From contig NZ_QMFY01000023.1 of NCBI RefSeq assembly GCF_003286915.1, positions 1 to 64,000 on the forward strand: a stretch of DNA of 64,000 bases, written 5' to 3'. Positions within the stretch are counted from its first letter, which is position 1, and the number at the start of each line of letters is the position of its first letter. Made by a program: the position numbers and the translations under genes. Source of the DNA: Pseudochryseolinea flava (GTDB lineage Bacteria; Bacteroidota; Bacteroidia; Cytophagales; Cyclobacteriaceae). The notes under the pieces are model-generated. The model was not told the DNA's origin. It ran no database searches and was given only the letters and a program-made list of their open reading frames with translations. Positions 1 through 64,000 of this stretch are shown in pieces.

Positions 1-107
1 GGTTTACTAGCCATAGCGCACAATCTTGCAAAAGCGACCGCATGAGTGACGAAGATTTCACGCGCCTACATTTTTCAAACTAGATTAACCCAAAAAAAAC
101 AAAAAAA
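1..107. other. Tail of an upstream gene (unresolved) and A-rich spacer
   Basis: Two plus-strand frames are open from the left edge: one stops at 43-45 and the other at 81-83. Either could be the C-terminus of a gene lying outside the window. The strong terminator just downstream suggests that a plus-strand gene does end here. Too little sequence is present to choose a frame or name a product. Confidence 0.3.
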
Positions 108-142
108 GCCGCCTCATGACTTTTGAGGCGGCCTCTTTTTTT
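108..142 (+). terminator. Rho-independent terminator
   Basis: A perfect 9-bp GC-rich stem (GCCGCCTCA at 108-116 with TGAGGCGGC at 124-132) has a 7-nt loop and is followed by CTC and a run of T. A-rich sequence on the left side could allow it to work on the minus strand too. It separates the upstream gene from the nSTAND1 unit that starts at 269. Confidence 0.9.
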
Positions 143-268
143 GTTCCGCAAAAAACTCTACCTTGGTAAAAGCCTTAATTTTTTGTCAGGCCCCATAATT
201 TTTTGAACTGTGTACTTACCAAAAAATCGGCTTCTATTCATTAAATTTCAGTTTACCGTGGGTACCTC

Positions 269-3200
269 ATGCTAAACCAGCCCATACATAGCGGTGAGTC
301 TCAGCCTCAGTCATCTCAGTTAACTGATCAAGCGCTCGGTACTGAAAATCCGTTTCCGGGTTTGAGATCATTCTCTATTGATGAATGCCATCTCTACTTT
401 GGTCGTGAAGGGCAAGTCGATGAGATTCTCATGCAAATCGCGAAGAGCAGATTTGTGACCGTCATGGGCTATTCAGGTAGTGGAAAGTCATCGCTCATGT
501 CGTGCGGTTTAGTTCCTGTACTTTACGGAGGCTTTGTTACAGAATCTGGTCCCTATTGGGAAGTTATTACGACGCGCCCAGGAGGATCACCTATTCGTGC
601 TTTAACAGATTCTGTTGTTGATTTTCTAATCAAGAAAAATCGAATCAATTCAGACGACAGAAGTATCCATTGGGCCATTATCAATTCTGTTCTTCGAAGC
701 GGCCCCGATGCATTGCTCGAAATTTCGAAGTATATCCAAACTGATAATAAAGAAAACATCTTCTTTTTAATTGATCAGTTTGAAGAGATCTTTCGCTTTC
801 GCGATGACGCAGAACATGAAGCGCAAAACGATTCGCGACTTTTTGTAAACCTAATTCTTACGGCGGTAAAACAATCCGAAGTTCCCGTTTACGTGGCGCT
901 AACGATGCGGTCAGATTTTATCGGTGAATGCGCAGCCTTTCCAGGATTAACACAACTGATCAATAATAGTAACTACCTCGTGCCGCACATGACGCGCGAG
1001 CAAAAGAAAATGGCTATTGAAGGTCCTGTTGCCGTGGCTGGTGGCAGAATCTCCCAACGCCTTGTAAAGCGATTGCTTGCCGACCTTGGCACGAATCAAG
1101 ATCAACTTCCAGTATTGCAACATGCACTTATGCGTACGTGGGATCATTGGATTGAGAATCATGAACCCAATGAGCCAATAGATCTTCGTCACTACAATTC
1201 GATTGGTAAGATAACACAAGCCTTGTCGCAGCACGCCAATGAGGCATACGAAGAGTTATCGACAAGAAATAAAATGATTGCCGAAGTTCTTTTCAAATCC
1301 ATTACTGAAAAGAACCAAGACAATCGTGGTATGCGAAGGCCTGCGCGTTTGGGGGTGATAGCGTTACTTGCGGAAGTGAGTGAAGAAGAAGTGATCGATG
1401 TGATTGAACACTTCAGAAAGCCAGGTAGATCTTTTTTGATGCCAGCAGCGCACGTAAGGCTCGACAGTGATTCAATGATTGAGCTTTCACACGAAAGTTT
1501 GATGCGTATTTGGAATCGCCTTGAGGCATGGGTAGAGGATGAGTTTGAATCCGCCTCGATGTATCGTCGTTTGTCAGAGGCAGCGGCGATGTATCAGATC
1601 GGGAAGACTGGTTTGTGGCGGCCACCAGATTTGCAACTTGCGCTGAACTGGCAGAAGAAACAAAAGCCGACGCGTGAATGGGCCCAACGCTACGACGAAG
1701 CTTTTGAAAGGGCAATCGTGTTTTTGGATACGAGCCGTATCACGTATGAAGCGGAGTTGAAGAATCAGGAGATGATGCAACGACGCGTGCTGCGAAGAAC
1801 GCGTGCTACTGCGATTGTCCTTGGGGTTGCATTTATCGTAGCCATTCTCTTCTTCGTTTTTGCTTATCTACAAAAAATACAAGCCGATTCCGATCGTCAG
1901 TATGCCGACACGCAACGGAAGCAAGCACTAGCGCAAAAAGCTGAGGCTGATCGCCAGAAGGGGATAGCTGAAAGTCAGAAAGCTCGCGCTGAGAAAAGTG
2001 CTTTTGAATTATTGAAATCAAACGAAGCACTTGAGGATGCTGTGAAAGCTGCTAAGCGCGAACGTGACCGCGCTGAAGATGCGTTTAAGTTCGCGCAATT
2101 GGAAGAACTAAAAGCAAAAGCTGCTGGGATAAAAGAAAAACAAGCAGCGAAGATGGCAGAGGAGAAAGCGGAAGAGGCGATGTATAACTTTCAGGCTGCA
2201 GAAAATCTACTCATGCTAGTACTGGCGCAAACGCTGGCGACAAAATCTGTGCAAGAAGATGATGATAAAAACTTAGCCGGTCTCCAAGCAATGCAAGGTT
2301 ATATCTATCATAAGCGACACAGAGGAAAAACATACGATCCTTACATTTATCGTGGATTGTACAGCGCGCTGACAAAACTCTCTGGTGCTAATTACAATGC
2401 GTTTAAAATTCCAGGACCGCCACGCGTGCACATTCGATCCCTGGCTATTTCTGGCCGCGGTACATCGTTCTTTGCGTCTGGAGCAGACGGAAGAATTTAT
2501 CAAGGTGACTACGATCGGTTGAGCAGCACCGTGACAAACTACACCACACCATTTCCAAGTAAAGTGATCGCCCTGAGTAAGGATGAAAACTATTTAGTGA
2601 ATGGTAGCGACTCTGCCTTTGTTCAGCTTTACGATTTGAAGAATGGCGGAAAAGCAAAAATTATCAAAGGATTTAAAGGTCAAACCAACGACATAGAGTT
2701 CCTTCCAAAGGAGAATGCGTTCATCGTTGCCAGTGGAGATAGAACCATCAGCAAAGTTAACGCCGCGACTGGCGAAGTGACAAAGCTGATCACGATGCCA
2801 TTTGAACTGAAGGCGATTAGTATAAATCCGAATGGCAAAACCATGGCAGGGGCAGCATGGTCGGGGCAGGTAGTGATTTTGAACCTACAGACGTTAGAGT
2901 ATCAAACGGTACTTGACGACAACGGTTTTCGCGCGATGGTGGTGAGGTTTAATCCAGATGGAACAGCGTTAGCATTTGGATTAGAATCTTTGGATCCGGT
3001 GAATCGCCGTGGTGTCGTCCGTTTATATAATACTTTTACGAAAGAGACGCGTCAGTTTACGGGCCACCGTGCTGGGATCAACGACATTGAGTTTAGTGCG
3101 GATGGTAAGTTGATGGCGAGTGCTGGACTCGATAAACGTTTGCAACTGTATGTTTTGGATAACCCAGAGGATTTGCCTGTGGAGATGGAAAATAATAACG

Positions 3201-3418
3201 GATTTGTGTGGGATATTGCTTTTGCGAAAGGTTCAGATTTGTTGATCGCAACTTGTAGTGAATCCGAGATTCGCGTGTGGCCAACAAATCCGGCGTCTTT
3301 GGCAGAACAGATTTGTCCGAAGCTTACGCGGAACATGACGCAAGATGAGTGGGGTAAATACGTTGGAGACAGGCCGTATGAAAATACTTGTATAAATCTG
3401 CTAATCAATCAACACTGA
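269..3418 (+). CDS. nSTAND1 NTPase with transmembrane segment and C-terminal WD40 repeats
   Basis: A 1049-residue protein of the nSTAND1 type (a STAND ATPase clade often found in bacterial conflict and signalling proteins). The entry motif NPFPGLRSF (residues 27-35) and FGRE (44-47) precede Walker A GYSGSGKSS (67-75) and Walker B FFLIDQFEEIF (165-175). The family signature SHESLMRIW lies at 407-415. A single hydrophobic span at about 513-534 follows a basic stretch. After it come a long Ala/Glu/Lys-rich coiled coil (about 535-655) and degenerate WD40-like repeats (about 700-1010). The basic flank predicts a cytosolic NTPase and a periplasmic propeller; this topology is an inference. No separate effector domain such as a protease, nuclease or TIR is visible. 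The next gene starts 4 bp after the stop, so the two are probably co-transcribed. The exact ligand and role are unknown. Confidence 0.85.
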   Translation: MLNQPIHSGESQPQSSQLTDQALGTENPFPGLRSFSIDECHLYFGREGQVDEILMQIAKSRFVTVMGYSGSGKSSLMSCGLVPVLYGGFVTESGPYWEVITTRPGGSPIRALTDSVVDFLIKKNRINSDDRSIHWAIINSVLRSGPDALLEISKYIQTDNKENIFFLIDQFEEIFRFRDDAEHEAQNDSRLFVNLILTAVKQSEVPVYVALTMRSDFIGECAAFPGLTQLINNSNYLVPHMTREQKKMAIEGPVAVAGGRISQRLVKRLLADLGTNQDQLPVLQHALMRTWDHWIENHEPNEPIDLRHYNSIGKITQALSQHANEAYEELSTRNKMIAEVLFKSITEKNQDNRGMRRPARLGVIALLAEVSEEEVIDVIEHFRKPGRSFLMPAAHVRLDSDSMIELSHESLMRIWNRLEAWVEDEFESASMYRRLSEAAAMYQIGKTGLWRPPDLQLALNWQKKQKPTREWAQRYDEAFERAIVFLDTSRITYEAELKNQEMMQRRVLRRTRATAIVLGVAFIVAILFFVFAYLQKIQADSDRQYADTQRKQALAQKAEADRQKGIAESQKARAEKSAFELLKSNEALEDAVKAAKRERDRAEDAFKFAQLEELKAKAAGIKEKQAAKMAEEKAEEAMYNFQAAENLLMLVLAQTLATKSVQEDDDKNLAGLQAMQGYIYHKRHRGKTYDPYIYRGLYSALTKLSGANYNAFKIPGPPRVHIRSLAISGRGTSFFASGADGRIYQGDYDRLSSTVTNYTTPFPSKVIALSKDENYLVNGSDSAFVQLYDLKNGGKAKIIKGFKGQTNDIEFLPKENAFIVASGDRTISKVNAATGEVTKLITMPFELKAISINPNGKTMAGAAWSGQVVILNLQTLEYQTVLDDNGFRAMVVRFNPDGTALAFGLESLDPVNRRGVVRLYNTFTKETRQFTGHRAGINDIEFSADGKLMASAGLDKRLQLYVLDNPEDLPVEMENNNGFVWDIAFAKGSDLLIATCSESEIRVWPTNPASLAEQICPKLTRNMTQDEWGKYVGDRPYENTCINLLINQH

Positions 3419-3422
3419 TCAG

Positions 3423-4547
3423 ATGCAGCGTTTAAGAATTGCCTTCCTAGTATGCTTTGCGATATTTTGTGCGCGTGGTCTGAAAGCTCAGAGTCAGGAA
3501 GAGTGTGAGCAGGTGTTAAACCGCGCGATCGAAGAATTTAATGCTGGGCATTTTTACGGGATACCATCGATGCTGCATGACTGTCTAGAGCGGAATCAAC
3601 GCGCAGCATGGCGACAACGCGCGTATATTTTACTAGCGGAAACGTATCTATTGTTAGATGATCCGGTCGGAGCTGAGCGAAGTTATTTGGAGATTTTACG
3701 TGCCAACCCGGAGTTTGTTCCTGATCGTAATCGTGATCCGATCGACCTCGTTTATCTCGGTTCTAAATTTACCGGCGAGCCAATTTTCTCGCTCTATGGC
3801 AGGATCGGTGCGAACGTATCACCCGTTAATTTGCTAAAGACACGGTCGGCACTTGCAGGCGATGTAACACACGATTATAAGTGGAGAACTGGGATAGGCG
3901 CGGGCGTTGGTGCTCAATATCATTATGATCAGAATTTTGGCGTGACGCTTGAATTGAATTATATGTTTACGGCCTATCAATACGAAACGACACGTGCGTT
4001 CGGGCGCGATAAGTTATCAGTTTTTGATCGACAAAATTGGTTTAAGATTCCGGTAACATTCCGATACTCAGATTCAGAAGGAAAGTATCGGCCATTCGGA
4101 TACATTGGATATTCCGTAGATATGCTGTTCCGTGATCGCGGTACGCTAACATTCGACGATCGTAATTTTACGGATGGGAGAATCGTTCCCGATGAACGCG
4201 AAAGTCCCGTCATTAATTTTAATCCGAAACGAAATAAAATAAATCAAGCGCTCCTTTTTGGAGGCGGGGTAAAGTATAAACTTGGACTCGATTATGCCTT
4301 TGTTGATGTTCGTTACTCTATCGGATTGACAAATGTTGTGAAGGTTGAGAACACGATTAATAGTGCAGACACTGAAGATCCGGTTTTTCAATGGGGATAT
4401 GTCGATAACCTTTACAAAATCAATAATCTTTCAGTTTCTATCGGATACATTTATCCATTATACAAACCACGAAAGTTAAAGAAGGCTCGTTCGAAGTCTG
4501 TTCTTAAGCGTATCAAAAAGCAAGATGATGAAGTCACTCAAGATTAA
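3423..4547 (+). CDS. Outer-membrane beta-barrel protein with N-terminal TPR-like region
   Basis: A 374-residue protein with a cleavable signal peptide (hydrophobic core followed by GLKAQ at about 20-24). Helical TPR-like sequence follows (about 25-110). The remainder is rich in alternating aromatic and polar residues typical of an 8-12-stranded outer-membrane barrel (about 118-355), including GAGVGAQYHY and LFGGGVKYKL. The basic tail after the last strand is unusual. The gene starts 4 bp after the nSTAND1 stop and overlaps the next gene by 23 bp, so the three genes look translationally linked. In Bacteroidota, such TPR/barrel proteins often act as outer-membrane partners of periplasmic or surface complexes. 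The specific substrate cannot be inferred. Confidence 0.75.
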   Translation: MQRLRIAFLVCFAIFCARGLKAQSQEECEQVLNRAIEEFNAGHFYGIPSMLHDCLERNQRAAWRQRAYILLAETYLLLDDPVGAERSYLEILRANPEFVPDRNRDPIDLVYLGSKFTGEPIFSLYGRIGANVSPVNLLKTRSALAGDVTHDYKWRTGIGAGVGAQYHYDQNFGVTLELNYMFTAYQYETTRAFGRDKLSVFDRQNWFKIPVTFRYSDSEGKYRPFGYIGYSVDMLFRDRGTLTFDDRNFTDGRIVPDERESPVINFNPKRNKINQALLFGGGVKYKLGLDYAFVDVRYSIGLTNVVKVENTINSADTEDPVFQWGYVDNLYKINNLSVSIGYIYPLYKPRKLKKARSKSVLKRIKKQDDEVTQD

Positions 4548-5781
4548 AATTCTTTTGATATCGCTGTTAGCCTTCCTTTCGTGTGACACGAAAAATGATT
4601 TTGAGGGAGACTACCGAAATTACTTTGTAAAATACTACGGCGAAGATGGTAATCAGGAAGCTGCGGATTTATTGTTGACCGACGATGGCGTGTTGATGTT
4701 GGGTACGACCCGTATGGCCAATCAAAGCAGGATAGTATTGATCAAAGTGAATTACGATGGTGATGAAATATGGAGACGAACGCTGGGTGCTTATAGCGAA
4801 AACGCCAAAGACATAGAGCCAACCACAGATGGACAATCATATCTCATTCTTTCAAATGTGTTGACAGGAAAGAATCTTGTAACCAATGAAGATTTGTATG
4901 ATGCCAAAGTGATCAAAGTTAACCGCGACGGAATAAAGGAAGATAGTGCCGTTTATAGTGAGCATGTGACACAGTTCATGAATAGTGTAACACCGCTTTC
5001 GGACGGCGGTTTTTTCCTTGCAGGCAACAGCGCCGATGAGACTATTTTTAATGAAACACTTACCACGCCGCCACCGGATCAGGAGGATATTATATATGTG
5101 CAATTCACACCGGCTTTCGATCCGCTCACGAGCAACGAAAGTACCGCTGCAGAGCATTATGGGGCGGCGGTAAAAATGTTTGAGACCTCATCTGGTATTC
5201 GAATATTTGTTTACTCCGACAATGAGTTTGGACTACCGATTGCTGCAAACGCGAACCATGCTGTGTATGAGACCTATTTTTCGGGAGGCTCCTGGAGTAC
5301 CGGGTACCCTTACAGCGGCACAAATGATCGCGATGAAATTCTCAAGCATGTCATAAAAGATCCATTTACCAACGGGTATTTTGAGTTAGGGACCTCATGT
5401 GACATGCCAACGCCTTACGGAAATCTTTATTTCGCCCGCCGTACCGGTGGATTCGCGATTATAAACCAAGGTGTTGTTAATGGACTTGTTGGAAATTATA
5501 CCGCTGCCGGTGTCGCACCATGCCTTCATACAGATGATGGATATTTGGTAGTTGCGAATCAAATCCAGCTCGCAGGAACGAATATTAAGCTTGTGAAGCT
5601 TGATCAGAACTGCACATACCAATGGGACGTCAGTTTTGGAAGTGCCTCAAAACAAAATGTTGGTGTGGGTGTTGCTGAATTACCTGATGGTAGGATTGTC
5701 GTGTTGGGCACGATTGAACTTGAAACGCAGAAGAAGATAGCGTTGATGAAGATCAATCCTCAAGGTAAGTTCTCCGATTAA
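4525..5781 (+). CDS. Lipoprotein with beta-propeller-like repeats
   Basis: A 418-residue predicted lipoprotein. A basic N-terminus and hydrophobic stretch end in a lipobox with LSC (Cys20). The mature part has repeated blocks of the kind DGGFFLAGNS and DGRIVVLGTIE, each followed by a short strand with IVLIKVNYDG or similar. This resembles the delta-60 or propeller repeats seen in Bacteroidota surface lipoproteins. The start lies inside the 3' end of the barrel gene (23-bp overlap). Two adjacent ATG codons (4525 and 4528) are possible starts. A function with the two upstream genes at the cell envelope is inferred from position only. Confidence 0.7.
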   Translation: MMKSLKIKILLISLLAFLSCDTKNDFEGDYRNYFVKYYGEDGNQEAADLLLTDDGVLMLGTTRMANQSRIVLIKVNYDGDEIWRRTLGAYSENAKDIEPTTDGQSYLILSNVLTGKNLVTNEDLYDAKVIKVNRDGIKEDSAVYSEHVTQFMNSVTPLSDGGFFLAGNSADETIFNETLTTPPPDQEDIIYVQFTPAFDPLTSNESTAAEHYGAAVKMFETSSGIRIFVYSDNEFGLPIAANANHAVYETYFSGGSWSTGYPYSGTNDRDEILKHVIKDPFTNGYFELGTSCDMPTPYGNLYFARRTGGFAIINQGVVNGLVGNYTAAGVAPCLHTDDGYLVVANQIQLAGTNIKLVKLDQNCTYQWDVSFGSASKQNVGVGVAELPDGRIVVLGTIELETQKKIALMKINPQGKFSD

Positions 5782-5871
5782 ATAGCAGAAAATCAGTCGA
5801 AGGATTACGTATATTCATGGTTACATTTTTCTGATTTTTTAAATAAACCTCAATAGTTGTTGTCCCCCTCC

Positions 5872-8800
5872 ATGATTACACCGCTGCGTTTTATTCAATT
5901 TTTTTGCATATCCCTGTTGATGCTTTCGTTTCAAGTAGCGTCTGCTCAGGTAAGTGTGAGTGGGGGTACCGGTGGGTCCACGCTTTGTGCTGGGGGAGGA
6001 TATGTTTCATTGACGCCCATTGTGATCTCGGAAACAGCAAACGGCGATATATCAATGGGCACGCTGGCGCTCGAAACATTGAATTTGACGTTATCCAATG
6101 CGGCTTATGAATTTGAACCCAACGTTGGAAGCGTTTCGTTTACGGGGACAGGAGCTGCGAGCATATTGGCGTCGATCAACGTCACGGCAACACAGATATC
6201 GATCTCCATCGCAGAGGGCGATAATAATAATTCGACAGGTTTAAACGCGCTCACAATTACCGGCATTCGGGTACGCGCAACTGCCGGAGCTGGTGCGGCC
6301 AATCTTCGTCGCGCTCCCGCGGGCGGTACAATCTCTATCAATGGATTTGCAGCCGGAACAAATGTATCATCGGTTCAAGGATTTGCTTCACCAACCGTAA
6401 ACGCGGGAAGTGACGCAACGGTCTGTCAAAATACCGCATTCAACTTTATCACCCAAAGCACTCCCTCATCGGCATCGGCAGGAACTACGTTGTCGTGGAG
6501 TCATAATGGTTTGGGGGTTATTACAAATGGATCAACGCTAACGCCAACCTATACGCCATCGGCCGCTGAAACGGGGGTGGTGACATTCACGCTACAAGCA
6601 ACCAACACAAATGGAAGCTGTTCTCCAGTAACTGAACAAATGCAGTTGACGATCAATCCGTCGACGATGGTATCAGTTCCTCCTTCAGCATCGGTAATTT
6701 GTGAAAATGAAAATACATCGTTCACCGTCGTTGCATCGGGAACGTCACTTACTTATCAATGGCGCGAAAATGGTTTGAATATTTCTAACGGTGGCGTCTA
6801 TAACGGAGCGACTTCGCCAACATTGACTTTAACCAACGTGCCTGCTTCATTTAGTGGCCGTACATATTCTGTCACGGTATCGGGTACGTGTGGATCTGTA
6901 ACCACAACCCCTGCCGTTCCACTTACAGTAAACGTCAGGCCGCTGATTGTGGCTGGTAATCCAACTAGCGAAACAATTTGTCAAAATGATGACATTGATT
7001 TTGTTGTTGATGCAGGCGCGACCACGGGCGTTTCTTATCAGTGGCAGGTGAGTGTCAACGGCGGATCTACCTTTAGTGATTTATCCAATGGAGGCAACTA
7101 CGCAGGTGTTAATTCAGGTATTTTGAATCTAACCAACGTGCCAGTTTCATTTCATGGAAACCTGTATCGCGCAGTAGTAAACGGAGTTTGTTCGCCGTCT
7201 GTCACCAGCAATGCAGCGATACTCACGGTGAATGCCAATCCAGTCGTAAATACACCACCTTCCCCGCAAACCGTTTGTGAAGACGGTGTTGCTACTTTTT
7301 CGGTGTCGGCCACAGGGACAGGTTTGACCTATCTATGGTATGAGGATGGAACTCCTTTATCCAACGGAGGAGTCTATTCAGGGGTGACGACCTCAACGTT
7401 GACTTTGTCCGGTGTTACATCAGCCTTTAATAGCAGAGATTATCATGTTGTGATTACAGGAGGTTGTTCATCACCGGTAGCGACGACGCCAGTAAATCTC
7501 ACGGTGAATGAGAAGCCGCAAGTGAGTAACCCGACGAACTCAACGATTTGCCAAGGAACATCAACGTCGTTCTCCGTTTCTACAACGCCCACCACTTCAC
7601 CAACCTATCAGTGGCAAGTAAGTACGAACGGTGGGGTGACTTTCAATAACCTCACAAACGTAGCGCCTTATAGCGGGGTGACTACGGCGACGCTGAATCT
7701 GAATGCTGTCCCTTTGGCAAACAATAATTTCCTTTATCGTGTAGTTGTAAATGGAACTTGTTCTCCGAGCGTCACAAGTAACGCAGCGCTTTTGAGGGTG
7801 AACACAACAACGAGCGTTACTACACCTCCTGCGGTTACGAGTGTCTGTGAGGATGGAACGGCGATGTTTAATGTAGTCGCTTCGGGAACAGCACTAGGTT
7901 ATCAATGGAGAGAGGGCGGTGTTCCCATTTCCAATGGGGGCGTTTATTCCGGCGTAACAACGACGTCCCTTACATTAACAGGTGTTGCGAGCGCGTTCAA
8001 TGCTCGCGTTTATAGTGTTACCGTTTCGGGAGCCTGCGGAACCGTGACAAGTGCTGGGGCGGCGCTTACCATTAACGAGAAACCTGAAATATTAGATCAG
8101 CCTGATAATACAATCATTTGTGACGGTGATGACACGAGCTTCGAAGTTGATCCAGGACTAACAACAGCGCCAACGTATCAATGGCAAGTAAGTACTAACG
8201 GCGGTGTGAGCTTTTCAAACGTGGTTGCTGATGCTGTGCACAGCGGAATAACAACCGCTATGCTATCATTAACCGATGTGCCCTTAACCCATCAAGGGAG
8301 ATTGTATCGCGTGGTAGTGAGTGGTGCCTGTGCTCCAAGTATCACCAGCAATGCCGCAGTACTAGGCGTGAATGCTAATCCGGTAGTGACGACAGCACCG
8401 ACAGCCCAAGTATCCTGTGAAGGAGGTACAGCAACCTTTAATGTAGTGGCGACAGGAGCAGGTCTTGCGTATCAATGGCGCGAGAATGGAACACCGATCA
8501 GCAATGGTGGAATCTATTCCGGTGCGACGAGTCCAACGTTGACCTTGACAGGCGTTACCGCAGCGATGAGTGGCAGAACGTATAGTGTTGTGATCACCGG
8601 TTCATGCGACAATGCGACGACGACAGCAGTAGCGCTTACGGTGAACATCAATCCCGTGATTACGAGTCACCCGAGCAGTGTAGTGATTTGTGAAAGCGAT
8701 GCGACAAGCTTCACGGTGAATGCGGGCACAACAACATCACCATCATATCAATGGCAAATCAGCACCGATGGCGGTGTTAGTTATACAGACTTAACGAGCG

Positions 8801-11800
8801 TAGCACCTTACAGTGGTGTGACGACAGCAACCTTAAACGTGAGTAGTGCATCGTTATCGATGAATGGGAATCGTTATCGCGTACGCGTATCGGGTACGTG
8901 TTCTTCTCCTGTGACGAGCAACGCGGCAGTACTAGGAGTGAATGCTAATCCGGTAGTGACCACAGCACCGACAGCCCAAGTATCCTGTGAAGGAGGTACA
9001 GCAACCTTTAATGTAGTGGCGACAGGAGCAGGCCTTGCCTATCAATGGCGTGAGAATGGAACACCGATCAGCAATGGTGGAATCTATTCCGGTGCTACGA
9101 GTCCAACGTTGACCTTGACAGGCGTTACCGCTGCGATGAGCGGCAGAACGTATGATGTCGTGATCACAGGTTCATGCGACAATGCGACGACGACAGCCGT
9201 AGCGCTTACGGTGAATAGGAATCCAGATGCTTTTGCCACAGACGCGACGATCTGTAGTGGAGCAACTACCAATATCATAATTAGCAACCCGAATGCGGTG
9301 GCGGGAACAACGTTCACATGGAGTATACAGAGTAGCACGAATGTTAGCGGGGCGTCATCGGGATCAGGTGCATTAATAGCGCAAACACTAAGCTCGACCG
9401 ATGGTGTTACTGCTGGAATTATTACTTATATTATTCAACCTAGTGCATCAGGTTGTAACGGTGTTCCTTTCGCTGTTTCTGTTAATGTAAGACCTATTCC
9501 AAATGTGGCTGCGTCTCCTCAAACGATTTGCTCAGGTGCGACAACCAATATCTGGATCACAAATCCAAACAATGTTTCTGGAACAGCATTCAATTGGATC
9601 GTACAGAGCGTTTCAAATGTAACGGGGGCGTTACCGGGGTCTGGAAATACAATCAATCAACGTCTCACATCTACCGATGGTATTACGCCTGGCGCTGTGA
9701 CCTATCGTATTACGCCGATTGCAGGCGGATGCCAAGGTAGTTTCATTGATGTGACAGTTACCGTAAATCCGATTCCTGTCGTAACAAATCCGCCAACGGA
9801 TTTTATACAAAAGATATGTAGTGGTGTTGCTTTGAATTTTGTACCGACATCGACAGTAACCGGTACCACATTCAATTGGACTTCAACAGTAATAGGAACG
9901 TTGACCGGTGTGTCGACTTCCGGTACAGGACCAATTACTGATACGCCAATCAATGCAACAAGCACGGACGCTGTCATTATATACACCATTACACCTACGA
10001 TTGCTGGATGCGCTGGCGCTCCCGTAAACCTTGTCGTGACCGTTCACCCGGTGCCCAGTGCAACAGCTTCTTCTCAAAATATTTGTTCAGGACAATCGAC
10101 TAGCATTGCGATAAGTGGTGGTCCGAAAAACGTGTCAGGAACAACGTTCTCTTGGACTATACCGAACTTCACAAATGCGAGCGGATTTGCAATTGGATCC
10201 GGAAATGTAATCAGTCAGCTTCTATCAAGTGTAGATCAATTGAATAATGGTGTTGTTACTTATCGCATCTTGCCAACAGCGAATGGCTGTGACGGCCCAA
10301 CGCTGGATGTAACAGCAACGGTGAAGCCTGTTCCTGTTGTCAACAATCCGACCCCATCATTAGCGCAGCAGATTTGCAGCAGTGCGCCGCTGAATTTTGT
10401 GCCGACAACCGCCGTATCAGGATCAACCTTTACGTGGACAAGTACAATTACGGGACCAGTAAGTGGTGGATCTGTGACGGCATCAGGCAGTGGAAGTATT
10501 ACAGACTCACCGGTTAACACAGGGAATGTACAAGGAACGGTAACCTATCGAATCACGCCACACAACAATGGATGTGATGGTCCTACGGTTGACTTTATCG
10601 TGACTGTGAAGCCTGTACCAACGGCAACAGCTTCGGGTGTTGTTATTTGTAGTGGTGAGACAGCAGCCATTTCGATTTCGCCATTGCCAAACAACGTGGC
10701 AAATACAACGTTTTCTTGGGTTGCAGCGCCGACGACTAACATTATCGGTGCCTCTAATGGAAACGGTTCATTGATATCACAATCGCTGTCGACGACGAAC
10801 GCGAGCATGGGTTCGGTAGTATATACGATTACACCTGCCGCCGATGGATGCAATGGTTCGCCGGTGATGGTTACCGTGACAGTGAATCCATTCGCAATCG
10901 TGAGTGCAGGAGCAGATATAAAAGTTTGTCAAGATGCCGCAGCACCTGTGACGGTGCCGGTTACAGGAACGATTGGCGGTAGTGCAACATCTGCTACTTG
11001 GTTTGTTAAAACGGGTTTGGGAACAGTGTCGGCAAGTACGACAACGGGCGGGACCGTCACGGCGACTTACAACACACAGCCTGGCGATATTGGCGGAGTC
11101 GTTGAACTGTATCTCGTGACCAATGATCCAGACGGAGCAGGCGGACCTTGCACGGTGAAATCGGATACCTTAAAAATCTTCATGAATCCAACGGCGAAGA
11201 TCGTTCCACTTATCGATCAGGTGGTTTGTGATCCCGGCGTAATCAATTTATCTGGAACGCTTGCAGGGAGCGCAACGTCAGGTTCATGGACACCAGAGAC
11301 AACAGGTGGTGGCGCGTTAACCATTAGTAGTATCACGGGCAGTGTTGTCACCGCGAGTTATTCGACAGTAGCAGCAGATGTTCCTTCAACAGTTTCCTTT
11401 AGGCTGACATCGAATGATCCAGATGGCTCCGGGCCTTGTACGCCCGCAACAGACGTGGTTTCGATTACGATCAATGAGTCGGCACGGGTGTTTGCAGGTG
11501 CAGATTTCGCGGTGTGTGAGGATAGTCTCTTCCAACTTCACGGTGATTTTGACAAAGCGACCTCGAGTGTAACCTGGACAGGAGGTAGTGGTGCTACTCG
11601 CTTTAGCAATGTGAACGATACGGCATCAACGTACTCGTTGACACCGGCAGACATTGCGGCAGGCTCTATAACATTTACGTTAACGTCTAATGATCCAGAC
11701 GCTGGTGGACCTTGTATCGCTGTGTCGGATAACGTGGTGGTGAAGGTTAATGAACTGCCAGACGTATTCTTCTTCGGATTGGAAGATTTTTATGCAGAGA

Positions 11801-14454
11801 ATAGTCCGGTTGATGATCTCTCACCAGTGCCAGTCGGTGGTGATTTTTCGGGACCTGGTATCATTGCCGGAACTTATCAATTCAAGCCATCTGCTGCAGG
11901 CTTTGGGCCTATCGTCATTACCTATGAATACACAGATCCGAAGACAGGTTGCACAAACTCGGTGTCGGACAATACAATAGTGAACCCTGTTACCGATGTT
12001 GACTTCTATATTGAGAACAATCCAAGAGATGAAGATGGTCATCCTGTAATTTGCTCTAATCAAGGCGTTGTGAACTTAATCGGCGTTCCTGCGTCGGATG
12101 ATAATCTCCACCAAGATCCAACGTTCTTCGAGGCGCTTTCACCTGAGTTGATTCCAAGAATGAGCGAAAGCAACCAGCGCTGGACGTTGAATACGACAGA
12201 TCTTCCTGCGGGAACATATTTGATGCAGTACACTTACAAAAATCAGTACGGCGCATCGAATACGATCACACGCGACATTATCGTGCATGCAACGCCAACG
12301 GCGACAATTGATGTAACAAATGAATGTATTGATAAAATCGTGACATTCCACGAATCGTCGACTTTTGCGCCAATTCAAAATAATACTACGGGGGTTATCG
12401 ATCAGTGGACTTGGACGTATGGAGAAAGTACAAACGGCAGCGACGGCCCGAATCCTGAACCAACGTATCAGTACATCACGCCGGGTGATAAGAATGTGAC
12501 GTTGAGAGTTACAACCAATGAAGGATGTTCGAATATCGCTTCAAAAGTAATTACGATAGGGACACCGCCATCACCTGACTTCGAGGCCACTGGAATTTGT
12601 TTGGGTGATGTTAAAAAGTTTGTTGATAAGTCAACGTCAAGCTTTGGAACGATTACACATCATGCATGGGATTTTGGCGACGGTGATACATTAGGTATGT
12701 CAGTGTCTAATAAAGTAATTCCGGTAGGTAAGCATGCAGGAAAGACTACTGGCATTTGGAAAAATCCAAACCATGAGTACACAGATTATCAAGTTTACTC
12801 AGTGACACTAACGGTTGGTACTGATTCTAAATGTAGCGCGAGCACAACCAAAGAAGTGTTTATTCTCCAGACGCCGTTAACCTCTACGGATTACTTTACA
12901 GACTTCGATTCAGGTCCAGGCACATGGGTCGCAGTAGGGGAGCCGATAACACAATCGAGTTGGAATTTCTCGATGCCGGACGGAGAGTACATTAAAAAGA
13001 AATATCCGACAGATAGTGCGTGGGTGACATCGGGCAACGATGGTACATATTTCAATGGAGAGCAGTCTTTCGTGTATGGCCCATGTTTAAATCTTACGGC
13101 AATAGATCGTCCGATGGTATCGATGAACTATCAAGTAGATACAAAAGAAGGATTTGACGGTGCAGTGTTGCAGTACTCAACAAACAGTGGTCAAACGTGG
13201 AAAACAATAGGAAACGCGGCGCCAGATCAGGGTATCAATTGGTACAACAGAACTGATGTTGTGGGAAATCCAGGTGGTGATGATAACTATGCATGGAGTG
13301 CCATAGGCGAGACAAGTTGGAAGAATGCACGATTCAATCTTGATCAGATACCGCTCGCGGAACGTGATACAGTAGTGTTCCGAATTGCTTTTGGAAGTAG
13401 CTTGGATGCATCGCCGGGTAGAAAGCTAAACGGATTTGCCTTTGATGACGTGTACATCGGAAGTAAGAAACGGATGGTACTTGTTGAACATATCACCAAT
13501 GATGCCTCATTCAATGCCGAGGACGAGTTCATAGATAACGACATTGCTTCCGATAATTTTATTAAACTTCAATACCATTTGTCGACGCCAACTAACGATG
13601 AGGTGAATGAAGATAATCCATTCGAGCACCTGGCCCGCGCTGTATTTTACAACGTGGCGCGTCCACCGGCAACCTTCATGGATGGTATACTCGGACCATA
13701 TTACAACACAACCTTCGATGGTCTTGTGGCGAAGATGACGCCGGAAGTTCTCGATAGAAGGTCGCTTGAAGATCCTTCGTTTGAGATATCCATTGTGTTC
13801 AACGATACGATCAAGTCATATTTATCAGCCGACATTACGTATACCTTTATCGATACGGCGATGACATATACCAAACCCGTTATTTTACAAGCTGCACTTG
13901 TTGAGTCAGGTCCTGGCGCGAACGACAACAAAAATGCGTTGCGTAAACTGTTATTAGAACGCAGCGGCTTTATGACAGATAAGCCACTGAATAAAGGAGA
14001 AATTGTTTCGTTCGTGAAGAAAATAAGACAGCCGATAAATTTCCCAATCGGTGATGGTGACAGTCTGTCGGTGATTGCATTTGCACAGGAATTGACAAGT
14101 CAGAATGTGAAGAAAGTGCTGCAAGCAACCATAGCAAAAGCACCGTTGGATCTCATACCGCTTGGGCCCGTTGCGAATGAACAAGATCAAGAAGCAAGCA
14201 ACATTGAATTGTATCCAAATCCTGCTTCCATGGTCATCAACTTTGCCTCAACGCAAGCGCTCCGGAATGCGTATAGTTATCGTCTCATCGATCAACGCGG
14301 CGTTACGGTGTTGGATGGAAACCTAAAGCGTGATTTGAGAACGCCGCAGGAAGTTGATATCAGTAAACTTGCTAACGGAATATATTTCATGGCAATTGTT
14401 GACAAGAAGCGTGTGGTGCGCTACGAAAAAATTGCTATCCTGAATCAGTACTAA
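5872..14454 (+). CDS. Giant T9SS-secreted multidomain protein (Ig-like and PKD-like repeats)
   Basis: A protein of 2860 residues, starting at the ATG at 5872; an in-frame TTG at 5857 is less likely because the signal peptide starts after it. The signal peptide ends at about VASAQ. Residues 265-1115 hold nine Ig-like repeats alternating between a type with QWRENG and a type with QWQVSTNGG. About 1119-1670 holds six repeats with the ICSG motif. About 1674-1960 holds three repeats ending in the SNDPD motif. Two PKD domains follow (about 2140-2337; one has WDFGDGD). Then come a jelly-roll/MAM-like domain (about 2340-2535), a segment resembling the Omp28 family (about 2535-2765) and a type A T9SS sorting domain (about 2778-2860, with LYPNPAS). 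The protein is expected to be exported by T9SS and anchored or released at the surface, perhaps as an adhesin. It is separated by 90 bp from the preceding unit. Confidence 0.85.
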   Translation: MITPLRFIQFFCISLLMLSFQVASAQVSVSGGTGGSTLCAGGGYVSLTPIVISETANGDISMGTLALETLNLTLSNAAYEFEPNVGSVSFTGTGAASILASINVTATQISISIAEGDNNNSTGLNALTITGIRVRATAGAGAANLRRAPAGGTISINGFAAGTNVSSVQGFASPTVNAGSDATVCQNTAFNFITQSTPSSASAGTTLSWSHNGLGVITNGSTLTPTYTPSAAETGVVTFTLQATNTNGSCSPVTEQMQLTINPSTMVSVPPSASVICENENTSFTVVASGTSLTYQWRENGLNISNGGVYNGATSPTLTLTNVPASFSGRTYSVTVSGTCGSVTTTPAVPLTVNVRPLIVAGNPTSETICQNDDIDFVVDAGATTGVSYQWQVSVNGGSTFSDLSNGGNYAGVNSGILNLTNVPVSFHGNLYRAVVNGVCSPSVTSNAAILTVNANPVVNTPPSPQTVCEDGVATFSVSATGTGLTYLWYEDGTPLSNGGVYSGVTTSTLTLSGVTSAFNSRDYHVVITGGCSSPVATTPVNLTVNEKPQVSNPTNSTICQGTSTSFSVSTTPTTSPTYQWQVSTNGGVTFNNLTNVAPYSGVTTATLNLNAVPLANNNFLYRVVVNGTCSPSVTSNAALLRVNTTTSVTTPPAVTSVCEDGTAMFNVVASGTALGYQWREGGVPISNGGVYSGVTTTSLTLTGVASAFNARVYSVTVSGACGTVTSAGAALTINEKPEILDQPDNTIICDGDDTSFEVDPGLTTAPTYQWQVSTNGGVSFSNVVADAVHSGITTAMLSLTDVPLTHQGRLYRVVVSGACAPSITSNAAVLGVNANPVVTTAPTAQVSCEGGTATFNVVATGAGLAYQWRENGTPISNGGIYSGATSPTLTLTGVTAAMSGRTYSVVITGSCDNATTTAVALTVNINPVITSHPSSVVICESDATSFTVNAGTTTSPSYQWQISTDGGVSYTDLTSVAPYSGVTTATLNVSSASLSMNGNRYRVRVSGTCSSPVTSNAAVLGVNANPVVTTAPTAQVSCEGGTATFNVVATGAGLAYQWRENGTPISNGGIYSGATSPTLTLTGVTAAMSGRTYDVVITGSCDNATTTAVALTVNRNPDAFATDATICSGATTNIIISNPNAVAGTTFTWSIQSSTNVSGASSGSGALIAQTLSSTDGVTAGIITYIIQPSASGCNGVPFAVSVNVRPIPNVAASPQTICSGATTNIWITNPNNVSGTAFNWIVQSVSNVTGALPGSGNTINQRLTSTDGITPGAVTYRITPIAGGCQGSFIDVTVTVNPIPVVTNPPTDFIQKICSGVALNFVPTSTVTGTTFNWTSTVIGTLTGVSTSGTGPITDTPINATSTDAVIIYTITPTIAGCAGAPVNLVVTVHPVPSATASSQNICSGQSTSIAISGGPKNVSGTTFSWTIPNFTNASGFAIGSGNVISQLLSSVDQLNNGVVTYRILPTANGCDGPTLDVTATVKPVPVVNNPTPSLAQQICSSAPLNFVPTTAVSGSTFTWTSTITGPVSGGSVTASGSGSITDSPVNTGNVQGTVTYRITPHNNGCDGPTVDFIVTVKPVPTATASGVVICSGETAAISISPLPNNVANTTFSWVAAPTTNIIGASNGNGSLISQSLSTTNASMGSVVYTITPAADGCNGSPVMVTVTVNPFAIVSAGADIKVCQDAAAPVTVPVTGTIGGSATSATWFVKTGLGTVSASTTTGGTVTATYNTQPGDIGGVVELYLVTNDPDGAGGPCTVKSDTLKIFMNPTAKIVPLIDQVVCDPGVINLSGTLAGSATSGSWTPETTGGGALTISSITGSVVTASYSTVAADVPSTVSFRLTSNDPDGSGPCTPATDVVSITINESARVFAGADFAVCEDSLFQLHGDFDKATSSVTWTGGSGATRFSNVNDTASTYSLTPADIAAGSITFTLTSNDPDAGGPCIAVSDNVVVKVNELPDVFFFGLEDFYAENSPVDDLSPVPVGGDFSGPGIIAGTYQFKPSAAGFGPIVITYEYTDPKTGCTNSVSDNTIVNPVTDVDFYIENNPRDEDGHPVICSNQGVVNLIGVPASDDNLHQDPTFFEALSPELIPRMSESNQRWTLNTTDLPAGTYLMQYTYKNQYGASNTITRDIIVHATPTATIDVTNECIDKIVTFHESSTFAPIQNNTTGVIDQWTWTYGESTNGSDGPNPEPTYQYITPGDKNVTLRVTTNEGCSNIASKVITIGTPPSPDFEATGICLGDVKKFVDKSTSSFGTITHHAWDFGDGDTLGMSVSNKVIPVGKHAGKTTGIWKNPNHEYTDYQVYSVTLTVGTDSKCSASTTKEVFILQTPLTSTDYFTDFDSGPGTWVAVGEPITQSSWNFSMPDGEYIKKKYPTDSAWVTSGNDGTYFNGEQSFVYGPCLNLTAIDRPMVSMNYQVDTKEGFDGAVLQYSTNSGQTWKTIGNAAPDQGINWYNRTDVVGNPGGDDNYAWSAIGETSWKNARFNLDQIPLAERDTVVFRIAFGSSLDASPGRKLNGFAFDDVYIGSKKRMVLVEHITNDASFNAEDEFIDNDIASDNFIKLQYHLSTPTNDEVNEDNPFEHLARAVFYNVARPPATFMDGILGPYYNTTFDGLVAKMTPEVLDRRSLEDPSFEISIVFNDTIKSYLSADITYTFIDTAMTYTKPVILQAALVESGPGANDNKNALRKLLLERSGFMTDKPLNKGEIVSFVKKIRQPINFPIGDGDSLSVIAFAQELTSQNVKKVLQATIAKAPLDLIPLGPVANEQDQEASNIELYPNPASMVINFASTQALRNAYSYRLIDQRGVTVLDGNLKRDLRTPQEVDISKLANGIYFMAIVDKKRVVRYEKIAILNQY
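8357..8645 (+). repeat. Ig-like repeat unit, copy 1 of a recent duplication
   Basis: This 289-bp stretch recurs at 8927-9215, exactly 570 bp downstream, with only about a dozen base differences by eye. The other Ig-like units of the same protein are far more diverged at DNA level. The period equals two Ig-like domains (190 residues). Confidence 0.9.
8927..9215 (+). repeat. Ig-like repeat unit, copy 2 of a recent duplication
   Basis: Near-identical partner of 8357-8645. Most differences are in third codon positions; one codon change pair turns SVVITG into DVVITG. The pattern suggests duplication of an A-B domain pair, or gene conversion, followed by a short period of selection. Confidence 0.9.
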
Positions 14455-14479
14455 AAAACTGATTACAGTACCTGTAAAA

Positions 14480-14515
14480 AAAAGAGATCCCGCGAGTAAT
14501 TCAGGGATCTCTTTT
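14480..14515. terminator. Bidirectional terminator between convergent genes
   Basis: A perfect 12-bp inverted repeat (AAAAGAGATCCC at 14480-14491 and GGGATCTCTTTT at 14504-14515) with a 12-nt loop has A-runs on the left and T-runs on the right. It serves both the giant T9SS gene (plus) and the histidine kinase gene (minus). Confidence 0.9.
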
Positions 14516-14534
14516 AATGAATACTATTGTTACT

Positions 14535-16463
14535 CTAACCAAGAGCTTCTTTCGATAATTCGGGAATCACGATTTTACACTTCTTTAGAAATTCTCGACC
14601 TATTCGTGTGACTTCCTGCAAGTTCGTTTCAAGCTTGCTGTTCTCTTCTATAAAAACAATCTCACTCCGAAGGGCGTCCAGTCCCATCAACGTAAAGCTC
14701 GGCTTAATTTGGTGCGCCATACGTGATAACTTATTCCATTCCTGCGTGTCAATAGCTTGATGCATGTCTTCTAAAATGGATGGTACAGTTTGGATAAATG
14801 TCGTGACCATTTCGCGAATGAACTCTTCGTTGTTGCCTGAAACCGAGCGAAGATAGTCGAGGTTGTAGTGGACTTCTTTCTTTGTGCCCACCTGGACCGG
14901 GATGTTCTCTTTTGTTGCTGGTTCAATTTTTAGATCGTCGAACAATTTATGATAAAGATCCTCGGGCGTAAACGGCTTGGGTAGATAGTCGTTCATCCCA
15001 GCAGCAAAACATTTTTCTACATCAGAAACCGTGGCGTTAGCAGTGAGCGCAATGATGGGTACATCTGAGGAATGATCCATCATTCTAATCGCTTTCGTTG
15101 CTTCATACCCGTCCATCACAGGCATCTGAACATCCATCAAAACAACATCGTAGAAATTGTTTTTGATCTTCTCGATGGCAACAAGTCCATTTTCAGCAAC
15201 ATCGATATAGCACTGCCAATTCTTTAGAATACTTTTTGCGTACAGTCGGTTAATGTCGTTGTCTTCGACAAGCAATACGTGCAAGTCAGACTTCTTAACG
15301 TCCTGCAGAACCTTGTCTGTACTTTGTGTCGTTTTTGCAAGGTCTTTTACTTTTCCGATGCCATAAGGAATCGTAACCATGAACGTCGACCCTTCATGTT
15401 CTTTGCTGATCACGTGAATCGTTCCTTGTTGAAGTTCTACCAGCTGTTTTACGATCGTCAGTCCCAGTCCAGTTCCGCCATATCGACGGGTAACGCTAGC
15501 ATCAGCCTGACTAAAACTTTCGAAGATGGTATTCAATTTTTCTTCTGGAATACCCACGCCAGTGTCGCTAACTTCAACGCGTATCCAACAAGTGCCACGG
15601 TGTTCTTTCTCTGCATTGCAACGAATTTGAATTGAACCGTTGTGGGTAAATTTTACGGCGTTGCTAATGAGGTTGATTAATATCTGATTTAATCGGACTG
15701 GGTCACCCAGCAAGATTTTGTTTAGCTTTTCATCGATCTTATAGTCGAGCGAAAGCTTTTTCTCTTTCGCTTGATAAGTAAAGGTATTAATCAGCGAGGG
15801 GAGTAGATCTTTTAAATTGAAGGCGATACGTTCAAAGCGAAGCTTGCCTGATTCGATCGCGGCGAGATCGAGGATGTCATTGATGATTACCTTCAAGTTC
15901 TCAGCAGAGTGCCTGATCGCGTTTAAATACGTCTCACGATCTTCAGGACTAGGTCCTTGTCCAAGAAGGTTGGCCATTCCGGCAATACCATTGATCGGCG
16001 TTCTGATTTCGTGACTGATATTTGCCAAAAACTGTTCCTTAGCTTTTTGTAATCGCACGAGTTCGTTTTCATCACGCTTCCGTTGCGTGATGTCGCGACA
16101 GTCAAGAATCAATCCTTCCAGTGCGGTTTTGTGCTGAAGGTTAATCGCGTTGAATTCAAGAAAACGGAAGCTTTGATCCTTACACAGAAATTGAAATTCA
16201 ATTTTTTCGGTGTAGGCTCTTTTCTGACTGAGTCTGAATTTGCGTTTGAAATCTTCTAAGGTCTCAGGTTTGATGAAGTGAAAGAAGTTTTTTCCGATCA
16301 AGCTTTTCGATCGATAGCCAAGCGTTTCTTTTACGGAAGCATTGTGGTAGTGGATATTTCCGGTATAGTCCACCACGAAGATAATATCCGAGCCGTCTTC
16401 TACGACGGCTTCGTAAAAGGCGCCACGCTTAACATAATTCTCTAACTTCATGCTAGATTCCAA
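14535..16463 (-). CDS. Hybrid sensor histidine kinase (PAS-HisKA-HATPase-REC-HPt)
   Basis: A 642-residue hybrid kinase without any transmembrane segment, so it probably senses a cytoplasmic signal. A PAS domain lies at about 18-130. The HisKA H-box is HEIRTPING, with His151. The ATPase domain has the N-box NQILINLISNAVKF (257-270), DTGVGIP (298-304) and GTGLGL (328-333). The receiver domain (about 392-505) has the phospho-acceptor Asp442 in LMDVQMPVMDG. A C-terminal HPt domain has His582 in MAHQIKPS. The full phosphorelay set is thus in one protein. Its start overlaps the end of the regulator gene by 11 bp, so the two are translated as one operon. The HPt output to the NtrC-type partner is inferred from this linkage. 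Confidence 0.93.
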   Translation of the reverse strand: MESSMKLENYVKRGAFYEAVVEDGSDIIFVVDYTGNIHYHNASVKETLGYRSKSLIGKNFFHFIKPETLEDFKRKFRLSQKRAYTEKIEFQFLCKDQSFRFLEFNAINLQHKTALEGLILDCRDITQRKRDENELVRLQKAKEQFLANISHEIRTPINGIAGMANLLGQGPSPEDRETYLNAIRHSAENLKVIINDILDLAAIESGKLRFERIAFNLKDLLPSLINTFTYQAKEKKLSLDYKIDEKLNKILLGDPVRLNQILINLISNAVKFTHNGSIQIRCNAEKEHRGTCWIRVEVSDTGVGIPEEKLNTIFESFSQADASVTRRYGGTGLGLTIVKQLVELQQGTIHVISKEHEGSTFMVTIPYGIGKVKDLAKTTQSTDKVLQDVKKSDLHVLLVEDNDINRLYAKSILKNWQCYIDVAENGLVAIEKIKNNFYDVVLMDVQMPVMDGYEATKAIRMMDHSSDVPIIALTANATVSDVEKCFAAGMNDYLPKPFTPEDLYHKLFDDLKIEPATKENIPVQVGTKKEVHYNLDYLRSVSGNNEEFIREMVTTFIQTVPSILEDMHQAIDTQEWNKLSRMAHQIKPSFTLMGLDALRSEIVFIEENSKLETNLQEVTRIGREFLKKCKIVIPELSKEALG

Positions 16464-17814
16464 TAGCCTCCATTTCTTTCAGGTACCTGTAGAGGGATGA
16501 TTTCCCGATATCTAATTTGTTAGCTACTTCTAACACATTATTGTCGTATTTGTTGAGGTAGTGCCGGATGATCCGGTACATAAACTCCTGCATTTTCATC
16601 TCCTGATTAAGGAATGACTCCATGCGTGAAGAGCTGTTGAAGGTGATGTCTTGAGCACGAATTTCCTGGTCTTCAGCCATTACCGCCGACAACTCGATGA
16701 TCGATTTGAGTTCGCGTATATTTCCGGGGAACGAGTACTGAAGCAGCTTTTCTTGTGCCTCTTGGCTGATTTTGAACTTACGTAATTGATTTTCGCTAGC
16801 GAAATTGTCCAAGAAATGCTTCGCAATAAGCAACACGTCGTTACCCCGTTCGCGGAGCGCCGGTAGGTGTACCGGAAGACCCAATAGGCGATAATACAAG
16901 TCCTCACGGAATCGCCCGCCCTTCACTTCTTCTGCAAGATCTTTATGCGTTGCGGCAAGAATACGGACATCCAATTTAATGACTTGGTTGCCACCGATCC
17001 GTGTGACTTCACGCTCTTGCAACACACGAAGAAGTTTTGCTTGAAGGTTTGGATCCATCTCACCGATTTCGTCGAGAAAGATTGTTCCGCCTTCCGCTTC
17101 TTCGAACTTACCAATGCGCCGTGTGATGGCCCCCGTGAAAGCTCCTTTCTCGTGACCAAACAATTCACTTTCGATGAGATCGCGCGGAATTGCTGCGATG
17201 TTGACAGCAACGAACGGTTTATTTTTTCTTTTCGAGTTGTAGTGAATGGCTTTTGCTACAAGTTCTTTTCCTGTTCCAGTTTCACCGGAAATACTTACTG
17301 AGATATTTGTCTGGACGGCTTTTTCAAGTAGCGAGAACACACGTTTCATTGCCGGACTTGTACCGATAATGCTTTTTTCAAATTCGTATTTTCCGACGAT
17401 CTCTTTTTTGAGGTGATCGATTTCCTTGATGAGCGATGTCTTATTGCGCGCATTGTTGATGGCGTTCATCAAGCGTTCTTTCGTCTCATGATCTTTCGAT
17501 ATGTAATCATAAGCGCCAAGTTTTAACAGTTCCACCGCGGTGTGGATTTTCTCTTGTGCTGATACGATGATCACATTGATGTTGGGATCATGACTGCGGA
17601 TTTGGCTAAGAACCTTTTCCCCTGGCATGTCGGGCAGGGAATAGTCGAGCGTAATGACTGCTGGATTCTTGTAAAGATTGGCCAAGCAATCCTTGCCAGA
17701 CGTGTAAAATGATACCTCATAATCCGGATTGAGTTCGAGGACATACTTTAAGAATTTGGTGTAAGCCGGATCATCTTCCACCACAAAAATGTTAACGGGG
17801 TCTTTCTCGTACAT
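16453..17814 (-). CDS. NtrC-family sigma-54-dependent response regulator
   Basis: A 453-residue regulator of standard size. The receiver domain has the acidic pair EDD (13-15) and phospho-acceptor Asp57 in TLDYSLPDMPG. The AAA+ domain carries Walker A GETGTGKE (177-184), the sigma-54 contact loop GAFTGA (224-229) and Walker B TIFLDEIGEM (244-253). A Fis-type helix-turn-helix lies near the C-terminus (about 412-450, IGKSSLYRYLKEM). It should activate sigma-54 RNA polymerase from upstream enhancer sites. It is the first gene of a minus-strand operon with the hybrid kinase. No obvious -24/-12 sigma-54 promoter was spotted by eye in the window, so its targets are probably elsewhere. Confidence 0.95.
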   Translation of the reverse strand: MYEKDPVNIFVVEDDPAYTKFLKYVLELNPDYEVSFYTSGKDCLANLYKNPAVITLDYSLPDMPGEKVLSQIRSHDPNINVIIVSAQEKIHTAVELLKLGAYDYISKDHETKERLMNAINNARNKTSLIKEIDHLKKEIVGKYEFEKSIIGTSPAMKRVFSLLEKAVQTNISVSISGETGTGKELVAKAIHYNSKRKNKPFVAVNIAAIPRDLIESELFGHEKGAFTGAITRRIGKFEEAEGGTIFLDEIGEMDPNLQAKLLRVLQEREVTRIGGNQVIKLDVRILAATHKDLAEEVKGGRFREDLYYRLLGLPVHLPALRERGNDVLLIAKHFLDNFASENQLRKFKISQEAQEKLLQYSFPGNIRELKSIIELSAVMAEDQEIRAQDITFNSSSRMESFLNQEMKMQEFMYRIIRHYLNKYDNNVLEVANKLDIGKSSLYRYLKEMEAIGI

Positions 17815-17926
17815 GAGTCTTTACGGGTTGAAAAAGTAAATATACTCTTGAATATAGTGGAAAGAAAAGTTTATAAATAGCCAATATTTAAGCATATTTA
17901 TCACAAGCGTATAAATCTGTCGTAAC

Positions 17927-18391
17927 ATGATTCCAGAATTTCGTGGTCTAGAGGACGCAGAGGTCGAACTACTCTTAAAGGCGCCTATACTCGTTTGCAT
18001 TTTAATTGCCGGTGCCGATGGCACGATCGATAAAAAAGAAGTGAAGGAAGCAATTTCTTTAGCTGGGCAATTGAAGAATTCTTCGGGTGTGCTATCGGGA
18101 TATCTTCGCGAGAGTACAGAGGACTTTGAAGACAAGTTAAAGATCGTTGTGCAGGCCTATCCCTATATGGCCGATAAACGTACGCCAATCATCGTTGAAG
18201 AGCTGACCCGGCTGAATAACCTGTGGCCTCGGCTTGGGATAGATTTTTCGATCGCGCTGTATACCATGCTTCTTAAAATTGCCGACAAGATTGCAAATTC
18301 CTCAGGCGGGCTGCTGGGCATTCGATCCGTCGATGAAGATGAAGCAAAGTTTATCCATCTACCCATGATTGCCAATCCAGCGAAAAATTAA
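17927..18391 (+). CDS. TerB-like helical protein
   Basis: A 154-residue, mostly helical cytosolic protein. The start of the domain, CILIAGADGTIDKKEVKEA, matches the TerB/tellurite-resistance-like fold, in which an acidic DGxxDxxE motif may bind metal. No signal peptide or membrane span is seen. It is divergent from the response regulator, with about 112 bp between the starts. The family occurs in stress and envelope contexts but this member has no proven function, and there is no ter operon nearby. Confidence 0.65.
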   Translation: MIPEFRGLEDAEVELLLKAPILVCILIAGADGTIDKKEVKEAISLAGQLKNSSGVLSGYLRESTEDFEDKLKIVVQAYPYMADKRTPIIVEELTRLNNLWPRLGIDFSIALYTMLLKIADKIANSSGGLLGIRSVDEDEAKFIHLPMIANPAKN

Positions 18392-18456
18392 TGCGGCTTT
18401 TCTGCTTTCCTGTGCTAGCAATTTTCATCTTTGCACTTCTTCTGTAAGAACGTCTT

Positions 18457-19023
18457 ATGTCGTCGTCAAGGTCATTTTTAGGTAGTGCCGTAGTTCCCTT
18501 CAGGTTTGTGTTTTTGATGTGGGCGGTCTTTTATCTTGAAATTCTACTTGGTTTTCCTTTCAAGTACTTCGGCATAGTTCCCCGAACTCCGGTCGGTCTC
18601 ATTGGAATATTCAGTGCGCCGTTACTTCATGGCAATCTTATCCATCTCATTTCAAATACGATCCCGATGCTTTTCTTGGGATCAGTACTATTCTTCTTCT
18701 ATCCCGGGGTAGGTGGTCGCGTGTTTCTGCGCGCTTACTTTTGGACGAATGTTTTGGTGTGGATCTTTGCCCGTCCGGCCACAAATCACATCGGCGCGAG
18801 TGGTGTGGTGTTCGCGATTGCATTCTTCCTGATCTTCTTTGGTTTTTTTCGACGTGATTTTGTGTCGATCTTCATTTCCGTCATCGTCATCATTTTATAC
18901 GGCGGAGTCTTCTTTCAAGTGATCCCCAACGACCCATCAATTTCGGCCGAATCTCATCTCGCGGGTGCATTGGTTGGCACGATCTCAGCGATTAATTTTG
19001 CCAACAAGAAAAATATCTATTAA
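18457..19023 (+). CDS. Rhomboid-family intramembrane serine protease
   Basis: A 188-residue polytopic membrane protein with about six hydrophobic spans. The catalytic serine motif GASG is in HIGASGVVFAI, and the partner histidine is in AESHLAGALVG near the C-terminus. An early HGNLIHLISN segment matches the conserved rhomboid region that forms the oxyanion site. Length and motif order fit a minimal six-span rhomboid. It would cleave transmembrane substrates within the inner membrane; no substrate is suggested by the neighbours. It is followed 21 bp later by holA. Confidence 0.9.
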   Translation: MSSSRSFLGSAVVPFRFVFLMWAVFYLEILLGFPFKYFGIVPRTPVGLIGIFSAPLLHGNLIHLISNTIPMLFLGSVLFFFYPGVGGRVFLRAYFWTNVLVWIFARPATNHIGASGVVFAIAFFLIFFGFFRRDFVSIFISVIVIILYGGVFFQVIPNDPSISAESHLAGALVGTISAINFANKKNIY

Positions 19024-19044
19024 CGATTCATTGAGCAGTTCACC

Positions 19045-20067
19045 ATGGATGCAGCGGTAAAAAAAATAATGACCGATCTAAAAGCTAAAAAGTATGCCCC
19101 TGTGTACTTTTTGCAAGGAGAGGAGACTTTTTACATTGATCTGATCGCCGACTTCATCGAAGCCCATGTCTTGAACGAAGCTGAAAAAGGATTCAATCAG
19201 GTCGTTGTGTATGGTAAAGATGTGACGATGGCGACCATTCTCACGCACGCCAGGAGATTTCCGATGATGGCGGAGCGTCAAGTCGTGATCGTCAAAGAAG
19301 CGCAAGACATTCAAGATTTAGGAAAGGACATTGGTGGCAAGCTTCTTTTGGACTACCTCGGCAAGCAAGTGCCGACCACGGTGCTGGTGTTCTGTCACAA
19401 GCACAAAAGCCTCGACAAACGGAAAGAGGTAGGGAAGAAGATTGATCAACTCGCTGTAACCATCAACAGTAAGAAGCTGTACGATAACCAGCTTCCGGAG
19501 TTCGTCTCAGAGTATGTCAAGGATAAAAAGATCCCCATAGAGGACCGTGCAATTCAAGCAATCTGTGAATTTGTGGGGAATGATTTACATCGTCTTGCCA
19601 ATGAAATTGACAAGCTGGTGATTTCGCTTCAACCTGGAGAGTCAATCACTGCCGACAAAGTGATGAATCAGGTTGGCGTGAGCAAAGAGTATAACATTTT
19701 CGAACTACAGAAAGCCATTGTTACACGCGATACTTTGCTGGCCACAAAAATTGTAAACTACTTCGAGAGCAATACCAAGAAAAACCCAAGCATACCGGTC
19801 GTAGCTTATTTGTTCTCATTTTTTAGCAAACTGTTAATGGCTTCAAGCGCCACCGACAAGAGCGAAAAAGGACTTGTTAGTGAGCTGAAAGTGAGTCCGT
19901 ATGCTGTGCGTGATTACACCTCTGCTTTACGCATATATCCGATGCCCAAAATCATGGATAACATCAGCTCGCTCCGAGAGGCAGACTTGAAACTCAAGGG
20001 AGTAAACACAGGTGCCGCCAACGAAGGACAGATTTTGCGTGAGCTTGTATGGCGTCTCATGAACTAG
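19045..20067 (+). CDS. holA: DNA polymerase III subunit delta
   Basis: A 340-residue protein of the usual length for HolA, the clamp-loader subunit that opens the beta sliding clamp. The N-terminal PVYFLQGEETFYID motif and the region GNDLHRLANEIDKL are typical of the family. The C-terminal helical collar segment ends with EGQILRELVWRLM. It lacks a full Walker motif, as expected for delta. A terminator about 85 bp past the stop ends the transcript. Confidence 0.93.
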   Translation: MDAAVKKIMTDLKAKKYAPVYFLQGEETFYIDLIADFIEAHVLNEAEKGFNQVVVYGKDVTMATILTHARRFPMMAERQVVIVKEAQDIQDLGKDIGGKLLLDYLGKQVPTTVLVFCHKHKSLDKRKEVGKKIDQLAVTINSKKLYDNQLPEFVSEYVKDKKIPIEDRAIQAICEFVGNDLHRLANEIDKLVISLQPGESITADKVMNQVGVSKEYNIFELQKAIVTRDTLLATKIVNYFESNTKKNPSIPVVAYLFSFFSKLLMASSATDKSEKGLVSELKVSPYAVRDYTSALRIYPMPKIMDNISSLREADLKLKGVNTGAANEGQILRELVWRLMN

Positions 20068-20151
20068 ATGTCGTCACTTATTTTTGTACAATCTTGCACA
20101 ATCCATACTTTGCGCATTATCTTTAAAAGCTAGAAGCGTAAAGCTTGCTAC

Positions 20152-20186
20152 CGTTAACCGACAACTTATAACGGTTAACGTTTTTT
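20152..20186 (+). terminator. Rho-independent terminator after holA
   Basis: A perfect 9-bp stem (CGTTAACCG at 20152-20160, CGGTTAACG at 20172-20180) with an 11-nt loop is followed directly by six T. The remaining intergenic sequence to 20333 is AT-rich and shows only weak promoter-like elements (for example TAAAGTTTG near 20289-20297, one base longer than the usual -7 element). No RNA gene was recognised there. Confidence 0.85.
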
Positions 20187-20333
20187 AAACTGGCTGGCAA
20201 ATTTTTTTTAGAAGCAGAACCCAGGTACACCAGCGCCAACTCATAGGGAGGTTTTGACTTCAAGTATTTTTTGGTTTCTTATTTGCAATAAAGTTTGAAC
20301 AACGCGTTCTAAACAAAAATCGAATTCACGTAC

Positions 20334-23300
20334 ATGCAAAAAATCATTGCAGGGTTATTCTTCATTCTTATCGTCCAAGGCGTTTGTGCGCAGGATCAAC
20401 TGTCGCAAAACAAAGTCGAAAAGCTTTACCAGCTCGGTGTCGAGCTCGTGCAGCATGAAAATTATGGTGCGGCACGCCAGGTATTCACTGACTTTTTAGC
20501 GCAAGCATCGCCCATCGATTCGCGAAGAAGCGAGGCGGAATATTATGTCGCCTTCAGCGCCCTTAACCTCGGTCACAAAGATGGCGAAAAGCTCATTGAT
20601 CATTTCATTCAGCACAATCCATCAAGTCCAAAAGCGTCTACGGCATATTACGACCTGGCCACGTTCTTCTACAATGAGGGAAACTATGTAAAGGCCGGCA
20701 ACTATTACAAGAAAGTTAATTTTCCTGCGCTTACCAGTGATCAACAAAGTCAGGGGCATTTCAACTGGGGGTACAGCTTGTTTAGTCAGAAAAAGCTCGA
20801 CGAGGCATTGGAGCAATTCAACTTTGTAAAACGCCAGAGTACTGCTTACACGCCTGCATCGAACTACTACGCTGGCTATATTGAATACACGAAAGGTGCT
20901 TATGATGAAGCGTTGTTTGATTTGAAGAAAGCAGAGACAAGTCCATCGTACGCAACCGTCGTTCCTTATCTGATCGCCAATATCTACTATCGCCAGAAAC
21001 GATATGACACGCTCCTTGAGTACGCGGCCGTGTTGAAGAACAGAACAGACATCACCAACGCGAGTGATGTATCGATGTTGGTCGCCGAAGCATATTACTT
21101 TAAAGGTGACTACAAGAAAGCAGTAGACGCCTATCAGCAGTACTTCGATAAAAATGCAAAAGCTGAAACGGGGCTTTACTTTCGCGCGGGGTATGCAAAC
21201 TATTCGGCAGGAAATGTTGCGCGTGGTATTGAATATTTAGATAAAGCCGCTGCATCAAAGGATACAGTAAGCTACTATGCGTCCTATTATCTCGGTATTC
21301 TTCACCTTAAACAAGGCAATAAGCCATTGGCGCTAAACGCATTCGACTATGCGCGGAAGAATCCTAAAGATGCTAACTTTGCGCAAGAGAGTTCATTTCA
21401 TTTTGGAAAAGTTTCTTATGACGCGGGTAAGGCAGATCAGGCCATCGCAGAATTCGAACGATATTTGAAAACATATCCATCGACGGCGCATACGACAGAG
21501 GTAAAGGAATTGCTTGCGCAAGCGTACATCAACGGAAATAACTTCAACAAAGCAATCGAATACATCGAGGGGCTTTCATCACGAAACCAATACATCAATC
21601 AGGCGTATCAAAAAGCAACCTACTTAAAGGGCGCTGAGCAGTTCAATAAAGATGCGTATGCCGATGCCGTTGTATACTTTGGGAAATCATTGGAACAACC
21701 CATCGATCCTAACTATACTGCGCTAGCAAGCTATTGGAGAGGGGAGGCTTACTCTATCGGAAGAAAGTATGAAGAAGCGGTGGCCGATTACCAGCGCGTC
21801 GTAAGCTTGGGAGCGTCAGCCCCTGCGGATGTGCTGTTGCAAACGCGTTACGCACTCGGCTATGCTCACTACAACACAAAAGCATTTGATAAAGCCCTTT
21901 ATAATTTTAAAGAGTTTACTAACAAAGCTGACAAAAACCACCCGAATTATGTTGATGGTTTGATTCGTTTGGCAGACTGTTATTATGTAACAAAACAATA
22001 TGACCAGTCGCTTGTGACGTATACTAAAGCGAAGTCTCTGAAAACGTCTGATCAAGATTATCTGTTGCTACAATCCGGTATTGTGCAAGGTGTACAGCGT
22101 CGATATGCTGAGGCACGTACGAGTTTAAGTCAATTGATTCGCGAGTATCCGAAGTCTCCGTATCGTGAGGATGCGCTATATCAACGCGCACAGTTTGAGA
22201 TTGAGCAGGGCAATTATCAAGCTTCCGCAGATGGATTATCGCAGCTGATTCGGGAAGGCGATAACTCCCCGTACTTGGCTTCAGCATATATGAAACGTGG
22301 AACGGCGTATGGAAATTTGAAACAGTACGATAAAGCGATTAACGATTACGTTACGGTTATCCAGAAATTCCCTGCTGATCCGAAAGCAAAAGACGCACTC
22401 ACGCCACTTCAGGAGGCGCTTTCGGCAGTCGGTAGGTCAGATGAATTTGATAAGTACTTATCGGCTGTAGAAGTTTCTAATCCCAATGATTCGCAGTTGG
22501 AGTCTATCAAGTTTGAAGCGGCGAAAAATCAATACTTTGATCAACAATATCAAAAGGCGATTACCAGCTTAACGGCATTCACGACAACGTATCCTGCATC
22601 GGCAAGAGTTTCTGAAGCGAAATTCTACATCGCGGAGTCGCACTACAGACTCAATCAATTCGATCAGGCCCTCACCGTTTATATACCGCTCAGCCAAGAC
22701 GTCTCGTTCACATCAGGAAACAAGGTAGCTGCGCGTATCGCGGAGATTAAATTTAAGCAAGGAAAGTATGAAGCTGCTGTCCCTTACTATCATCACCTGG
22801 AGCGCCTAGCCAGCACGAAGAAAGATAAGTATAACGCTTGGTCTGGTCTGATGGAATCATTCTTCTTGCTCTCAAAATATGATTCAACCGACATATACGC
22901 GAGACTTATCCTCGAACAGGGAAACATCAATGCTGGCGCTCAAAATAAAGCGTCTTTATATCTTGGAAAATCAGCGATGTCACGCGGCGATTACGAAGTA
23001 GCCAAAGATGAATTCCTCAACACATTGAATGCCGCATCGGATGAATACGGCGCGGAAGCCAAATATCTTTTGGGATTAATCTTCTATAATCAAAAGCAAT
23101 ACAAGCAGTCTTATGAAACGTTGATCAGTTTGAATAATGATTTCTCCACTTATGAATTATGGGTTGGTAAGTCGTTCTTATTATTAGCGGAGAATTATGC
23201 AGCACAGAATGATATTTTTCAGGCGCGCGCAACACTTCAATCGTTGATCGATAGATTCCCATTACAGAACATTAAAGATGAAGCTTCTAAGCGACTGAAA

Positions 23301-23363
23301 GAAATAGACGCAGCTGAACTCGAAAAACAGAAGAAAGCAGAGGCCGATACATTGGATAATTAA
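20334..23363 (+). CDS. Large periplasmic TPR-repeat protein
   Basis: A 1009-residue protein with a signal peptide (cleavage near CAQ, about residue 20). Nearly the whole mature chain consists of tetratricopeptide repeats. Typical elements are ALYNFKEFTNKA, AEYYVAFSALNLGHKDG and repeated Y-A-A/Y-x-A motifs. It ends in a short charged tail. It is followed 19 bp later by a beta-barrel gene and then by SPOR and TonB genes. This arrangement suggests a periplasmic scaffold linked to an outer-membrane transport or assembly system. The role is inferred from context only. Confidence 0.8.
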   Translation: MQKIIAGLFFILIVQGVCAQDQLSQNKVEKLYQLGVELVQHENYGAARQVFTDFLAQASPIDSRRSEAEYYVAFSALNLGHKDGEKLIDHFIQHNPSSPKASTAYYDLATFFYNEGNYVKAGNYYKKVNFPALTSDQQSQGHFNWGYSLFSQKKLDEALEQFNFVKRQSTAYTPASNYYAGYIEYTKGAYDEALFDLKKAETSPSYATVVPYLIANIYYRQKRYDTLLEYAAVLKNRTDITNASDVSMLVAEAYYFKGDYKKAVDAYQQYFDKNAKAETGLYFRAGYANYSAGNVARGIEYLDKAAASKDTVSYYASYYLGILHLKQGNKPLALNAFDYARKNPKDANFAQESSFHFGKVSYDAGKADQAIAEFERYLKTYPSTAHTTEVKELLAQAYINGNNFNKAIEYIEGLSSRNQYINQAYQKATYLKGAEQFNKDAYADAVVYFGKSLEQPIDPNYTALASYWRGEAYSIGRKYEEAVADYQRVVSLGASAPADVLLQTRYALGYAHYNTKAFDKALYNFKEFTNKADKNHPNYVDGLIRLADCYYVTKQYDQSLVTYTKAKSLKTSDQDYLLLQSGIVQGVQRRYAEARTSLSQLIREYPKSPYREDALYQRAQFEIEQGNYQASADGLSQLIREGDNSPYLASAYMKRGTAYGNLKQYDKAINDYVTVIQKFPADPKAKDALTPLQEALSAVGRSDEFDKYLSAVEVSNPNDSQLESIKFEAAKNQYFDQQYQKAITSLTAFTTTYPASARVSEAKFYIAESHYRLNQFDQALTVYIPLSQDVSFTSGNKVAARIAEIKFKQGKYEAAVPYYHHLERLASTKKDKYNAWSGLMESFFLLSKYDSTDIYARLILEQGNINAGAQNKASLYLGKSAMSRGDYEVAKDEFLNTLNAASDEYGAEAKYLLGLIFYNQKQYKQSYETLISLNNDFSTYELWVGKSFLLLAENYAAQNDIFQARATLQSLIDRFPLQNIKDEASKRLKEIDAAELEKQKKAEADTLDN

Positions 23364-23382
23364 TCGTTAAGCATTTTTTACG

Positions 23383-25065
23383 ATGAACAATATTTTGAAA
23401 GAATACACGAAGAAGATGATGCGCTATTGTCAGACAGGTTTCGCAATCATTTTTGTGTTTGTAACAGTATCCTCGTTTGCGCAAGGGCAACCGAATAATT
23501 GGGAAGAAATTCCGGATGTTAAAGTTGACGTGATCATCGATCGCAAGAATGATCTGCCGCCGGCAAATCGAAATTTCGACAAGATTCCGCCGCGTCCATC
23601 GGAACCCATAAAACCACCGATGACCTATTCTTTTCAATCGTTGAATTTTAATGCGCCGATGTTGAACGCGCAGATACGTCCATTGAAATTGAAGCAACAG
23701 TCTTCATCTGATATCTACGGTAATTTTCTGAAGATAGGATATGGTAACTATGCATCGCCGCTGCTTGAGGCTTATCTTAACTCTCGAAAGGATAAGAATA
23801 AATTGTTGGGCGCGCATTTTTATCACCATAGCTCAGGTAAAGGTCCGGTTGATGGTAAGAACTCGGGAACGGGAACGACAGGAATCGAGCTTTCGGGAAG
23901 GTCTGTAGGAGAGGATCTCTCATTGGGCGGTAAAGTTGGTTTTGAAAATCGCACGACGCATTTCTACGGATATCCGAAAGAAGTTCAGTTGGACAAGGAT
24001 ACGCTAAAACAATCTTTCAATTTGTTTAAGTTAGCCGGTGAGCTGAGTAACTCTCGTAATTCAAATTTTGGATATAAGCTGGGCGCGGGTTTCAGTTATC
24101 TTGCTGATAAGTACAGTGCCAAGGAAACGGAAATCGATTTGAGCTTAAGTTCGTCTTATAAACTCAGTGATATTTCCAGAATCAGTTTAGATGTGAACTT
24201 CGCCGGCCTTAGCCGTAAGGATTCGGAGATTGACGCAAAACCGAGAAGTTTATTCAGTTTGGCGCCATCATTTGTTTTTCTCCCCATTGACGACCTTACC
24301 CTGAGTGCGGGGTTTATTCTCGCGTTCGAAAGTGATACCCTTGTTTCGAAAGACGTACACTTCTATCCGAACTTTAGCGCATCGTATCCGCTTAGCCCTT
24401 CCGTTGATGTTATTGCGCACCTTAGTGGTGGCATCGAGAAAGTTTCGTTGCAAACTTTGTCATACGAAAACATGTGGCTTCAGAAGAACGTCGACATCTT
24501 CCATACCAACAAGACCTTTGATTTTGGATTTGGTATAAACGCGCGATTAGGAAATAAGGTCGCTGCGCATGCTGGCGTGTCCCTGAACACGTTGAAGGAT
24601 TGGTACTTCTTCGTAAATGATCCGACAGATCAATCAAAGTTCAACGTGGCCCGTGATGATGCACGCCGTAGCAATCTGTATGTAGCATTGAGCTACGCTC
24701 AGTCAGAGACGGCGAAGTTTATGGTACGCGGAGATTTTTATGGATATAACGTCGATAAGTTAGCGGTAGCGTGGCATCGCCCAACGTACAAGTTTACCGC
24801 GAATGGTTCTTTGAATGTATATGATAAGATTGTTTTAGCAGCAGATTTGATTGCGCAAGGTGGAATGAAAGTGATTGGTCCTGATGATAAAGCGACGACA
24901 TTGAAGGCGGCTTTTGATTTGAATTTTAAAGCGTCGTATTTATTCTCAGAAAGTCTTACGGCATTCATCCAGTTGAACAACATTACAGGATCAAAGTATC
25001 CACTCTTCCAACATTATCCGGTAAAAGGTTTCCAAGCAACGGCTGGGATAACCTGGAGCTTTTAG
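23383..25065 (+). CDS. Outer-membrane beta-barrel protein (TonB-receptor-like)
   Basis: A 560-residue protein with a signal peptide ending near SSFAQG. Other in-frame ATG codons at residues 12 and 13 could be the true start. After a short Pro-rich linker (KIPPRPSEPIKPP) the chain has the regular alternating pattern of an outer-membrane barrel and ends in an aromatic C-terminus, GITWSF. It resembles the barrel part of TonB-dependent receptors, but no plug domain or TonB box is obvious, and it is shorter than usual receptors (700 or more residues). It shares a tight gap with the upstream TPR gene. Confidence 0.7.
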   Translation: MNNILKEYTKKMMRYCQTGFAIIFVFVTVSSFAQGQPNNWEEIPDVKVDVIIDRKNDLPPANRNFDKIPPRPSEPIKPPMTYSFQSLNFNAPMLNAQIRPLKLKQQSSSDIYGNFLKIGYGNYASPLLEAYLNSRKDKNKLLGAHFYHHSSGKGPVDGKNSGTGTTGIELSGRSVGEDLSLGGKVGFENRTTHFYGYPKEVQLDKDTLKQSFNLFKLAGELSNSRNSNFGYKLGAGFSYLADKYSAKETEIDLSLSSSYKLSDISRISLDVNFAGLSRKDSEIDAKPRSLFSLAPSFVFLPIDDLTLSAGFILAFESDTLVSKDVHFYPNFSASYPLSPSVDVIAHLSGGIEKVSLQTLSYENMWLQKNVDIFHTNKTFDFGFGINARLGNKVAAHAGVSLNTLKDWYFFVNDPTDQSKFNVARDDARRSNLYVALSYAQSETAKFMVRGDFYGYNVDKLAVAWHRPTYKFTANGSLNVYDKIVLAADLIAQGGMKVIGPDDKATTLKAAFDLNFKASYLFSESLTAFIQLNNITGSKYPLFQHYPVKGFQATAGITWSF

Positions 25066-25112
25066 GATGATGACAACAAACGGTGTTGACAGTAGTGAAC
25101 AGCTGCAGAACG

Positions 25113-25143
25113 TTTGTATCCCTGGAATTTTAGGTTAATTTTG
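25113..25143 (+). promoter_or_regulatory. Bacteroidota-type promoter for the SPOR/TonB genes
   Basis: TTTG at 25113-25116 and TAATTTTG at 25136-25143 are separated by exactly 19 nt, which matches the consensus TTTG-N19-TAnnTTTG. The expected transcription start is near 25150, about 30 nt upstream of the SPOR gene. Confidence 0.75.
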
Positions 25144-25180
25144 TGTAAATACCTGTTCCTTAAACATTAACGATCCGAAC

Positions 25181-25966
25181 ATGGCAAGAAGAAAAAAGCT
25201 AAGCGAAGAAGAGTCTCAGGCAAACAACAATATCAATAACGAGTCTGACGACACCTTCGGTCTTCCAGAAATTGAGTATGAACCCATCAATCGGGAAGAG
25301 AAAATTGTAGTGGAAGAAACGACGACGACAACACACGAATATACTGACGCCAATACAAGTAACGAACCTGAAACGCCTGTTGAACAAGAGACTGTTCAAG
25401 AAACTACGTTCGACGACAACGCTTACACGCCATCGTTCAAGGAAATTGATCAGGAGGAAGAACGATCTTCGGCACTTCCAATCATTTTGGTTATCGTAGG
25501 AATTTTAGCGTTGGCAGGAGCCGGGTATTGGTACTTCGGGATCTATAAACCTGAGCAGAAGAGACTCGAATTAGCACGTCAGGCGGAAGAAGATAAAATT
25601 GCAGCCGAAGCAAAACGACGTAAAGACGCAGAGGAAGCAGAACGCTTAAGACTTGAACGTGAGAAATTCGTTGCCGATTCGATCGCAAATGCGAAACCGA
25701 GTGTCGGTGAAATCGAATCGTTGACAGAGCGTACGGGTAAGTACTATGTGGTTGTATCCAGTGCCATCGACGACGATTTGATTATGGACTATGCAAAAGA
25801 ACTTAGCAAGAAAGGTGTGAGTACGAAAATTATTCCGCCGTTCCGTAAAACTAAATTCAGCAGGCTCGCCGTTGATGTGAAAGATAGTTACGATGAAGCA
25901 CAAGCTACCGCCGATGGTTTGAAAGGTGGCGATTATGGCGATAAAGTTTGGGTAGTAAAATACTAA
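25181..25966 (+). CDS. SPOR-domain membrane protein
   Basis: A 261-residue bitopic protein. The N-terminal 95 residues are acidic and of low complexity, followed by one membrane span (about 99-121). A charged coiled coil (about 124-165) leads to a C-terminal SPOR domain (about 184-261, TGKYYVVVSSAIDDDL to DKVWVVKY). SPOR domains bind peptidoglycan lacking stem peptides and are common at division sites. The long acidic cytosolic part is atypical for the E. coli members. It is followed 12 bp later by TonB and has its own promoter. Confidence 0.85.
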   Translation: MARRKKLSEEESQANNNINNESDDTFGLPEIEYEPINREEKIVVEETTTTTHEYTDANTSNEPETPVEQETVQETTFDDNAYTPSFKEIDQEEERSSALPIILVIVGILALAGAGYWYFGIYKPEQKRLELARQAEEDKIAAEAKRRKDAEEAERLRLEREKFVADSIANAKPSVGEIESLTERTGKYYVVVSSAIDDDLIMDYAKELSKKGVSTKIIPPFRKTKFSRLAVDVKDSYDEAQATADGLKGGDYGDKVWVVKY

Positions 25967-25978
25967 CGGATATACAGC

Positions 25979-26914
25979 ATGACAGCACAACAAGAACTTC
26001 AGAATAAACGCATTGCCCTCGCATCGACGGTAGGCATTTTTGCAGTTCTTTTTGTGCTGATGTTTTTTATTATCATCTGGAGTCCAGGAAATCCACCGGC
26101 GTTTGGCGGCAGCGGCGTAGAGGTGGCATTCGGAACAACGGATGTCGGGTATGGCGATTTTGATCCTGCTGTCGCTGGCGACAATTCAACGCAAGAACAA
26201 GCGCCTGCGAAAAATGAAGAACAGCCAGAGCCAGTGCCACAGCAACAAGCTTCCGCTCAACAGACACCCGAAGAAAGCGATGAAGCGCTTGAGGATGTGA
26301 AGTCGGAAGAAGAAAGTCCGATAGCAGCAACACCACCGAAGAAAGAAAAAGAAGTGGTGAAAGAACCTGCGAAAGTAAAAGAGACGCCGAAAAAAGTTGA
26401 GCCACAGCCGAAGAAAGAAGAACCGAAAACAAATCCGGCTACGGTTTATAACCCCAATGGGAAAAGCACTTCGTCAACCGATGCGAAAGCAACAGGTGAT
26501 GGTAAAAAAGGTGAGGCTGGTAATCAGGGTGATCAACCGGGCACTAAAGGTGACATGGGGAATCCAAAAGGAAAGTTGGATGATACGGGTATTTATAAAG
26601 GAAACCCTGGCCAGGGTGGTGATGGTCCTGGCGGCGCTGGTGGGGTAGGACTTGAAATGACAGGCTGGACCTGGGAGGTAAAGCCGAAGGTTCCTGAGTT
26701 GACAGAGCAAAACGGAGGTTTCGTTATTTTCGAGATCACTGTTGATGACCAGGGAGAAATAATCAACACAAAGGTCATAGAAAATAATCTTTCGACAGCG
26801 GCGATGAAGCAATGCGAAGCGAAAATTAGAGATGTTTCTTTTAGGCATACGGGTAATGGCGCTGCGCCTCCACAGTCAAAGGGAAGAATTCGTTTCAACG
26901 TAATCGCGCGCTAG
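25979..26914 (+). CDS. TonB-family energy transducer
   Basis: A 311-residue protein with a short cytosolic N-terminus, one membrane span (about 12-34), a long Pro/Glu/Lys- and Gly-rich periplasmic linker (about 60-215) and a C-terminal domain (about 225-311) with the strand pattern GGFVIFEITVDDQGEI and FRHTGNGAAPP. This is the usual architecture of Bacteroidota TonB proteins, which deliver proton-motive force from ExbB/ExbD to outer-membrane receptors. No exbB or exbD gene is adjacent, although TonB genes are often next to them. The neighbouring barrel could be its client, but this is not shown. Confidence 0.8.
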   Translation: MTAQQELQNKRIALASTVGIFAVLFVLMFFIIIWSPGNPPAFGGSGVEVAFGTTDVGYGDFDPAVAGDNSTQEQAPAKNEEQPEPVPQQQASAQQTPEESDEALEDVKSEEESPIAATPPKKEKEVVKEPAKVKETPKKVEPQPKKEEPKTNPATVYNPNGKSTSSTDAKATGDGKKGEAGNQGDQPGTKGDMGNPKGKLDDTGIYKGNPGQGGDGPGGAGGVGLEMTGWTWEVKPKVPELTEQNGGFVIFEITVDDQGEIINTKVIENNLSTAAMKQCEAKIRDVSFRHTGNGAAPPQSKGRIRFNVIAR

Positions 26915-26917
26915 CTT

Positions 26918-27124
26918 ATGCAACAACGTTATGTAGAATTCATCCATGACGTTCTCATTACATTACACGCTAACATTCGGGAAATTAAGGAGCGCCGGAA
27001 TTTCGCAACACCCGAGGAACTCACCTACATCGAAGCAAAGTTGTTAGCCTATAACGAAATGCTTTCCATATTGCAATCAAGTGCAGATGAATTCGGCATC
27101 GATCGAAAGGAAATTGGATTGTAG
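26918..27124 (+). CDS. Small hypothetical helical protein
   Basis: A 68-residue soluble protein, predicted all-helical (MQQRYVEFIHDVL through IDRKEIGL), starting 3 bp after the tonB stop and therefore very likely expressed in that operon. It has no signal peptide or known motif that I recognise. The codon use and tight spacing argue for a real gene. Its length and heptad-like pattern suggest a small oligomerising or adapter protein; this is speculation. Confidence 0.65.
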   Translation: MQQRYVEFIHDVLITLHANIREIKERRNFATPEELTYIEAKLLAYNEMLSILQSSADEFGIDRKEIGL

Positions 27125-27165
27125 GATGCTGCGGTAGCATCTTACCAACGACGTTGCTTTTTTCT

Positions 27166-27173
27166 TAGATTTG
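27166..27173 (+). promoter_or_regulatory. Candidate -7 element for folC
   Basis: TAGATTTG matches TAnnTTTG and lies 20 bp before the folC start. No good TTG partner exists at the usual distance. A small hairpin (GATGCT/AGCATC at 27125-27141) sits between the upstream stop and this element. Confidence 0.45.
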
Positions 27174-27192
27174 TGCCCGTAAAAATTCAATC

Positions 27193-28488
27193 ATGTTCCT
27201 CACGTACGTCGAGGCGATCGATTTCCTCTATCACAACTTGCCAATGTTTCAACGCATTGGTGCAGCCGCATTAAAGAACGACCTGTCGAACACGATTCGT
27301 TTATGCGATGCACTAGGGAATCCACAGCATAAGGTTAAGACGATTCACGTCGCAGGAACAAACGGCAAGGGAAGTACATCGCACATGTTGGCTTCGATTC
27401 TGCAATCTGCCGGCTATAAAACTGGATTGTATACATCACCACATTTAAAAGAATTTACCGAACGTATTCGTGTAGACGGTCAGATGATCTCGAAGGATTT
27501 CGTGCTCGATTTTGTGAATCGCATTAGACCAGCTATTGACGAAGTTCAACCATCATTTTTTGAAATCACCGTCGCGATGGCTTTTGATTATTTCGTTGCG
27601 CAGCAAGTTGATATTGCTGTGATCGAAGTTGGCCTGGGGGGAAGGTTGGATTCAACAAACGTGATCATGCCTGAAATTTCTGTCATTACCAACATCGGCT
27701 GGGATCACAAGGATATTCTTGGCGATACACTTGAAAAGATTGCCTCGGAAAAAGCAGGTATCATCAAGCCCGGCATACCGGTGGTGGTTAGTGAACGACA
27801 AAAGGAACTTCAGGAGATCTTTATCGAAAAGGCATCAGCGGTGAAAGCACCGATTTTATTTGCGAGCGACCGGTATGCGATTTCGCTTCACCAGTCAGGG
27901 GCGCAAGTATGGATGAAGGTGTTCCGCGAAGCGTCCGTGCTCTTTGATCATTTAGTGTTGCCATTGCAGGGTTACTATCAGCAGAAAAATCTTGCAGGGG
28001 TGCTAAATGCCGTTGACATTTTAAACGAGCGTGGTTGGCATATCGCTGATGGGCAACTGCTCGATGGGTTGAAGAAGGTTATTACACAAACTGGCTTGAA
28101 GGGGAGATGGCAAACGCTTTCGGAGCAGCCTTTAATCGTGTGTGACACCGGGCACAATCTAAATGGAATAGAAGAGGTTGTTCGTCAGATTAGCAGACAA
28201 TCGTATGATAAGTTACATGTGGTATTGGGGATGGTAAAAGATAAAGACATCACTGATGTGCTGAGGCTTTTACCGAAGGATGCCAAATACTACTTTTGTC
28301 AGGCTAATATTCCGCGGGCAATGGATGCTAGGTTACTTTCGGAAAAGGCAGCGGATGCAGGGCTCCATGGCGTAGTGGTGGAAGAGGTGAACGCTGCAAT
28401 TCGTGAAGCCCAACGGCATGCGACAGCAACCGACATGATCTTTATTGGAGGAAGTACATTTGTCGTTGCTGAAATAGAAGGACTGTAG
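27193..28488 (+). CDS. folC: Bifunctional folylpolyglutamate synthase / dihydrofolate synthase
   Basis: A 431-residue Mur-ligase-type enzyme of the usual size. It adds glutamate to dihydropteroate and to folates in the cytosol. The ATP loop is GTNGKGSTS (55-63); the following SAM-free motif GLYTSPHLKEFTERI and the catalytic segment IEVGLGGRLDSTN are diagnostic. The C-terminal Mur-ligase domain contains CDTGHNLNG. No tight operon partner precedes it, but trmB begins 16 bp after its stop. Confidence 0.95.
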   Translation: MFLTYVEAIDFLYHNLPMFQRIGAAALKNDLSNTIRLCDALGNPQHKVKTIHVAGTNGKGSTSHMLASILQSAGYKTGLYTSPHLKEFTERIRVDGQMISKDFVLDFVNRIRPAIDEVQPSFFEITVAMAFDYFVAQQVDIAVIEVGLGGRLDSTNVIMPEISVITNIGWDHKDILGDTLEKIASEKAGIIKPGIPVVVSERQKELQEIFIEKASAVKAPILFASDRYAISLHQSGAQVWMKVFREASVLFDHLVLPLQGYYQQKNLAGVLNAVDILNERGWHIADGQLLDGLKKVITQTGLKGRWQTLSEQPLIVCDTGHNLNGIEEVVRQISRQSYDKLHVVLGMVKDKDITDVLRLLPKDAKYYFCQANIPRAMDARLLSEKAADAGLHGVVVEEVNAAIREAQRHATATDMIFIGGSTFVVAEIEGL

Positions 28489-28504
28489 ATAGAAATTATA
28501 GATT

Positions 28505-29161
28505 GTGAAAAGGAAACTGGAACGCTTCAAGGTCATTGAAGAAAGGACTAACGTCATTGAACCCACCAAAACGCTGTACAAGCAGATTAAAGGAAATTGG
28601 CGTCGTGATTTTTTTAAGAACGACAACCCGATAACAGTAGAACTTGCGTGCGGACGTGGTGAGTATACAACGGGGTTAGCACGTCTGTTTCCCAATCGGA
28701 ATTTTATCGGCGTCGATATCAAAGGGGAACGTATCTGGCGCGGGAGCACGACCGCTGTCGAAGAAAATCTTTCTAATGTCGGATTCCTGCGTACACAAAT
28801 TTTATTAATTGAGAATTTTTTCGAACCCGGCGAGATTAACGAAGTGTGGCTCACTTTTCCCGACCCACGTCCCACCAAGCGCGATATCAAGCGCAGACTG
28901 ACAAGTCCGAGATTTTTAGCGATGTACCGGTCACTTGCTGGTACAGGCGCCTACATTCGTTTGAAGACAGATAATACGATCCTTTACGAATACACCGTTG
29001 AAGCTTTGCAAGAACGCAACGACATCGAAGATTTTAAATTCACACCGGAGGTTTATCAATCCGACCTGCGTGGTGAAGTCTTTGATATCAAAACCCGTTA
29101 TGAAGAACATTTTGCTGCGAAAGGAGAGACCATCAAGTATTTGCGCTTCAAATTTAAATGA
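28505..29161 (+). CDS. trmB: tRNA (guanine-N7-)-methyltransferase
   Basis: A 218-residue class I methyltransferase that makes m7G46 in tRNA. It starts with GTG at 28505. The SAM-binding motif ELACGRGEY is at 46-54, and the family-specific FPDPRP motif is at 118-123. The C-terminal YEEHFAAKGE segment matches the family. Its stop overlaps the next gene's start in the form ATGA, so the two are translationally coupled. Confidence 0.93.
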   Translation: MKRKLERFKVIEERTNVIEPTKTLYKQIKGNWRRDFFKNDNPITVELACGRGEYTTGLARLFPNRNFIGVDIKGERIWRGSTTAVEENLSNVGFLRTQILLIENFFEPGEINEVWLTFPDPRPTKRDIKRRLTSPRFLAMYRSLAGTGAYIRLKTDNTILYEYTVEALQERNDIEDFKFTPEVYQSDLRGEVFDIKTRYEEHFAAKGETIKYLRFKFK

Positions 29162-29673
29162 CGGATATGGCCTACGAGAACTACGAAATTGAAGAGAAAT
29201 TTCAGGCAGCAGACAAGTTGATTAATGAAGGGAAGATTGCCGAGGCGGCGACCATGCTGGAAGAGATTCTGGCAGATGTACCCGATTTTGGAAAGGCGCA
29301 CAATCACATGGGCTGGCTCTATGAAACGAAGTTCAAGAACTTTAAGCAAGCTGAGGAATTCTATCGCCTAGCGTTAAAATTTGCACCAGAATATCCGGCC
29401 GCGTATTACAACTACGCATACCTTCTGTCAACGCTTCGGCGCTTCGATGATCTCGAGAATTTATTGAACACGGCCTTAAAGTTGCCCGGGATAAGTTTTG
29501 CAACGATCTACAATGAATTCGGTTTGATGCGCGAAATCCAAGGTAGGTATGACGACGCTGTGCATTATTTCCGCCTCTACATACAAAATTCATTCGACTC
29601 GAAGACAATCGAAACCGCTGCAGAGTCTATCCGCCGCTGCAATCGAAAGAGAGAACTCCTCGATAATCGTTAA
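29158..29673 (+). CDS. Cytosolic TPR-repeat protein
   Basis: A 171-residue protein composed of about three to four tetratricopeptide repeats, for example AHNHMGWLYETKFKNFKQAEEFYRLAL. It has no signal peptide, so it is probably cytosolic. It overlaps trmB by 4 bp. I cannot name a partner; the coupling to trmB may only reflect a shared operon. Confidence 0.8.
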   Translation: MTDMAYENYEIEEKFQAADKLINEGKIAEAATMLEEILADVPDFGKAHNHMGWLYETKFKNFKQAEEFYRLALKFAPEYPAAYYNYAYLLSTLRRFDDLENLLNTALKLPGISFATIYNEFGLMREIQGRYDDAVHYFRLYIQNSFDSKTIETAAESIRRCNRKRELLDNR

Positions 29674-29795
29674 CATTTGGGTAATACTTCGTTTTGCGTT
29701 CTTTCGTATATTCGAGGACGTGAAAACGTGCATTCATAAACCATCACCTAGCCAGCGCAAAACACTTCGCAAAAGGTCCACATCAACACGTCTCC

Positions 29796-30650
29796 ATGGG
29801 TAAAAAGAAGAGAAGAGAAGTTGACCTGGTCGTATTGTCCGACATTCACCTCGGTACTTATGGTTGCCATGCGGAAGAACTTCTTCGCTATTTAAAAAGT
29901 ATTAAGGTCAATCGGTTAATCTTAAACGGCGATATCATCGACATGTGGCAGTTTAGTAAACGCTATTGGCCGAAGTCGCACATGCAAGTGGTGAAGCACA
30001 TCACGGGCTTGCTTACAAAAAATACCAAGATCGTTTACCTCACAGGCAATCACGACGAAATGCTTCGGAAGTTTTCAGGCTTTCGGCTGGGCTCATTCAT
30101 GATTGACAACAAGATTGTACTCAAGCTCAACGGTAAAAGCGCCTGGTTCTTTCACGGTGATGTTTTTGACGTCACTATGCAACATTCAAAATGGTTGGCA
30201 AAACTTGGCGCAGTCGGTTACGATACACTCATCGTCATCAATACGATGGTAAACTGGATGCTTACCAAACTGGGCAGAGAAAAGATCTCGCTGTCGAAGC
30301 GTGTGAAGGATAGTGTGAAGAGTGCTGTAAAATTTATTAACAACTTCGAAAAAACAGCTTCAGATATAGCGATCGAGAATGGCTATCAATACGTGGTGTG
30401 TGGCCATATCCACCAGCCGGAAATTAGAACGATTGCAAACGAGAAGGGAGAAGTTGTATATTTAAATTCTGGCGACTGGATTGAGAACCTAACAGCGTTG
30501 GAATATCACCGTGGCGAGTGGCGAATTTATCGCTACGCCGAAGATCGCGTGGCTCAATCGATGAAATTGCCAAAGCGTTTTCAAGGTGACAAAGACAACG
30601 ATGAGTTGTTCCAAGATATGGTCTCTGAATTCTTAAATGTGAAGCGGTGA
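29796..30650 (+). CDS. LpxH-like metallophosphoesterase (UDP-2,3-diacylglucosamine pyrophosphatase family)
   Basis: A 284-residue calcineurin-type phosphoesterase. Metal ligands are visible in SDIHLG (Asp16, His18), NGDIID (Asp46), GNHDEM (Asn85-His86) and CGHIHQP. The family hydrolyses UDP-2,3-diacylglucosamine to lipid X in lipid A synthesis. Classical LpxH is about 240 residues; this version is longer and may belong to the Bacteroidota-type LpxH-related group. The next gene, a predicted glycosyltransferase, starts 4 bp before its stop, and this pairing is one I recall as frequent in the phylum. Confidence 0.8.
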   Translation: MGKKKRREVDLVVLSDIHLGTYGCHAEELLRYLKSIKVNRLILNGDIIDMWQFSKRYWPKSHMQVVKHITGLLTKNTKIVYLTGNHDEMLRKFSGFRLGSFMIDNKIVLKLNGKSAWFFHGDVFDVTMQHSKWLAKLGAVGYDTLIVINTMVNWMLTKLGREKISLSKRVKDSVKSAVKFINNFEKTASDIAIENGYQYVVCGHIHQPEIRTIANEKGEVVYLNSGDWIENLTALEYHRGEWRIYRYAEDRVAQSMKLPKRFQGDKDNDELFQDMVSEFLNVKR

Positions 30651-31636
30651 AAATTCTATACGCAATTCAAGGAACCGGTAATGGTCATATTGCTCGTGCT
30701 GAAGATATCGTTCCTATTCTTCAACAATACGGAGAACTCGATCTTTTCGTTAGCGGTGCACAAGCGGATATCAAGCTTTCATATCCTGTAAAATATAAAT
30801 CAAAAGGACTTAGTTTCTTCTTTGGGAAGACGGGCGGAATTGATTTTTTGAAAACGTTCAAAAAGAATAGCTCCAAAGAGGTGTACAAAGAGATTAAGAA
30901 ATTTCCGGTGGAAAATTATGACCTCGTTATCAATGACTTCGAACCTATTTCGGCATGGGCTTGTCGCAAACGCGATATTCCCTGTGTAGGATTAAGTCAT
31001 CAATCTGCGTTACTATCCCCAAAAACACCGAGGCCCCGGAAGATGGATCCCGTGGGTGAGTGGATTCTGCATAATTATGCGCCAATCAGCAAGTACGTTG
31101 CTTTCCACTTCGAATCATACGACGATAATATCTTTACACCTGTTATTAGAGCAGACGTTCGAAATGCAAAAGTGGAAACGAAAGACCACTACACCGTGTA
31201 TCTTCCTGCTTACGACGATAAAAAACTTGTTCCGTTACTTTCTAAAATCGGAAACGTAAAGTGGCATGTGTTTTCTAAGCACGCCAAGAAAGCATATCAC
31301 GTGGATAAACTTTCGGTGTATCCAGTTGACAAAGATGCGTTCGCCAAAAGCATGACTACATCAACAGGAATTCTCTGCGGGGCCGGCTTCGAGACGCCCG
31401 CCGAAGCATTGTACCTAGGAAAGAAACTTTTGGTTGTGCCCATGAAATCACAATTAGAGCAACACTACAATGCTGCCGCGTTAAAGAACTTAGGGGTACC
31501 CGTGGTGAAGAAAGTGAAGAAGAAAAATCTCGATAAGATCATTGAATGGATCGAAAGTGATAAACGCATTTCCGTTGACTACAGAGACACCACTGCGGAA
31601 GCAGTAGCCCGGGCCGTCGCCTTAGGTAAAAGCTGA
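30647..31636 (+). CDS. Glycosyltransferase-like protein (MJ1255/VC2487-type)
   Basis: A 329-residue protein with a GT-B-like fold. It begins with MKILYAIQGTGNGHIARAEDI, a nucleotide-sugar-binding N-terminal motif, and has the C-terminal donor-binding segment ILCGAGFETPAEALYLGKKLL. The start is GTG and overlaps the phosphoesterase stop (GTGA). It belongs to the uncharacterised MurG-like group of transferases. The association with a lipid A-type phosphoesterase suggests a glycolipid or envelope role. Confidence 0.8.
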   Translation: MKILYAIQGTGNGHIARAEDIVPILQQYGELDLFVSGAQADIKLSYPVKYKSKGLSFFFGKTGGIDFLKTFKKNSSKEVYKEIKKFPVENYDLVINDFEPISAWACRKRDIPCVGLSHQSALLSPKTPRPRKMDPVGEWILHNYAPISKYVAFHFESYDDNIFTPVIRADVRNAKVETKDHYTVYLPAYDDKKLVPLLSKIGNVKWHVFSKHAKKAYHVDKLSVYPVDKDAFAKSMTTSTGILCGAGFETPAEALYLGKKLLVVPMKSQLEQHYNAAALKNLGVPVVKKVKKKNLDKIIEWIESDKRISVDYRDTTAEAVARAVALGKS

Positions 31637-31680
31637 AGGTAGACAGCTTAATGCGCAAACCTCTTCGTGCGATAGCAGCA

Positions 31681-31715
31681 TACTTCTTACTTCTTACTTC
31701 TTACTTCTTACTTCT
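31681..31715. repeat. Heptanucleotide tandem repeat (TACTTCT)5
   Basis: Five exact copies of TACTTCT in a 35-bp block lie in a 167-bp intergenic region. Each added or lost unit would shift any reading frame by one base. The region between 31637 and 31803 otherwise shows no hairpin terminator or RNA gene that I can see. Confidence 0.95.
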
Positions 31716-31803
31716 TGATTCTGCCTCCTGTCTCCTTGCATTTATAACACTTCGTTGATCTCTTACTAACGCTCGGGTAATCACACCATCGTACATTCAT
31801 TAC

Positions 31804-32487
31804 ATGGTGCAGAAAAAAGTGTTTCGTATTCTCATTGTTGACGATGACCATGATATACTAGAACTGTTATCTTACAATTTTGAGAGAGAAGGATTCGTTG
31901 TGAAAACAATAAGCGATAGCCGAGCTGCTGTGAAAGTCGCCGTTGAATTTAATCCTGACCTGATCGTGCTCGATTTGATGATGCCTCATCCGAACGGTAT
32001 TGAAATCTGTCGTGAGCTTAGAAGTCTTACAAGGTTTGTTGATACCTACATTTTCTTTCTGACGGCAAAATCGGAGCGGTACTACCAAGAGGCGGCACTC
32101 GATACGGGCGGCGATGATTTTATCGAGAAAATTATGGGGCTTCGTGCACTAACATTTAAAGTCAGCAGTGTACTCAAGAAGAAGATCGTCATCCGTAAAC
32201 GTGCTCCTGAACTTCACTTCGGAGATTTGAAGATCTGTCGCAGAACGACTTCCGTACGCATCGGTTCACGCGAGGTGGTACTGAGTAAACCAGAATTTGA
32301 GTTGCTGTTTTTCTTGGCGCAAAATCCTCATCGCACCATTAGCGCAGATCATTTGTTGCGCAATATGTGGGGATCGGAAACGTATATGGTGGAGACTTCC
32401 GTTGATGCGTATATCAGTAGTCTACAAAATAAAATCGGATACAACTTAATTGAAAAGCGCGGATTCGATTCGTATCGTTTCAGTTAG
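31804..32487 (+). CDS. OmpR/PhoB-type response regulator
   Basis: A 227-residue regulator. The receiver domain has DDD (13-15) and phospho-acceptor Asp57 in IVLDLMMPHPNG, and the effector is a winged-helix domain (about 140-227). The conserved receiver lysine is present in DDFIEKIMG, but the proline that normally follows it is isoleucine. No histidine kinase gene is adjacent, so it is an orphan in this window. It ends with SYRFS, and its targets cannot be read from the sequence. Confidence 0.92.
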   Translation: MVQKKVFRILIVDDDHDILELLSYNFEREGFVVKTISDSRAAVKVAVEFNPDLIVLDLMMPHPNGIEICRELRSLTRFVDTYIFFLTAKSERYYQEAALDTGGDDFIEKIMGLRALTFKVSSVLKKKIVIRKRAPELHFGDLKICRRTTSVRIGSREVVLSKPEFELLFFLAQNPHRTISADHLLRNMWGSETYMVETSVDAYISSLQNKIGYNLIEKRGFDSYRFS

Positions 32488-32595
32488 TTACGATTACACT
32501 ATGCAATGCCGTTGTAAAAAAAACGAATTCAGCCTCCTCATGAAGCAGAAAAAAAGATGTTGCATGTTGAGGTCAAGATAACCGGATGTTAACGA

Positions 32596-33147
32596 TTAAT
32601 CAACCTCCAGTGCTTCCAAAATATCGGCGAGGTCATCATAGGATTTTAATCCTGGCCTGATTTCATTACTACCTTCAAGCGCAATCCCGTGAACTTGACT
32701 ATCAGCTAATGCGCTGTCTAGTTGGCTAAGTGTTGTGATTTGAAGAAGCGTTGGAATATCGCCGGTATAAGTATCGCGCGCTGCGATCATGACGTACGCA
32801 GGAGTGGCGTTTGTAGGTAAAGCGGTATCCGTTGAGGCGACAAGAATATAGGGGAGGGGAATTGTTCCCAACATGTTTGCCTCCGCAGTAGAAAGCTCTA
32901 AGAGATCTGGTCGATACTGCTCAAGGACAGCGTCCAATGCGGCAGCCGACGGCAATCCCACAATTTGGGCGACTATCTTTGGCCCCGTAATCCACCCGCG
33001 AATCTCTTGAAACGATTTCGGACTAATATAGTCAGTGGCATTTTCGACGACATTAAAACCCAACATGTCGACACCCATACCGGCACAATATCTTGCGTCG
33101 CTAAGGTTAGTAATGTTGCCGACTTTCACGATGGTCTTTAGAGGCAT
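32596..33147 (-). CDS. TrpF-like (phosphoribosylanthranilate isomerase-related) protein
   Basis: A 183-residue TIM-barrel protein related to TrpF: the N-terminus VKVGNITNLSDARYCAGMGV aligns with the TrpF motif KICGIT...DA, and VDMLGFNV and ISPKSFQEI follow in the correct places. The catalytic Cys of KICG is absent (KVGN), and the chain is short by about 20 residues. No trp genes are adjacent. It may be a paralogue with another function or a non-catalytic relative; the sequence does not allow a choice. Confidence 0.65.
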   Translation of the reverse strand: MPLKTIVKVGNITNLSDARYCAGMGVDMLGFNVVENATDYISPKSFQEIRGWITGPKIVAQIVGLPSAAALDAVLEQYRPDLLELSTAEANMLGTIPLPYILVASTDTALPTNATPAYVMIAARDTYTGDIPTLLQITTLSQLDSALADSQVHGIALEGSNEIRPGLKSYDDLADILEALEVD

Positions 33148-33169
33148 AGGTTAAATTGAAAAGAAAAAA

Positions 33170-33177
33170 TACCTTTG
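33170..33177 (+). promoter_or_regulatory. Candidate -7 element for lipoprotein gene
   Basis: TACCTTTG (TAnnTTTG) lies 46 bp before the lipoprotein start. No TTG at the standard distance was found, so this is a partial match. Confidence 0.4.
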
Positions 33178-33223
33178 AGGTTTACATTTCAAATAAAGCG
33201 CGGATTTAGTAAAAACAACGCTA

Positions 33224-33910
33224 TTGGTGAAGCAATTTCATAATTATTTGGTGGGGCTGCTAATTTTGATTGCAGCGGGGTGTGATTCGGACGATGATCG
33301 CCGAGCTGAACCTGATTTCTTTCCCCTTCAAAAAGGCGTTTTTCAAACTTATGATGTTGAAGAGATCGTCTACGAACTTGGCGATCCAGATACCGTACAC
33401 TTCGAACTTCTGACCGAAGTAGTGGATTCTTTCGCCAGCGATGGCGGCTATCGTTACATCATCCATCGCAGCAAACGTGAATTATCTGAAACAGAATGGA
33501 CCTATATTGATACGTGGTCGGCGCAGAAAACAACCCATGAACTCATTGTATGGGAAGAAAATGTACCCTTCGTCGATCTTCAATTTCCAGCAAAGGAAGG
33601 TTCGGAGTGGAATGGGAACGTTTACAATAATGTAACAAATCCTACCACAGGAAAGCGCGAAGATGTGTACGCAATTCAAGAGACAGGTGAAGATCAATCT
33701 GGAAGATTTACAACGGTATTGAAAGAGGATAACCAAGAGTTTATTGTATTTTATGACAAACGTGTTGATAGCTATATCGATAACGTAGGACTTTCATATC
33801 GGGAGATTACGCAGCTTGAGTATTGCACGAATAATGATTGTTTGGGAGAGCAGATTGTGAACAGTGGAAAGATTTATAAACAACGCATTAAAACGTATGG
33901 CCGTCATTAA
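33224..33910 (+). CDS. Hypothetical lipoprotein
   Basis: A 228-residue predicted lipoprotein: a hydrophobic leader followed by AAGC, with Cys at residue 20 from the first possible start. The start is uncertain: TTG at 33224 or GTG at 33227. No ATG lies before the lipobox. Mature sequence is mostly beta-strand and hydrophilic, without motifs I know. The following subtilase gene starts inside its 3' end (14-bp overlap), so the two are coupled. Confidence 0.7.
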   Translation: MVKQFHNYLVGLLILIAAGCDSDDDRRAEPDFFPLQKGVFQTYDVEEIVYELGDPDTVHFELLTEVVDSFASDGGYRYIIHRSKRELSETEWTYIDTWSAQKTTHELIVWEENVPFVDLQFPAKEGSEWNGNVYNNVTNPTTGKREDVYAIQETGEDQSGRFTTVLKEDNQEFIVFYDKRVDSYIDNVGLSYREITQLEYCTNNDCLGEQIVNSGKIYKQRIKTYGRH

Positions 33911-35516
33911 GCGCATTTTGTTATTGATGTTGGTCGTCGGTGCATCAACTCAGGCGCACACTCAGGTAGGTCGGTACATGGTATTCTTTAAAGAGAAGAA
34001 CGGGACGCCGTATTCAATTTCAGAACCACAAGAATTTCTCTCGCAGCGTGCCATTGATCGCCGCTCAAAACAAGGTATCGCTGTTACAGAAAAAGATCTG
34101 CCAGTAAATCCTGCTTATGTTGAAAGTGTAAAGAGCATTGGTGTAGACGTTTTCTTCACAACACGTTGGATGAACGGACTGCTGATACAATGTGATCAAA
34201 CTTTGGTCGACGATGTTGCAGCATTGTCATTTGTTGATCGCGTCGATTTTGTTGCACCGAATGCCAGACTCCTTGGAAATGGTAGGAAGAAAGTGCCCAT
34301 CAAGCAAAAGACATCTCGGGTTGCCAATGTAACAAGTACGCAGCTTGAGCAATTGAATATCGATGATATGCATCAGGAAGGATTGCATGGCGAAGGTATT
34401 GTGATCGGTATTTTTGATGCAGGGTTTGGTGGCGTTGATGTTATTGATCCATTTGCCGCAGTCATCGCCGAAGGGCGCATCGATTTAGAAGCTTCAAAGG
34501 ATTTTATCATCAATTCAGATAATGTATTTCAGTATGATCCTCATGGCACCGAAGTTTTTTCGGTGATTGCTGCTTATCAAAGTGGATCATTCACAGGCGG
34601 GGCCTACAAAGCGAAGTATCAGTTGTATGTCACAGAAGACGCAGCAACGGAATATCGCATTGAGGAATACAACTGGCTCTTTGCTGCGGAACGTGCGGAT
34701 AGCGCGGGTGTCGACGTAGTCAATTCGTCTTTGGGCTATAGTACTTTTGATAACAACGCGATGGACTACCCGAAATCTGCGCTTGACGGAAAAACCGCAG
34801 TTGTTACACGCGCGGCACAATGGCTCGCCGATCGAGGGGTACTGATAGTTTGCAGTGCTGGCAATGAAGGAAACAATGGGTGGCAACTCATCACACCACC
34901 AGCGGATGCTATCGATGTACTTTCTGTGGCGAGTGTTGACGCTAAGGGAGCACGCGCGGCATCGAGCTCAAAGGGACCAAGCGCAGACAATAGAATTAAA
35001 CCTGATGTCGCTGCGTTAGGCGTTGGCACCAGTGTCATCTTTCCGAATGGAAGTATCGGCGCAGCTAACGGCACGTCACTAGCCTCGCCATTGATCGCCA
35101 GTTTTGCAGCCGGTGTCTGGCAGAAATATCCGGATCTAACCAACAAAGAAATTATGACCCTTATCCGCCAATCCGGATCATTGGCCCATGCCCCCAACAA
35201 TCTTCTTGGCCACGGTATTCCCGACTTCACTAAAATTGAAAGCTACTTGATCTCGTTAGAGAAAAATCCATTCTCAGTCTTTCCGAATCCTTTTTTGGAC
35301 TCCATAACGATCAAGCCGTTTAGTCCTGGTATGGTTGCTTCATGTGTTGCCACGTTAATTACGGCGGAAGGAAAAAAGGTTTTTGAAACGACGTTGTCCT
35401 TTACACGAGAGGAGCCTAGTATAACAGCAAAATTGCCGGGGCTGGCCGCAGGTGTCTACATGTTGAAGTTGCAATGGAAAAACGGCTCACAGACAATGAA
35501 ATTGGCAAAACAATGA
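33897..35516 (+). CDS. T9SS-secreted subtilisin-like serine protease (S8)
   Basis: A 539-residue protein; I choose the ATG at 33897, where a signal peptide begins (MAVIKRILLLML...AHTQ). An upstream in-frame GTG at 33864 would add 11 residues before the signal and is less likely. A long propeptide-like region precedes the catalytic domain. The triad is Asp174 (IGIFDAGFGG), His216 (DPHGTEV) and Ser394 (NGTSLASP), with Asn323 for the oxyanion hole. The C-terminus (about 455-539) is a T9SS sorting domain with FPNPFLDS. It should be exported to the surface or medium as an active protease. Confidence 0.9.
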   Translation: MAVIKRILLLMLVVGASTQAHTQVGRYMVFFKEKNGTPYSISEPQEFLSQRAIDRRSKQGIAVTEKDLPVNPAYVESVKSIGVDVFFTTRWMNGLLIQCDQTLVDDVAALSFVDRVDFVAPNARLLGNGRKKVPIKQKTSRVANVTSTQLEQLNIDDMHQEGLHGEGIVIGIFDAGFGGVDVIDPFAAVIAEGRIDLEASKDFIINSDNVFQYDPHGTEVFSVIAAYQSGSFTGGAYKAKYQLYVTEDAATEYRIEEYNWLFAAERADSAGVDVVNSSLGYSTFDNNAMDYPKSALDGKTAVVTRAAQWLADRGVLIVCSAGNEGNNGWQLITPPADAIDVLSVASVDAKGARAASSSKGPSADNRIKPDVAALGVGTSVIFPNGSIGAANGTSLASPLIASFAAGVWQKYPDLTNKEIMTLIRQSGSLAHAPNNLLGHGIPDFTKIESYLISLEKNPFSVFPNPFLDSITIKPFSPGMVASCVATLITAEGKKVFETTLSFTREEPSITAKLPGLAAGVYMLKLQWKNGSQTMKLAKQ

Positions 35517-35559
35517 CTAGTCATTCCTTTCTTCTGCTATTTTAGCGGCAAAGTTTTCT

Positions 35560-36213
35560 ATGAAACAACCCATCATTGCACCATCAGTACTTGCGTCGGA
35601 CTTTGCAAACTTAGAACGCGAAATAAACATGATCAACGACAGTCAGGCTGACTGGATTCACGTTGACATCATGGATGGTGTATTTGTGCCTAACATTTCT
35701 TTCGGGCTTCCCGTTACGGAAGCCATTAAACGTCATGCGAAAAAACCACTGGATGTACACTTGATGATCGTGCAGCCGGAGCGATATGTTGAAGCCTTCC
35801 AAAAAGTTGGTGCCGATATTATCACGGTGCATGTTGAAGCCTGTCAGCACCTACATCGTAATATCCAACAAATCAAAGCACTTGGGTGCAAAGCTGGTGT
35901 GGCCTTGAACCCGCATACGCCGGTGGTAGAATTGGAAAACATCATCGCTGACATTGACCTCGTGTTGGTAATGTCTGTTAACCCGGGGTTTGGCGCGCAG
36001 AAGTTTATCCCGAATACTTACAAAAAGATCGAGTCTGTTAAAAAAATGATCCAGGCATCAGGATCTAATGCCGTGATCGAGATCGACGGCGGAGTGAATC
36101 AACAAAACGCAAAACTGCTTTTAGGCAGCGGTGCCGACGTCTTGGTAGCCGGTAATTTTGTGTTTAGCGCTGCCGATCCAAAAAAAGTAATCGCAGGCTT
36201 GAAAGCTGTTTAG
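35560..36213 (+). CDS. rpe: Ribulose-phosphate 3-epimerase
   Basis: A 217-residue TIM-barrel enzyme interconverting ribulose-5-phosphate and xylulose-5-phosphate in the pentose phosphate pathway. The metal-binding motifs HVDIMDG, DVHLMI and IDGGVN are all present, and the length is standard. It lies between the subtilase and the LpoB gene with no tight coupling to either. Confidence 0.97.
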   Translation: MKQPIIAPSVLASDFANLEREINMINDSQADWIHVDIMDGVFVPNISFGLPVTEAIKRHAKKPLDVHLMIVQPERYVEAFQKVGADIITVHVEACQHLHRNIQQIKALGCKAGVALNPHTPVVELENIIADIDLVLVMSVNPGFGAQKFIPNTYKKIESVKKMIQASGSNAVIEIDGGVNQQNAKLLLGSGADVLVAGNFVFSAADPKKVIAGLKAV

Positions 36214-36296
36214 CGATTTATTACGGAACCTTATCAGCCATTATCCGTATCTTCGGCAAGGTTTTTGACCTTTCAATTGAAAAAAAACACCTTGCT

Positions 36297-36875
36297 ATGT
36301 CTTGTTCTTTACGTCTTATCGTTGCTTCGATTTTTTTACTGTCGGCTTGTGCGCGGTCAGTCACGCGTGTTAATCCGGATACACAGATTGATTTAAGTGG
36401 CCGGTGGAATGATTCTGATTCCCGAATGGTGGCCGATCAAATGATTTATGACCTGTTTGACTCCGATGGTTTTAAAGATTATGCGAAAACTCTTGGAAGA
36501 AAACCGGTGATTATCGTAGGTCTGATTAAAAACAAAACATCAGAGCATATCGAAACGGGGAATTATGTGAAGAAGTTTGAAATGGTCATTCATAACTCCG
36601 GTGTCGCGGAGCTTGTTGAATCCGATGAGTTTCGTGATAAACTTCGTTTAGAGCGCGCGCAGCAACAAGAGTTTGCTGATCCATCTACGGTAGCAAAATG
36701 GGGAAAGGAAACGGGCGCAGATCTAATGCTCTTTGGGGAGATGAATGCGGAAACAGATACCTACAATAAAAAACGCGTGGTTAACTATATCACCACGATG
36801 TTCCTGACCAATGTTGAGAGCAGCAAACGTGTTTGGTATGGACAGAAGGAGATTAAGAAATATATCAAGAACTGA
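36297..36875 (+). CDS. LpoB-family penicillin-binding-protein activator lipoprotein
   Basis: A 192-residue lipoprotein with a lipobox ending in SAC (Cys18). The mature domain matches the LpoB/COG3417 family: DLSGRWNDSDS, PVIIVGLIKNKTSEHI and GADLMLFGEMNAETD. LpoB of E. coli binds PBP1B from the outer membrane and stimulates peptidoglycan synthesis. The next gene, a COG3014-type lipoprotein, follows after 13 bp; pairing of these two families is known in other bacteria. The PBP partner in this organism is not in the window. Confidence 0.8.
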   Translation: MSCSLRLIVASIFLLSACARSVTRVNPDTQIDLSGRWNDSDSRMVADQMIYDLFDSDGFKDYAKTLGRKPVIIVGLIKNKTSEHIETGNYVKKFEMVIHNSGVAELVESDEFRDKLRLERAQQQEFADPSTVAKWGKETGADLMLFGEMNAETDTYNKKRVVNYITTMFLTNVESSKRVWYGQKEIKKYIKN

Positions 36876-36888
36876 TTGATACGATGCC

Positions 36889-38325
36889 ATGATGAAAGAC
36901 TTTCGATCTGGTGTCTTAAATTCTCGGGTGATTGTTAGCGTGGTCACCTTTGTTGTTGTGCTTACTGCCTTGGGTTCATGCGCAAACTACTACCAAAAAC
37001 ATTTTGACTTCAATCAGGAATTTGAACGCGGTGATTTGAAACAAGCGCTTGAAACCCTAAAGAAAAATGATCGAGAGGAAAATGGGCGCGGGCGATTTAT
37101 ATACTATGTTAACAATGGACTCCTCTTATCTGTGCTGGGCCAGTATGAGGCCAGTAATAATTTCTTAGAGAAAGCTTTTCTCTTCGGCGAAGATTATCAT
37201 GTCAACTATTTTAACGAAGCTGCAGCGTACTTTCTGAATCCGAATTTTACAGTCTATCGCGGCGAGGATCATGAGCATTTGATGTTACTGTACTTCAAGG
37301 CTATCAATTTCTTGAAAATGAATAAGCCCGAAGATGCTCTGATTGAGTGTCGTCGGCTCAATATTCGATTGAATCAACTCGGAGATAAATACAAGTCTAC
37401 CGAGAAATTGCAACGCGATGCTTTTATTCATAACCTCATGGGGATCATCTATCAATCGACCAAGGATTATAACAATGCCTTCATTGCCTATCGAAATGCA
37501 CTCGATGTTTATGAGAATGAGTACGCGCGAATGTTTTCGATGCAGGTGCCGACTCAACTAAAAAAAGATATCTTGAATACTGCGGTGTGGACGGGGTTCT
37601 ATGAAGAGTTTGAGGACTATAAACTTAAGTTTAACATGGCAGATTATATGCCACCAAAACCAGATGCCGAGTTAATCTTCTTCTGGCATAACGGCCTTGG
37701 CCCAGTTAAAGAGGAGTGGAGCGTCAATTTCGTGATCGATCATAATTCAGGAAACGTGGTGGTATTCAATAATCAGGCTTTGGGTTTTTCATTTCCCTAT
37801 GAGGTGAAGGAAGACAAAGATCGCACGGATCTCAGAAAACTTGAAGTGTTCCGAGTTGCCTTCCCAAGGTATACCGAGCGCGCCTTGTATTATCAGTCGG
37901 CGGCGGTTGAAGTAGGAGGTCAGTCTTTTCCGGTGGAGATAGCAGAAGATATCAACAAAGTGGCCTTTCAAAGTTTGAAGCAGCGTATGCTTGAGGAATT
38001 TAGCAAGGGATTGGTACGTGCAGCGTTGAAAAAAGCAGCAGAACACAGTATGCGAAAAGAGAACGAAGGGCTCGGCGCGGTGATGGGACTAGTAAACGCG
38101 ATGACAGAGAAGGCAGATACGCGCAATTGGCAAACGCTTCCCCATAGTATTCATTATGCTAGAATACCATTGGTAGCGGGCGCCAATGATGTGACTTTCA
38201 CGGTTGCCGACGCGAGTGGGAAAGTAGTACCTTACAAGTTTACGTATCAAGCAAAAAAAGATCAGACACTATTCCACACATTTTCGTCGTTAGAAACATC
38301 AGGAACGCTTTATCGCTACTATTGA
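36889..38325 (+). CDS. COG3014-like TPR lipoprotein
   Basis: A 478-residue protein with a hydrophobic leader followed by GSC (lipobox, Cys31). It has TPR-type helices in the N-terminal half (about 35-215) and a beta-rich C-terminal half. This is the layout of the uncharacterised COG3014 family, commonly encoded next to LpoB. It probably works in the same periplasmic complex as the upstream LpoB protein. Confidence 0.75.
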   Translation: MMKDFRSGVLNSRVIVSVVTFVVVLTALGSCANYYQKHFDFNQEFERGDLKQALETLKKNDREENGRGRFIYYVNNGLLLSVLGQYEASNNFLEKAFLFGEDYHVNYFNEAAAYFLNPNFTVYRGEDHEHLMLLYFKAINFLKMNKPEDALIECRRLNIRLNQLGDKYKSTEKLQRDAFIHNLMGIIYQSTKDYNNAFIAYRNALDVYENEYARMFSMQVPTQLKKDILNTAVWTGFYEEFEDYKLKFNMADYMPPKPDAELIFFWHNGLGPVKEEWSVNFVIDHNSGNVVVFNNQALGFSFPYEVKEDKDRTDLRKLEVFRVAFPRYTERALYYQSAAVEVGGQSFPVEIAEDINKVAFQSLKQRMLEEFSKGLVRAALKKAAEHSMRKENEGLGAVMGLVNAMTEKADTRNWQTLPHSIHYARIPLVAGANDVTFTVADASGKVVPYKFTYQAKKDQTLFHTFSSLETSGTLYRYY

Positions 38326-38428
38326 TTGGCGAGCGGGCGATCGAAGATGACTGTAGGATGATTCCCGAATTTCACTTACCTTTAGCGGTCAATAGTCAGA
38401 CTATTAATGGCTTACATTTTTTAATTTT

Positions 38429-39472
38429 TTGAAGTTGAAAGCTGCACTTCCGAAACGTTTTTCAGCCATTATCGCCCTCGCGTTCTGTCTGGTGTGTCCG
38501 CAGGTTTTTGGACAGCAGGATAACTCAATTCCGCTGGACCATTTCTATGTTGATCGCCAAGGACCAAGCTTTTTTCGAAAAGTATTAAGCAAAGTCACCT
38601 TTGGGTTAAGTACGGGGTATGGCCTCACGACTTTTAAGCATTCGCTGGATGGATATGGTATCCAACAGAATCCTGGCGAACGCCCAATCATTTTTCCGAT
38701 CGGCGATGCGGCGTCTACTTCCGGATATTCAAACTGGTTTAATCGCGTCGATAGTGCTGTGATCAACATTCTGCCGACTTCATTTCGAGCTTCATCAGAT
38801 ACCGCAGATATTGGTTTTAGAAACAAAGCCTTCAATATTCCATTGAAAGCAACGTTGCATGTTGAATTTTTGGATCGTTACAGAATCGGTGGTGGATATT
38901 CGTTTGAATATGTAAACCTAAGAAGCTTTGTCCCCACGAAATACGATGAAAGTATTAACCTCTTTAAACCTGATGTGCCGAGTTTCTTTTTGAAGAAGTA
39001 CTTCTTCATGCTTGGTGCGTCCGTGTACCGCTACTATGAGTACTTGCTCGTGGTTGATGCCAATATTGGTGGATATAGTCTAGGGAAGAAGTTTGATAAA
39101 GAAGTAATCAACAAAGGCGTTTACTTTAATCTTGGTGTCGCTGTTGAACGGGAGATGTCTGAATATTTCAGGGTATTTGTCCGTCCCTCTTATGAGTTTA
39201 AGAACTTCAAAACCAGCATCGAAGGAGCCGATGCCATCAAGCATAAGTTTAATGCTTTTTATGTGAATGTTGGCGTGACGTATCGTATACCTGAATTGCG
39301 CCGCTGTTTCTTAAAAACCTGTAACATTCAAATCAATCACGCGCACGGTAATAGAGAATACCGCAGTAGGGTTCATCCGATACACAAAAAGCAAAATCCT
39401 CACTATGGTGAGAACCATCCTACTTTGATCAAATATAAAGGTCGAAATAAAAAGAAGTTGAACCCATATTAA
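38429..39472 (+). CDS. Outer-membrane beta-barrel protein
   Basis: A 347-residue protein with a signal peptide ending near VFGQQ. It starts at TTG 38429 or 38435; no ATG is placed well. Repeated aromatic-rich strand segments (RYRIGGGYSFEYVNL, AFYVNVGVTYRI) indicate a barrel of about 8-12 strands (about 50-290). The C-terminal 50 residues are basic and rich in His and Lys, outside any barrel pattern. The function is unknown. Confidence 0.7.
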   Translation: MKLKAALPKRFSAIIALAFCLVCPQVFGQQDNSIPLDHFYVDRQGPSFFRKVLSKVTFGLSTGYGLTTFKHSLDGYGIQQNPGERPIIFPIGDAASTSGYSNWFNRVDSAVINILPTSFRASSDTADIGFRNKAFNIPLKATLHVEFLDRYRIGGGYSFEYVNLRSFVPTKYDESINLFKPDVPSFFLKKYFFMLGASVYRYYEYLLVVDANIGGYSLGKKFDKEVINKGVYFNLGVAVEREMSEYFRVFVRPSYEFKNFKTSIEGADAIKHKFNAFYVNVGVTYRIPELRRCFLKTCNIQINHAHGNREYRSRVHPIHKKQNPHYGENHPTLIKYKGRNKKKLNPY

Positions 39473-39634
39473 GGGTGAATTCTAACCAACGGAGTAGCTG
39501 TTATAGAAACTTTAGAGATGCAAGTGCTGTGCGTTATTGCGCACTTATTCCTGGTCATCGTCATGCTTTTCTTGTTCTAGAGTTTTCTTAATTTTTATTC
39601 GACAAACAGTCTCAAACTATTGCTGTTTCAAGCC

Positions 39635-39661
39635 TTGCCGTAAGTGTTTTTTGTTATCTTG
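39635..39661 (+). promoter_or_regulatory. Candidate promoter for gyrA
   Basis: TTG at 39635-39637 and TATCTTG at 39655-39661, separated by 17 nt, approximate the Bacteroidota consensus (one base off TAnnTTTG). The expected start is about 39668, leaving about 40 nt of leader. The region 39473-39634 contains a short GTGCG/CGCAC hairpin but no obvious RNA gene. Confidence 0.45.
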
Positions 39662-39706
39662 CGAGGCTTTAAAAAACGCTTTCTACAAGCTCAAAACATC
39701 GATTAA

Positions 39707-42292
39707 ATGGCAGAAGATTCTGGGGTCCCTACGCCGGGCAGACAAAGCATTATTCCAATCAACATTGAAGACGAAATGAGAGGTGCCTACATCGATTATT
39801 CGATGTCGGTAATCATTTCTCGTGCACTACCTGACGTGCGCGATGGTCTTAAGCCCGTTCACCGCCGCGTGCTCTACGGGATGTTGGACTTAGGTGTGAA
39901 CTACAATAAGCCTTATAAAAAGTCGGCAAGAATTGTGGGTGAAGTTCTTGGTAAATATCACCCGCACGGTGATGCTTCGGTATACGATACAATGGTACGT
40001 ATGGCGCAAGACTGGTCACTCCGTTACACGCTTGTTGATGGACAAGGAAACTTCGGTTCGATCGACGGTGACTTTCCAGCAGCGATGCGTTACACGGAAG
40101 CTCGTCTGAAAAGAATTGCTGAAGAGATGCTCGCTGATATCAATAAAGATACGGTCGACTATCAGCCAAACTTCGATGACTCCCTGAAAGAGCCAACGGT
40201 ACTCCCAGCAAAGATTCCGAACCTATTGCTCAATGGATCTTCTGGTATTGCGGTAGGGATGGCCACAAACATGGCGCCACACAACCTTACGGAAGTTGTT
40301 AATGGGATTACCGCATACATCGACAATAACGATATCACCATTCCGGAATTGATGAAGTTTATCACCGCGCCAGATTTTCCAACTGGAGCGTTGATCTATG
40401 GATATTCAGGCGTGCAAGAAGCATTCCTTACCGGACGTGGACGCATCGTGATGCGCGCGAAAGCTGAGATCGTTACATCATCTACCGGAAAAGATCAGAT
40501 CATTGTTACGGAAATCCCATACATGGTGAACAAAGCCATGATGATCGAGAAAACGGCAGCATTGGTTAATGAGAAGAAGATCGAAGGTATTTCTGACCTC
40601 CGTGATGAATCAGATCGAGAGGGTTATCGCATTGTGTATGATTTGAAACGTGATGCTGTACCCAATATCGTATTAAATAATCTCTACAAATACACGCAGT
40701 TACAATCGACGTTTGGGGTGAATAACGTGGCGCTTGTGAAAGGCCGCCCGATGACACTCAACCTGAAGGACCAGATCAAATATTTTGTTGATCACCGTCA
40801 CGAAGTTATTGTCCGGCGTACCAAATTCGAATTGGCCGAAGCTGAACGAAGAGCACACATTCTCGAAGGATATTTGATCGCGCTCGATCACCTCGACGAA
40901 GTAATTGCATTGATCAGAGGATCCAAGGATCCAGAAACGGCGAAAGAAGGCCTGATGTCTAGATTTGGTCTCTCCGAGATCCAATCGAAAGCAATCCTTG
41001 ATATGCGTCTGCAACGACTCACCGGACTGGAACGCGACAAGATTCAGGAGGAGTACAAAGAAGTAAAAGCTTTGATCGATCGCCTCAGAGATATTCTTGC
41101 AAACGAACCAATGCGAATGCAAATCATCAAGGATGAATTGACTGAGATGAAAGACCGTTATGGTGATGAAAGACGTACTACCGTTGTTCACAACGATGAC
41201 GATTTCACCGTGGAAGATATGATTCCGAATGAGGAGATGATGATTACCATTTCCAACCAAGGGTATATCAAACGCACCTTACTTTCTGAATACCGAACGC
41301 AAGGTAGAGGGGGCGTTGGTTCACGAGGGGTAGCGACGAAAGATGACGACTTCACGGAACACTTGTTTATTGTGCATGCACACAATTACCTCCTGATCTT
41401 TACTGATCAAGGAAAGGTGTATTGGAAGAAAGCGTATGAAATTCCGGAAGGAAATAAAACTTCAAAAGGAAGAGCGATTCAAAATCTAATCAACATCGAA
41501 CCGGGTGATGCTGTGCGAACGATTATGAAAATTCAAACGCTCACGGACCAAGAGTATATCAATAACAATTTCGTAATGCTTTGCACGGAAAAAGGCATTA
41601 TCAAGAAAACGACACTTGAAGAATATTCGAGACCGCGCCAAGGCGGTATTAACGCCATCACCATTCACGAAGGAGATCGCTTGTTAAATGCTTCGTTGAC
41701 GAACGGAAAAAATCATATTGTTATCGCCAAGAGCGAAGGTAAGGCTGTTCACTTCCATGAGTCGGATGTTCGTCCGATGGGAAGAACGGCGGCCGGTGTT
41801 CGCGGCGTAACATTAGAATCCGATCAAGACAAAGTAATCGGCATGGTTTGCATTACCCGCAAGGATGCTAATCTTCTCGTTGTAACCGAGAACGGTTATG
41901 GAAAGCGCTCGATGATCGACGATTACCGCATTACTAAACGCGGTGGAATCGGGGTGAAGGCGCTCGACATGACTGAGAAAACTGGCAAGCTTGTTGCCAT
42001 CAAGGAGGTGGGTGATGATGACGAATTGATGATTATCAATAGATCGGGGATCACCATCAGAATTAAAGTAAGTGAGCTCCGCGTGATGGGGCGTGCTACG
42101 CAAGGTGTCCGTGTGATTAAACTCAACGATGATGATCGTATCAGCTCGGTAGAAAAAATACAGAAGATCGATGATGAGACAACGACACCGGGTGCCGAAG
42201 CTGCAACGACGCCACAAGATGATGTTCCGCAAGCCCCCGATGATGCAACGGATACCACATCAACTTCAGATGACTCCACTAATTCAATCTAA
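39707..42292 (+). CDS. gyrA: DNA gyrase subunit A
   Basis: An 861-residue type II topoisomerase subunit. The catalytic tyrosine is Tyr129 (RYTEARL). The quinolone-resistance region is [10 protein letters not shown] (86-95), with Ala90 at the position of E. coli Ser83. The C-terminal pinwheel contains a GyrA-box-like QGRGGVG, supporting GyrA over ParC. The C-terminus is a low-complexity Asp/Thr/Ser-rich tail. GyrB is not in the window. Confidence 0.95.
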
Positions 42293-42310
42293 TACCATAA
42301 CTTTCACAAA

Positions 42311-43534
42311 ATGAAACGAATTACACTTGTGCTGTGCTTGTTAGCTGCAGGAACAGCATTTGCTCAAAAGCCGGTAAAACCAAGCAATCCAAAAACGCTT
42401 AAAGCGCTTAAGGATGGTAAAGTCGACGAAGCAAAAACATTGAGCGATTTGGCCATAACCAACGAGAAATTGATGAACGATGGTGAGACATGGTATTACA
42501 GAGGCCTCGTATACGCGACCATCGATACAACCAAAGTTGAAGCGCATAAGAATTTGGCAACGGACCCACTAAAAACTGCGGTTGAAGCTTTACAAAAAGC
42601 CGAAAAACTTGGCAAATCAGGAAAGGATTATTTTATCACAGGTCCCGATGGAATTCTCCCGATCACGAAGACGCAGCAATTGGAAGGTCTTGCAAATCAT
42701 TACTTGCAACGCGGCATTAATAAACTTCAAGATGAAGACGATGCTGAAGGTTCAATCAAAGAACTTGAAAAAGGTAAGCTTGTTTTTGAAAATGCGATGA
42801 CCGCTTATTCTAATGATACGCTTTCTTATTTCGTTCTTGGACTTGCAAACAACACTGCCGAGCATTGGGATGAAGCAATCGCGGCGATGGAAAAGTATCT
42901 GGCGAAAGGCGGTAAATCAAAAGACGCATATGTTGTAATGTATCAAGCTTACAATGGTCCGAAAGAAAACAAAGAGAAAGCACTTGAAATCATTCGTAGA
43001 GCAAAAGCTGCAATTCCGTCAAACACAGATTTTCCAAAAATCGAAATTGGTTTGTTGATCGATTTGAATAAAATAGAAGATGCAAAGCGTGGTCTTGAGG
43101 AAGAAATTAAGAAAGATCCGAAGAACGCAACATTCCATTTTTATCTAGGCTATGTTAATAGTCAGCTGAACCAATTGGAAGTGGCGCGCGGTAACTTTAA
43201 CGATGCGTTGAAGGTTAACCCGAACTACTTTGAAGCGCAATATTACCTTGCGAATACCTATTTGATCGAAGTTGATAAAACAACGAAAGAAATTAATAAC
43301 CTTGGTATTTCTGCGGCGGATAACAAGAAGAAACCAGCACTCGTTCAAAAGCGTGTGAAAGACTCTGAAACGGCGTTGCCATTCTTGGAGAAAGCAGAAA
43401 AAATGAAAATGCCAAGCAAAGAATCAGAAGTAGAATTACTTCAGAAAATGAAATTGCTCTACTACTACGTAGCAGACGATAAGAACCTTGATCGAGTGAG
43501 CAAGAAGCTCAAGGATTTGGGCGAAGAAGATTAA
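42311..43534 (+). CDS. Periplasmic TPR-repeat protein
   Basis: A 407-residue protein with a signal peptide (cleavage after AFAQ, residue 19) and several TPR motifs, for example ATFHFYLGYVNSQLNQLEVARGNFNDAL. It starts 18 bp after gyrA and ends at a strong terminator. It may share the gyrA transcript. The specific partner is unknown. Confidence 0.8.
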   Translation: MKRITLVLCLLAAGTAFAQKPVKPSNPKTLKALKDGKVDEAKTLSDLAITNEKLMNDGETWYYRGLVYATIDTTKVEAHKNLATDPLKTAVEALQKAEKLGKSGKDYFITGPDGILPITKTQQLEGLANHYLQRGINKLQDEDDAEGSIKELEKGKLVFENAMTAYSNDTLSYFVLGLANNTAEHWDEAIAAMEKYLAKGGKSKDAYVVMYQAYNGPKENKEKALEIIRRAKAAIPSNTDFPKIEIGLLIDLNKIEDAKRGLEEEIKKDPKNATFHFYLGYVNSQLNQLEVARGNFNDALKVNPNYFEAQYYLANTYLIEVDKTTKEINNLGISAADNKKKPALVQKRVKDSETALPFLEKAEKMKMPSKESEVELLQKMKLLYYYVADDKNLDRVSKKLKDLGEED

Positions 43535-43538
43535 TGAG

Positions 43539-43564
43539 TAAGGGGCTTCGGCCCCTTATTTTTT
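43539..43564 (+). terminator. Rho-independent terminator after the TPR gene
   Basis: An 8-bp stem TAAGGGGC/GCCCCTTA (43539-43546 and 43551-43558) closed by a TTCG tetraloop and followed by TTTTTT. It is one of the clearest terminators in the window and marks the end of the gyrA/TPR transcript. Confidence 0.95.
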
Positions 43565-43601
43565 GTAACTAATTTTACCGTAGAAGTGTTTTTTCACTGA
43601 T

Positions 43602-44504
43602 ATGCTTAAAATCGCGTGGTGTTCCCAATACGTGCTGCCGCTTCCTATAGGCCACCGCTTTCCAATGAGCAAGTATGAGATCTTGCCGCTGCAGCTGATT
43701 CATGAAGGCACGATCAATGAAGGAAATCTGTTCACCCCGTCTTCACTTGATGAATTGTTGATACTTGCTGTTCACCATGCAACTTATTGGAACCAACTTA
43801 GCACACTCACACTTGAGCCACGGGCGGTGAGACGTACCGGCTTTCCGCTGTCACAAAAACTTGTCGATCGTGAATGCGTCATTGCGAGTGGTACCATTGC
43901 ATGCGCAGATTACGCATTACAGTTCGGGATCGCCATGAATATTGCGGGGGGAACGCATCATGCATTTACCGACCATGGCGAAGGTTTTTGCTTGCTTAAT
44001 GACATCGCGATCGCAGCGCAGTATCTGCTTTCGAACGCGAAGGCTAAACAAATACTGATTATTGACTTGGATGTACATCAAGGTAACGGTACGGCGGAAA
44101 TTTTCAAGTATGAACCTCGTGTGTTTACGTTCAGTATGCATGGCGCCAATAATTACCCATTGAAGAAGGAGTCATCAGATCTTGATGTTGGTTTGCCTGA
44201 CCATACTTCTGATGCTACCTATCTTCATACACTGGCCTTTCATCTGGACCAAACCATGACTGCCTTAAAACCAGACTTCATATTCTTTCAATCGGGCGTT
44301 GATATTTTAGATACGGATCAACTGGGTAGACTGAAAGTTTCGCGAGAAGGTTGTAAAAAACGAGATCGCATGGTGCTGCAGATGGCACGTGAAAATAAGA
44401 TTCCGATCGTGGTCACAATGGGTGGAGGATACTCCAAAAACTTTATCGACATTATTGAAGCGCACGCGAATACCTTCCGTGTTGCTCAAGAGATTTATTT
44501 CTGA
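43602..44504 (+). CDS. Histone deacetylase-family (AcuC/HdaH-type) hydrolase
   Basis: A 300-residue zinc hydrolase of the arginase/deacetylase fold. The conserved features are the active-site His119-His120 (GGTHHAFT), zinc ligands Asp157 and His159 (DLDVHQGNGT), GVDILDTDQLGRL near 235, and GGGY at the end. Members deacetylate acetyl-polyamines, acetoin-pathway proteins or acetyl-lysine; the substrate here is unknown. The length fits the bacterial family. Confidence 0.9.
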   Translation: MLKIAWCSQYVLPLPIGHRFPMSKYEILPLQLIHEGTINEGNLFTPSSLDELLILAVHHATYWNQLSTLTLEPRAVRRTGFPLSQKLVDRECVIASGTIACADYALQFGIAMNIAGGTHHAFTDHGEGFCLLNDIAIAAQYLLSNAKAKQILIIDLDVHQGNGTAEIFKYEPRVFTFSMHGANNYPLKKESSDLDVGLPDHTSDATYLHTLAFHLDQTMTALKPDFIFFQSGVDILDTDQLGRLKVSREGCKKRDRMVLQMARENKIPIVVTMGGGYSKNFIDIIEAHANTFRVAQEIYF

Positions 44505-44576
44505 TCAGCTATGCTGTTGTATGATGTTAGATTCTGATCTATCTTTCTAAGATAGTAACCTCTCATCACGACTAAA

Positions 44577-46085
44577 ATGCAAGGAACTGCGCTCACAAAA
44601 TCTGAAAAGAAAAACCTTTGGTTTGTTATTGCGGCATCATCTGTAGGAACGCTTATTGAATGGTACGACTTCTATATTTTCGGAAGCTTAGCAACGATTC
44701 TGTCGGAGCAATTTTTTCCAACAGATGATCCTTATGTTGGCTTTCTCTCCACTTTAGCAACTTTTGCCGCGGGGTTTGTCGTGCGCCCATTTGGGGCTAT
44801 TGTTTTTGGAAGACTTGGTGACTTAGTCGGGCGGAAGTACACCTTCATGGTCACACTTGTTCTGATGGGCGGTTCAACATTTGCCATAGGACTAATCCCG
44901 GGATATCAGACAATCGGTATTCTCGCACCGATCCTGGTGTTGATTCTCCGACTTCTTCAAGGTCTTGCGCTTGGCGGTGAATATGGTGGTGCTGCAACCT
45001 ATGTAGCCGAGCATGCTCCCGCTGCAGAAAGAGGATTCTATACCAGTTTCATTCAAACCACAGCAACGCTAGGGCTATTTGTTTCGATAGGTGTAATTCT
45101 ACTGGTAAGGCAATCAGTCGGTGTGACAGAGTTTAGTGAGTGGGGGTGGAGAATTCCATTTATTGTTTCTGCCGTATTGGTAGCGGTGTCGGTATTTATC
45201 CGTCTTAAGATGAGTGAGTCTCCGCTCTTTTCAAAACTCAAAGCGGAAGGAAAAGTTTCTAAGAATCCAATTCGCGAAAGCTTCGGTAACAAAGAAAATT
45301 TGAAGCTCGTGTTGATCGCACTGTTTGGAGCAGCAGCAGGACAAGGTGTTGTTTGGTATACGGGGCAGTTTTACGCGATGACCTTTATCGAGAAAACGTG
45401 TATGGTTGATTTTGTGCAAACGCGCGATATCATCGCCATCGCACTCTTACTAGGTACCCCGCTTTTTATCTTTTTTGGATGGTGGTCAGATAAGGTTGGT
45501 AGAAAGTACATTATGCTTGCGGGTATGCTCATCGCTGTATTTATGTATCGGCCAGTGTATGACAAAATGTTTTCCATCGCGCAGGTGACTGGTAAAACAG
45601 AATTGGTAAATGAACGCGTTACGGAAAATTCGCCAGCGCAGGAAAAAATAACCAAAAAATTTAATGACGGCACACAACAGGTAATCACGACGACTACGAA
45701 GATCGTTGACGGTAAAGAGCAACGCGACATGAAGCAAGAAATTATACTTTCAAACGAGGCCTATTGGATCATGATTCTTCTCGTGTTCGCCCAGCTTGTT
45801 TTAGTGACGATGGTCTATGGTCCGATCGCCGCGTTTCTTGTTGAACTGTTTCCGACAAAAATCAGATATACGTCGATGTCATTGCCATACCATATTGGTA
45901 ATGGGATTTTCGGAGGACTCACTCCATTTCTCGCTACGTTTCTTTTCGTCCAAAGTAAATCGGATGTCAACCCAGAAGGCGATCCACTCGCCGGACTTTG
46001 GTATCCTATTGCCATCGCAGCCATTACCTTTATTATCGGCATGATTTTCTTAACCAATAGAAGAAAAGCCGAAGTAATGGAATAA
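44577..46085 (+). CDS. MHS-family MFS transporter
   Basis: A 502-residue transporter with 12 predicted spans. The metabolite:H+ symporter signatures are present: SSVGTLIEWYDFYIFG (first span), GRLGDLVGRKY loop and LALGGEYGGAATYVAEHAP (span 4-5). This family imports organic acids, proline/betaine and related metabolites with protons. A charged insert of about 70 residues (about 325-395, between two spans) is longer than usual for the family. The substrate cannot be assigned from the sequence. Confidence 0.9.
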   Translation: MQGTALTKSEKKNLWFVIAASSVGTLIEWYDFYIFGSLATILSEQFFPTDDPYVGFLSTLATFAAGFVVRPFGAIVFGRLGDLVGRKYTFMVTLVLMGGSTFAIGLIPGYQTIGILAPILVLILRLLQGLALGGEYGGAATYVAEHAPAAERGFYTSFIQTTATLGLFVSIGVILLVRQSVGVTEFSEWGWRIPFIVSAVLVAVSVFIRLKMSESPLFSKLKAEGKVSKNPIRESFGNKENLKLVLIALFGAAAGQGVVWYTGQFYAMTFIEKTCMVDFVQTRDIIAIALLLGTPLFIFFGWWSDKVGRKYIMLAGMLIAVFMYRPVYDKMFSIAQVTGKTELVNERVTENSPAQEKITKKFNDGTQQVITTTTKIVDGKEQRDMKQEIILSNEAYWIMILLVFAQLVLVTMVYGPIAAFLVELFPTKIRYTSMSLPYHIGNGIFGGLTPFLATFLFVQSKSDVNPEGDPLAGLWYPIAIAAITFIIGMIFLTNRRKAEVME

Positions 46086-46094
46086 TTATAGAGT

Positions 46095-46868
46095 ATGCCT
46101 TTTACGCCAGCACATTCAGCAATCGTACTTCCTTTGCTTCGCTTGCGATGGCTTTCCGCTACTGGATTAATTATTGGAAGCATTGCTCCCGACTTTGAAT
46201 ATTTTTTTAAAGCCAGCGTGAGCAGTGTACATAGTCACACTTGGGGAGGGTTATTTTATTTTGATCTCCCCGTCGTGGTAGCACTCGCGTTTGTTTTTCA
46301 TCTCGTCGTGAAGAAAAACTTGATCAATAATTCGCCGCGTTTTTTACAGGTGAGATTTCAAGATACGCTGCATTTTAATTTTATAAAGTATCTCAAATCA
46401 AATTGGTATTGGTTTCTCGTATCAGCACTCATTGGGGCTGCATCTCATATTTTTTGGGATAGCTTCACACATAACAGCGGGTATTTCGTTCATAGGCTTC
46501 CGTTCTATCGGTATTCTCTTCCTTGGCAAGGCGTAAAATATCCGATGTTTTATGTTTTGCAGCACGTAAGTACTTTCGTCGGACTTGCTGCCATTACGGT
46601 GTATGTCATGCTTAAGCAGCGTCAGCAAATTCAATCTGCACGAATTACAATATTGTATTGGACGTTGGTGTTGATCGTAATCGCAGCGGTGGTAATAATT
46701 CGTTTTGCCGTCGATGGTTGGAATCCACATTTGGGTAACCGCGTCGTGAGTTTTATCAGTGGACTTTGTCTTGCATTGATATTGACAGGTTTCATTAACT
46801 TTAGAAATCTAACGTTTACGAATCGGCATGGCCAAGAAGACGCAATGGGCGCAAGTAGGAAAACATAA
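46095..46868 (+). CDS. DUF4184-family membrane protein
   Basis: A 257-residue membrane protein starting MPFTPAHSAIVLPLLR, which is the signature of DUF4184, and carrying HIFWDSFTH in the middle. Six or so hydrophobic spans are visible. The histidine/aspartate positions (HS, SIAPDFEYF, HIFWDSFTH) recall the membrane-bound metal-dependent hydrolase fold, so a hydrolytic role is possible but unproven. It overlaps ligD by 41 bp, an unusually long overlap, so ligD translation may depend on it. Confidence 0.8.
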   Translation: MPFTPAHSAIVLPLLRLRWLSATGLIIGSIAPDFEYFFKASVSSVHSHTWGGLFYFDLPVVVALAFVFHLVVKKNLINNSPRFLQVRFQDTLHFNFIKYLKSNWYWFLVSALIGAASHIFWDSFTHNSGYFVHRLPFYRYSLPWQGVKYPMFYVLQHVSTFVGLAAITVYVMLKQRQQIQSARITILYWTLVLIVIAAVVIIRFAVDGWNPHLGNRVVSFISGLCLALILTGFINFRNLTFTNRHGQEDAMGASRKT

Positions 46869-49149
46869 GGTTGAACTGTCCAATCTGGATAAGACTATTT
46901 TTCCTGAAGACCATGTGATCAAAGCGGAAGTAATTAACTACTATCTCAACATTGCGCCTACGGTCTTAAATCATATCAAAGGACGTGCGCTCACATTAAT
47001 CCGATTCCCAGATGGTATACATGGAGAGAGTTTCTATCAAAAAAATAAACCAGATTGGACTCCCGACTGGATCGAGTTTGTAAGTCTTGGAAAGGAAAAG
47101 AAAGACTACATCATGGCGTCGGAGCAAGCGACTCTCGTATGGTTAGCGAACTTGGCTTCCCTTGAACTGCATCAGCTCCATAGCCGGAAACCGGAATTCG
47201 ATTGTCCTGATTACATGGTGTTTGATCTTGATCCACCCGAAGGATATGATTTTAAAAAAGTAATACCGATCGCTTTTGCACTGAAGACGGATATAGAAGC
47301 AAAGGGGTATACGCCGTTTGTGAAAACAACTGGCGGAAAGGGACTTCATATTTGCGTACCCATTGAACCGCGATGGGATTTCCATACTGTATTTGAAGCC
47401 GCGCAGGATATCGCGAAACCTTTTGTTGATCGAAATGCAGACGCAACAACTTTGCAAATCAAAAAAGATGCGCGTAAAGGTAGGGTGCTCATTGATATTT
47501 TCAGAATTAGGTCAGGGCAAAGTATCGTATCGCCTTACAGTTTGAGGGGTAGGATAGGTGCACCAGTATCCATGCCGTTAACGTGGGATGAACTCAAAGA
47601 TGTTACCGACCCGAAAGTATTCAACATTCACTCGGCCTTAGAAAAAGTTCTCGCTGATGGTGATGCGTGGGAAGCGTTTAGTGCTTACGCAGTTGAACTT
47701 CATACACATCGAAAAACGATCACCACAAAAGCGAAGAAGTTGCCTGTTAACCCGAAACACAAGCAGCCCGAACAACTGGAGGCCTATGCGAAGAAACGCG
47801 ACTTCGATGTAACACCTGAGCCGGTTGCACAATTGAAAGAAACTGTCGGCAACTCCTTTGTCGTACACCGCCATCATGCTTCACGTTTACATTACGACCT
47901 GCGCCTTGAGAAAGACGGGGTGTTAAAATCATGGGCTGTTCCCAAGGGTTTACCTCCTCAACCAGGTGTTAAACGATTGGCGGTGCAAACAGAAGATCAC
48001 CCCATGCAATATCTTACCTTCGACGGAAAAATTCCCAAAGGACAATATGGCGCTGGTGAAATGTGGATCTATGCCTTGGGAAAATACACCATCACGAAAG
48101 ATAAAAAGGATGGATTCTATTTTCGCCTCAGCAGCAAGGAAGTGAATGGTGAATACAGAATTCACAAGATGAAGGATAAAGAGTGGTTGCTCGAGCGCGT
48201 TGATCAGCCGCAGATCGATTACTTACACCACAACGTAGAGCCTATGCTCGCGGTTCCCGCGCAGAAACCTCCGGTTGGTGATCAATACATTTACGAAATG
48301 AAATGGGACGGTATTCGTGCACTCATCGCAGTGGAAGATGGTCAAGTACGAATTCAAACGAGAAATCATATCGACATCACTGCGCAATTTCCTGAGCTTA
48401 CCAATGGTGAGCAGGCATTTCGCGCTACGAATGGTTTGTTTGATGCTGAAATTGTATGCCTTGATTCCGACGGGAAACCCGTGTTCAAGAAAGTGATAAA
48501 CCGGATGTCTAGTGCAGGCCAGTCGAATATCCAGAAGCTTACCAAATCAAACCCCGCCTTTTGCTATGTGTTTGACTGCCTCTATTTAGACGGCCGAAAT
48601 TTGACGAACGATCCACTCTTGAAGCGCAAAGCATTTTTAAAAGACGCGATCAAATCGGATACGTCGTATCGCGTGAGTGAAACGATAGAGGATGGACACC
48701 TTTTGTTCGAAGCAGCGCGCGAACATGGACTTGAAGGCATTATGGCCAAGGTCAAGGATAGTAAATATTTTGTGGGTAAACGCTCTGATTGTTGGCTTAA
48801 AGTAAAGGTGCGCCAGAGCAGCGACTGTGTGATCATTGGTTTTACTGAGGGTAAGGGCGAACGTCAACGAATTTTTGGTGCGTTGCAAATTGCGGAGTAC
48901 GTTGATGGTAAACTTGTTTATCGCGGAAAGGTTGGTACCGGATTCGATGATGCCACAATGAAGGAAATTCTACAAGCGATGAAAGCTGTTGCTGTATTGA
49001 AAAAGCCAATCGTAACAGGGAATTTCGTCGATCCAAAAATCACAACATGGATCGAACCAACGTTGAACGTCGAGATAGCCTATGCAAAGGTAACGCCAGA
49101 CCAAATGTTTAGAGAACCTGTGTTTGTCCGAATGCGTCCGGATCTTTAA
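46828..49149 (+). CDS. ligD: DNA ligase D (polymerase-phosphoesterase-ligase)
   Basis: A 773-residue multidomain enzyme of bacterial non-homologous end joining. Domain order is polymerase (about 1-290; catalytic DLDPP at 133-137, TGGKGLH at 168-174), 3'-phosphoesterase (about 320-465; HRHHASRLHYDLR motif and His391) and ATP-dependent ligase (about 470-773; nucleophile Lys492 in MKWDG). This order is the one seen in mycobacterial LigD, whereas pseudomonad LigD has the polymerase last. It acts with the Ku protein encoded about 3.4 kb downstream. It begins inside the DUF4184 gene and ends overlapping the convergent TPR gene by 4 bp. Confidence 0.95.
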   Translation: MAKKTQWAQVGKHKVELSNLDKTIFPEDHVIKAEVINYYLNIAPTVLNHIKGRALTLIRFPDGIHGESFYQKNKPDWTPDWIEFVSLGKEKKDYIMASEQATLVWLANLASLELHQLHSRKPEFDCPDYMVFDLDPPEGYDFKKVIPIAFALKTDIEAKGYTPFVKTTGGKGLHICVPIEPRWDFHTVFEAAQDIAKPFVDRNADATTLQIKKDARKGRVLIDIFRIRSGQSIVSPYSLRGRIGAPVSMPLTWDELKDVTDPKVFNIHSALEKVLADGDAWEAFSAYAVELHTHRKTITTKAKKLPVNPKHKQPEQLEAYAKKRDFDVTPEPVAQLKETVGNSFVVHRHHASRLHYDLRLEKDGVLKSWAVPKGLPPQPGVKRLAVQTEDHPMQYLTFDGKIPKGQYGAGEMWIYALGKYTITKDKKDGFYFRLSSKEVNGEYRIHKMKDKEWLLERVDQPQIDYLHHNVEPMLAVPAQKPPVGDQYIYEMKWDGIRALIAVEDGQVRIQTRNHIDITAQFPELTNGEQAFRATNGLFDAEIVCLDSDGKPVFKKVINRMSSAGQSNIQKLTKSNPAFCYVFDCLYLDGRNLTNDPLLKRKAFLKDAIKSDTSYRVSETIEDGHLLFEAAREHGLEGIMAKVKDSKYFVGKRSDCWLKVKVRQSSDCVIIGFTEGKGERQRIFGALQIAEYVDGKLVYRGKVGTGFDDATMKEILQAMKAVAVLKKPIVTGNFVDPKITTWIEPTLNVEIAYAKVTPDQMFREPVFVRMRPDL

Positions 49150-50339
49150 TTTTTCTCTTTGCAAAATTGATCTTCCATATTTTCGTCGACGGTCATGCCG
49201 TAAGCGATCGCAAGTTTTAAGTCCTCACAAGCGGCGGAGTGCTGGGAGAGGTATCGCCTTGCGATTGCCCTATTATAGTAAGCGGCGGCAAAATCAGCAT
49301 GATAAACAAGTGCAACGCTATAATCTTCAATTGCATCTTGGTAACGCTCGAGTTTTAAGAGCACGTTAGCGCGGTTGATCCAACTTTTGAAATGGTCTTC
49401 TTTGATCGTTATTGCTTTTGTGTAGTCGGCGTATGCACTTTTTTCGTCGCGTAACCTTTCGTTCACTAAGCCCCGCGTAAACCAAATTTCAGGATTTTTG
49501 TCTTCCAGCGTTAATGCTTTACTAAGGTCGCGATGGGCACCTTTATAGTCATGTGTATCAAATAAGTATTTGGCGCGCTGCAAATAGGGGTGAAGTGCAG
49601 ACGAATCGGCGTGAATGGCATCAGTAAACAGTGCAACAGCTCTACTGTTATCTGTATTACTGAGAAGCCCGAGATTACTTAATGCAAGGGCATGATCTGG
49701 ATTTACGGCCAGGGCTTGTTTATAATTTCTACGCGCAGACGCCGTATCGCCCAGTCCATCGTACGCGAGAGCCCGATTCACAAAATAGTCGGCTTCTCCT
49801 TTTTGAACATGAATCGCCGAATCAAGCCATACTAAAGCTTCGTCGTGTCGACCGGATTGAAGGGCTATCAATCCGAGGTAATTATAGACGACGGGTTTGC
49901 TAAAACTCTGCGCCGTCATAACCTGATTCACGCCACTAACCCGAGCTTGTTGGTTAAAGTAGATTCGTTGCGTGATGCCTGACGGCGTTTTCAGAAAGAG
50001 GTGAAAATCTTCGGCCGCTTGTGCATACTTCTTTAAATGAAAACGAAGCCGGCCTCGGTTCAGCAGTGCTTCAACATGCGTTGGAATGTTTTCGAGAACA
50101 ATGCTATAATCGGTTAGTGCTCCTTCAGGATCGCGAAGGCGTTCTCGTGTTTCTGCACGCATAAAATACGCATTCATAAATCCAGGATCCTCTAGTAAAC
50201 AGTTGTTCAGAAGGGACAAAGCCTTCGCATATTGCCCGTCGTCAAAGGCAGCTTCAGCTTGCCCGAATAACGTATCCGGACTGCGCTGCGCAACCGCCGA
50301 GAAAGAGAACAAGGATAATATAAAAAGACAGCGGATCAC
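49146..50339 (-). CDS. Secreted TPR-repeat protein
   Basis: A 397-residue protein with a signal peptide (VIRCLFILSLFSFSAVAQR, cleavage after VAQ) and about eight TPRs, for example AYYNRAIARRYLSQHSAACEDLKLAI. It converges on ligD with a 4-bp overlap of the two stops and is divergent from the TetR gene by 57 bp. The role is unknown; such proteins usually act as periplasmic scaffolds. Confidence 0.8.
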   Translation of the reverse strand: MIRCLFILSLFSFSAVAQRSPDTLFGQAEAAFDDGQYAKALSLLNNCLLEDPGFMNAYFMRAETRERLRDPEGALTDYSIVLENIPTHVEALLNRGRLRFHLKKYAQAAEDFHLFLKTPSGITQRIYFNQQARVSGVNQVMTAQSFSKPVVYNYLGLIALQSGRHDEALVWLDSAIHVQKGEADYFVNRALAYDGLGDTASARRNYKQALAVNPDHALALSNLGLLSNTDNSRAVALFTDAIHADSSALHPYLQRAKYLFDTHDYKGAHRDLSKALTLEDKNPEIWFTRGLVNERLRDEKSAYADYTKAITIKEDHFKSWINRANVLLKLERYQDAIEDYSVALVYHADFAAAYYNRAIARRYLSQHSAACEDLKLAIAYGMTVDENMEDQFCKEKN

Positions 50340-50396
50340 GGTGTTATATTTAATAGATAACCAAACCCTTTAATGTGAAAAACTGTTTAAGTCTGC

Positions 50397-51074
50397 ATGG
50401 AAACGGCCAAAAAATCAACGCGAAAATCCTCTGGAAAAGTTTCACAGGATAAAATTGTTAATGCCTATCTCGAATATCTGTTGTCTGAAGGAAAGCAACC
50501 GGCCACAGTATTCAAGTTCTGTCTCGACCTCGGTATCAAAGAGGAAGAATTCTACGACCACTTCGGATCGTTTGACGGGTTAGAGCAACACATTTGGAAA
50601 CGTTTTGCTGATCGAACTGTCCTTCGTCTTCGCGCGGATGAGTCATTCGTTACATTTAGTACGCGCGAAAAGGTGTTAGCATTTTATTACACTCTGCTGG
50701 AAGAGTTGAAATCAAATCGAAGTCTTGTCTTGTTTAGACTTCAGCAAGTGCCTCGTTTAGAAGGACTAACGCCAACATATTTGAAGGGTTTTAAAGCAAC
50801 TGTGGAGGCATTCTTTGAGTCTATTTTGTCCGAAGGAAAAGAAAACGGGGAGGTAGCCAATCGCCCTTACCTAGATAAGCGCTATCCGCAGCTGTTTGGT
50901 TTGCACCTTGGCTTCATACTTTTGTTTTGGCGTGATGACAACAGTGCAGGCTTCGAACAGACCGATGCTGCCGTCGAGAAATCTGTTAATCTTGCTTTCG
51001 ACCTTATCGGAAAAAGTGCTGTTGATTCTGCGATTGATTTCGGCAAGTTTTTATATCAAACCAAAACGCGATAG
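50397..51074 (+). CDS. TetR-family transcriptional regulator
   Basis: A 225-residue regulator. The N-terminal helix-turn-helix region (about 15-65, VFKFCLDLGIKEEEFYDHFGSFDGLEQHIW) and the all-helical C-terminal domain fit the TetR family. It starts 57 bp from the divergent TPR gene. The ABC1-kinase gene begins 3 bp downstream, and together they form an operon. It may repress this short operon and the divergent gene by binding the shared 57-bp region, but no operator is identified. Confidence 0.8.
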   Translation: METAKKSTRKSSGKVSQDKIVNAYLEYLLSEGKQPATVFKFCLDLGIKEEEFYDHFGSFDGLEQHIWKRFADRTVLRLRADESFVTFSTREKVLAFYYTLLEELKSNRSLVLFRLQQVPRLEGLTPTYLKGFKATVEAFFESILSEGKENGEVANRPYLDKRYPQLFGLHLGFILLFWRDDNSAGFEQTDAAVEKSVNLAFDLIGKSAVDSAIDFGKFLYQTKTR

Positions 51075-51077
51075 TAC

Positions 51078-52391
51078 ATGAAAGATCCCATGAAAGAATT
51101 CGATCGCATTCCAGTTTCTAAAGTTCGTCGTGCGTCTAAATTCATATCGACGGGGGCGAAGATTGGTACAAACTATCTTAAGCACTATGGTAAGAAGTTG
51201 ATTGATCCTGAAACGTCGCGAGAAGAGCTTCATGAGGACAACGCAAAAGATATCTACAATTCACTGAGCGAATTGAAGGGAAGCGCTTTAAAAGTAGCGC
51301 AAATGTTAAGCATGGATAAGAATCTGCTACCGTCAGCGTATCAGCAAAAATTCGCCATGGCTCAGTATAGTGCGCCTCCGTTGTCATATCCACTAGTCGT
51401 AAAAACATTTCAGAAGCATTTTGGCAAAGGTCCGGATAAAATATTTGACTCATTCACACACAAGGCGGTGAATGCGGCGTCGATGGGGCAAGTTCATCTT
51501 GCTACACTAAAGGATAAAAAATTGGCCGTGAAGATTCAATATCCTGGTGTGGGAGAAAGTGTGAGATCCGATCTAGCCATGATCAAGCCCATTGCGCTGT
51601 CGATGTTCAATCTTAATCCCGCTGAGTACGACGAATTTATTCAGGAAGTGGAAGTTAGAATGATGGAAGAAACAGATTATGCACTGGAGCTTCAACGCTC
51701 CATAACACTTTCTCAGCAATGTAAGCATATCGAGAACATTGTATTTCCAGGCTACTATACGCAGTTTTCCTCGCCACAGGTATTGACAATGGATTGGCTT
51801 GAAGGAAAGCCTTTAGGGGAATTTCTCAAGCATGAATTTACAGCGACGATTGGATCGAAACTCGGCCAGGCGATGTGGGATTTTTATCACTTTCAGATGC
51901 ATAAGCTGAAGGCGGTTCATGCCGACCCGCATCCGGGCAACTTCATTATAACGAATGATAACAAGCTTGGAATTATCGATTTCGGATGTGTTAAAGTAAT
52001 ACCTGATGCTTTTTATACTACTTACTTTCAGTTGCTTGATGATGATATCTTGACTGATGAGAAGAAGCTAGACCGTGTATTTCGCCAACTGAGTTTTATT
52101 CACGAAAGCGACACGCCGAAAGAAAAGGCGTTTTTCAAGGGTGTCTTTAGCAGGTTAGTGGAGTTACTCGGTAGACCATTCAGAACGCAAACTTTCGACT
52201 TCTCTGACAAAGCCTATTTCGATTCCTTATACAAGTTCGGCGAAGAACTTACGAAGATGAAAGAGCTGCGCAATTCGAAGAAGGCAAGGGGAGTGCGCGA
52301 TGCGGTTTACATCAATAGGACTTACTTCGGACTCTATTCCATCCTTCACGATCTTAAAGCGACAGTGAGAACTGGCGATACCCGGCAGTGA
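51078..52391 (+). CDS. ABC1/AarF/UbiB-type protein kinase-like protein
   Basis: A 437-residue atypical kinase. The nucleotide lysine is in AVKIQYPGVGE, the catalytic motif HADPHPGN and the metal motif DFG (IIDFGCVK) are present, as is the alanine-rich AASMGQVHLA loop. The KxGQ motif that closes the active site in UbiB/COQ8 proteins reads KVAQ here (in SALKVAQMLS). The family supports quinone and lipid synthesis or membrane lipid homeostasis. It is the second gene of the TetR operon and lies between ligD and ku. Confidence 0.9.
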   Translation: MKDPMKEFDRIPVSKVRRASKFISTGAKIGTNYLKHYGKKLIDPETSREELHEDNAKDIYNSLSELKGSALKVAQMLSMDKNLLPSAYQQKFAMAQYSAPPLSYPLVVKTFQKHFGKGPDKIFDSFTHKAVNAASMGQVHLATLKDKKLAVKIQYPGVGESVRSDLAMIKPIALSMFNLNPAEYDEFIQEVEVRMMEETDYALELQRSITLSQQCKHIENIVFPGYYTQFSSPQVLTMDWLEGKPLGEFLKHEFTATIGSKLGQAMWDFYHFQMHKLKAVHADPHPGNFIITNDNKLGIIDFGCVKVIPDAFYTTYFQLLDDDILTDEKKLDRVFRQLSFIHESDTPKEKAFFKGVFSRLVELLGRPFRTQTFDFSDKAYFDSLYKFGEELTKMKELRNSKKARGVRDAVYINRTYFGLYSILHDLKATVRTGDTRQ

Positions 52392-52465
52392 GATATCGGG
52401 TCTTGTGACGGGTAAGCGTGGTTGAAGCGCGTTCATAGCGGAGCTCAACTGGAGAAATATTTTGA

Positions 52466-52497
52466 TTTGTAAATATTATTCACAATCAGTAGTTTAG
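52466..52497 (+). promoter_or_regulatory. Weak promoter candidate for ku
   Basis: TTTG at 52466-52469 and TAGTTTAG at 52490-52497 are separated by 20 nt. The downstream element differs from TAnnTTTG at two bases. It lies about 35 bp before the ku start. Confidence 0.3.
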
Positions 52498-52530
52498 CAT
52501 ACTTCATTTAATTTTTTAAACTAAGTACTT

Positions 52531-53388
52531 ATGCGGGCTATTTGGAAAGGACATATTCAATTTTCGTTGGTGACTATCCCCGTCAGAATTTACAACGCCA
52601 TTGACTCCGGTACGACCATTAGTTTTAACCTTCTTTCGAAGGAAGGGCACAACCCGGTTGCCTACGAGAAAAAAGACAAGGTAACGGGTGAAGTGTTGAA
52701 GAGCGATGATATAGTGAAAGGGTATCAGTATGAGCCCGGTCAATATGTGATCATTGAAAATGAAGACCTTGCCAAGGTGAAACTCAAAAGTGAAAAAGTA
52801 ATTGAGATTCAAGGGTTTGTTGATTCAGAAGAAGTGCATCCTACGCTGTATGAATCACCGTACTATCTTGGACCGGATGGCGACGTCGCAGCCAAAACCT
52901 ATGGCCTGTTGATGCATACATTAAAAGACTCTGGTAAGATCGCGGTTGGAAAAGTGGTACTGCGTGATCGTGAGACACCAGTTTTATTAAGTCCACACGA
53001 AGGCGGTATGGTCATGTATCGTTTACGATATCCCAATGAAGTAAGGAGTATTCGCGAAGTACCGCAGCTACTCGAGGTTAAGGCCGACAAAGAACAACTG
53101 AAACTTGCGAAGACGTTGGTTGATTCGATGAGCGTGAAGTTTAGTCAGATTGAAATGAAGGATCATTACTATGATGCGCTGAAAAAGATCATCGATGCGA
53201 AGGTAGAGGGTAGAGAAGTGGTGACCATCCAGGAAGAAGAGCCTAAGGTTGTTGATATTATGACAGCATTGAAGGCAAGTATTGATGCCGCGAAGAAGCC
53301 GATGGAGAAAGCAAAAGGTGAAACTGCCAAAAAAGCCAAGGCGGAAAAAGCCGAAAAGCAAACCAAAACCAGGCGCAAGGCTAGTTAA
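52531..53388 (+). CDS. ku: Ku-family DNA end-binding protein
   Basis: A 285-residue bacterial Ku. The N-terminus MRAIWKGHIQFSLVTIPVRIYNA and the later YESPYYLGPDG are family signatures. Ku forms a homodimeric ring that binds double-strand ends and recruits LigD. After the core (about 1-230) comes a Lys/Ala-rich tail (about 245-285), as in other bacterial Ku proteins where such tails bind DNA. It is encoded near, but not immediately beside, ligD; the genes between them (TPR, tetR and ABC1) are unlikely to belong to repair. Confidence 0.95.
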   Translation: MRAIWKGHIQFSLVTIPVRIYNAIDSGTTISFNLLSKEGHNPVAYEKKDKVTGEVLKSDDIVKGYQYEPGQYVIIENEDLAKVKLKSEKVIEIQGFVDSEEVHPTLYESPYYLGPDGDVAAKTYGLLMHTLKDSGKIAVGKVVLRDRETPVLLSPHEGGMVMYRLRYPNEVRSIREVPQLLEVKADKEQLKLAKTLVDSMSVKFSQIEMKDHYYDALKKIIDAKVEGREVVTIQEEEPKVVDIMTALKASIDAAKKPMEKAKGETAKKAKAEKAEKQTKTRRKAS

Positions 53389-53442
53389 AGGCGAATTTCT
53401 ATTCGTCGCTTCCGCTGTGCATGAGGTTAATCAAAGAAAGAC

Positions 53443-53450
53443 TACCTTTG
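53443..53450 (+). promoter_or_regulatory. Candidate -7 element directly before a TPR gene
   Basis: TACCTTTG is an exact TAnnTTTG. It ends 8 bp before the ATG at 53459, so the transcription start would be at or within a few bases of the start codon, giving a leaderless or near-leaderless mRNA. No TTG partner lies at the normal distance. Confidence 0.5.
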
Positions 53451-53458
53451 TGTAAATC

Positions 53459-54049
53459 ATGGCGAAAGTTGTAAAATTTCATAATCCCGTTCCGGAGAAG
53501 TTTGGACCTCAGCGCGTTAGCAAGAAAAAGCCATCGACGCCGCCAAAGAATGGCCAATTGAATCTATTCGCAGGTGGTAAGATTATTAAGCTTAACCAAC
53601 TCACCGCTTTCGAAGAAGCGCTCATGCTCGACGAAAATGGCGACCATGAAGGTGCAAAGAAACAATACCTGACAGCAATTCATGAGAATGATTCCGTGGC
53701 CGATGCCTATTGCAATCTCGGTATCATGGAAACACAAATCAGCAACTTTCCGAAGGCCATAGATTTCTTCACAAAAAGTCTGAAGGAAGACCCGCGTCAT
53801 TTCGAAGCACACTATAACCTTGCTAACCTATATTCGGAGGTTGGAAATTTCCCATTAGCAAAATTGCACTACGAAGCGGCGATCGAAATCGAGCCGACGT
53901 TTACCAATAGTTATTTTAACCTGGCGCTTACATTGGTGATGACCAAGTCGTTCAAACAAGCCGCGCAGGTGCTAGTTCAGTACCGCCAGATGACACCAGA
54001 TGAAGAACATCAGCTTACGGATGACCTAATCAGCAAACTCATGCAATAA
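53459..54049 (+). CDS. Cytosolic TPR-repeat protein
   Basis: A 196-residue soluble protein with three or four TPR motifs (about 60-165), for example VADAYCNLGIMETQISNFPKAIDFFTKSL. The N-terminal 35 residues are basic and proline-rich (KKKPSTPPKNGQLNLFAGGKIIKL). No signal peptide is seen. The gene ends 10 bp before a convergent gene. Confidence 0.8.
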   Translation: MAKVVKFHNPVPEKFGPQRVSKKKPSTPPKNGQLNLFAGGKIIKLNQLTAFEEALMLDENGDHEGAKKQYLTAIHENDSVADAYCNLGIMETQISNFPKAIDFFTKSLKEDPRHFEAHYNLANLYSEVGNFPLAKLHYEAAIEIEPTFTNSYFNLALTLVMTKSFKQAAQVLVQYRQMTPDEEHQLTDDLISKLMQ

Positions 54050-54059
54050 CCCATCAAGT

Positions 54060-54599
54060 CTACACACCTGGCAATCTCTTGATCAGTTTCGTCGCTCTGG
54101 ATTTAAAGGCGGCCGTCGAATAGGGGAGTTGATCCTCCAGAATAATCTTCAATTCTCGTTGCAGTTCAGGTTTGTCGTCGATAACTCTACTGAGCACCGT
54201 CATCGCAAAACATTTTATCGCTACCGCCTCCCTTTTACTTTGTAAGAGTTCGAAGCAGATGTCGATAACCTGCGCGTGATTCCGCTTGGGTATCTCGACA
54301 AACTGCAAAACGCGCATGGTGTTGCGTTTGACGGCATCGTGAACATCATCCCTTACCATGAAGTCCAAGAGCTTTTTTAAGTGCGGTCGAATGAGTTTGG
54401 GATGCGCCTCGCCCACAATTGATATAGGCCATGATGCTCGTTGAGTAACGCGATAAGGACCAGTAAGATAAGTATCGATAAGTAATTTAAATGTTAAAGG
54501 AGATGAACTGGCATAACGCGCGATTTTATGGGCTTGTTTTGACCCGTGTTCCTTCAAAATTTCACGCGTTAAGTTCATTGGTAGGTTGTATTTGATCAA
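54060..54599 (-). CDS. HEAT-repeat-like hypothetical protein
   Basis: A 179-residue all-helical soluble protein with repeated helical pairs (LLDFMVRDDVHDAVKRNTMRVLQF; IKCFAMTVLSRVIDDKPELQ) that suggest HEAT/Armadillo-type repeats. Such proteins commonly bind other proteins or nucleic acids (the ALKD DNA glycosylase family is one alternative, but its catalytic residues are not apparent). The function remains unassigned. The nearest start is the ATG at 54599; a slightly later in-frame ATG also exists (MNLTREILKEH). Confidence 0.65.
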   Translation of the reverse strand: MIKYNLPMNLTREILKEHGSKQAHKIARYASSSPLTFKLLIDTYLTGPYRVTQRASWPISIVGEAHPKLIRPHLKKLLDFMVRDDVHDAVKRNTMRVLQFVEIPKRNHAQVIDICFELLQSKREAVAIKCFAMTVLSRVIDDKPELQRELKIILEDQLPYSTAAFKSRATKLIKRLPGV

Positions 54600-54934
54600 T
54601 CACCGTAGTTAAATGCATATAAACTCTTTAAAATTAGCATGTTAAATCTATTCAACTACATTTGATTATTAACTAATTCTCACGGTTATTCTATGGAGAT
54701 AGTTTTGGTCATATTGTCAATAGTAGCGCTTCAGTTAGGCCTTTGTGGTTTTTGCTTTTATTACAAAACGCGATCGGAATCTCAATCCACTCACCAATCA
54801 TTTCATTCTGTCCTGAGGTAATATTGTCTCGCTGCCTTCTGCACTTTGAATTGCTGATGAATATATTTTGCCATTCAAAGCAAAATGCTCTATATTCATT
54901 CGTGATGTTTTAAAGGGACATGGCAATATTAAGC
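54600..54934. other. Intergenic region with a small candidate gene
   Basis: The 335-bp gap between divergent genes. It contains the 42-codon frame described separately (54693-54821), an AT-rich inverted repeat ATTTTGC-CATTCAAA-GCAAAAT (54865-54886), and a weak promoter-like pair, TTTG at 54867-54870 with TATATTCA near 54891, upstream of the START-like gene. No tRNA or riboswitch was recognised. Confidence 0.4.
54693..54821 (+). CDS. Possible 42-aa single-span membrane peptide
   Basis: ATG at 54693, TAA at 54819-54821. The first 24 residues form a strong hydrophobic helix (MEIVLVILSIVALQLGLCGF followed by CFYY), followed by a basic/Ser/His-rich tail (KTRSESQ). This is the normal shape of a small type III or signal-anchor membrane peptide. 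There is no clear Shine-Dalgarno, which is usual in this phylum. No homologue is known to me, and codon evidence over 42 codons is weak, so it may be chance. Confidence 0.35.
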   Translation: MEIVLVILSIVALQLGLCGFCFYYKTRSESQSTHQSFHSVLR

Positions 54935-55336
54935 ATGGCAAAAAAAAGGTTGTTCACTGCCGATTACGAAATACACGCATCGATAAAAATGCTGTATCCA
55001 TACATTCAAAGTGCGAGTGGACTTTCGGAGTGGTTTGCCGACGATGTGCGTATCAATAACGAAAGTAAAACCTACACTTTCTATTGGGACAACGAGGAGC
55101 ATAAGGCCCGCCAGGTAGCGCATCGCACCAATCATTTTGCGAGGTTCGAGTTTCTCCCTGAGAACGATAACGACGCAGCCGACCCATCATACTTTGAGCT
55201 TCGCCTTGAGTTCAATGAGTTAACCCAATCTGTGTTCATCAAGATATTTGACTATTCTGATTTCGATGACCTCAGGGAGCTTCAAGATCTTTGGGATGGT
55301 CTTATCGACGCGTTACGAAAGACAGTCGGAGGGTAG
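54935..55336 (+). CDS. START/SRPBCC-like domain protein
   Basis: A 133-residue protein if translated from the ATG at 54935; an upstream in-frame ATG at 54920 would add five residues. The helix-grip pattern is visible (FTADYEIHASIKMLYPYIQSA, GLSEWFADDV, ELRLEFNELTQ, LWDGLIDALRKTV), consistent with the START-like/Aha1-type fold that binds hydrophobic ligands. It is cytosolic. The gene precedes the LptF/G permease gene by 84 bp; in Bacteroidota these two are often neighbours as far as I recall. Confidence 0.75.
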   Translation: MAKKRLFTADYEIHASIKMLYPYIQSASGLSEWFADDVRINNESKTYTFYWDNEEHKARQVAHRTNHFARFEFLPENDNDAADPSYFELRLEFNELTQSVFIKIFDYSDFDDLRELQDLWDGLIDALRKTVGG

Positions 55337-55398
55337 CTCTACTCCATCACCATCACGCGACCACCGATAATTATCTTTTCTTTTCCCGTCATTGGCCT

Positions 55399-55406
55399 TA
55401 TTTTTG
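55399..55406 (+). promoter_or_regulatory. Candidate -7 element for the LptF/G permease gene
   Basis: TATTTTTG matches TAnnTTTG and lies 15 bp before the start codon. The upstream TTG partner is not at standard spacing, so this is a partial match. Confidence 0.4.
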
Positions 55407-55420
55407 AGTTTGCTTTCTGA

Positions 55421-57229
55421 ATGAAGAAGATCGATAAGTTAATCCTTGGTGCATTTCTTGGCCCGTTCTTGATCACTTTCTTGGTCGTGGTCTTTATTCT
55501 CTTGAACGTAAACATGCTCAAGTACTTTGACGACATCATTGGTAAAGGCTTAGATAGTGTGGTGCTCGGTCAACTCTTTCTTTACTTCGCGATCTTTACA
55601 ATTCCTACAGCACTCCCGCTCGCGGTGCTGTTGTCATCGCTTATTTCATTCGGAAATTTGGGCGAACACTTTGAGCTTACGGCCATTAAAGCCGCGGGGA
55701 TATCACTGATCCGTGCACTTCAGCCCATATTCTTTTTTGTACTCTTGCTTACTGGCCTCGCGTTCTACGCAAATAACTATTGGGTTCCAAAAGCAGCGCT
55801 TGAAGCGTATAGCCTACTATACGACATTAAGCATAAGAAGCCCGCGCTCGACCTCAGAGAGGGGGCCTTTTACAATGGTCTCGATGATATCAGTATTAAG
55901 GTTGATAAAAAATATCCCGATGGTGTTACATTGAAGAACGTGATTATCTATGATCACAGGAAGAACGACGGCAACAAGGAAGTGACCATTGCCGACTCCG
56001 GTAAAATGTATAGTATTCTGAATGACAACTATATGAAGTTGGAATTATTCAGGGGATATAACTACACGGAGGGCGCAAGTAATGAAAGGGCACTGGCAGG
56101 TCAAAAGTCTCGCAATTCAGAATCGCTTAGTAGGAGCCAATTCGCCAAGACGCAGGTGGTATTTGATCTGTCGTCTTTTCAGTTGAAAAGAACAGATAAG
56201 CAGTGGTTTCAGGGGAATCGTCAGATGCGCAATATGAATGAATTGGATTATGACATTGATTCGCTTCGAAATCAAATTCTTGCGCAACGCCTCACGCATT
56301 ATTATAGTCGGTCTTCAATGTTTTCGTATTACGCACCACAGGACTCGATTCCTTTACCAGCCGATGTAAAAGCTTACAAGAAATCTCACGATTCACTCGA
56401 GACGGCGAAGTATACACAGCGAATGAATCCGCCACACTTAAGCACAACACCATCCGCGCCGGTTGATTCAAGTGCGCAGAAACTGGCCCTCGCTAAGGCG
56501 GATAGTGTGAGGGCCATAGACGCTGCGAAGAGGGCAGAACGGAAAAAGAATACGGTTGTGGGTAATATGGAAAAGTCAGATGTGTCTCAAAGAAAGTTAG
56601 CGCAGAGACGTGCTGAACAGAAGCGTAAGCGTATTGAAAGGCAGAAAAAGCAATCTTTCCAAAAGCCAACTAATGTCACACTGGCAACGACTAAAAAGCC
56701 ACTGAGTGATTCTCTTATTGCATATAAACTCGATAGCATATTCCAAGCCTCCCCTGATGCCATGGCTTATCAATCAGCGGCAAATTCCGCACGCCAGCTG
56801 AAAAGTCAGATTGCAAACGCGAATGTTCAGATCGATAATTTCGAAAAAGATAGGCGTGTATTCGAAATACAATGGCATAAGATCATCGCGAGTTCGTTTG
56901 CGTGTATTGCCATGTTCCTGATTGGCGCGCCGCTGGGTGCTATTATCAAGAAGGGTGGGTTAGGGGTGCCTTTTTTGGTGTCTATTCTGTTCTTTATTAT
57001 CTACTATGTTGTAACCATGCAGGGCGAAAAATTGGCTAAGCAAGGTACGATCAATGTAATCTTCGGAGTCTGGATGGCTGATTTGATCCTGTTTTTTGTG
57101 GGGCTATTCTTCCTGAAGCAAGCGCGTGCGGATGCGCGCCTCTTTGAGGCTGATTTCTACAGTGTTGTGGCCGATAAGGTAACGCGATGGATCAAGCGTA
57201 AAAAACAATCAAAAACAAGCTTGGCCTAA
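55421..57229 (+). CDS. LptF/LptG-family lipopolysaccharide export permease
   Basis: A 602-residue inner-membrane permease. Six spans are visible: three at the N-terminus (about 7-115, IDKLILGAFLGPFLITFLVV and onwards) and three at the C-terminus (about 490-585), flanking a periplasmic beta-jellyroll region (about 120-260). A charged, Lys/Arg/Gln-rich, coiled-coil-like insert of about 225 residues (about 255-480) sits between jellyroll and last spans and is not found in E. coli LptF/G (about 360 residues). The ATPase LptB and other Lpt genes are not in the window. It transports LPS with LptB in the inner membrane complex. Confidence 0.88.
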   Translation: MKKIDKLILGAFLGPFLITFLVVVFILLNVNMLKYFDDIIGKGLDSVVLGQLFLYFAIFTIPTALPLAVLLSSLISFGNLGEHFELTAIKAAGISLIRALQPIFFFVLLLTGLAFYANNYWVPKAALEAYSLLYDIKHKKPALDLREGAFYNGLDDISIKVDKKYPDGVTLKNVIIYDHRKNDGNKEVTIADSGKMYSILNDNYMKLELFRGYNYTEGASNERALAGQKSRNSESLSRSQFAKTQVVFDLSSFQLKRTDKQWFQGNRQMRNMNELDYDIDSLRNQILAQRLTHYYSRSSMFSYYAPQDSIPLPADVKAYKKSHDSLETAKYTQRMNPPHLSTTPSAPVDSSAQKLALAKADSVRAIDAAKRAERKKNTVVGNMEKSDVSQRKLAQRRAEQKRKRIERQKKQSFQKPTNVTLATTKKPLSDSLIAYKLDSIFQASPDAMAYQSAANSARQLKSQIANANVQIDNFEKDRRVFEIQWHKIIASSFACIAMFLIGAPLGAIIKKGGLGVPFLVSILFFIIYYVVTMQGEKLAKQGTINVIFGVWMADLILFFVGLFFLKQARADARLFEADFYSVVADKVTRWIKRKKQSKTSLA

Positions 57230-57247
57230 ACTAAATTGTGGCAATGC

Positions 57248-57279
57248 TTGGAAAATTGCAGCATTTTGGATTACCTTTG
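57248..57279 (+). promoter_or_regulatory. Promoter for rpsO
   Basis: TTG at 57248-57250 and a perfect TAnnTTTG (TACCTTTG at 57272-57279) are separated by 21 nt. The predicted start is near 57286, giving about 30 nt of leader before rpsO. This is one of the two best promoters in the window. Confidence 0.75.
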
Positions 57280-57315
57280 CCCCCTGAAATAAAAGGATAA
57301 AAACATTTTTTAGAG

Positions 57316-57591
57316 ATGTATCTTACAACGGCTATCAAACAGGAATTATTCAAGAAGCACGGTGCAGGTAAAAAAGCAACTGATTCCGGCTCTCCTGAAT
57401 CGCAAATCGCTCTTTTTACACACCGCATCAATCACTTGACCGGTCACTTGAAAGAAAATAAAAAAGACTTCGCAACACAGCAAGGTCTTATGAAGCTGGT
57501 AGGTAAGCGCAAGAAGCTCCTGAACTATCTCCAGAATACGGACATCAGCCGCTACAGAGCTGTGCTCGCGGATCTGGATCTTAGAAAATAA
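57316..57591 (+). CDS. rpsO: 30S ribosomal protein S15
   Basis: A 91-residue ribosomal protein. Conserved segments are present: the TDSGSPESQIALFTHRINHLTGHLKENKKD helical core, GLMKLVGKRKKLLNYL and the C-terminal YRAVLADLDLRK. It binds 16S rRNA in the platform. It is followed by pnp, as in many bacteria. Confidence 0.98.
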   Translation: MYLTTAIKQELFKKHGAGKKATDSGSPESQIALFTHRINHLTGHLKENKKDFATQQGLMKLVGKRKKLLNYLQNTDISRYRAVLADLDLRK

Positions 57592-57607
57592 GAAATCGAC
57601 ATTCCCC

Positions 57608-57637
57608 AAAGGGAACCCGAACAAAGGTTCCCTTTTT
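57608..57637 (+). terminator. Hairpin terminator between rpsO and pnp
   Basis: AAAGGGAACC (57608-57617) and GGTTCCCTTT (57626-57635) form a perfect 10-bp stem with an 8-nt loop; the T-run continues two bases beyond the stem. It may end a fraction of rpsO transcripts. Confidence 0.8.
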
Positions 57638-57655
57638 GCATTTTAACTACTACCT

Positions 57656-57692
57656 AAGAGCCCCTTCAGGATTGGCTCTTCTTTTAATTTTT
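57656..57692 (+). promoter_or_regulatory. Second hairpin in the pnp leader
   Basis: AAGAGCC (57656-57662) and GGCTCTT (57674-57680) form a 7-bp stem with an 11-nt loop; CTTTTAATTTTTT follows, just 7 bp before the pnp start codon. It could be an attenuator or an RNase-sensitive leader stem, as known for pnp autoregulation in E. coli; here this is inference. Confidence 0.55.
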
Positions 57693-57699
57693 TACGATT

Positions 57700-59844
57700 A
57701 TGAAACCGACTGTAATAACCAAGACATGTAAGCTACCAGATGGCCGCGAAATTACCCTAGAGACTGGAAAACTAGCCCGTCAAGCTGATGGCTCTGTTGT
57801 GTTGAGGATGGGTAACACAATGCTCCTTGCCACGGTAGTGTCTGCGCAAGATGCCAAAGAAGGCACTGACTTCCTCCCGCTATCTGTCGATTACCAAGAA
57901 AAATTCGCGTCAACAGGTAAAGTGCCTGGTGGCTTTTTGAAACGTGAAAGCAAACTTTCTGACTACGAAGTGTTGATTAGCCGTTTGGTAGACCGTGCCA
58001 TTCGCCCGTTGTTTCCGGACGACTATCATGCCGACACGCAAGTAATGATTTATCTCATCTCCGGTGATGAAAATGCTCTCCCTGATGGGTTGGCTGCCTT
58101 CGCGGCTTCTGCTGCGCTTTCTGTTTCAGATATTCCTTTTGGAGGACCGATCTCAGAAGTACGTGTGGCAAGAATCGATGGTAAGTTTGTGATCAATCCA
58201 ACGATGAAGCAGAAAGAGTCTGCCGATATCGATTTGATCGTAGCCGCATCTATCGAAAACATCTTGATGGTTGAAGGCGAAATGAAGGAAGTGAGCGAGC
58301 AAGATATGCTTGAAGCTTTGAAAATAGCGCACGAAGCCATTATCGAACAATGCAAAGTTCAGATCGAATTTTCAAAAGAAGCTGGCAAGACTGAGAAGAG
58401 AACCTATAGCCACGAGAATAAAGACGAAGCGCTCAAAAAAGAACTCTTCGATAAATATTATCCGCAGGTGTATGGCGCAGCACGTCAATTGCTCACAAAC
58501 AAAAAGGAGCGTTCTTCGGCGCTCGGCAAAGCCCTTGACGAATACCTCGAGTCATTGCCTGAGGATACAACCGTGGATAAGGTTCTTGTTAAGAAATACT
58601 ACAAAGATATTTTGAAGAAGGCATGTCGAGACCTCGCACTTAACGAAGGTCTTCGCCTCGACGGTCGTAAAACACGTGAGATCAGACAGATTTGGTCTGA
58701 GGTGGATTATCTTCCATCAACGCACGGTTCTGCAATCTTTACACGCGGTGAGACGCAGTCTTTGACAACCGTTACACTTGGAACCAAGCTCGACGAGCAG
58801 ATGATCGACGGCGCAATGATTTCAGGTTCTAGCAAGTTTATCCTTCATTATAACTTCCCAGGCTTCTCAACAGGTGAGGTAAAACCTAACCGTGGTCCGG
58901 GTAGAAGAGAAGTAGGTCACGGTAACCTTGCGTTCCGTGCGCTGAAGCAAGTGCTTCCTGCTGACGAGAAAAATCCATACACAATCCGTGTCGTTTCTGA
59001 TATCTTAGAATCCAATGGTTCATCATCGATGGCAACTGTTTGTGCAGGATCACTTGCGCTGATGGATGCTGGTGTTCCTGTTAGTGGACCTGTTTCAGGT
59101 ATCGCGATGGGTATGATCTCTGATAGCAGCACAGGTAAATATGCAATTCTTTCTGACATCCTTGGCGATGAAGATCATCTCGGCGATATGGACTTTAAAG
59201 TTACCGGAACTGAGAAGGGGATCACGGCATGTCAGATGGACTTGAAAGTAGATGGTCTTACATACGCTGTGTTAGAAGAGGCATTGCTTCAAGCGAAAGA
59301 AGGAAGACTTCATATTTTGAACGAAATGAAGAAGACCTTATCGCAATCTAGAAACGATCTTAAACCTCACGCGCCACGTGCTGAAACTGTCATCATTGAG
59401 AAAGACATGATCGGTGCGGTAATCGGCCCAGGTGGTAAAGTGGTTCAAGATATCCAGAATACAACGGGTGCAACGGTAGTTATCGAAGAGGTAAACAACA
59501 AAGGCGTTGTGAACGTATTCGCGAGTAGCAAAGAGATCATGGATGCAGCACTTCGCCGCATCAAGAATATCGTTGCCGTACCAGAAGTTGGTGAAGTATA
59601 TGAAGGTAAGGTGAAGTCAATTATGCCATTTGGTGCATTTGTTGAATTCATGCCAGGGAAAGATGGTTTGCTTCACATCTCTGAAATTAAGTGGGAACGC
59701 CTCGAAACGATGGAAGGTGTGCTTGAAGTAGGCGAAGAAGTGAAAGTTAAACTTATTGAAGTAGATAAAAAGACTGGTAAATTCCGCTTGTCTAGAAAGG
59801 TGTTGATTCCACGTCCACCTAAGCCGGAAACTACTCAAGCTTGA
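57700..59844 (+). CDS. pnp: Polyribonucleotide nucleotidyltransferase (PNPase)
   Basis: A 714-residue 3'-5' phosphorolytic exoribonuclease. Two RNase PH-like domains (about 10-235 and 325-560) are followed by KH (about 565-625, [18 protein letters not shown]) and S1 (about 630-705, [20 protein letters not shown]) domains. The phosphate-binding and metal-binding GEDFD-type region appears as [17 protein letters not shown]. Full length and intact. It lies in the rpsO-pnp-sigma cluster. Confidence 0.97.
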
Positions 59845-59850
59845 TCATTG

Positions 59851-59903
59851 TTAAGGTAACGAGGTGAATGGAACTATCTGTTCACCTCGTAACGTTACCT
59901 TAA
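59851..59903. repeat. Long bulged palindrome between pnp and the sigma gene
   Basis: TTAAGGTAACGAGGTGAA (59851-59868) pairs with TTCACCTC (59881-59888) plus GTTACCTTAA (59894-59903). The right arm has a 5-nt bulge, GTAAC (59889-59893), which partly repeats the adjacent sequence. The stem is 18 bp and the loop 12 nt. It is not followed by T, so it is not a typical terminator; it could stabilise the 3' end of pnp mRNA or be a protein-binding site. Confidence 0.75.
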
Positions 59904-59917
59904 CGAATGTTCCAAGG

Positions 59918-60622
59918 ATGAGACCGTTAAAGATCAGTAAACAGATCACGAATCGCGAAAGCCAATCGCTTGACAAGGGGCTTCAAGAAATTGAAAAAGT
60001 CGATCTCCTTGCGCCTGAGCAAGAAGTTCACCTGGCGAAACGAATAAGAGAAGGCGATCAAGTAGCGCTCGAAAAACTAACAAAAGCAAATCTGCATTTT
60101 GTTGTCTCAGTTTCTAAACAATATCAAAACCAAGGATTAACGCTTGGTGACAATGAAGGTAATCCGGGCCTCATTAAGGCTGCACAGCGGTTTGATGAAA
60201 CACGCGGTTTTAAGTTGTTCATCTCCTTTACGGTATTGTGGATTCGGCACTTAACTACGGCCGAAGTGTTAGATACCATGAAGATCTCCGTTCGACACGT
60301 CTCCATGGATGCCCCCTTTATCCAAGGTGAGGAAAATAGTTTGCTCGATATTCTTACGAACGATAGTGAAGAAATACCTGATTCACTGCCGGGAGACTCC
60401 CTGAGAGTCGAGGTGAAACGTGCATTGTCGACGTTGACAAAGCGGGAAGGAGATGTGGTCGTGCGCTATTTTGGTCTACATGGTGAACACGCGCTTCCCT
60501 TAGAAGAAATTGGCGAAAAATTCAAATTAACACGCGAACGTGTTAGGCAAATCAAAGAAAAGGCAATCAGAAGATTACGGCATACATCAAGAAGAAAAGC
60601 TTTGAAACTCGACTTAGGATAG
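59918..60622 (+). CDS. Sigma-70-family protein with deleted region 2.4-3
   Basis: A 234-residue homologue of the Bacteroidota primary sigma factor (RpoD/SigA); the ATG at 59918 begins [20 protein letters not shown], the usual N-terminus. An upstream in-frame GTG at 59864 is in the palindrome and less likely. Region 1.2 and the start of region 2 are well preserved. Region 2.1/2.2 lacks two residues in the GDLINEGN motif (GDNEGN) and has NPG for NLG. Region 2.3 reads [11 protein letters not shown] instead of FISYAVWWIR, with an extra residue and one Trp lost. Directly after WIR (residue 110) about 50 residues are missing; the chain resumes at [12 protein letters not shown] (113). Region 4 is intact ([22 protein letters not shown]). 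The frame is open throughout. Expected: core binding may remain, -10 melting and recognition should not. It is a paralogue or decaying copy; the functional RpoD must lie elsewhere. Confidence 0.85.
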
Positions 60623-60647
60623 AATATGATTTTTTAGATATTTTTAG

Positions 60648-60672
60648 GGTCTCGTCTGCGAGGCCTTTTATT
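60648..60672 (+). terminator. Rho-independent terminator after the sigma gene
   Basis: GGTCTCG (60648-60654) and CGAGGCC (60659-60665) form a 7-bp stem with one T-G pair, TCTG loop, and TTTTATT downstream. It ends the sigma transcript before trxB. Confidence 0.75.
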
Positions 60673-60700
60673 ACTCCCTTACGTCAACGCTAATAGAAAC

Positions 60701-61651
60701 ATGGCAAAAGAAGAAGTTAAAGTTTTGATTATCGGTTCCGGTCCGGCCGGATACACAGCAGCTATTTATGCAGCCCGTGCAGGACTGAAACCTGTACTCT
60801 ACACCGGTGGACAACCAGGAGGACAACTCACCATCACCAACGATGTGGAGAACTTCCCTGGATATCCGAATGGTATTAATGGACCAGAGATGATGGTCGA
60901 CCTTCAGAAACAAGCAGAACGTTTCGGTACGCAAGTTCGATACGGCATGGTAACGTCTGTTGATTTTAGTGGTTATCCGCATTCGGTTATCGTAGATGAG
61001 AAAGATGAAATCATCGCACATACGGTAATCATTGCCACTGGTGCAACGGCTAAGTATTTGGGAATTCCCTCTGAAGAAACATTTGCCAATCGTGGTGTCT
61101 CTGCCTGTGCAGTATGCGACGGTTATTTCTATCGTGGTAAGGATGTTGCTGTAGTAGGTGCTGGCGACTCAGCTGCTGAGGAGGCTACATACCTTGCAAA
61201 CATGTGTACGAAAGTTCACCTCATCGTGCGTCGTAACGAAATGCGCGCTTCCAAGATCATGCAGAAGCGTGTGCTCAATACGCCGAACATTGTTATCCAT
61301 TGGGATACTGAAACAGAAGAGATCATTGGTAATGATCATGGTGTAATGGGTGTGAAGCTTGTCAATAATAAAACAGGTTTGAAGTCAGAAATTGCAATAG
61401 AAGGATTCTTCTTGGCGATTGGACATAAACCCAACACAGACATTTTCAAAAACTATATCGAAGTAGACGAAACGGGATACATTAAAGTTATTCCTGGATC
61501 GACGAAAACAAATGTAGAAGGCGTTTTTGCAGTGGGCGATGCCGCTGATAAAGTGTATCGTCAAGCAATTACCGCGGCTGGCACTGGTTGCATGGGTGCA
61601 CTGGATGCCGAAAAATTCTTGGTTGCAAAAGAGATGGAGATCGTTCATTAA
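60701..61651 (+). CDS. trxB: Thioredoxin-disulfide reductase
   Basis: A 316-residue FAD- and NADPH-dependent enzyme. The FAD motif is GSGPAGYTAAIYAARAG, the redox-active site is CAVC (in SACAVCDGYF) and the NADPH motif is GAGDSAAEEATYLA. A CAVC site in place of CATC is common in some phyla. The C-terminal FAVGDAADK motif binds FAD. The length is standard. Confidence 0.96.
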   Translation: MAKEEVKVLIIGSGPAGYTAAIYAARAGLKPVLYTGGQPGGQLTITNDVENFPGYPNGINGPEMMVDLQKQAERFGTQVRYGMVTSVDFSGYPHSVIVDEKDEIIAHTVIIATGATAKYLGIPSEETFANRGVSACAVCDGYFYRGKDVAVVGAGDSAAEEATYLANMCTKVHLIVRRNEMRASKIMQKRVLNTPNIVIHWDTETEEIIGNDHGVMGVKLVNNKTGLKSEIAIEGFFLAIGHKPNTDIFKNYIEVDETGYIKVIPGSTKTNVEGVFAVGDAADKVYRQAITAAGTGCMGALDAEKFLVAKEMEIVH

Positions 61652-61680
61652 TTGATCGATGAGAAGTAAACAAATCTTTG

Positions 61681-62400
61681 ATGAAGCTTGATATTCTTGT
61701 TCTTGCTGCGCATCCCGATGATGTGGAATTGGGTGCAGGGGGAACGATTGCTAAACATGTCGCATTGGGATATAAGGTCGGTATAATCGACTTTACAAAA
61801 GGGGAGCTTGGTACGCGAGGTACTCCAGAATTGCGGTCACAAGAAGCTGCAGCGGCGGCAAAAATCCTCGGCGTTTCTGTGCGCGAAAATCTTGGTCTTG
61901 CAGATGGATTTTTTCAGAATGATCCTTCGTCTCAAATGCCAGTGATCAAGATGATTAGAAAATATCAACCGTCCATTGTGATTGGTAATGCTATCACAGA
62001 CAGACATATCGATCATGGTAAAGGTGCATCGTTGGCTTACGATGCATCTTTTCTTTCTGGTCTTGTCAAAATCGAAACCAAAGATGATGAGGGTAACGCG
62101 CAACAGGCTTGGCGTCCGAAGGTTGTTTACCACTATATCCAAAGCCATTACATTGTGCCGGATTTAGTCGTCGATATCTCGGCGCATTTCGAAACTAAAA
62201 TGAATTCAATCAAAGCATTTAAGTCGCAATTCTTTGACCCCAGTAGCAAAGAGCCGCAGACCTATATTTCAAATCCAGCGTTCATGAAAATGGTAGAGGG
62301 TCGTGCGCAAGAACTCGGTCATAGTATCGGCGTTGAATATGGAGAAGGCTTCACGGTAAGGCGCGTTCCTGGCGTCAATTCTTTATTTGACCTGATCTGA
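61681..62400 (+). CDS. bshB1: Bacillithiol biosynthesis deacetylase BshB1
   Basis: A 239-residue LmbE-like zinc enzyme; ATG at 61681 is preferred over the adjacent TTG at 61678. The zinc motif AHPDDVELG (His11, Asp13, Asp14), the TRGTPELRSQEA motif and the second His motif TDRHIDHGKG fit BshB1, which removes the acetyl group from GlcNAc-malate in bacillithiol synthesis. Its position next to trxB (29 bp apart) fits a thiol-redox pairing. The other bsh genes are not in this window. Confidence 0.92.
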   Translation: MKLDILVLAAHPDDVELGAGGTIAKHVALGYKVGIIDFTKGELGTRGTPELRSQEAAAAAKILGVSVRENLGLADGFFQNDPSSQMPVIKMIRKYQPSIVIGNAITDRHIDHGKGASLAYDASFLSGLVKIETKDDEGNAQQAWRPKVVYHYIQSHYIVPDLVVDISAHFETKMNSIKAFKSQFFDPSSKEPQTYISNPAFMKMVEGRAQELGHSIGVEYGEGFTVRRVPGVNSLFDLI

Positions 62401-62447
62401 CGTTAGCCTCACCATTTGTGTTGGCTCGTTGTCGGGATCGGATACCG

Positions 62448-63089
62448 TTATGGTGCTAAGCGATGTACTTTCCAGAGGCCATCCACGCGGGTAAATTGTA
62501 AGCGATCATGCAACCTGCTTGGTCGTCCTTGCCAAAATTCAATTACCAAAGGTGTTACGGCAAACCCACCCCATTGATTGGGGCGAGGAAGAACTTGGTG
62601 TTCGGAAAATTTCTTCTCCATTTGTGCTACACGTTCTTCTAAAATTTGACGGTTTTCGATAATCGAACTTTGCGGTGACGACCACGCGCCGATCTGCGAT
62701 GAACGTGGGCGACTTTGAAAATATGCTTGCGAAGCTTCGGCAGTTACACGTTCTGCAATGCCCTCAATTCTCACTTGTCTTTCCAATTCAGGCCAGAAAA
62801 ACGTGAGCGCGCACGCCGGATTCTTTTCAAGCTCACGGCCCTTTAAGCTTTGATAGTTTGTAAAGAAGGTAAACTTCTGGTTCTCAATTCCTTTAAGGAG
62901 CACTATCCGTGCTGTTGGGCGACCATCCTCATTGACGGTTGCAAGGTTCATCGCATTGGGTTCGAGTACCTTTGCGGCAAGTGCTTCTTGAAACCATTTT
63001 TCAAATTGAATCATCGGATCTTTCGAAACATCTTGAATGTCAAGCGATGCTTTGGCGTAATCTTGGCGTAAATCGGATAGCGGTTGCAT
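62448..63089 (-). CDS. pdxH: Pyridoxamine 5'-phosphate oxidase
   Basis: A 213-residue flavoenzyme (start ATG at 63089; the longer frame to 63182 adds a non-conserved leader). It oxidises PNP/PMP to pyridoxal phosphate. Conserved segments are RIVLLKGIENQKFTFFTNY, PACALTFFWPELERQVRIEG and the C-terminal WKVHRLAP. The start lies 123 bp from the divergent YqgE-like gene. Confidence 0.95.
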   Translation of the reverse strand: MQPLSDLRQDYAKASLDIQDVSKDPMIQFEKWFQEALAAKVLEPNAMNLATVNEDGRPTARIVLLKGIENQKFTFFTNYQSLKGRELEKNPACALTFFWPELERQVRIEGIAERVTAEASQAYFQSRPRSSQIGAWSSPQSSIIENRQILEERVAQMEKKFSEHQVLPRPNQWGGFAVTPLVIEFWQGRPSRLHDRLQFTRVDGLWKVHRLAP

Positions 63090-63212
63090 ACGTGTGCGTT
63101 TTGAATGCCAAAGTTTGTTAAAGAAATAAAATTTGCACAGGTGAGGGCGAAGTATTTTATTAGGTATTGAAATACAAAGCACATTTGCCTTGGTCGGATC
63201 AAAGCGGAACGA

Positions 63213-63788
63213 ATGATGGAGTTTTTCAAGTACAAAAATCAGTTGAAACCGGAGAAGGGAAGACTCCTGATATCAGAACCCTTTCTGCCTGATCCGAATT
63301 TTGAACGGACAGTGGTGCTGCTTTGCGAACATAATGAAGAAGGATCATTCGGCTTTGTCATTAACAAGCCTTCTATCTTGAAACTTTCGGAAGTAATGGA
63401 AGACATTCATCTCGATGATGTCGTGTTTGTGGGAGGTCCGGTGCAACAAGACACGTTGCATTTTCTTCATCGCAATACATCAATAGAGAATGCCGTTAAG
63501 ATCTGTAACGACATCTATTGGGGCGGTGATTTCGAGAATTTAATGACAGCGTTAGATACGAGCTCACTCAAGTCCGCCGATTTAAGGTTTTATCTTGGAT
63601 ATAGCGGCTGGGGACCTGGACAGCTTGAAAAAGAGCTTGAGGATGATTCCTGGATTGTATGTGACTTTGTGTCGGATGAGCTATTATTTGATACGAATCC
63701 CACTGATATTTGGAAAAAGGCGCTGGATAACATGGGAGGTCGATTTTCGGTATATTCGAACTACCCCGTTGACCCAAGACTGAATTAG
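63213..63788 (+). CDS. YqgE/AlgH-family protein
   Basis: A 191-residue protein of the DUF179 family. Conserved segments are KGRLLISEPFLPDPNFERTVVLLCEHNEEGSFGFVINKP and the later GYSGWGPGQLEKEL. The role of this family is unsettled (AlgH in pseudomonads affects alginate, but no direct mechanism is known). Its length is standard. Confidence 0.9.
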   Translation: MMEFFKYKNQLKPEKGRLLISEPFLPDPNFERTVVLLCEHNEEGSFGFVINKPSILKLSEVMEDIHLDDVVFVGGPVQQDTLHFLHRNTSIENAVKICNDIYWGGDFENLMTALDTSSLKSADLRFYLGYSGWGPGQLEKELEDDSWIVCDFVSDELLFDTNPTDIWKKALDNMGGRFSVYSNYPVDPRLN

Positions 63789-63845
63789 AATTTTAAGTAA
63801 CTTTACGTACAGCGTGTTGTATCGCTGGTAACAGAAACATTGACC

Positions 63846-64000
63846 ATGGAAATGGAAAGAGAAAAAACAGACGAGCAGGGATCCCTCATAGCAGGGGTAG
63901 CTGATAACCGTGGTAACACATTGCACTCGGAAATTGATTTAACAGATCATGAAGAACATTCCGAAGAGCATGAGCATCTCGAAGAAGAGCATGTGGACTA
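63846..64000 (+). CDS. N-terminus of an acidic, His-rich protein (truncated by window edge)
   Basis: ATG at 63846 opens a frame that continues to the right edge without a stop (51 complete codons). The first 30 residues are unremarkable; the rest becomes rich in Glu and His (EEHSEEHEHLEEEHV). A DUF349-type protein is one possibility because these often have a long acidic N-terminus, but no domain is visible yet. Confidence 0.5.
   Translation, partial: MEMEREKTDEQGSLIAGVADNRGNTLHSEIDLTDHEEHSEEHEHLEEEHVD

Follow-up and report, generated by a model that had tools for sequence, protein, structure and literature searches.

Does the shortened rpoD homologue beside pnp in Pseudochryseolinea flava still serve the cell, or is it what is left of a primary sigma gene that has been replaced? 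Few genes are as strongly conserved as that of the primary sigma factor, and the frame in question lies in the window (the whole 64,000-nt stretch of contig NZ_QMFY01000023.1 that was analysed) at exactly the place where an intact copy would be expected.

The pnp locus and the descent of the truncated gene

The following features define the locus:

57700..59844, plus strand: pnp, the single full-length copy in the genome
59850..59904, plus strand: imperfect palindrome in the pnp-rpoD spacer with GGAACTA in its middle (folding z score, spacer comparison)
59918..60622, plus strand: truncated rpoD/sigA open frame of 234 aa, grouped by the tree with pnp-locus rpoD

The open reading frame and its translation agree with the coordinates and the reading given by the initial annotation. 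The frame starts 73 bases 3' of pnp, trxB is the next gene downstream, and a terminator-like hairpin is located 3' of the frame (60646..60667, plus strand); a GGTCTC..GAGACC stem resembling this hairpin is visible by eye after rpoD in relatives. The initial annotation had named this site as the normal place of rpoD in the phylum, and indeed, of 80 loci taken from named genomes, 65 have rpoD directly 3' of pnp; at the other 15, rpoD does not directly follow pnp or the locus ends before it. One locus (L048), titled as a Bifidobacterium breve MAG, has a Bacteroidota-type pnp-rpoD arrangement and is probably mislabelled or derived from a mixed bin.

All six same-genus genomes (G001-G006) carry rpoD at the pnp locus. 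Five of these genes are full length and encode identical proteins, despite a saturated synonymous distance between some of them, and the sixth (G004) is present in two pieces at contig ends (residues 1-101 and 104-287). The order lptG-rpsO-pnp-rpoD-trxB-bshB is complete in three of the relatives (G001, G002 and G006), and contig ends break it in G004 and G005; in G003 and G004 the interval separating rpoD from bshB yielded no match to trxB. Among the named genomes, the loci nearest to this one belong to Cytophagales.

The truncated protein is 79-82% identical to the genus pnp-locus orthologues over the kept parts, and it shares both its locus and its two ends with Bacteroidota RpoD/SigA (sigma-A). 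In the tree it falls into the pnp-locus rpoD group, on a branch of length 0.30 whose exact placement inside that group the tree leaves unsettled, and apart from 16 genus paralogues (support 97/95). These paralogues, C46, C22 and their relatives, belong to the same family, but they form a separate tree group, are full length and retain nearly all invariant columns. Judged by tree and synteny, the truncated gene descends from the pnp-locus primary sigma gene, in line with the derivation that had been proposed.

Loss of the -10 reader and the state of the remaining regions

Length changes were counted against the genus pnp-locus orthologues, and residue numbers follow these and the consensus; region names are those in general use for sigma-70.

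59918..60151, plus strand: regions 1.2-2.1 (consensus residues 1-78), mostly kept, with Y21G, G26E and R60H (alignment, profile score)
60152..60250, plus strand: regions 2.2-2.3, damaged, with an inserted Leu, Y105F, A106T, W108L and Q112H (alignment, profile score)
60248..60253, plus strand: junction of the 153-bp deletion (51 codons, residues 113-163; alignment)
60251..60421, plus strand: region 3 tail with the GEENSLLD stretch, G209 lost (alignment)
60422..60619, plus strand: region 4 with the helix-turn-helix, none of 15 invariant columns changed (PF04545, profile score)

The protein differs from the genus orthologues by four length changes, three of which had already been recognized from the sequence. 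The deletion of about 50 residues after the WIR of region 2.3 proved to comprise 51 residues and to remove the end of region 2.3, region 2.4 and most of region 3; the two residues missing from GDLINEGN are L79-I80; and the additional residue in region 2.3 is a Leu between K101 and F102. The fourth, the loss of G209, had been overlooked. Each change is a multiple of three, so that the frame does stay open as described, with no frameshift or premature stop in 234 codons. In addition, the first Trp of the W108-W109 pair is replaced by Leu, which accounts for the reported loss of one of the two Trp residues that help to melt the -10 element. A primary sigma factor comprises a region 2 that includes the -10 recognition part 2.4, and this the truncated protein lacks.

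The remaining regions were scored, together with the 16 paralogues, with profiles trained on 79 rows from named genomes. Regions 1.2-2.1 reach 152.3 bits, lower than 15 of the 16 paralogues. Sigma factors contact the core mainly through region 2.2, and the motif of this region has changed from GDLINEGNLGL to GDNEGNPGL by the loss of two residues and the gain of a proline; regions 2.2-2.3 score 68.6 bits, and each of the 16 paralogues scores higher (95.2-108.6). The region 3 tail, including the GEENSLLD stretch that we take to be region 3.2, the sigma finger, scores 93.2 bits, with seven of 16 paralogues higher. Region 4 reaches 121.5 bits, which is inside the paralogue range of 92.6-135.5 (11 of 16 higher).

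The family models point in the same direction. In Pfam, region 1.2 and region 4 (PF04545, 60.7 bits against a cut-off of 24.1) exceed their cut-offs, and Sigma70_r2 (PF04542, 17.5 bits against 24) and Sigma70_r3 do not; the window copy is missing from the 52 Sigma70_r2 matches of its genome. The NCBIfam cut-offs for RpoD are not reached (NF006666, 152.6 versus 572; TIGR02393, 128.3 versus 354), and the sigma70-ECF superfamily model TIGR02937 is the sole family over its cut-off among the 25 of 47 families listed. A weak structure model that carries little weight (mean pLDDT 60.9, pTM 0.37) is most confident in the region-4 part, with block means of 62-79 for residues 161-230 and 48 for the last four residues.

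The initial annotation was thus right about a normal region 4, which may still be able to bind. Its description of the core-binding parts as intact, however, does not hold for region 2.2, because the profile scores of regions 2.2-2.3 are low and Pfam agrees; the broken motif, the insertion and the altered invariant columns in region 2.3 speak against it as well.

Substitution pattern and upstream spacer

In 233 aligned columns, the truncated protein carries 41 substitutions. Six of the 80 columns that are unchanged in all 104 other alignment rows are altered (Y21G, G26E, R60H, Y105F, W108L and Q112H). Tested singly, 15 of the 16 paralogues alter none to two of these columns with 30-70 substitutions, and one very divergent paralogue (G003_C6) alters six with 83 substitutions.

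The dN/dS ratio that had been suggested as a check is uninformative, because dS is saturated between the truncated gene and the six orthologues compared (G004 not among them), and for this reason a neutral simulation was used, in which 41 replacements were drawn from three proxy ancestors. Under pure neutrality, 2.2-2.9 stops would be expected and none is observed (P 0.04-0.12); about 14 (13.7) invariant columns would be hit, as opposed to the observed six (P at most 0.0075); and the mean BLOSUM62 score of the changes would be -0.33 to -0.46, as opposed to 0.0 (P 0.03-0.09). The chance that four length changes all keep the frame is 0.012 if one third of indels do so. It should be noted that these probabilities overstate the case, because the frame was picked for being open. 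Thus, pure neutral decay from the first change onwards is disfavoured by the substitution record. By the same measure the changes are harsher than those of working paralogues, eight of which have mean BLOSUM62 scores of 0.15 to 0.47.

The two halves of the protein are not affected alike. In residues 163-287, 24 changes leave all 20 invariant columns untouched (P 0.0085), and in residues 1-112, 17 changes alter six of 60 (P 0.071), a hint that the C-terminal part may have been kept under more constraint. The pattern fits a two-step history without any new function, in which the gene was relaxed but working at first and was retired later, and a retained function would fit it too.

The spacer upstream of the gene has also been rewritten. 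In all six same-genus relatives (L121-L123 and L125-L127), GGAACTA is followed 11 nt later by TATATTGT; in seven more distant spacers, GGAACTA is present in five and TATATTGT in three. The pair with its 11-nt distance was also noted upstream of rpoD in L043, L046 and L153. A Flavobacterium study (PMC9723704) reports a TAnnTTGY box beside the sigma-A box TAnnTTTG; the promoter-like TATATTGT fits this TAnnTTGY form. In the window spacer, GGAACTA is kept and TATATTGT is gone.

GGAACTA here lies within the imperfect palindrome, whose predicted hairpin has a folding energy of -32.6 kcal/mol (z -6.2); for the same spacer in L043 and five same-genus rows, z lies between -0.5 and +1.9, and the relatives compared lack such a palindrome. 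The hairpin has no T tract and was not listed by the terminator scan, and a strict palindrome pattern without mismatch had no match in the window. One arm was considered as a repeated element and rejected, as the genome holds its sequence exactly once. The hairpin could have arisen by a quasi-palindrome mutation; alternatively, the palindrome may be an operator.

Other rpoD-type copies and the probable fate of the original gene

If the gene at the native locus cannot supply a primary sigma factor, a full-length copy must lie elsewhere, as the initial annotation had concluded, and a search of the genome (6.54 Mb, 48 contigs, 99.27% complete) recovered two, named here after their contigs, C46 (287 aa) and C22 (289 aa). 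C46 has all sigma regions, with none of the 80 invariant columns changed, and from F100 to S143 its sole difference from the pnp-locus orthologues in the alignment is L115M. Its nearest relative among the analysed copies is a G003 paralogue (92.3%), which sits about 29 kb from the intact pnp-locus rpoD of G003; no shared flanking genes were seen between C46 and 12 other rpoD-type loci. The tree branches of C46 and its G003 sister are 0.042 and 0.044, respectively, and since no slowing of C46 relative to this sister is seen, a primary role of C46 is something that we only infer. Besides the pnp-locus copy, each relative (G001-G006) has one to five further RpoD-type genes, full length or split by contig ends, and G003 has six full-length genes in all; therefore, RpoD-type redundancy in the genus probably predates the damage at the pnp locus.

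Decayed copies were also observed. This genome contains the 5' part of a further rpoD-type gene, in which two TGA codons occur (G000 C22:98158-98365; L132 4171-4366), and an RpoD-type paralogue of G003 is split by a frameshift near residue 174 (C7:491938-492797; L140 2939-3798). They resemble the truncated gene in that integrity has been lost within the same genus, but they carry a frameshift or stops, whereas the frame in the window is open.

The reading that we consider probable is that the truncated gene is the original primary sigma gene of the lineage, retired after takeover by a paralogue and now in early decay. The original rpoD/sigA would have occupied the ancestral place between rpsO-pnp and trxB at a time when the genus already had full-length RpoD-type paralogues. 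C46, complete in regions 2.4 and 4, would have taken over the housekeeping role or already have shared it, constraint on the old gene would then have fallen, the promoter-like box would have been lost, and the 153-bp in-frame deletion would have taken out the -10 reader, so that the product, if made at all, would be unable to work as a sigma factor. Towards decay weigh the uniqueness of the truncated form, which at E 1e-60 or better is confined to the window, one among 390 genomes of the family sampled from a larger group, together with the loss of the box and the damage to region 2.2; residues essential for the ancestral function are gone, in region 2.4 and in the invariant columns, and other RpoD-type copies have decayed in the genus. 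A further search for the truncated form, in 148 genomes, covered the best matches listed. An early pseudogene, the last of the options in the initial annotation, has thus become the likeliest one. Nevertheless, the open frame without a stop, changes that avoid invariant columns and are somewhat milder than neutral ones, and a normal-looking region 4 argue against decay and leave room for a retained function.

Such a function might be that of a sigma-derived regulator kept by selection, which would use the flap and -35 contacts of region 4, perhaps together with region 3.2. Since it is predicted neither to read nor to melt the -10 element, it would act as a competitor or modulator of the full sigma factors. 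A frame that survived four length changes, the untouched invariant columns of residues 163-287, the score of region 4 and the confidence of the weak model in that part are what such a regulator would lead one to expect, but the form occurs in one genome among 390, has lost TATATTGT and has a broken core-binding motif, and an equal pattern results if most changes preceded the retirement of the gene; we therefore regard a kept regulator as rather doubtful. A more specific version appears unlikely: here the primary sigma factor would have become, at its native locus, a small protein that has regions 4 and 3.2 but no -10 reader and that targets RNA polymerase, with housekeeping transcription passing to a paralogue. 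It is very improbable that the genome still has a full-length pnp-type rpoD which the assembly lacks, the window copy being surplus: the assembly is in 48 contigs and breaks can fall at paralogous rpoD genes, as the pieces in G004 illustrate, yet the six rpoD-type matches in this nearly complete genome include no further full copy and none at a contig end, and the single full-length pnp adjoins the truncated gene. An artefact of assembly or sequencing is hardly credible, because one assembly error cannot explain a rewritten upstream region and, distributed over the gene, 41 substitutions and three further length changes that keep the frame.

An example of a sigma factor whose domains are not all on one chain is the split sigma SigO-RsoA of Bacillus subtilis (PMC10141391), in which two partner proteins complete each other; the truncated protein is considered here by itself. 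Compared with Bacteroidota RpoD/SigA, it stands apart by the loss of residues 113-163, the damaged regions 2.2-2.3 and the altered promoter-like box. In titles and abstract beginnings of the open-access literature searched, neither an RpoD-derived protein without region 2.4 nor a paralogue that replaces a primary sigma gene was found described. A primary sigma gene that is broken at its own locus while its paralogues are intact constitutes a natural test of a change of the main sigma factor, and the question of which rpoD copy is essential becomes directly testable. Even without a new task for the truncated protein, it would be unusual in nature for a primary sigma gene to give way to its own paralogue.
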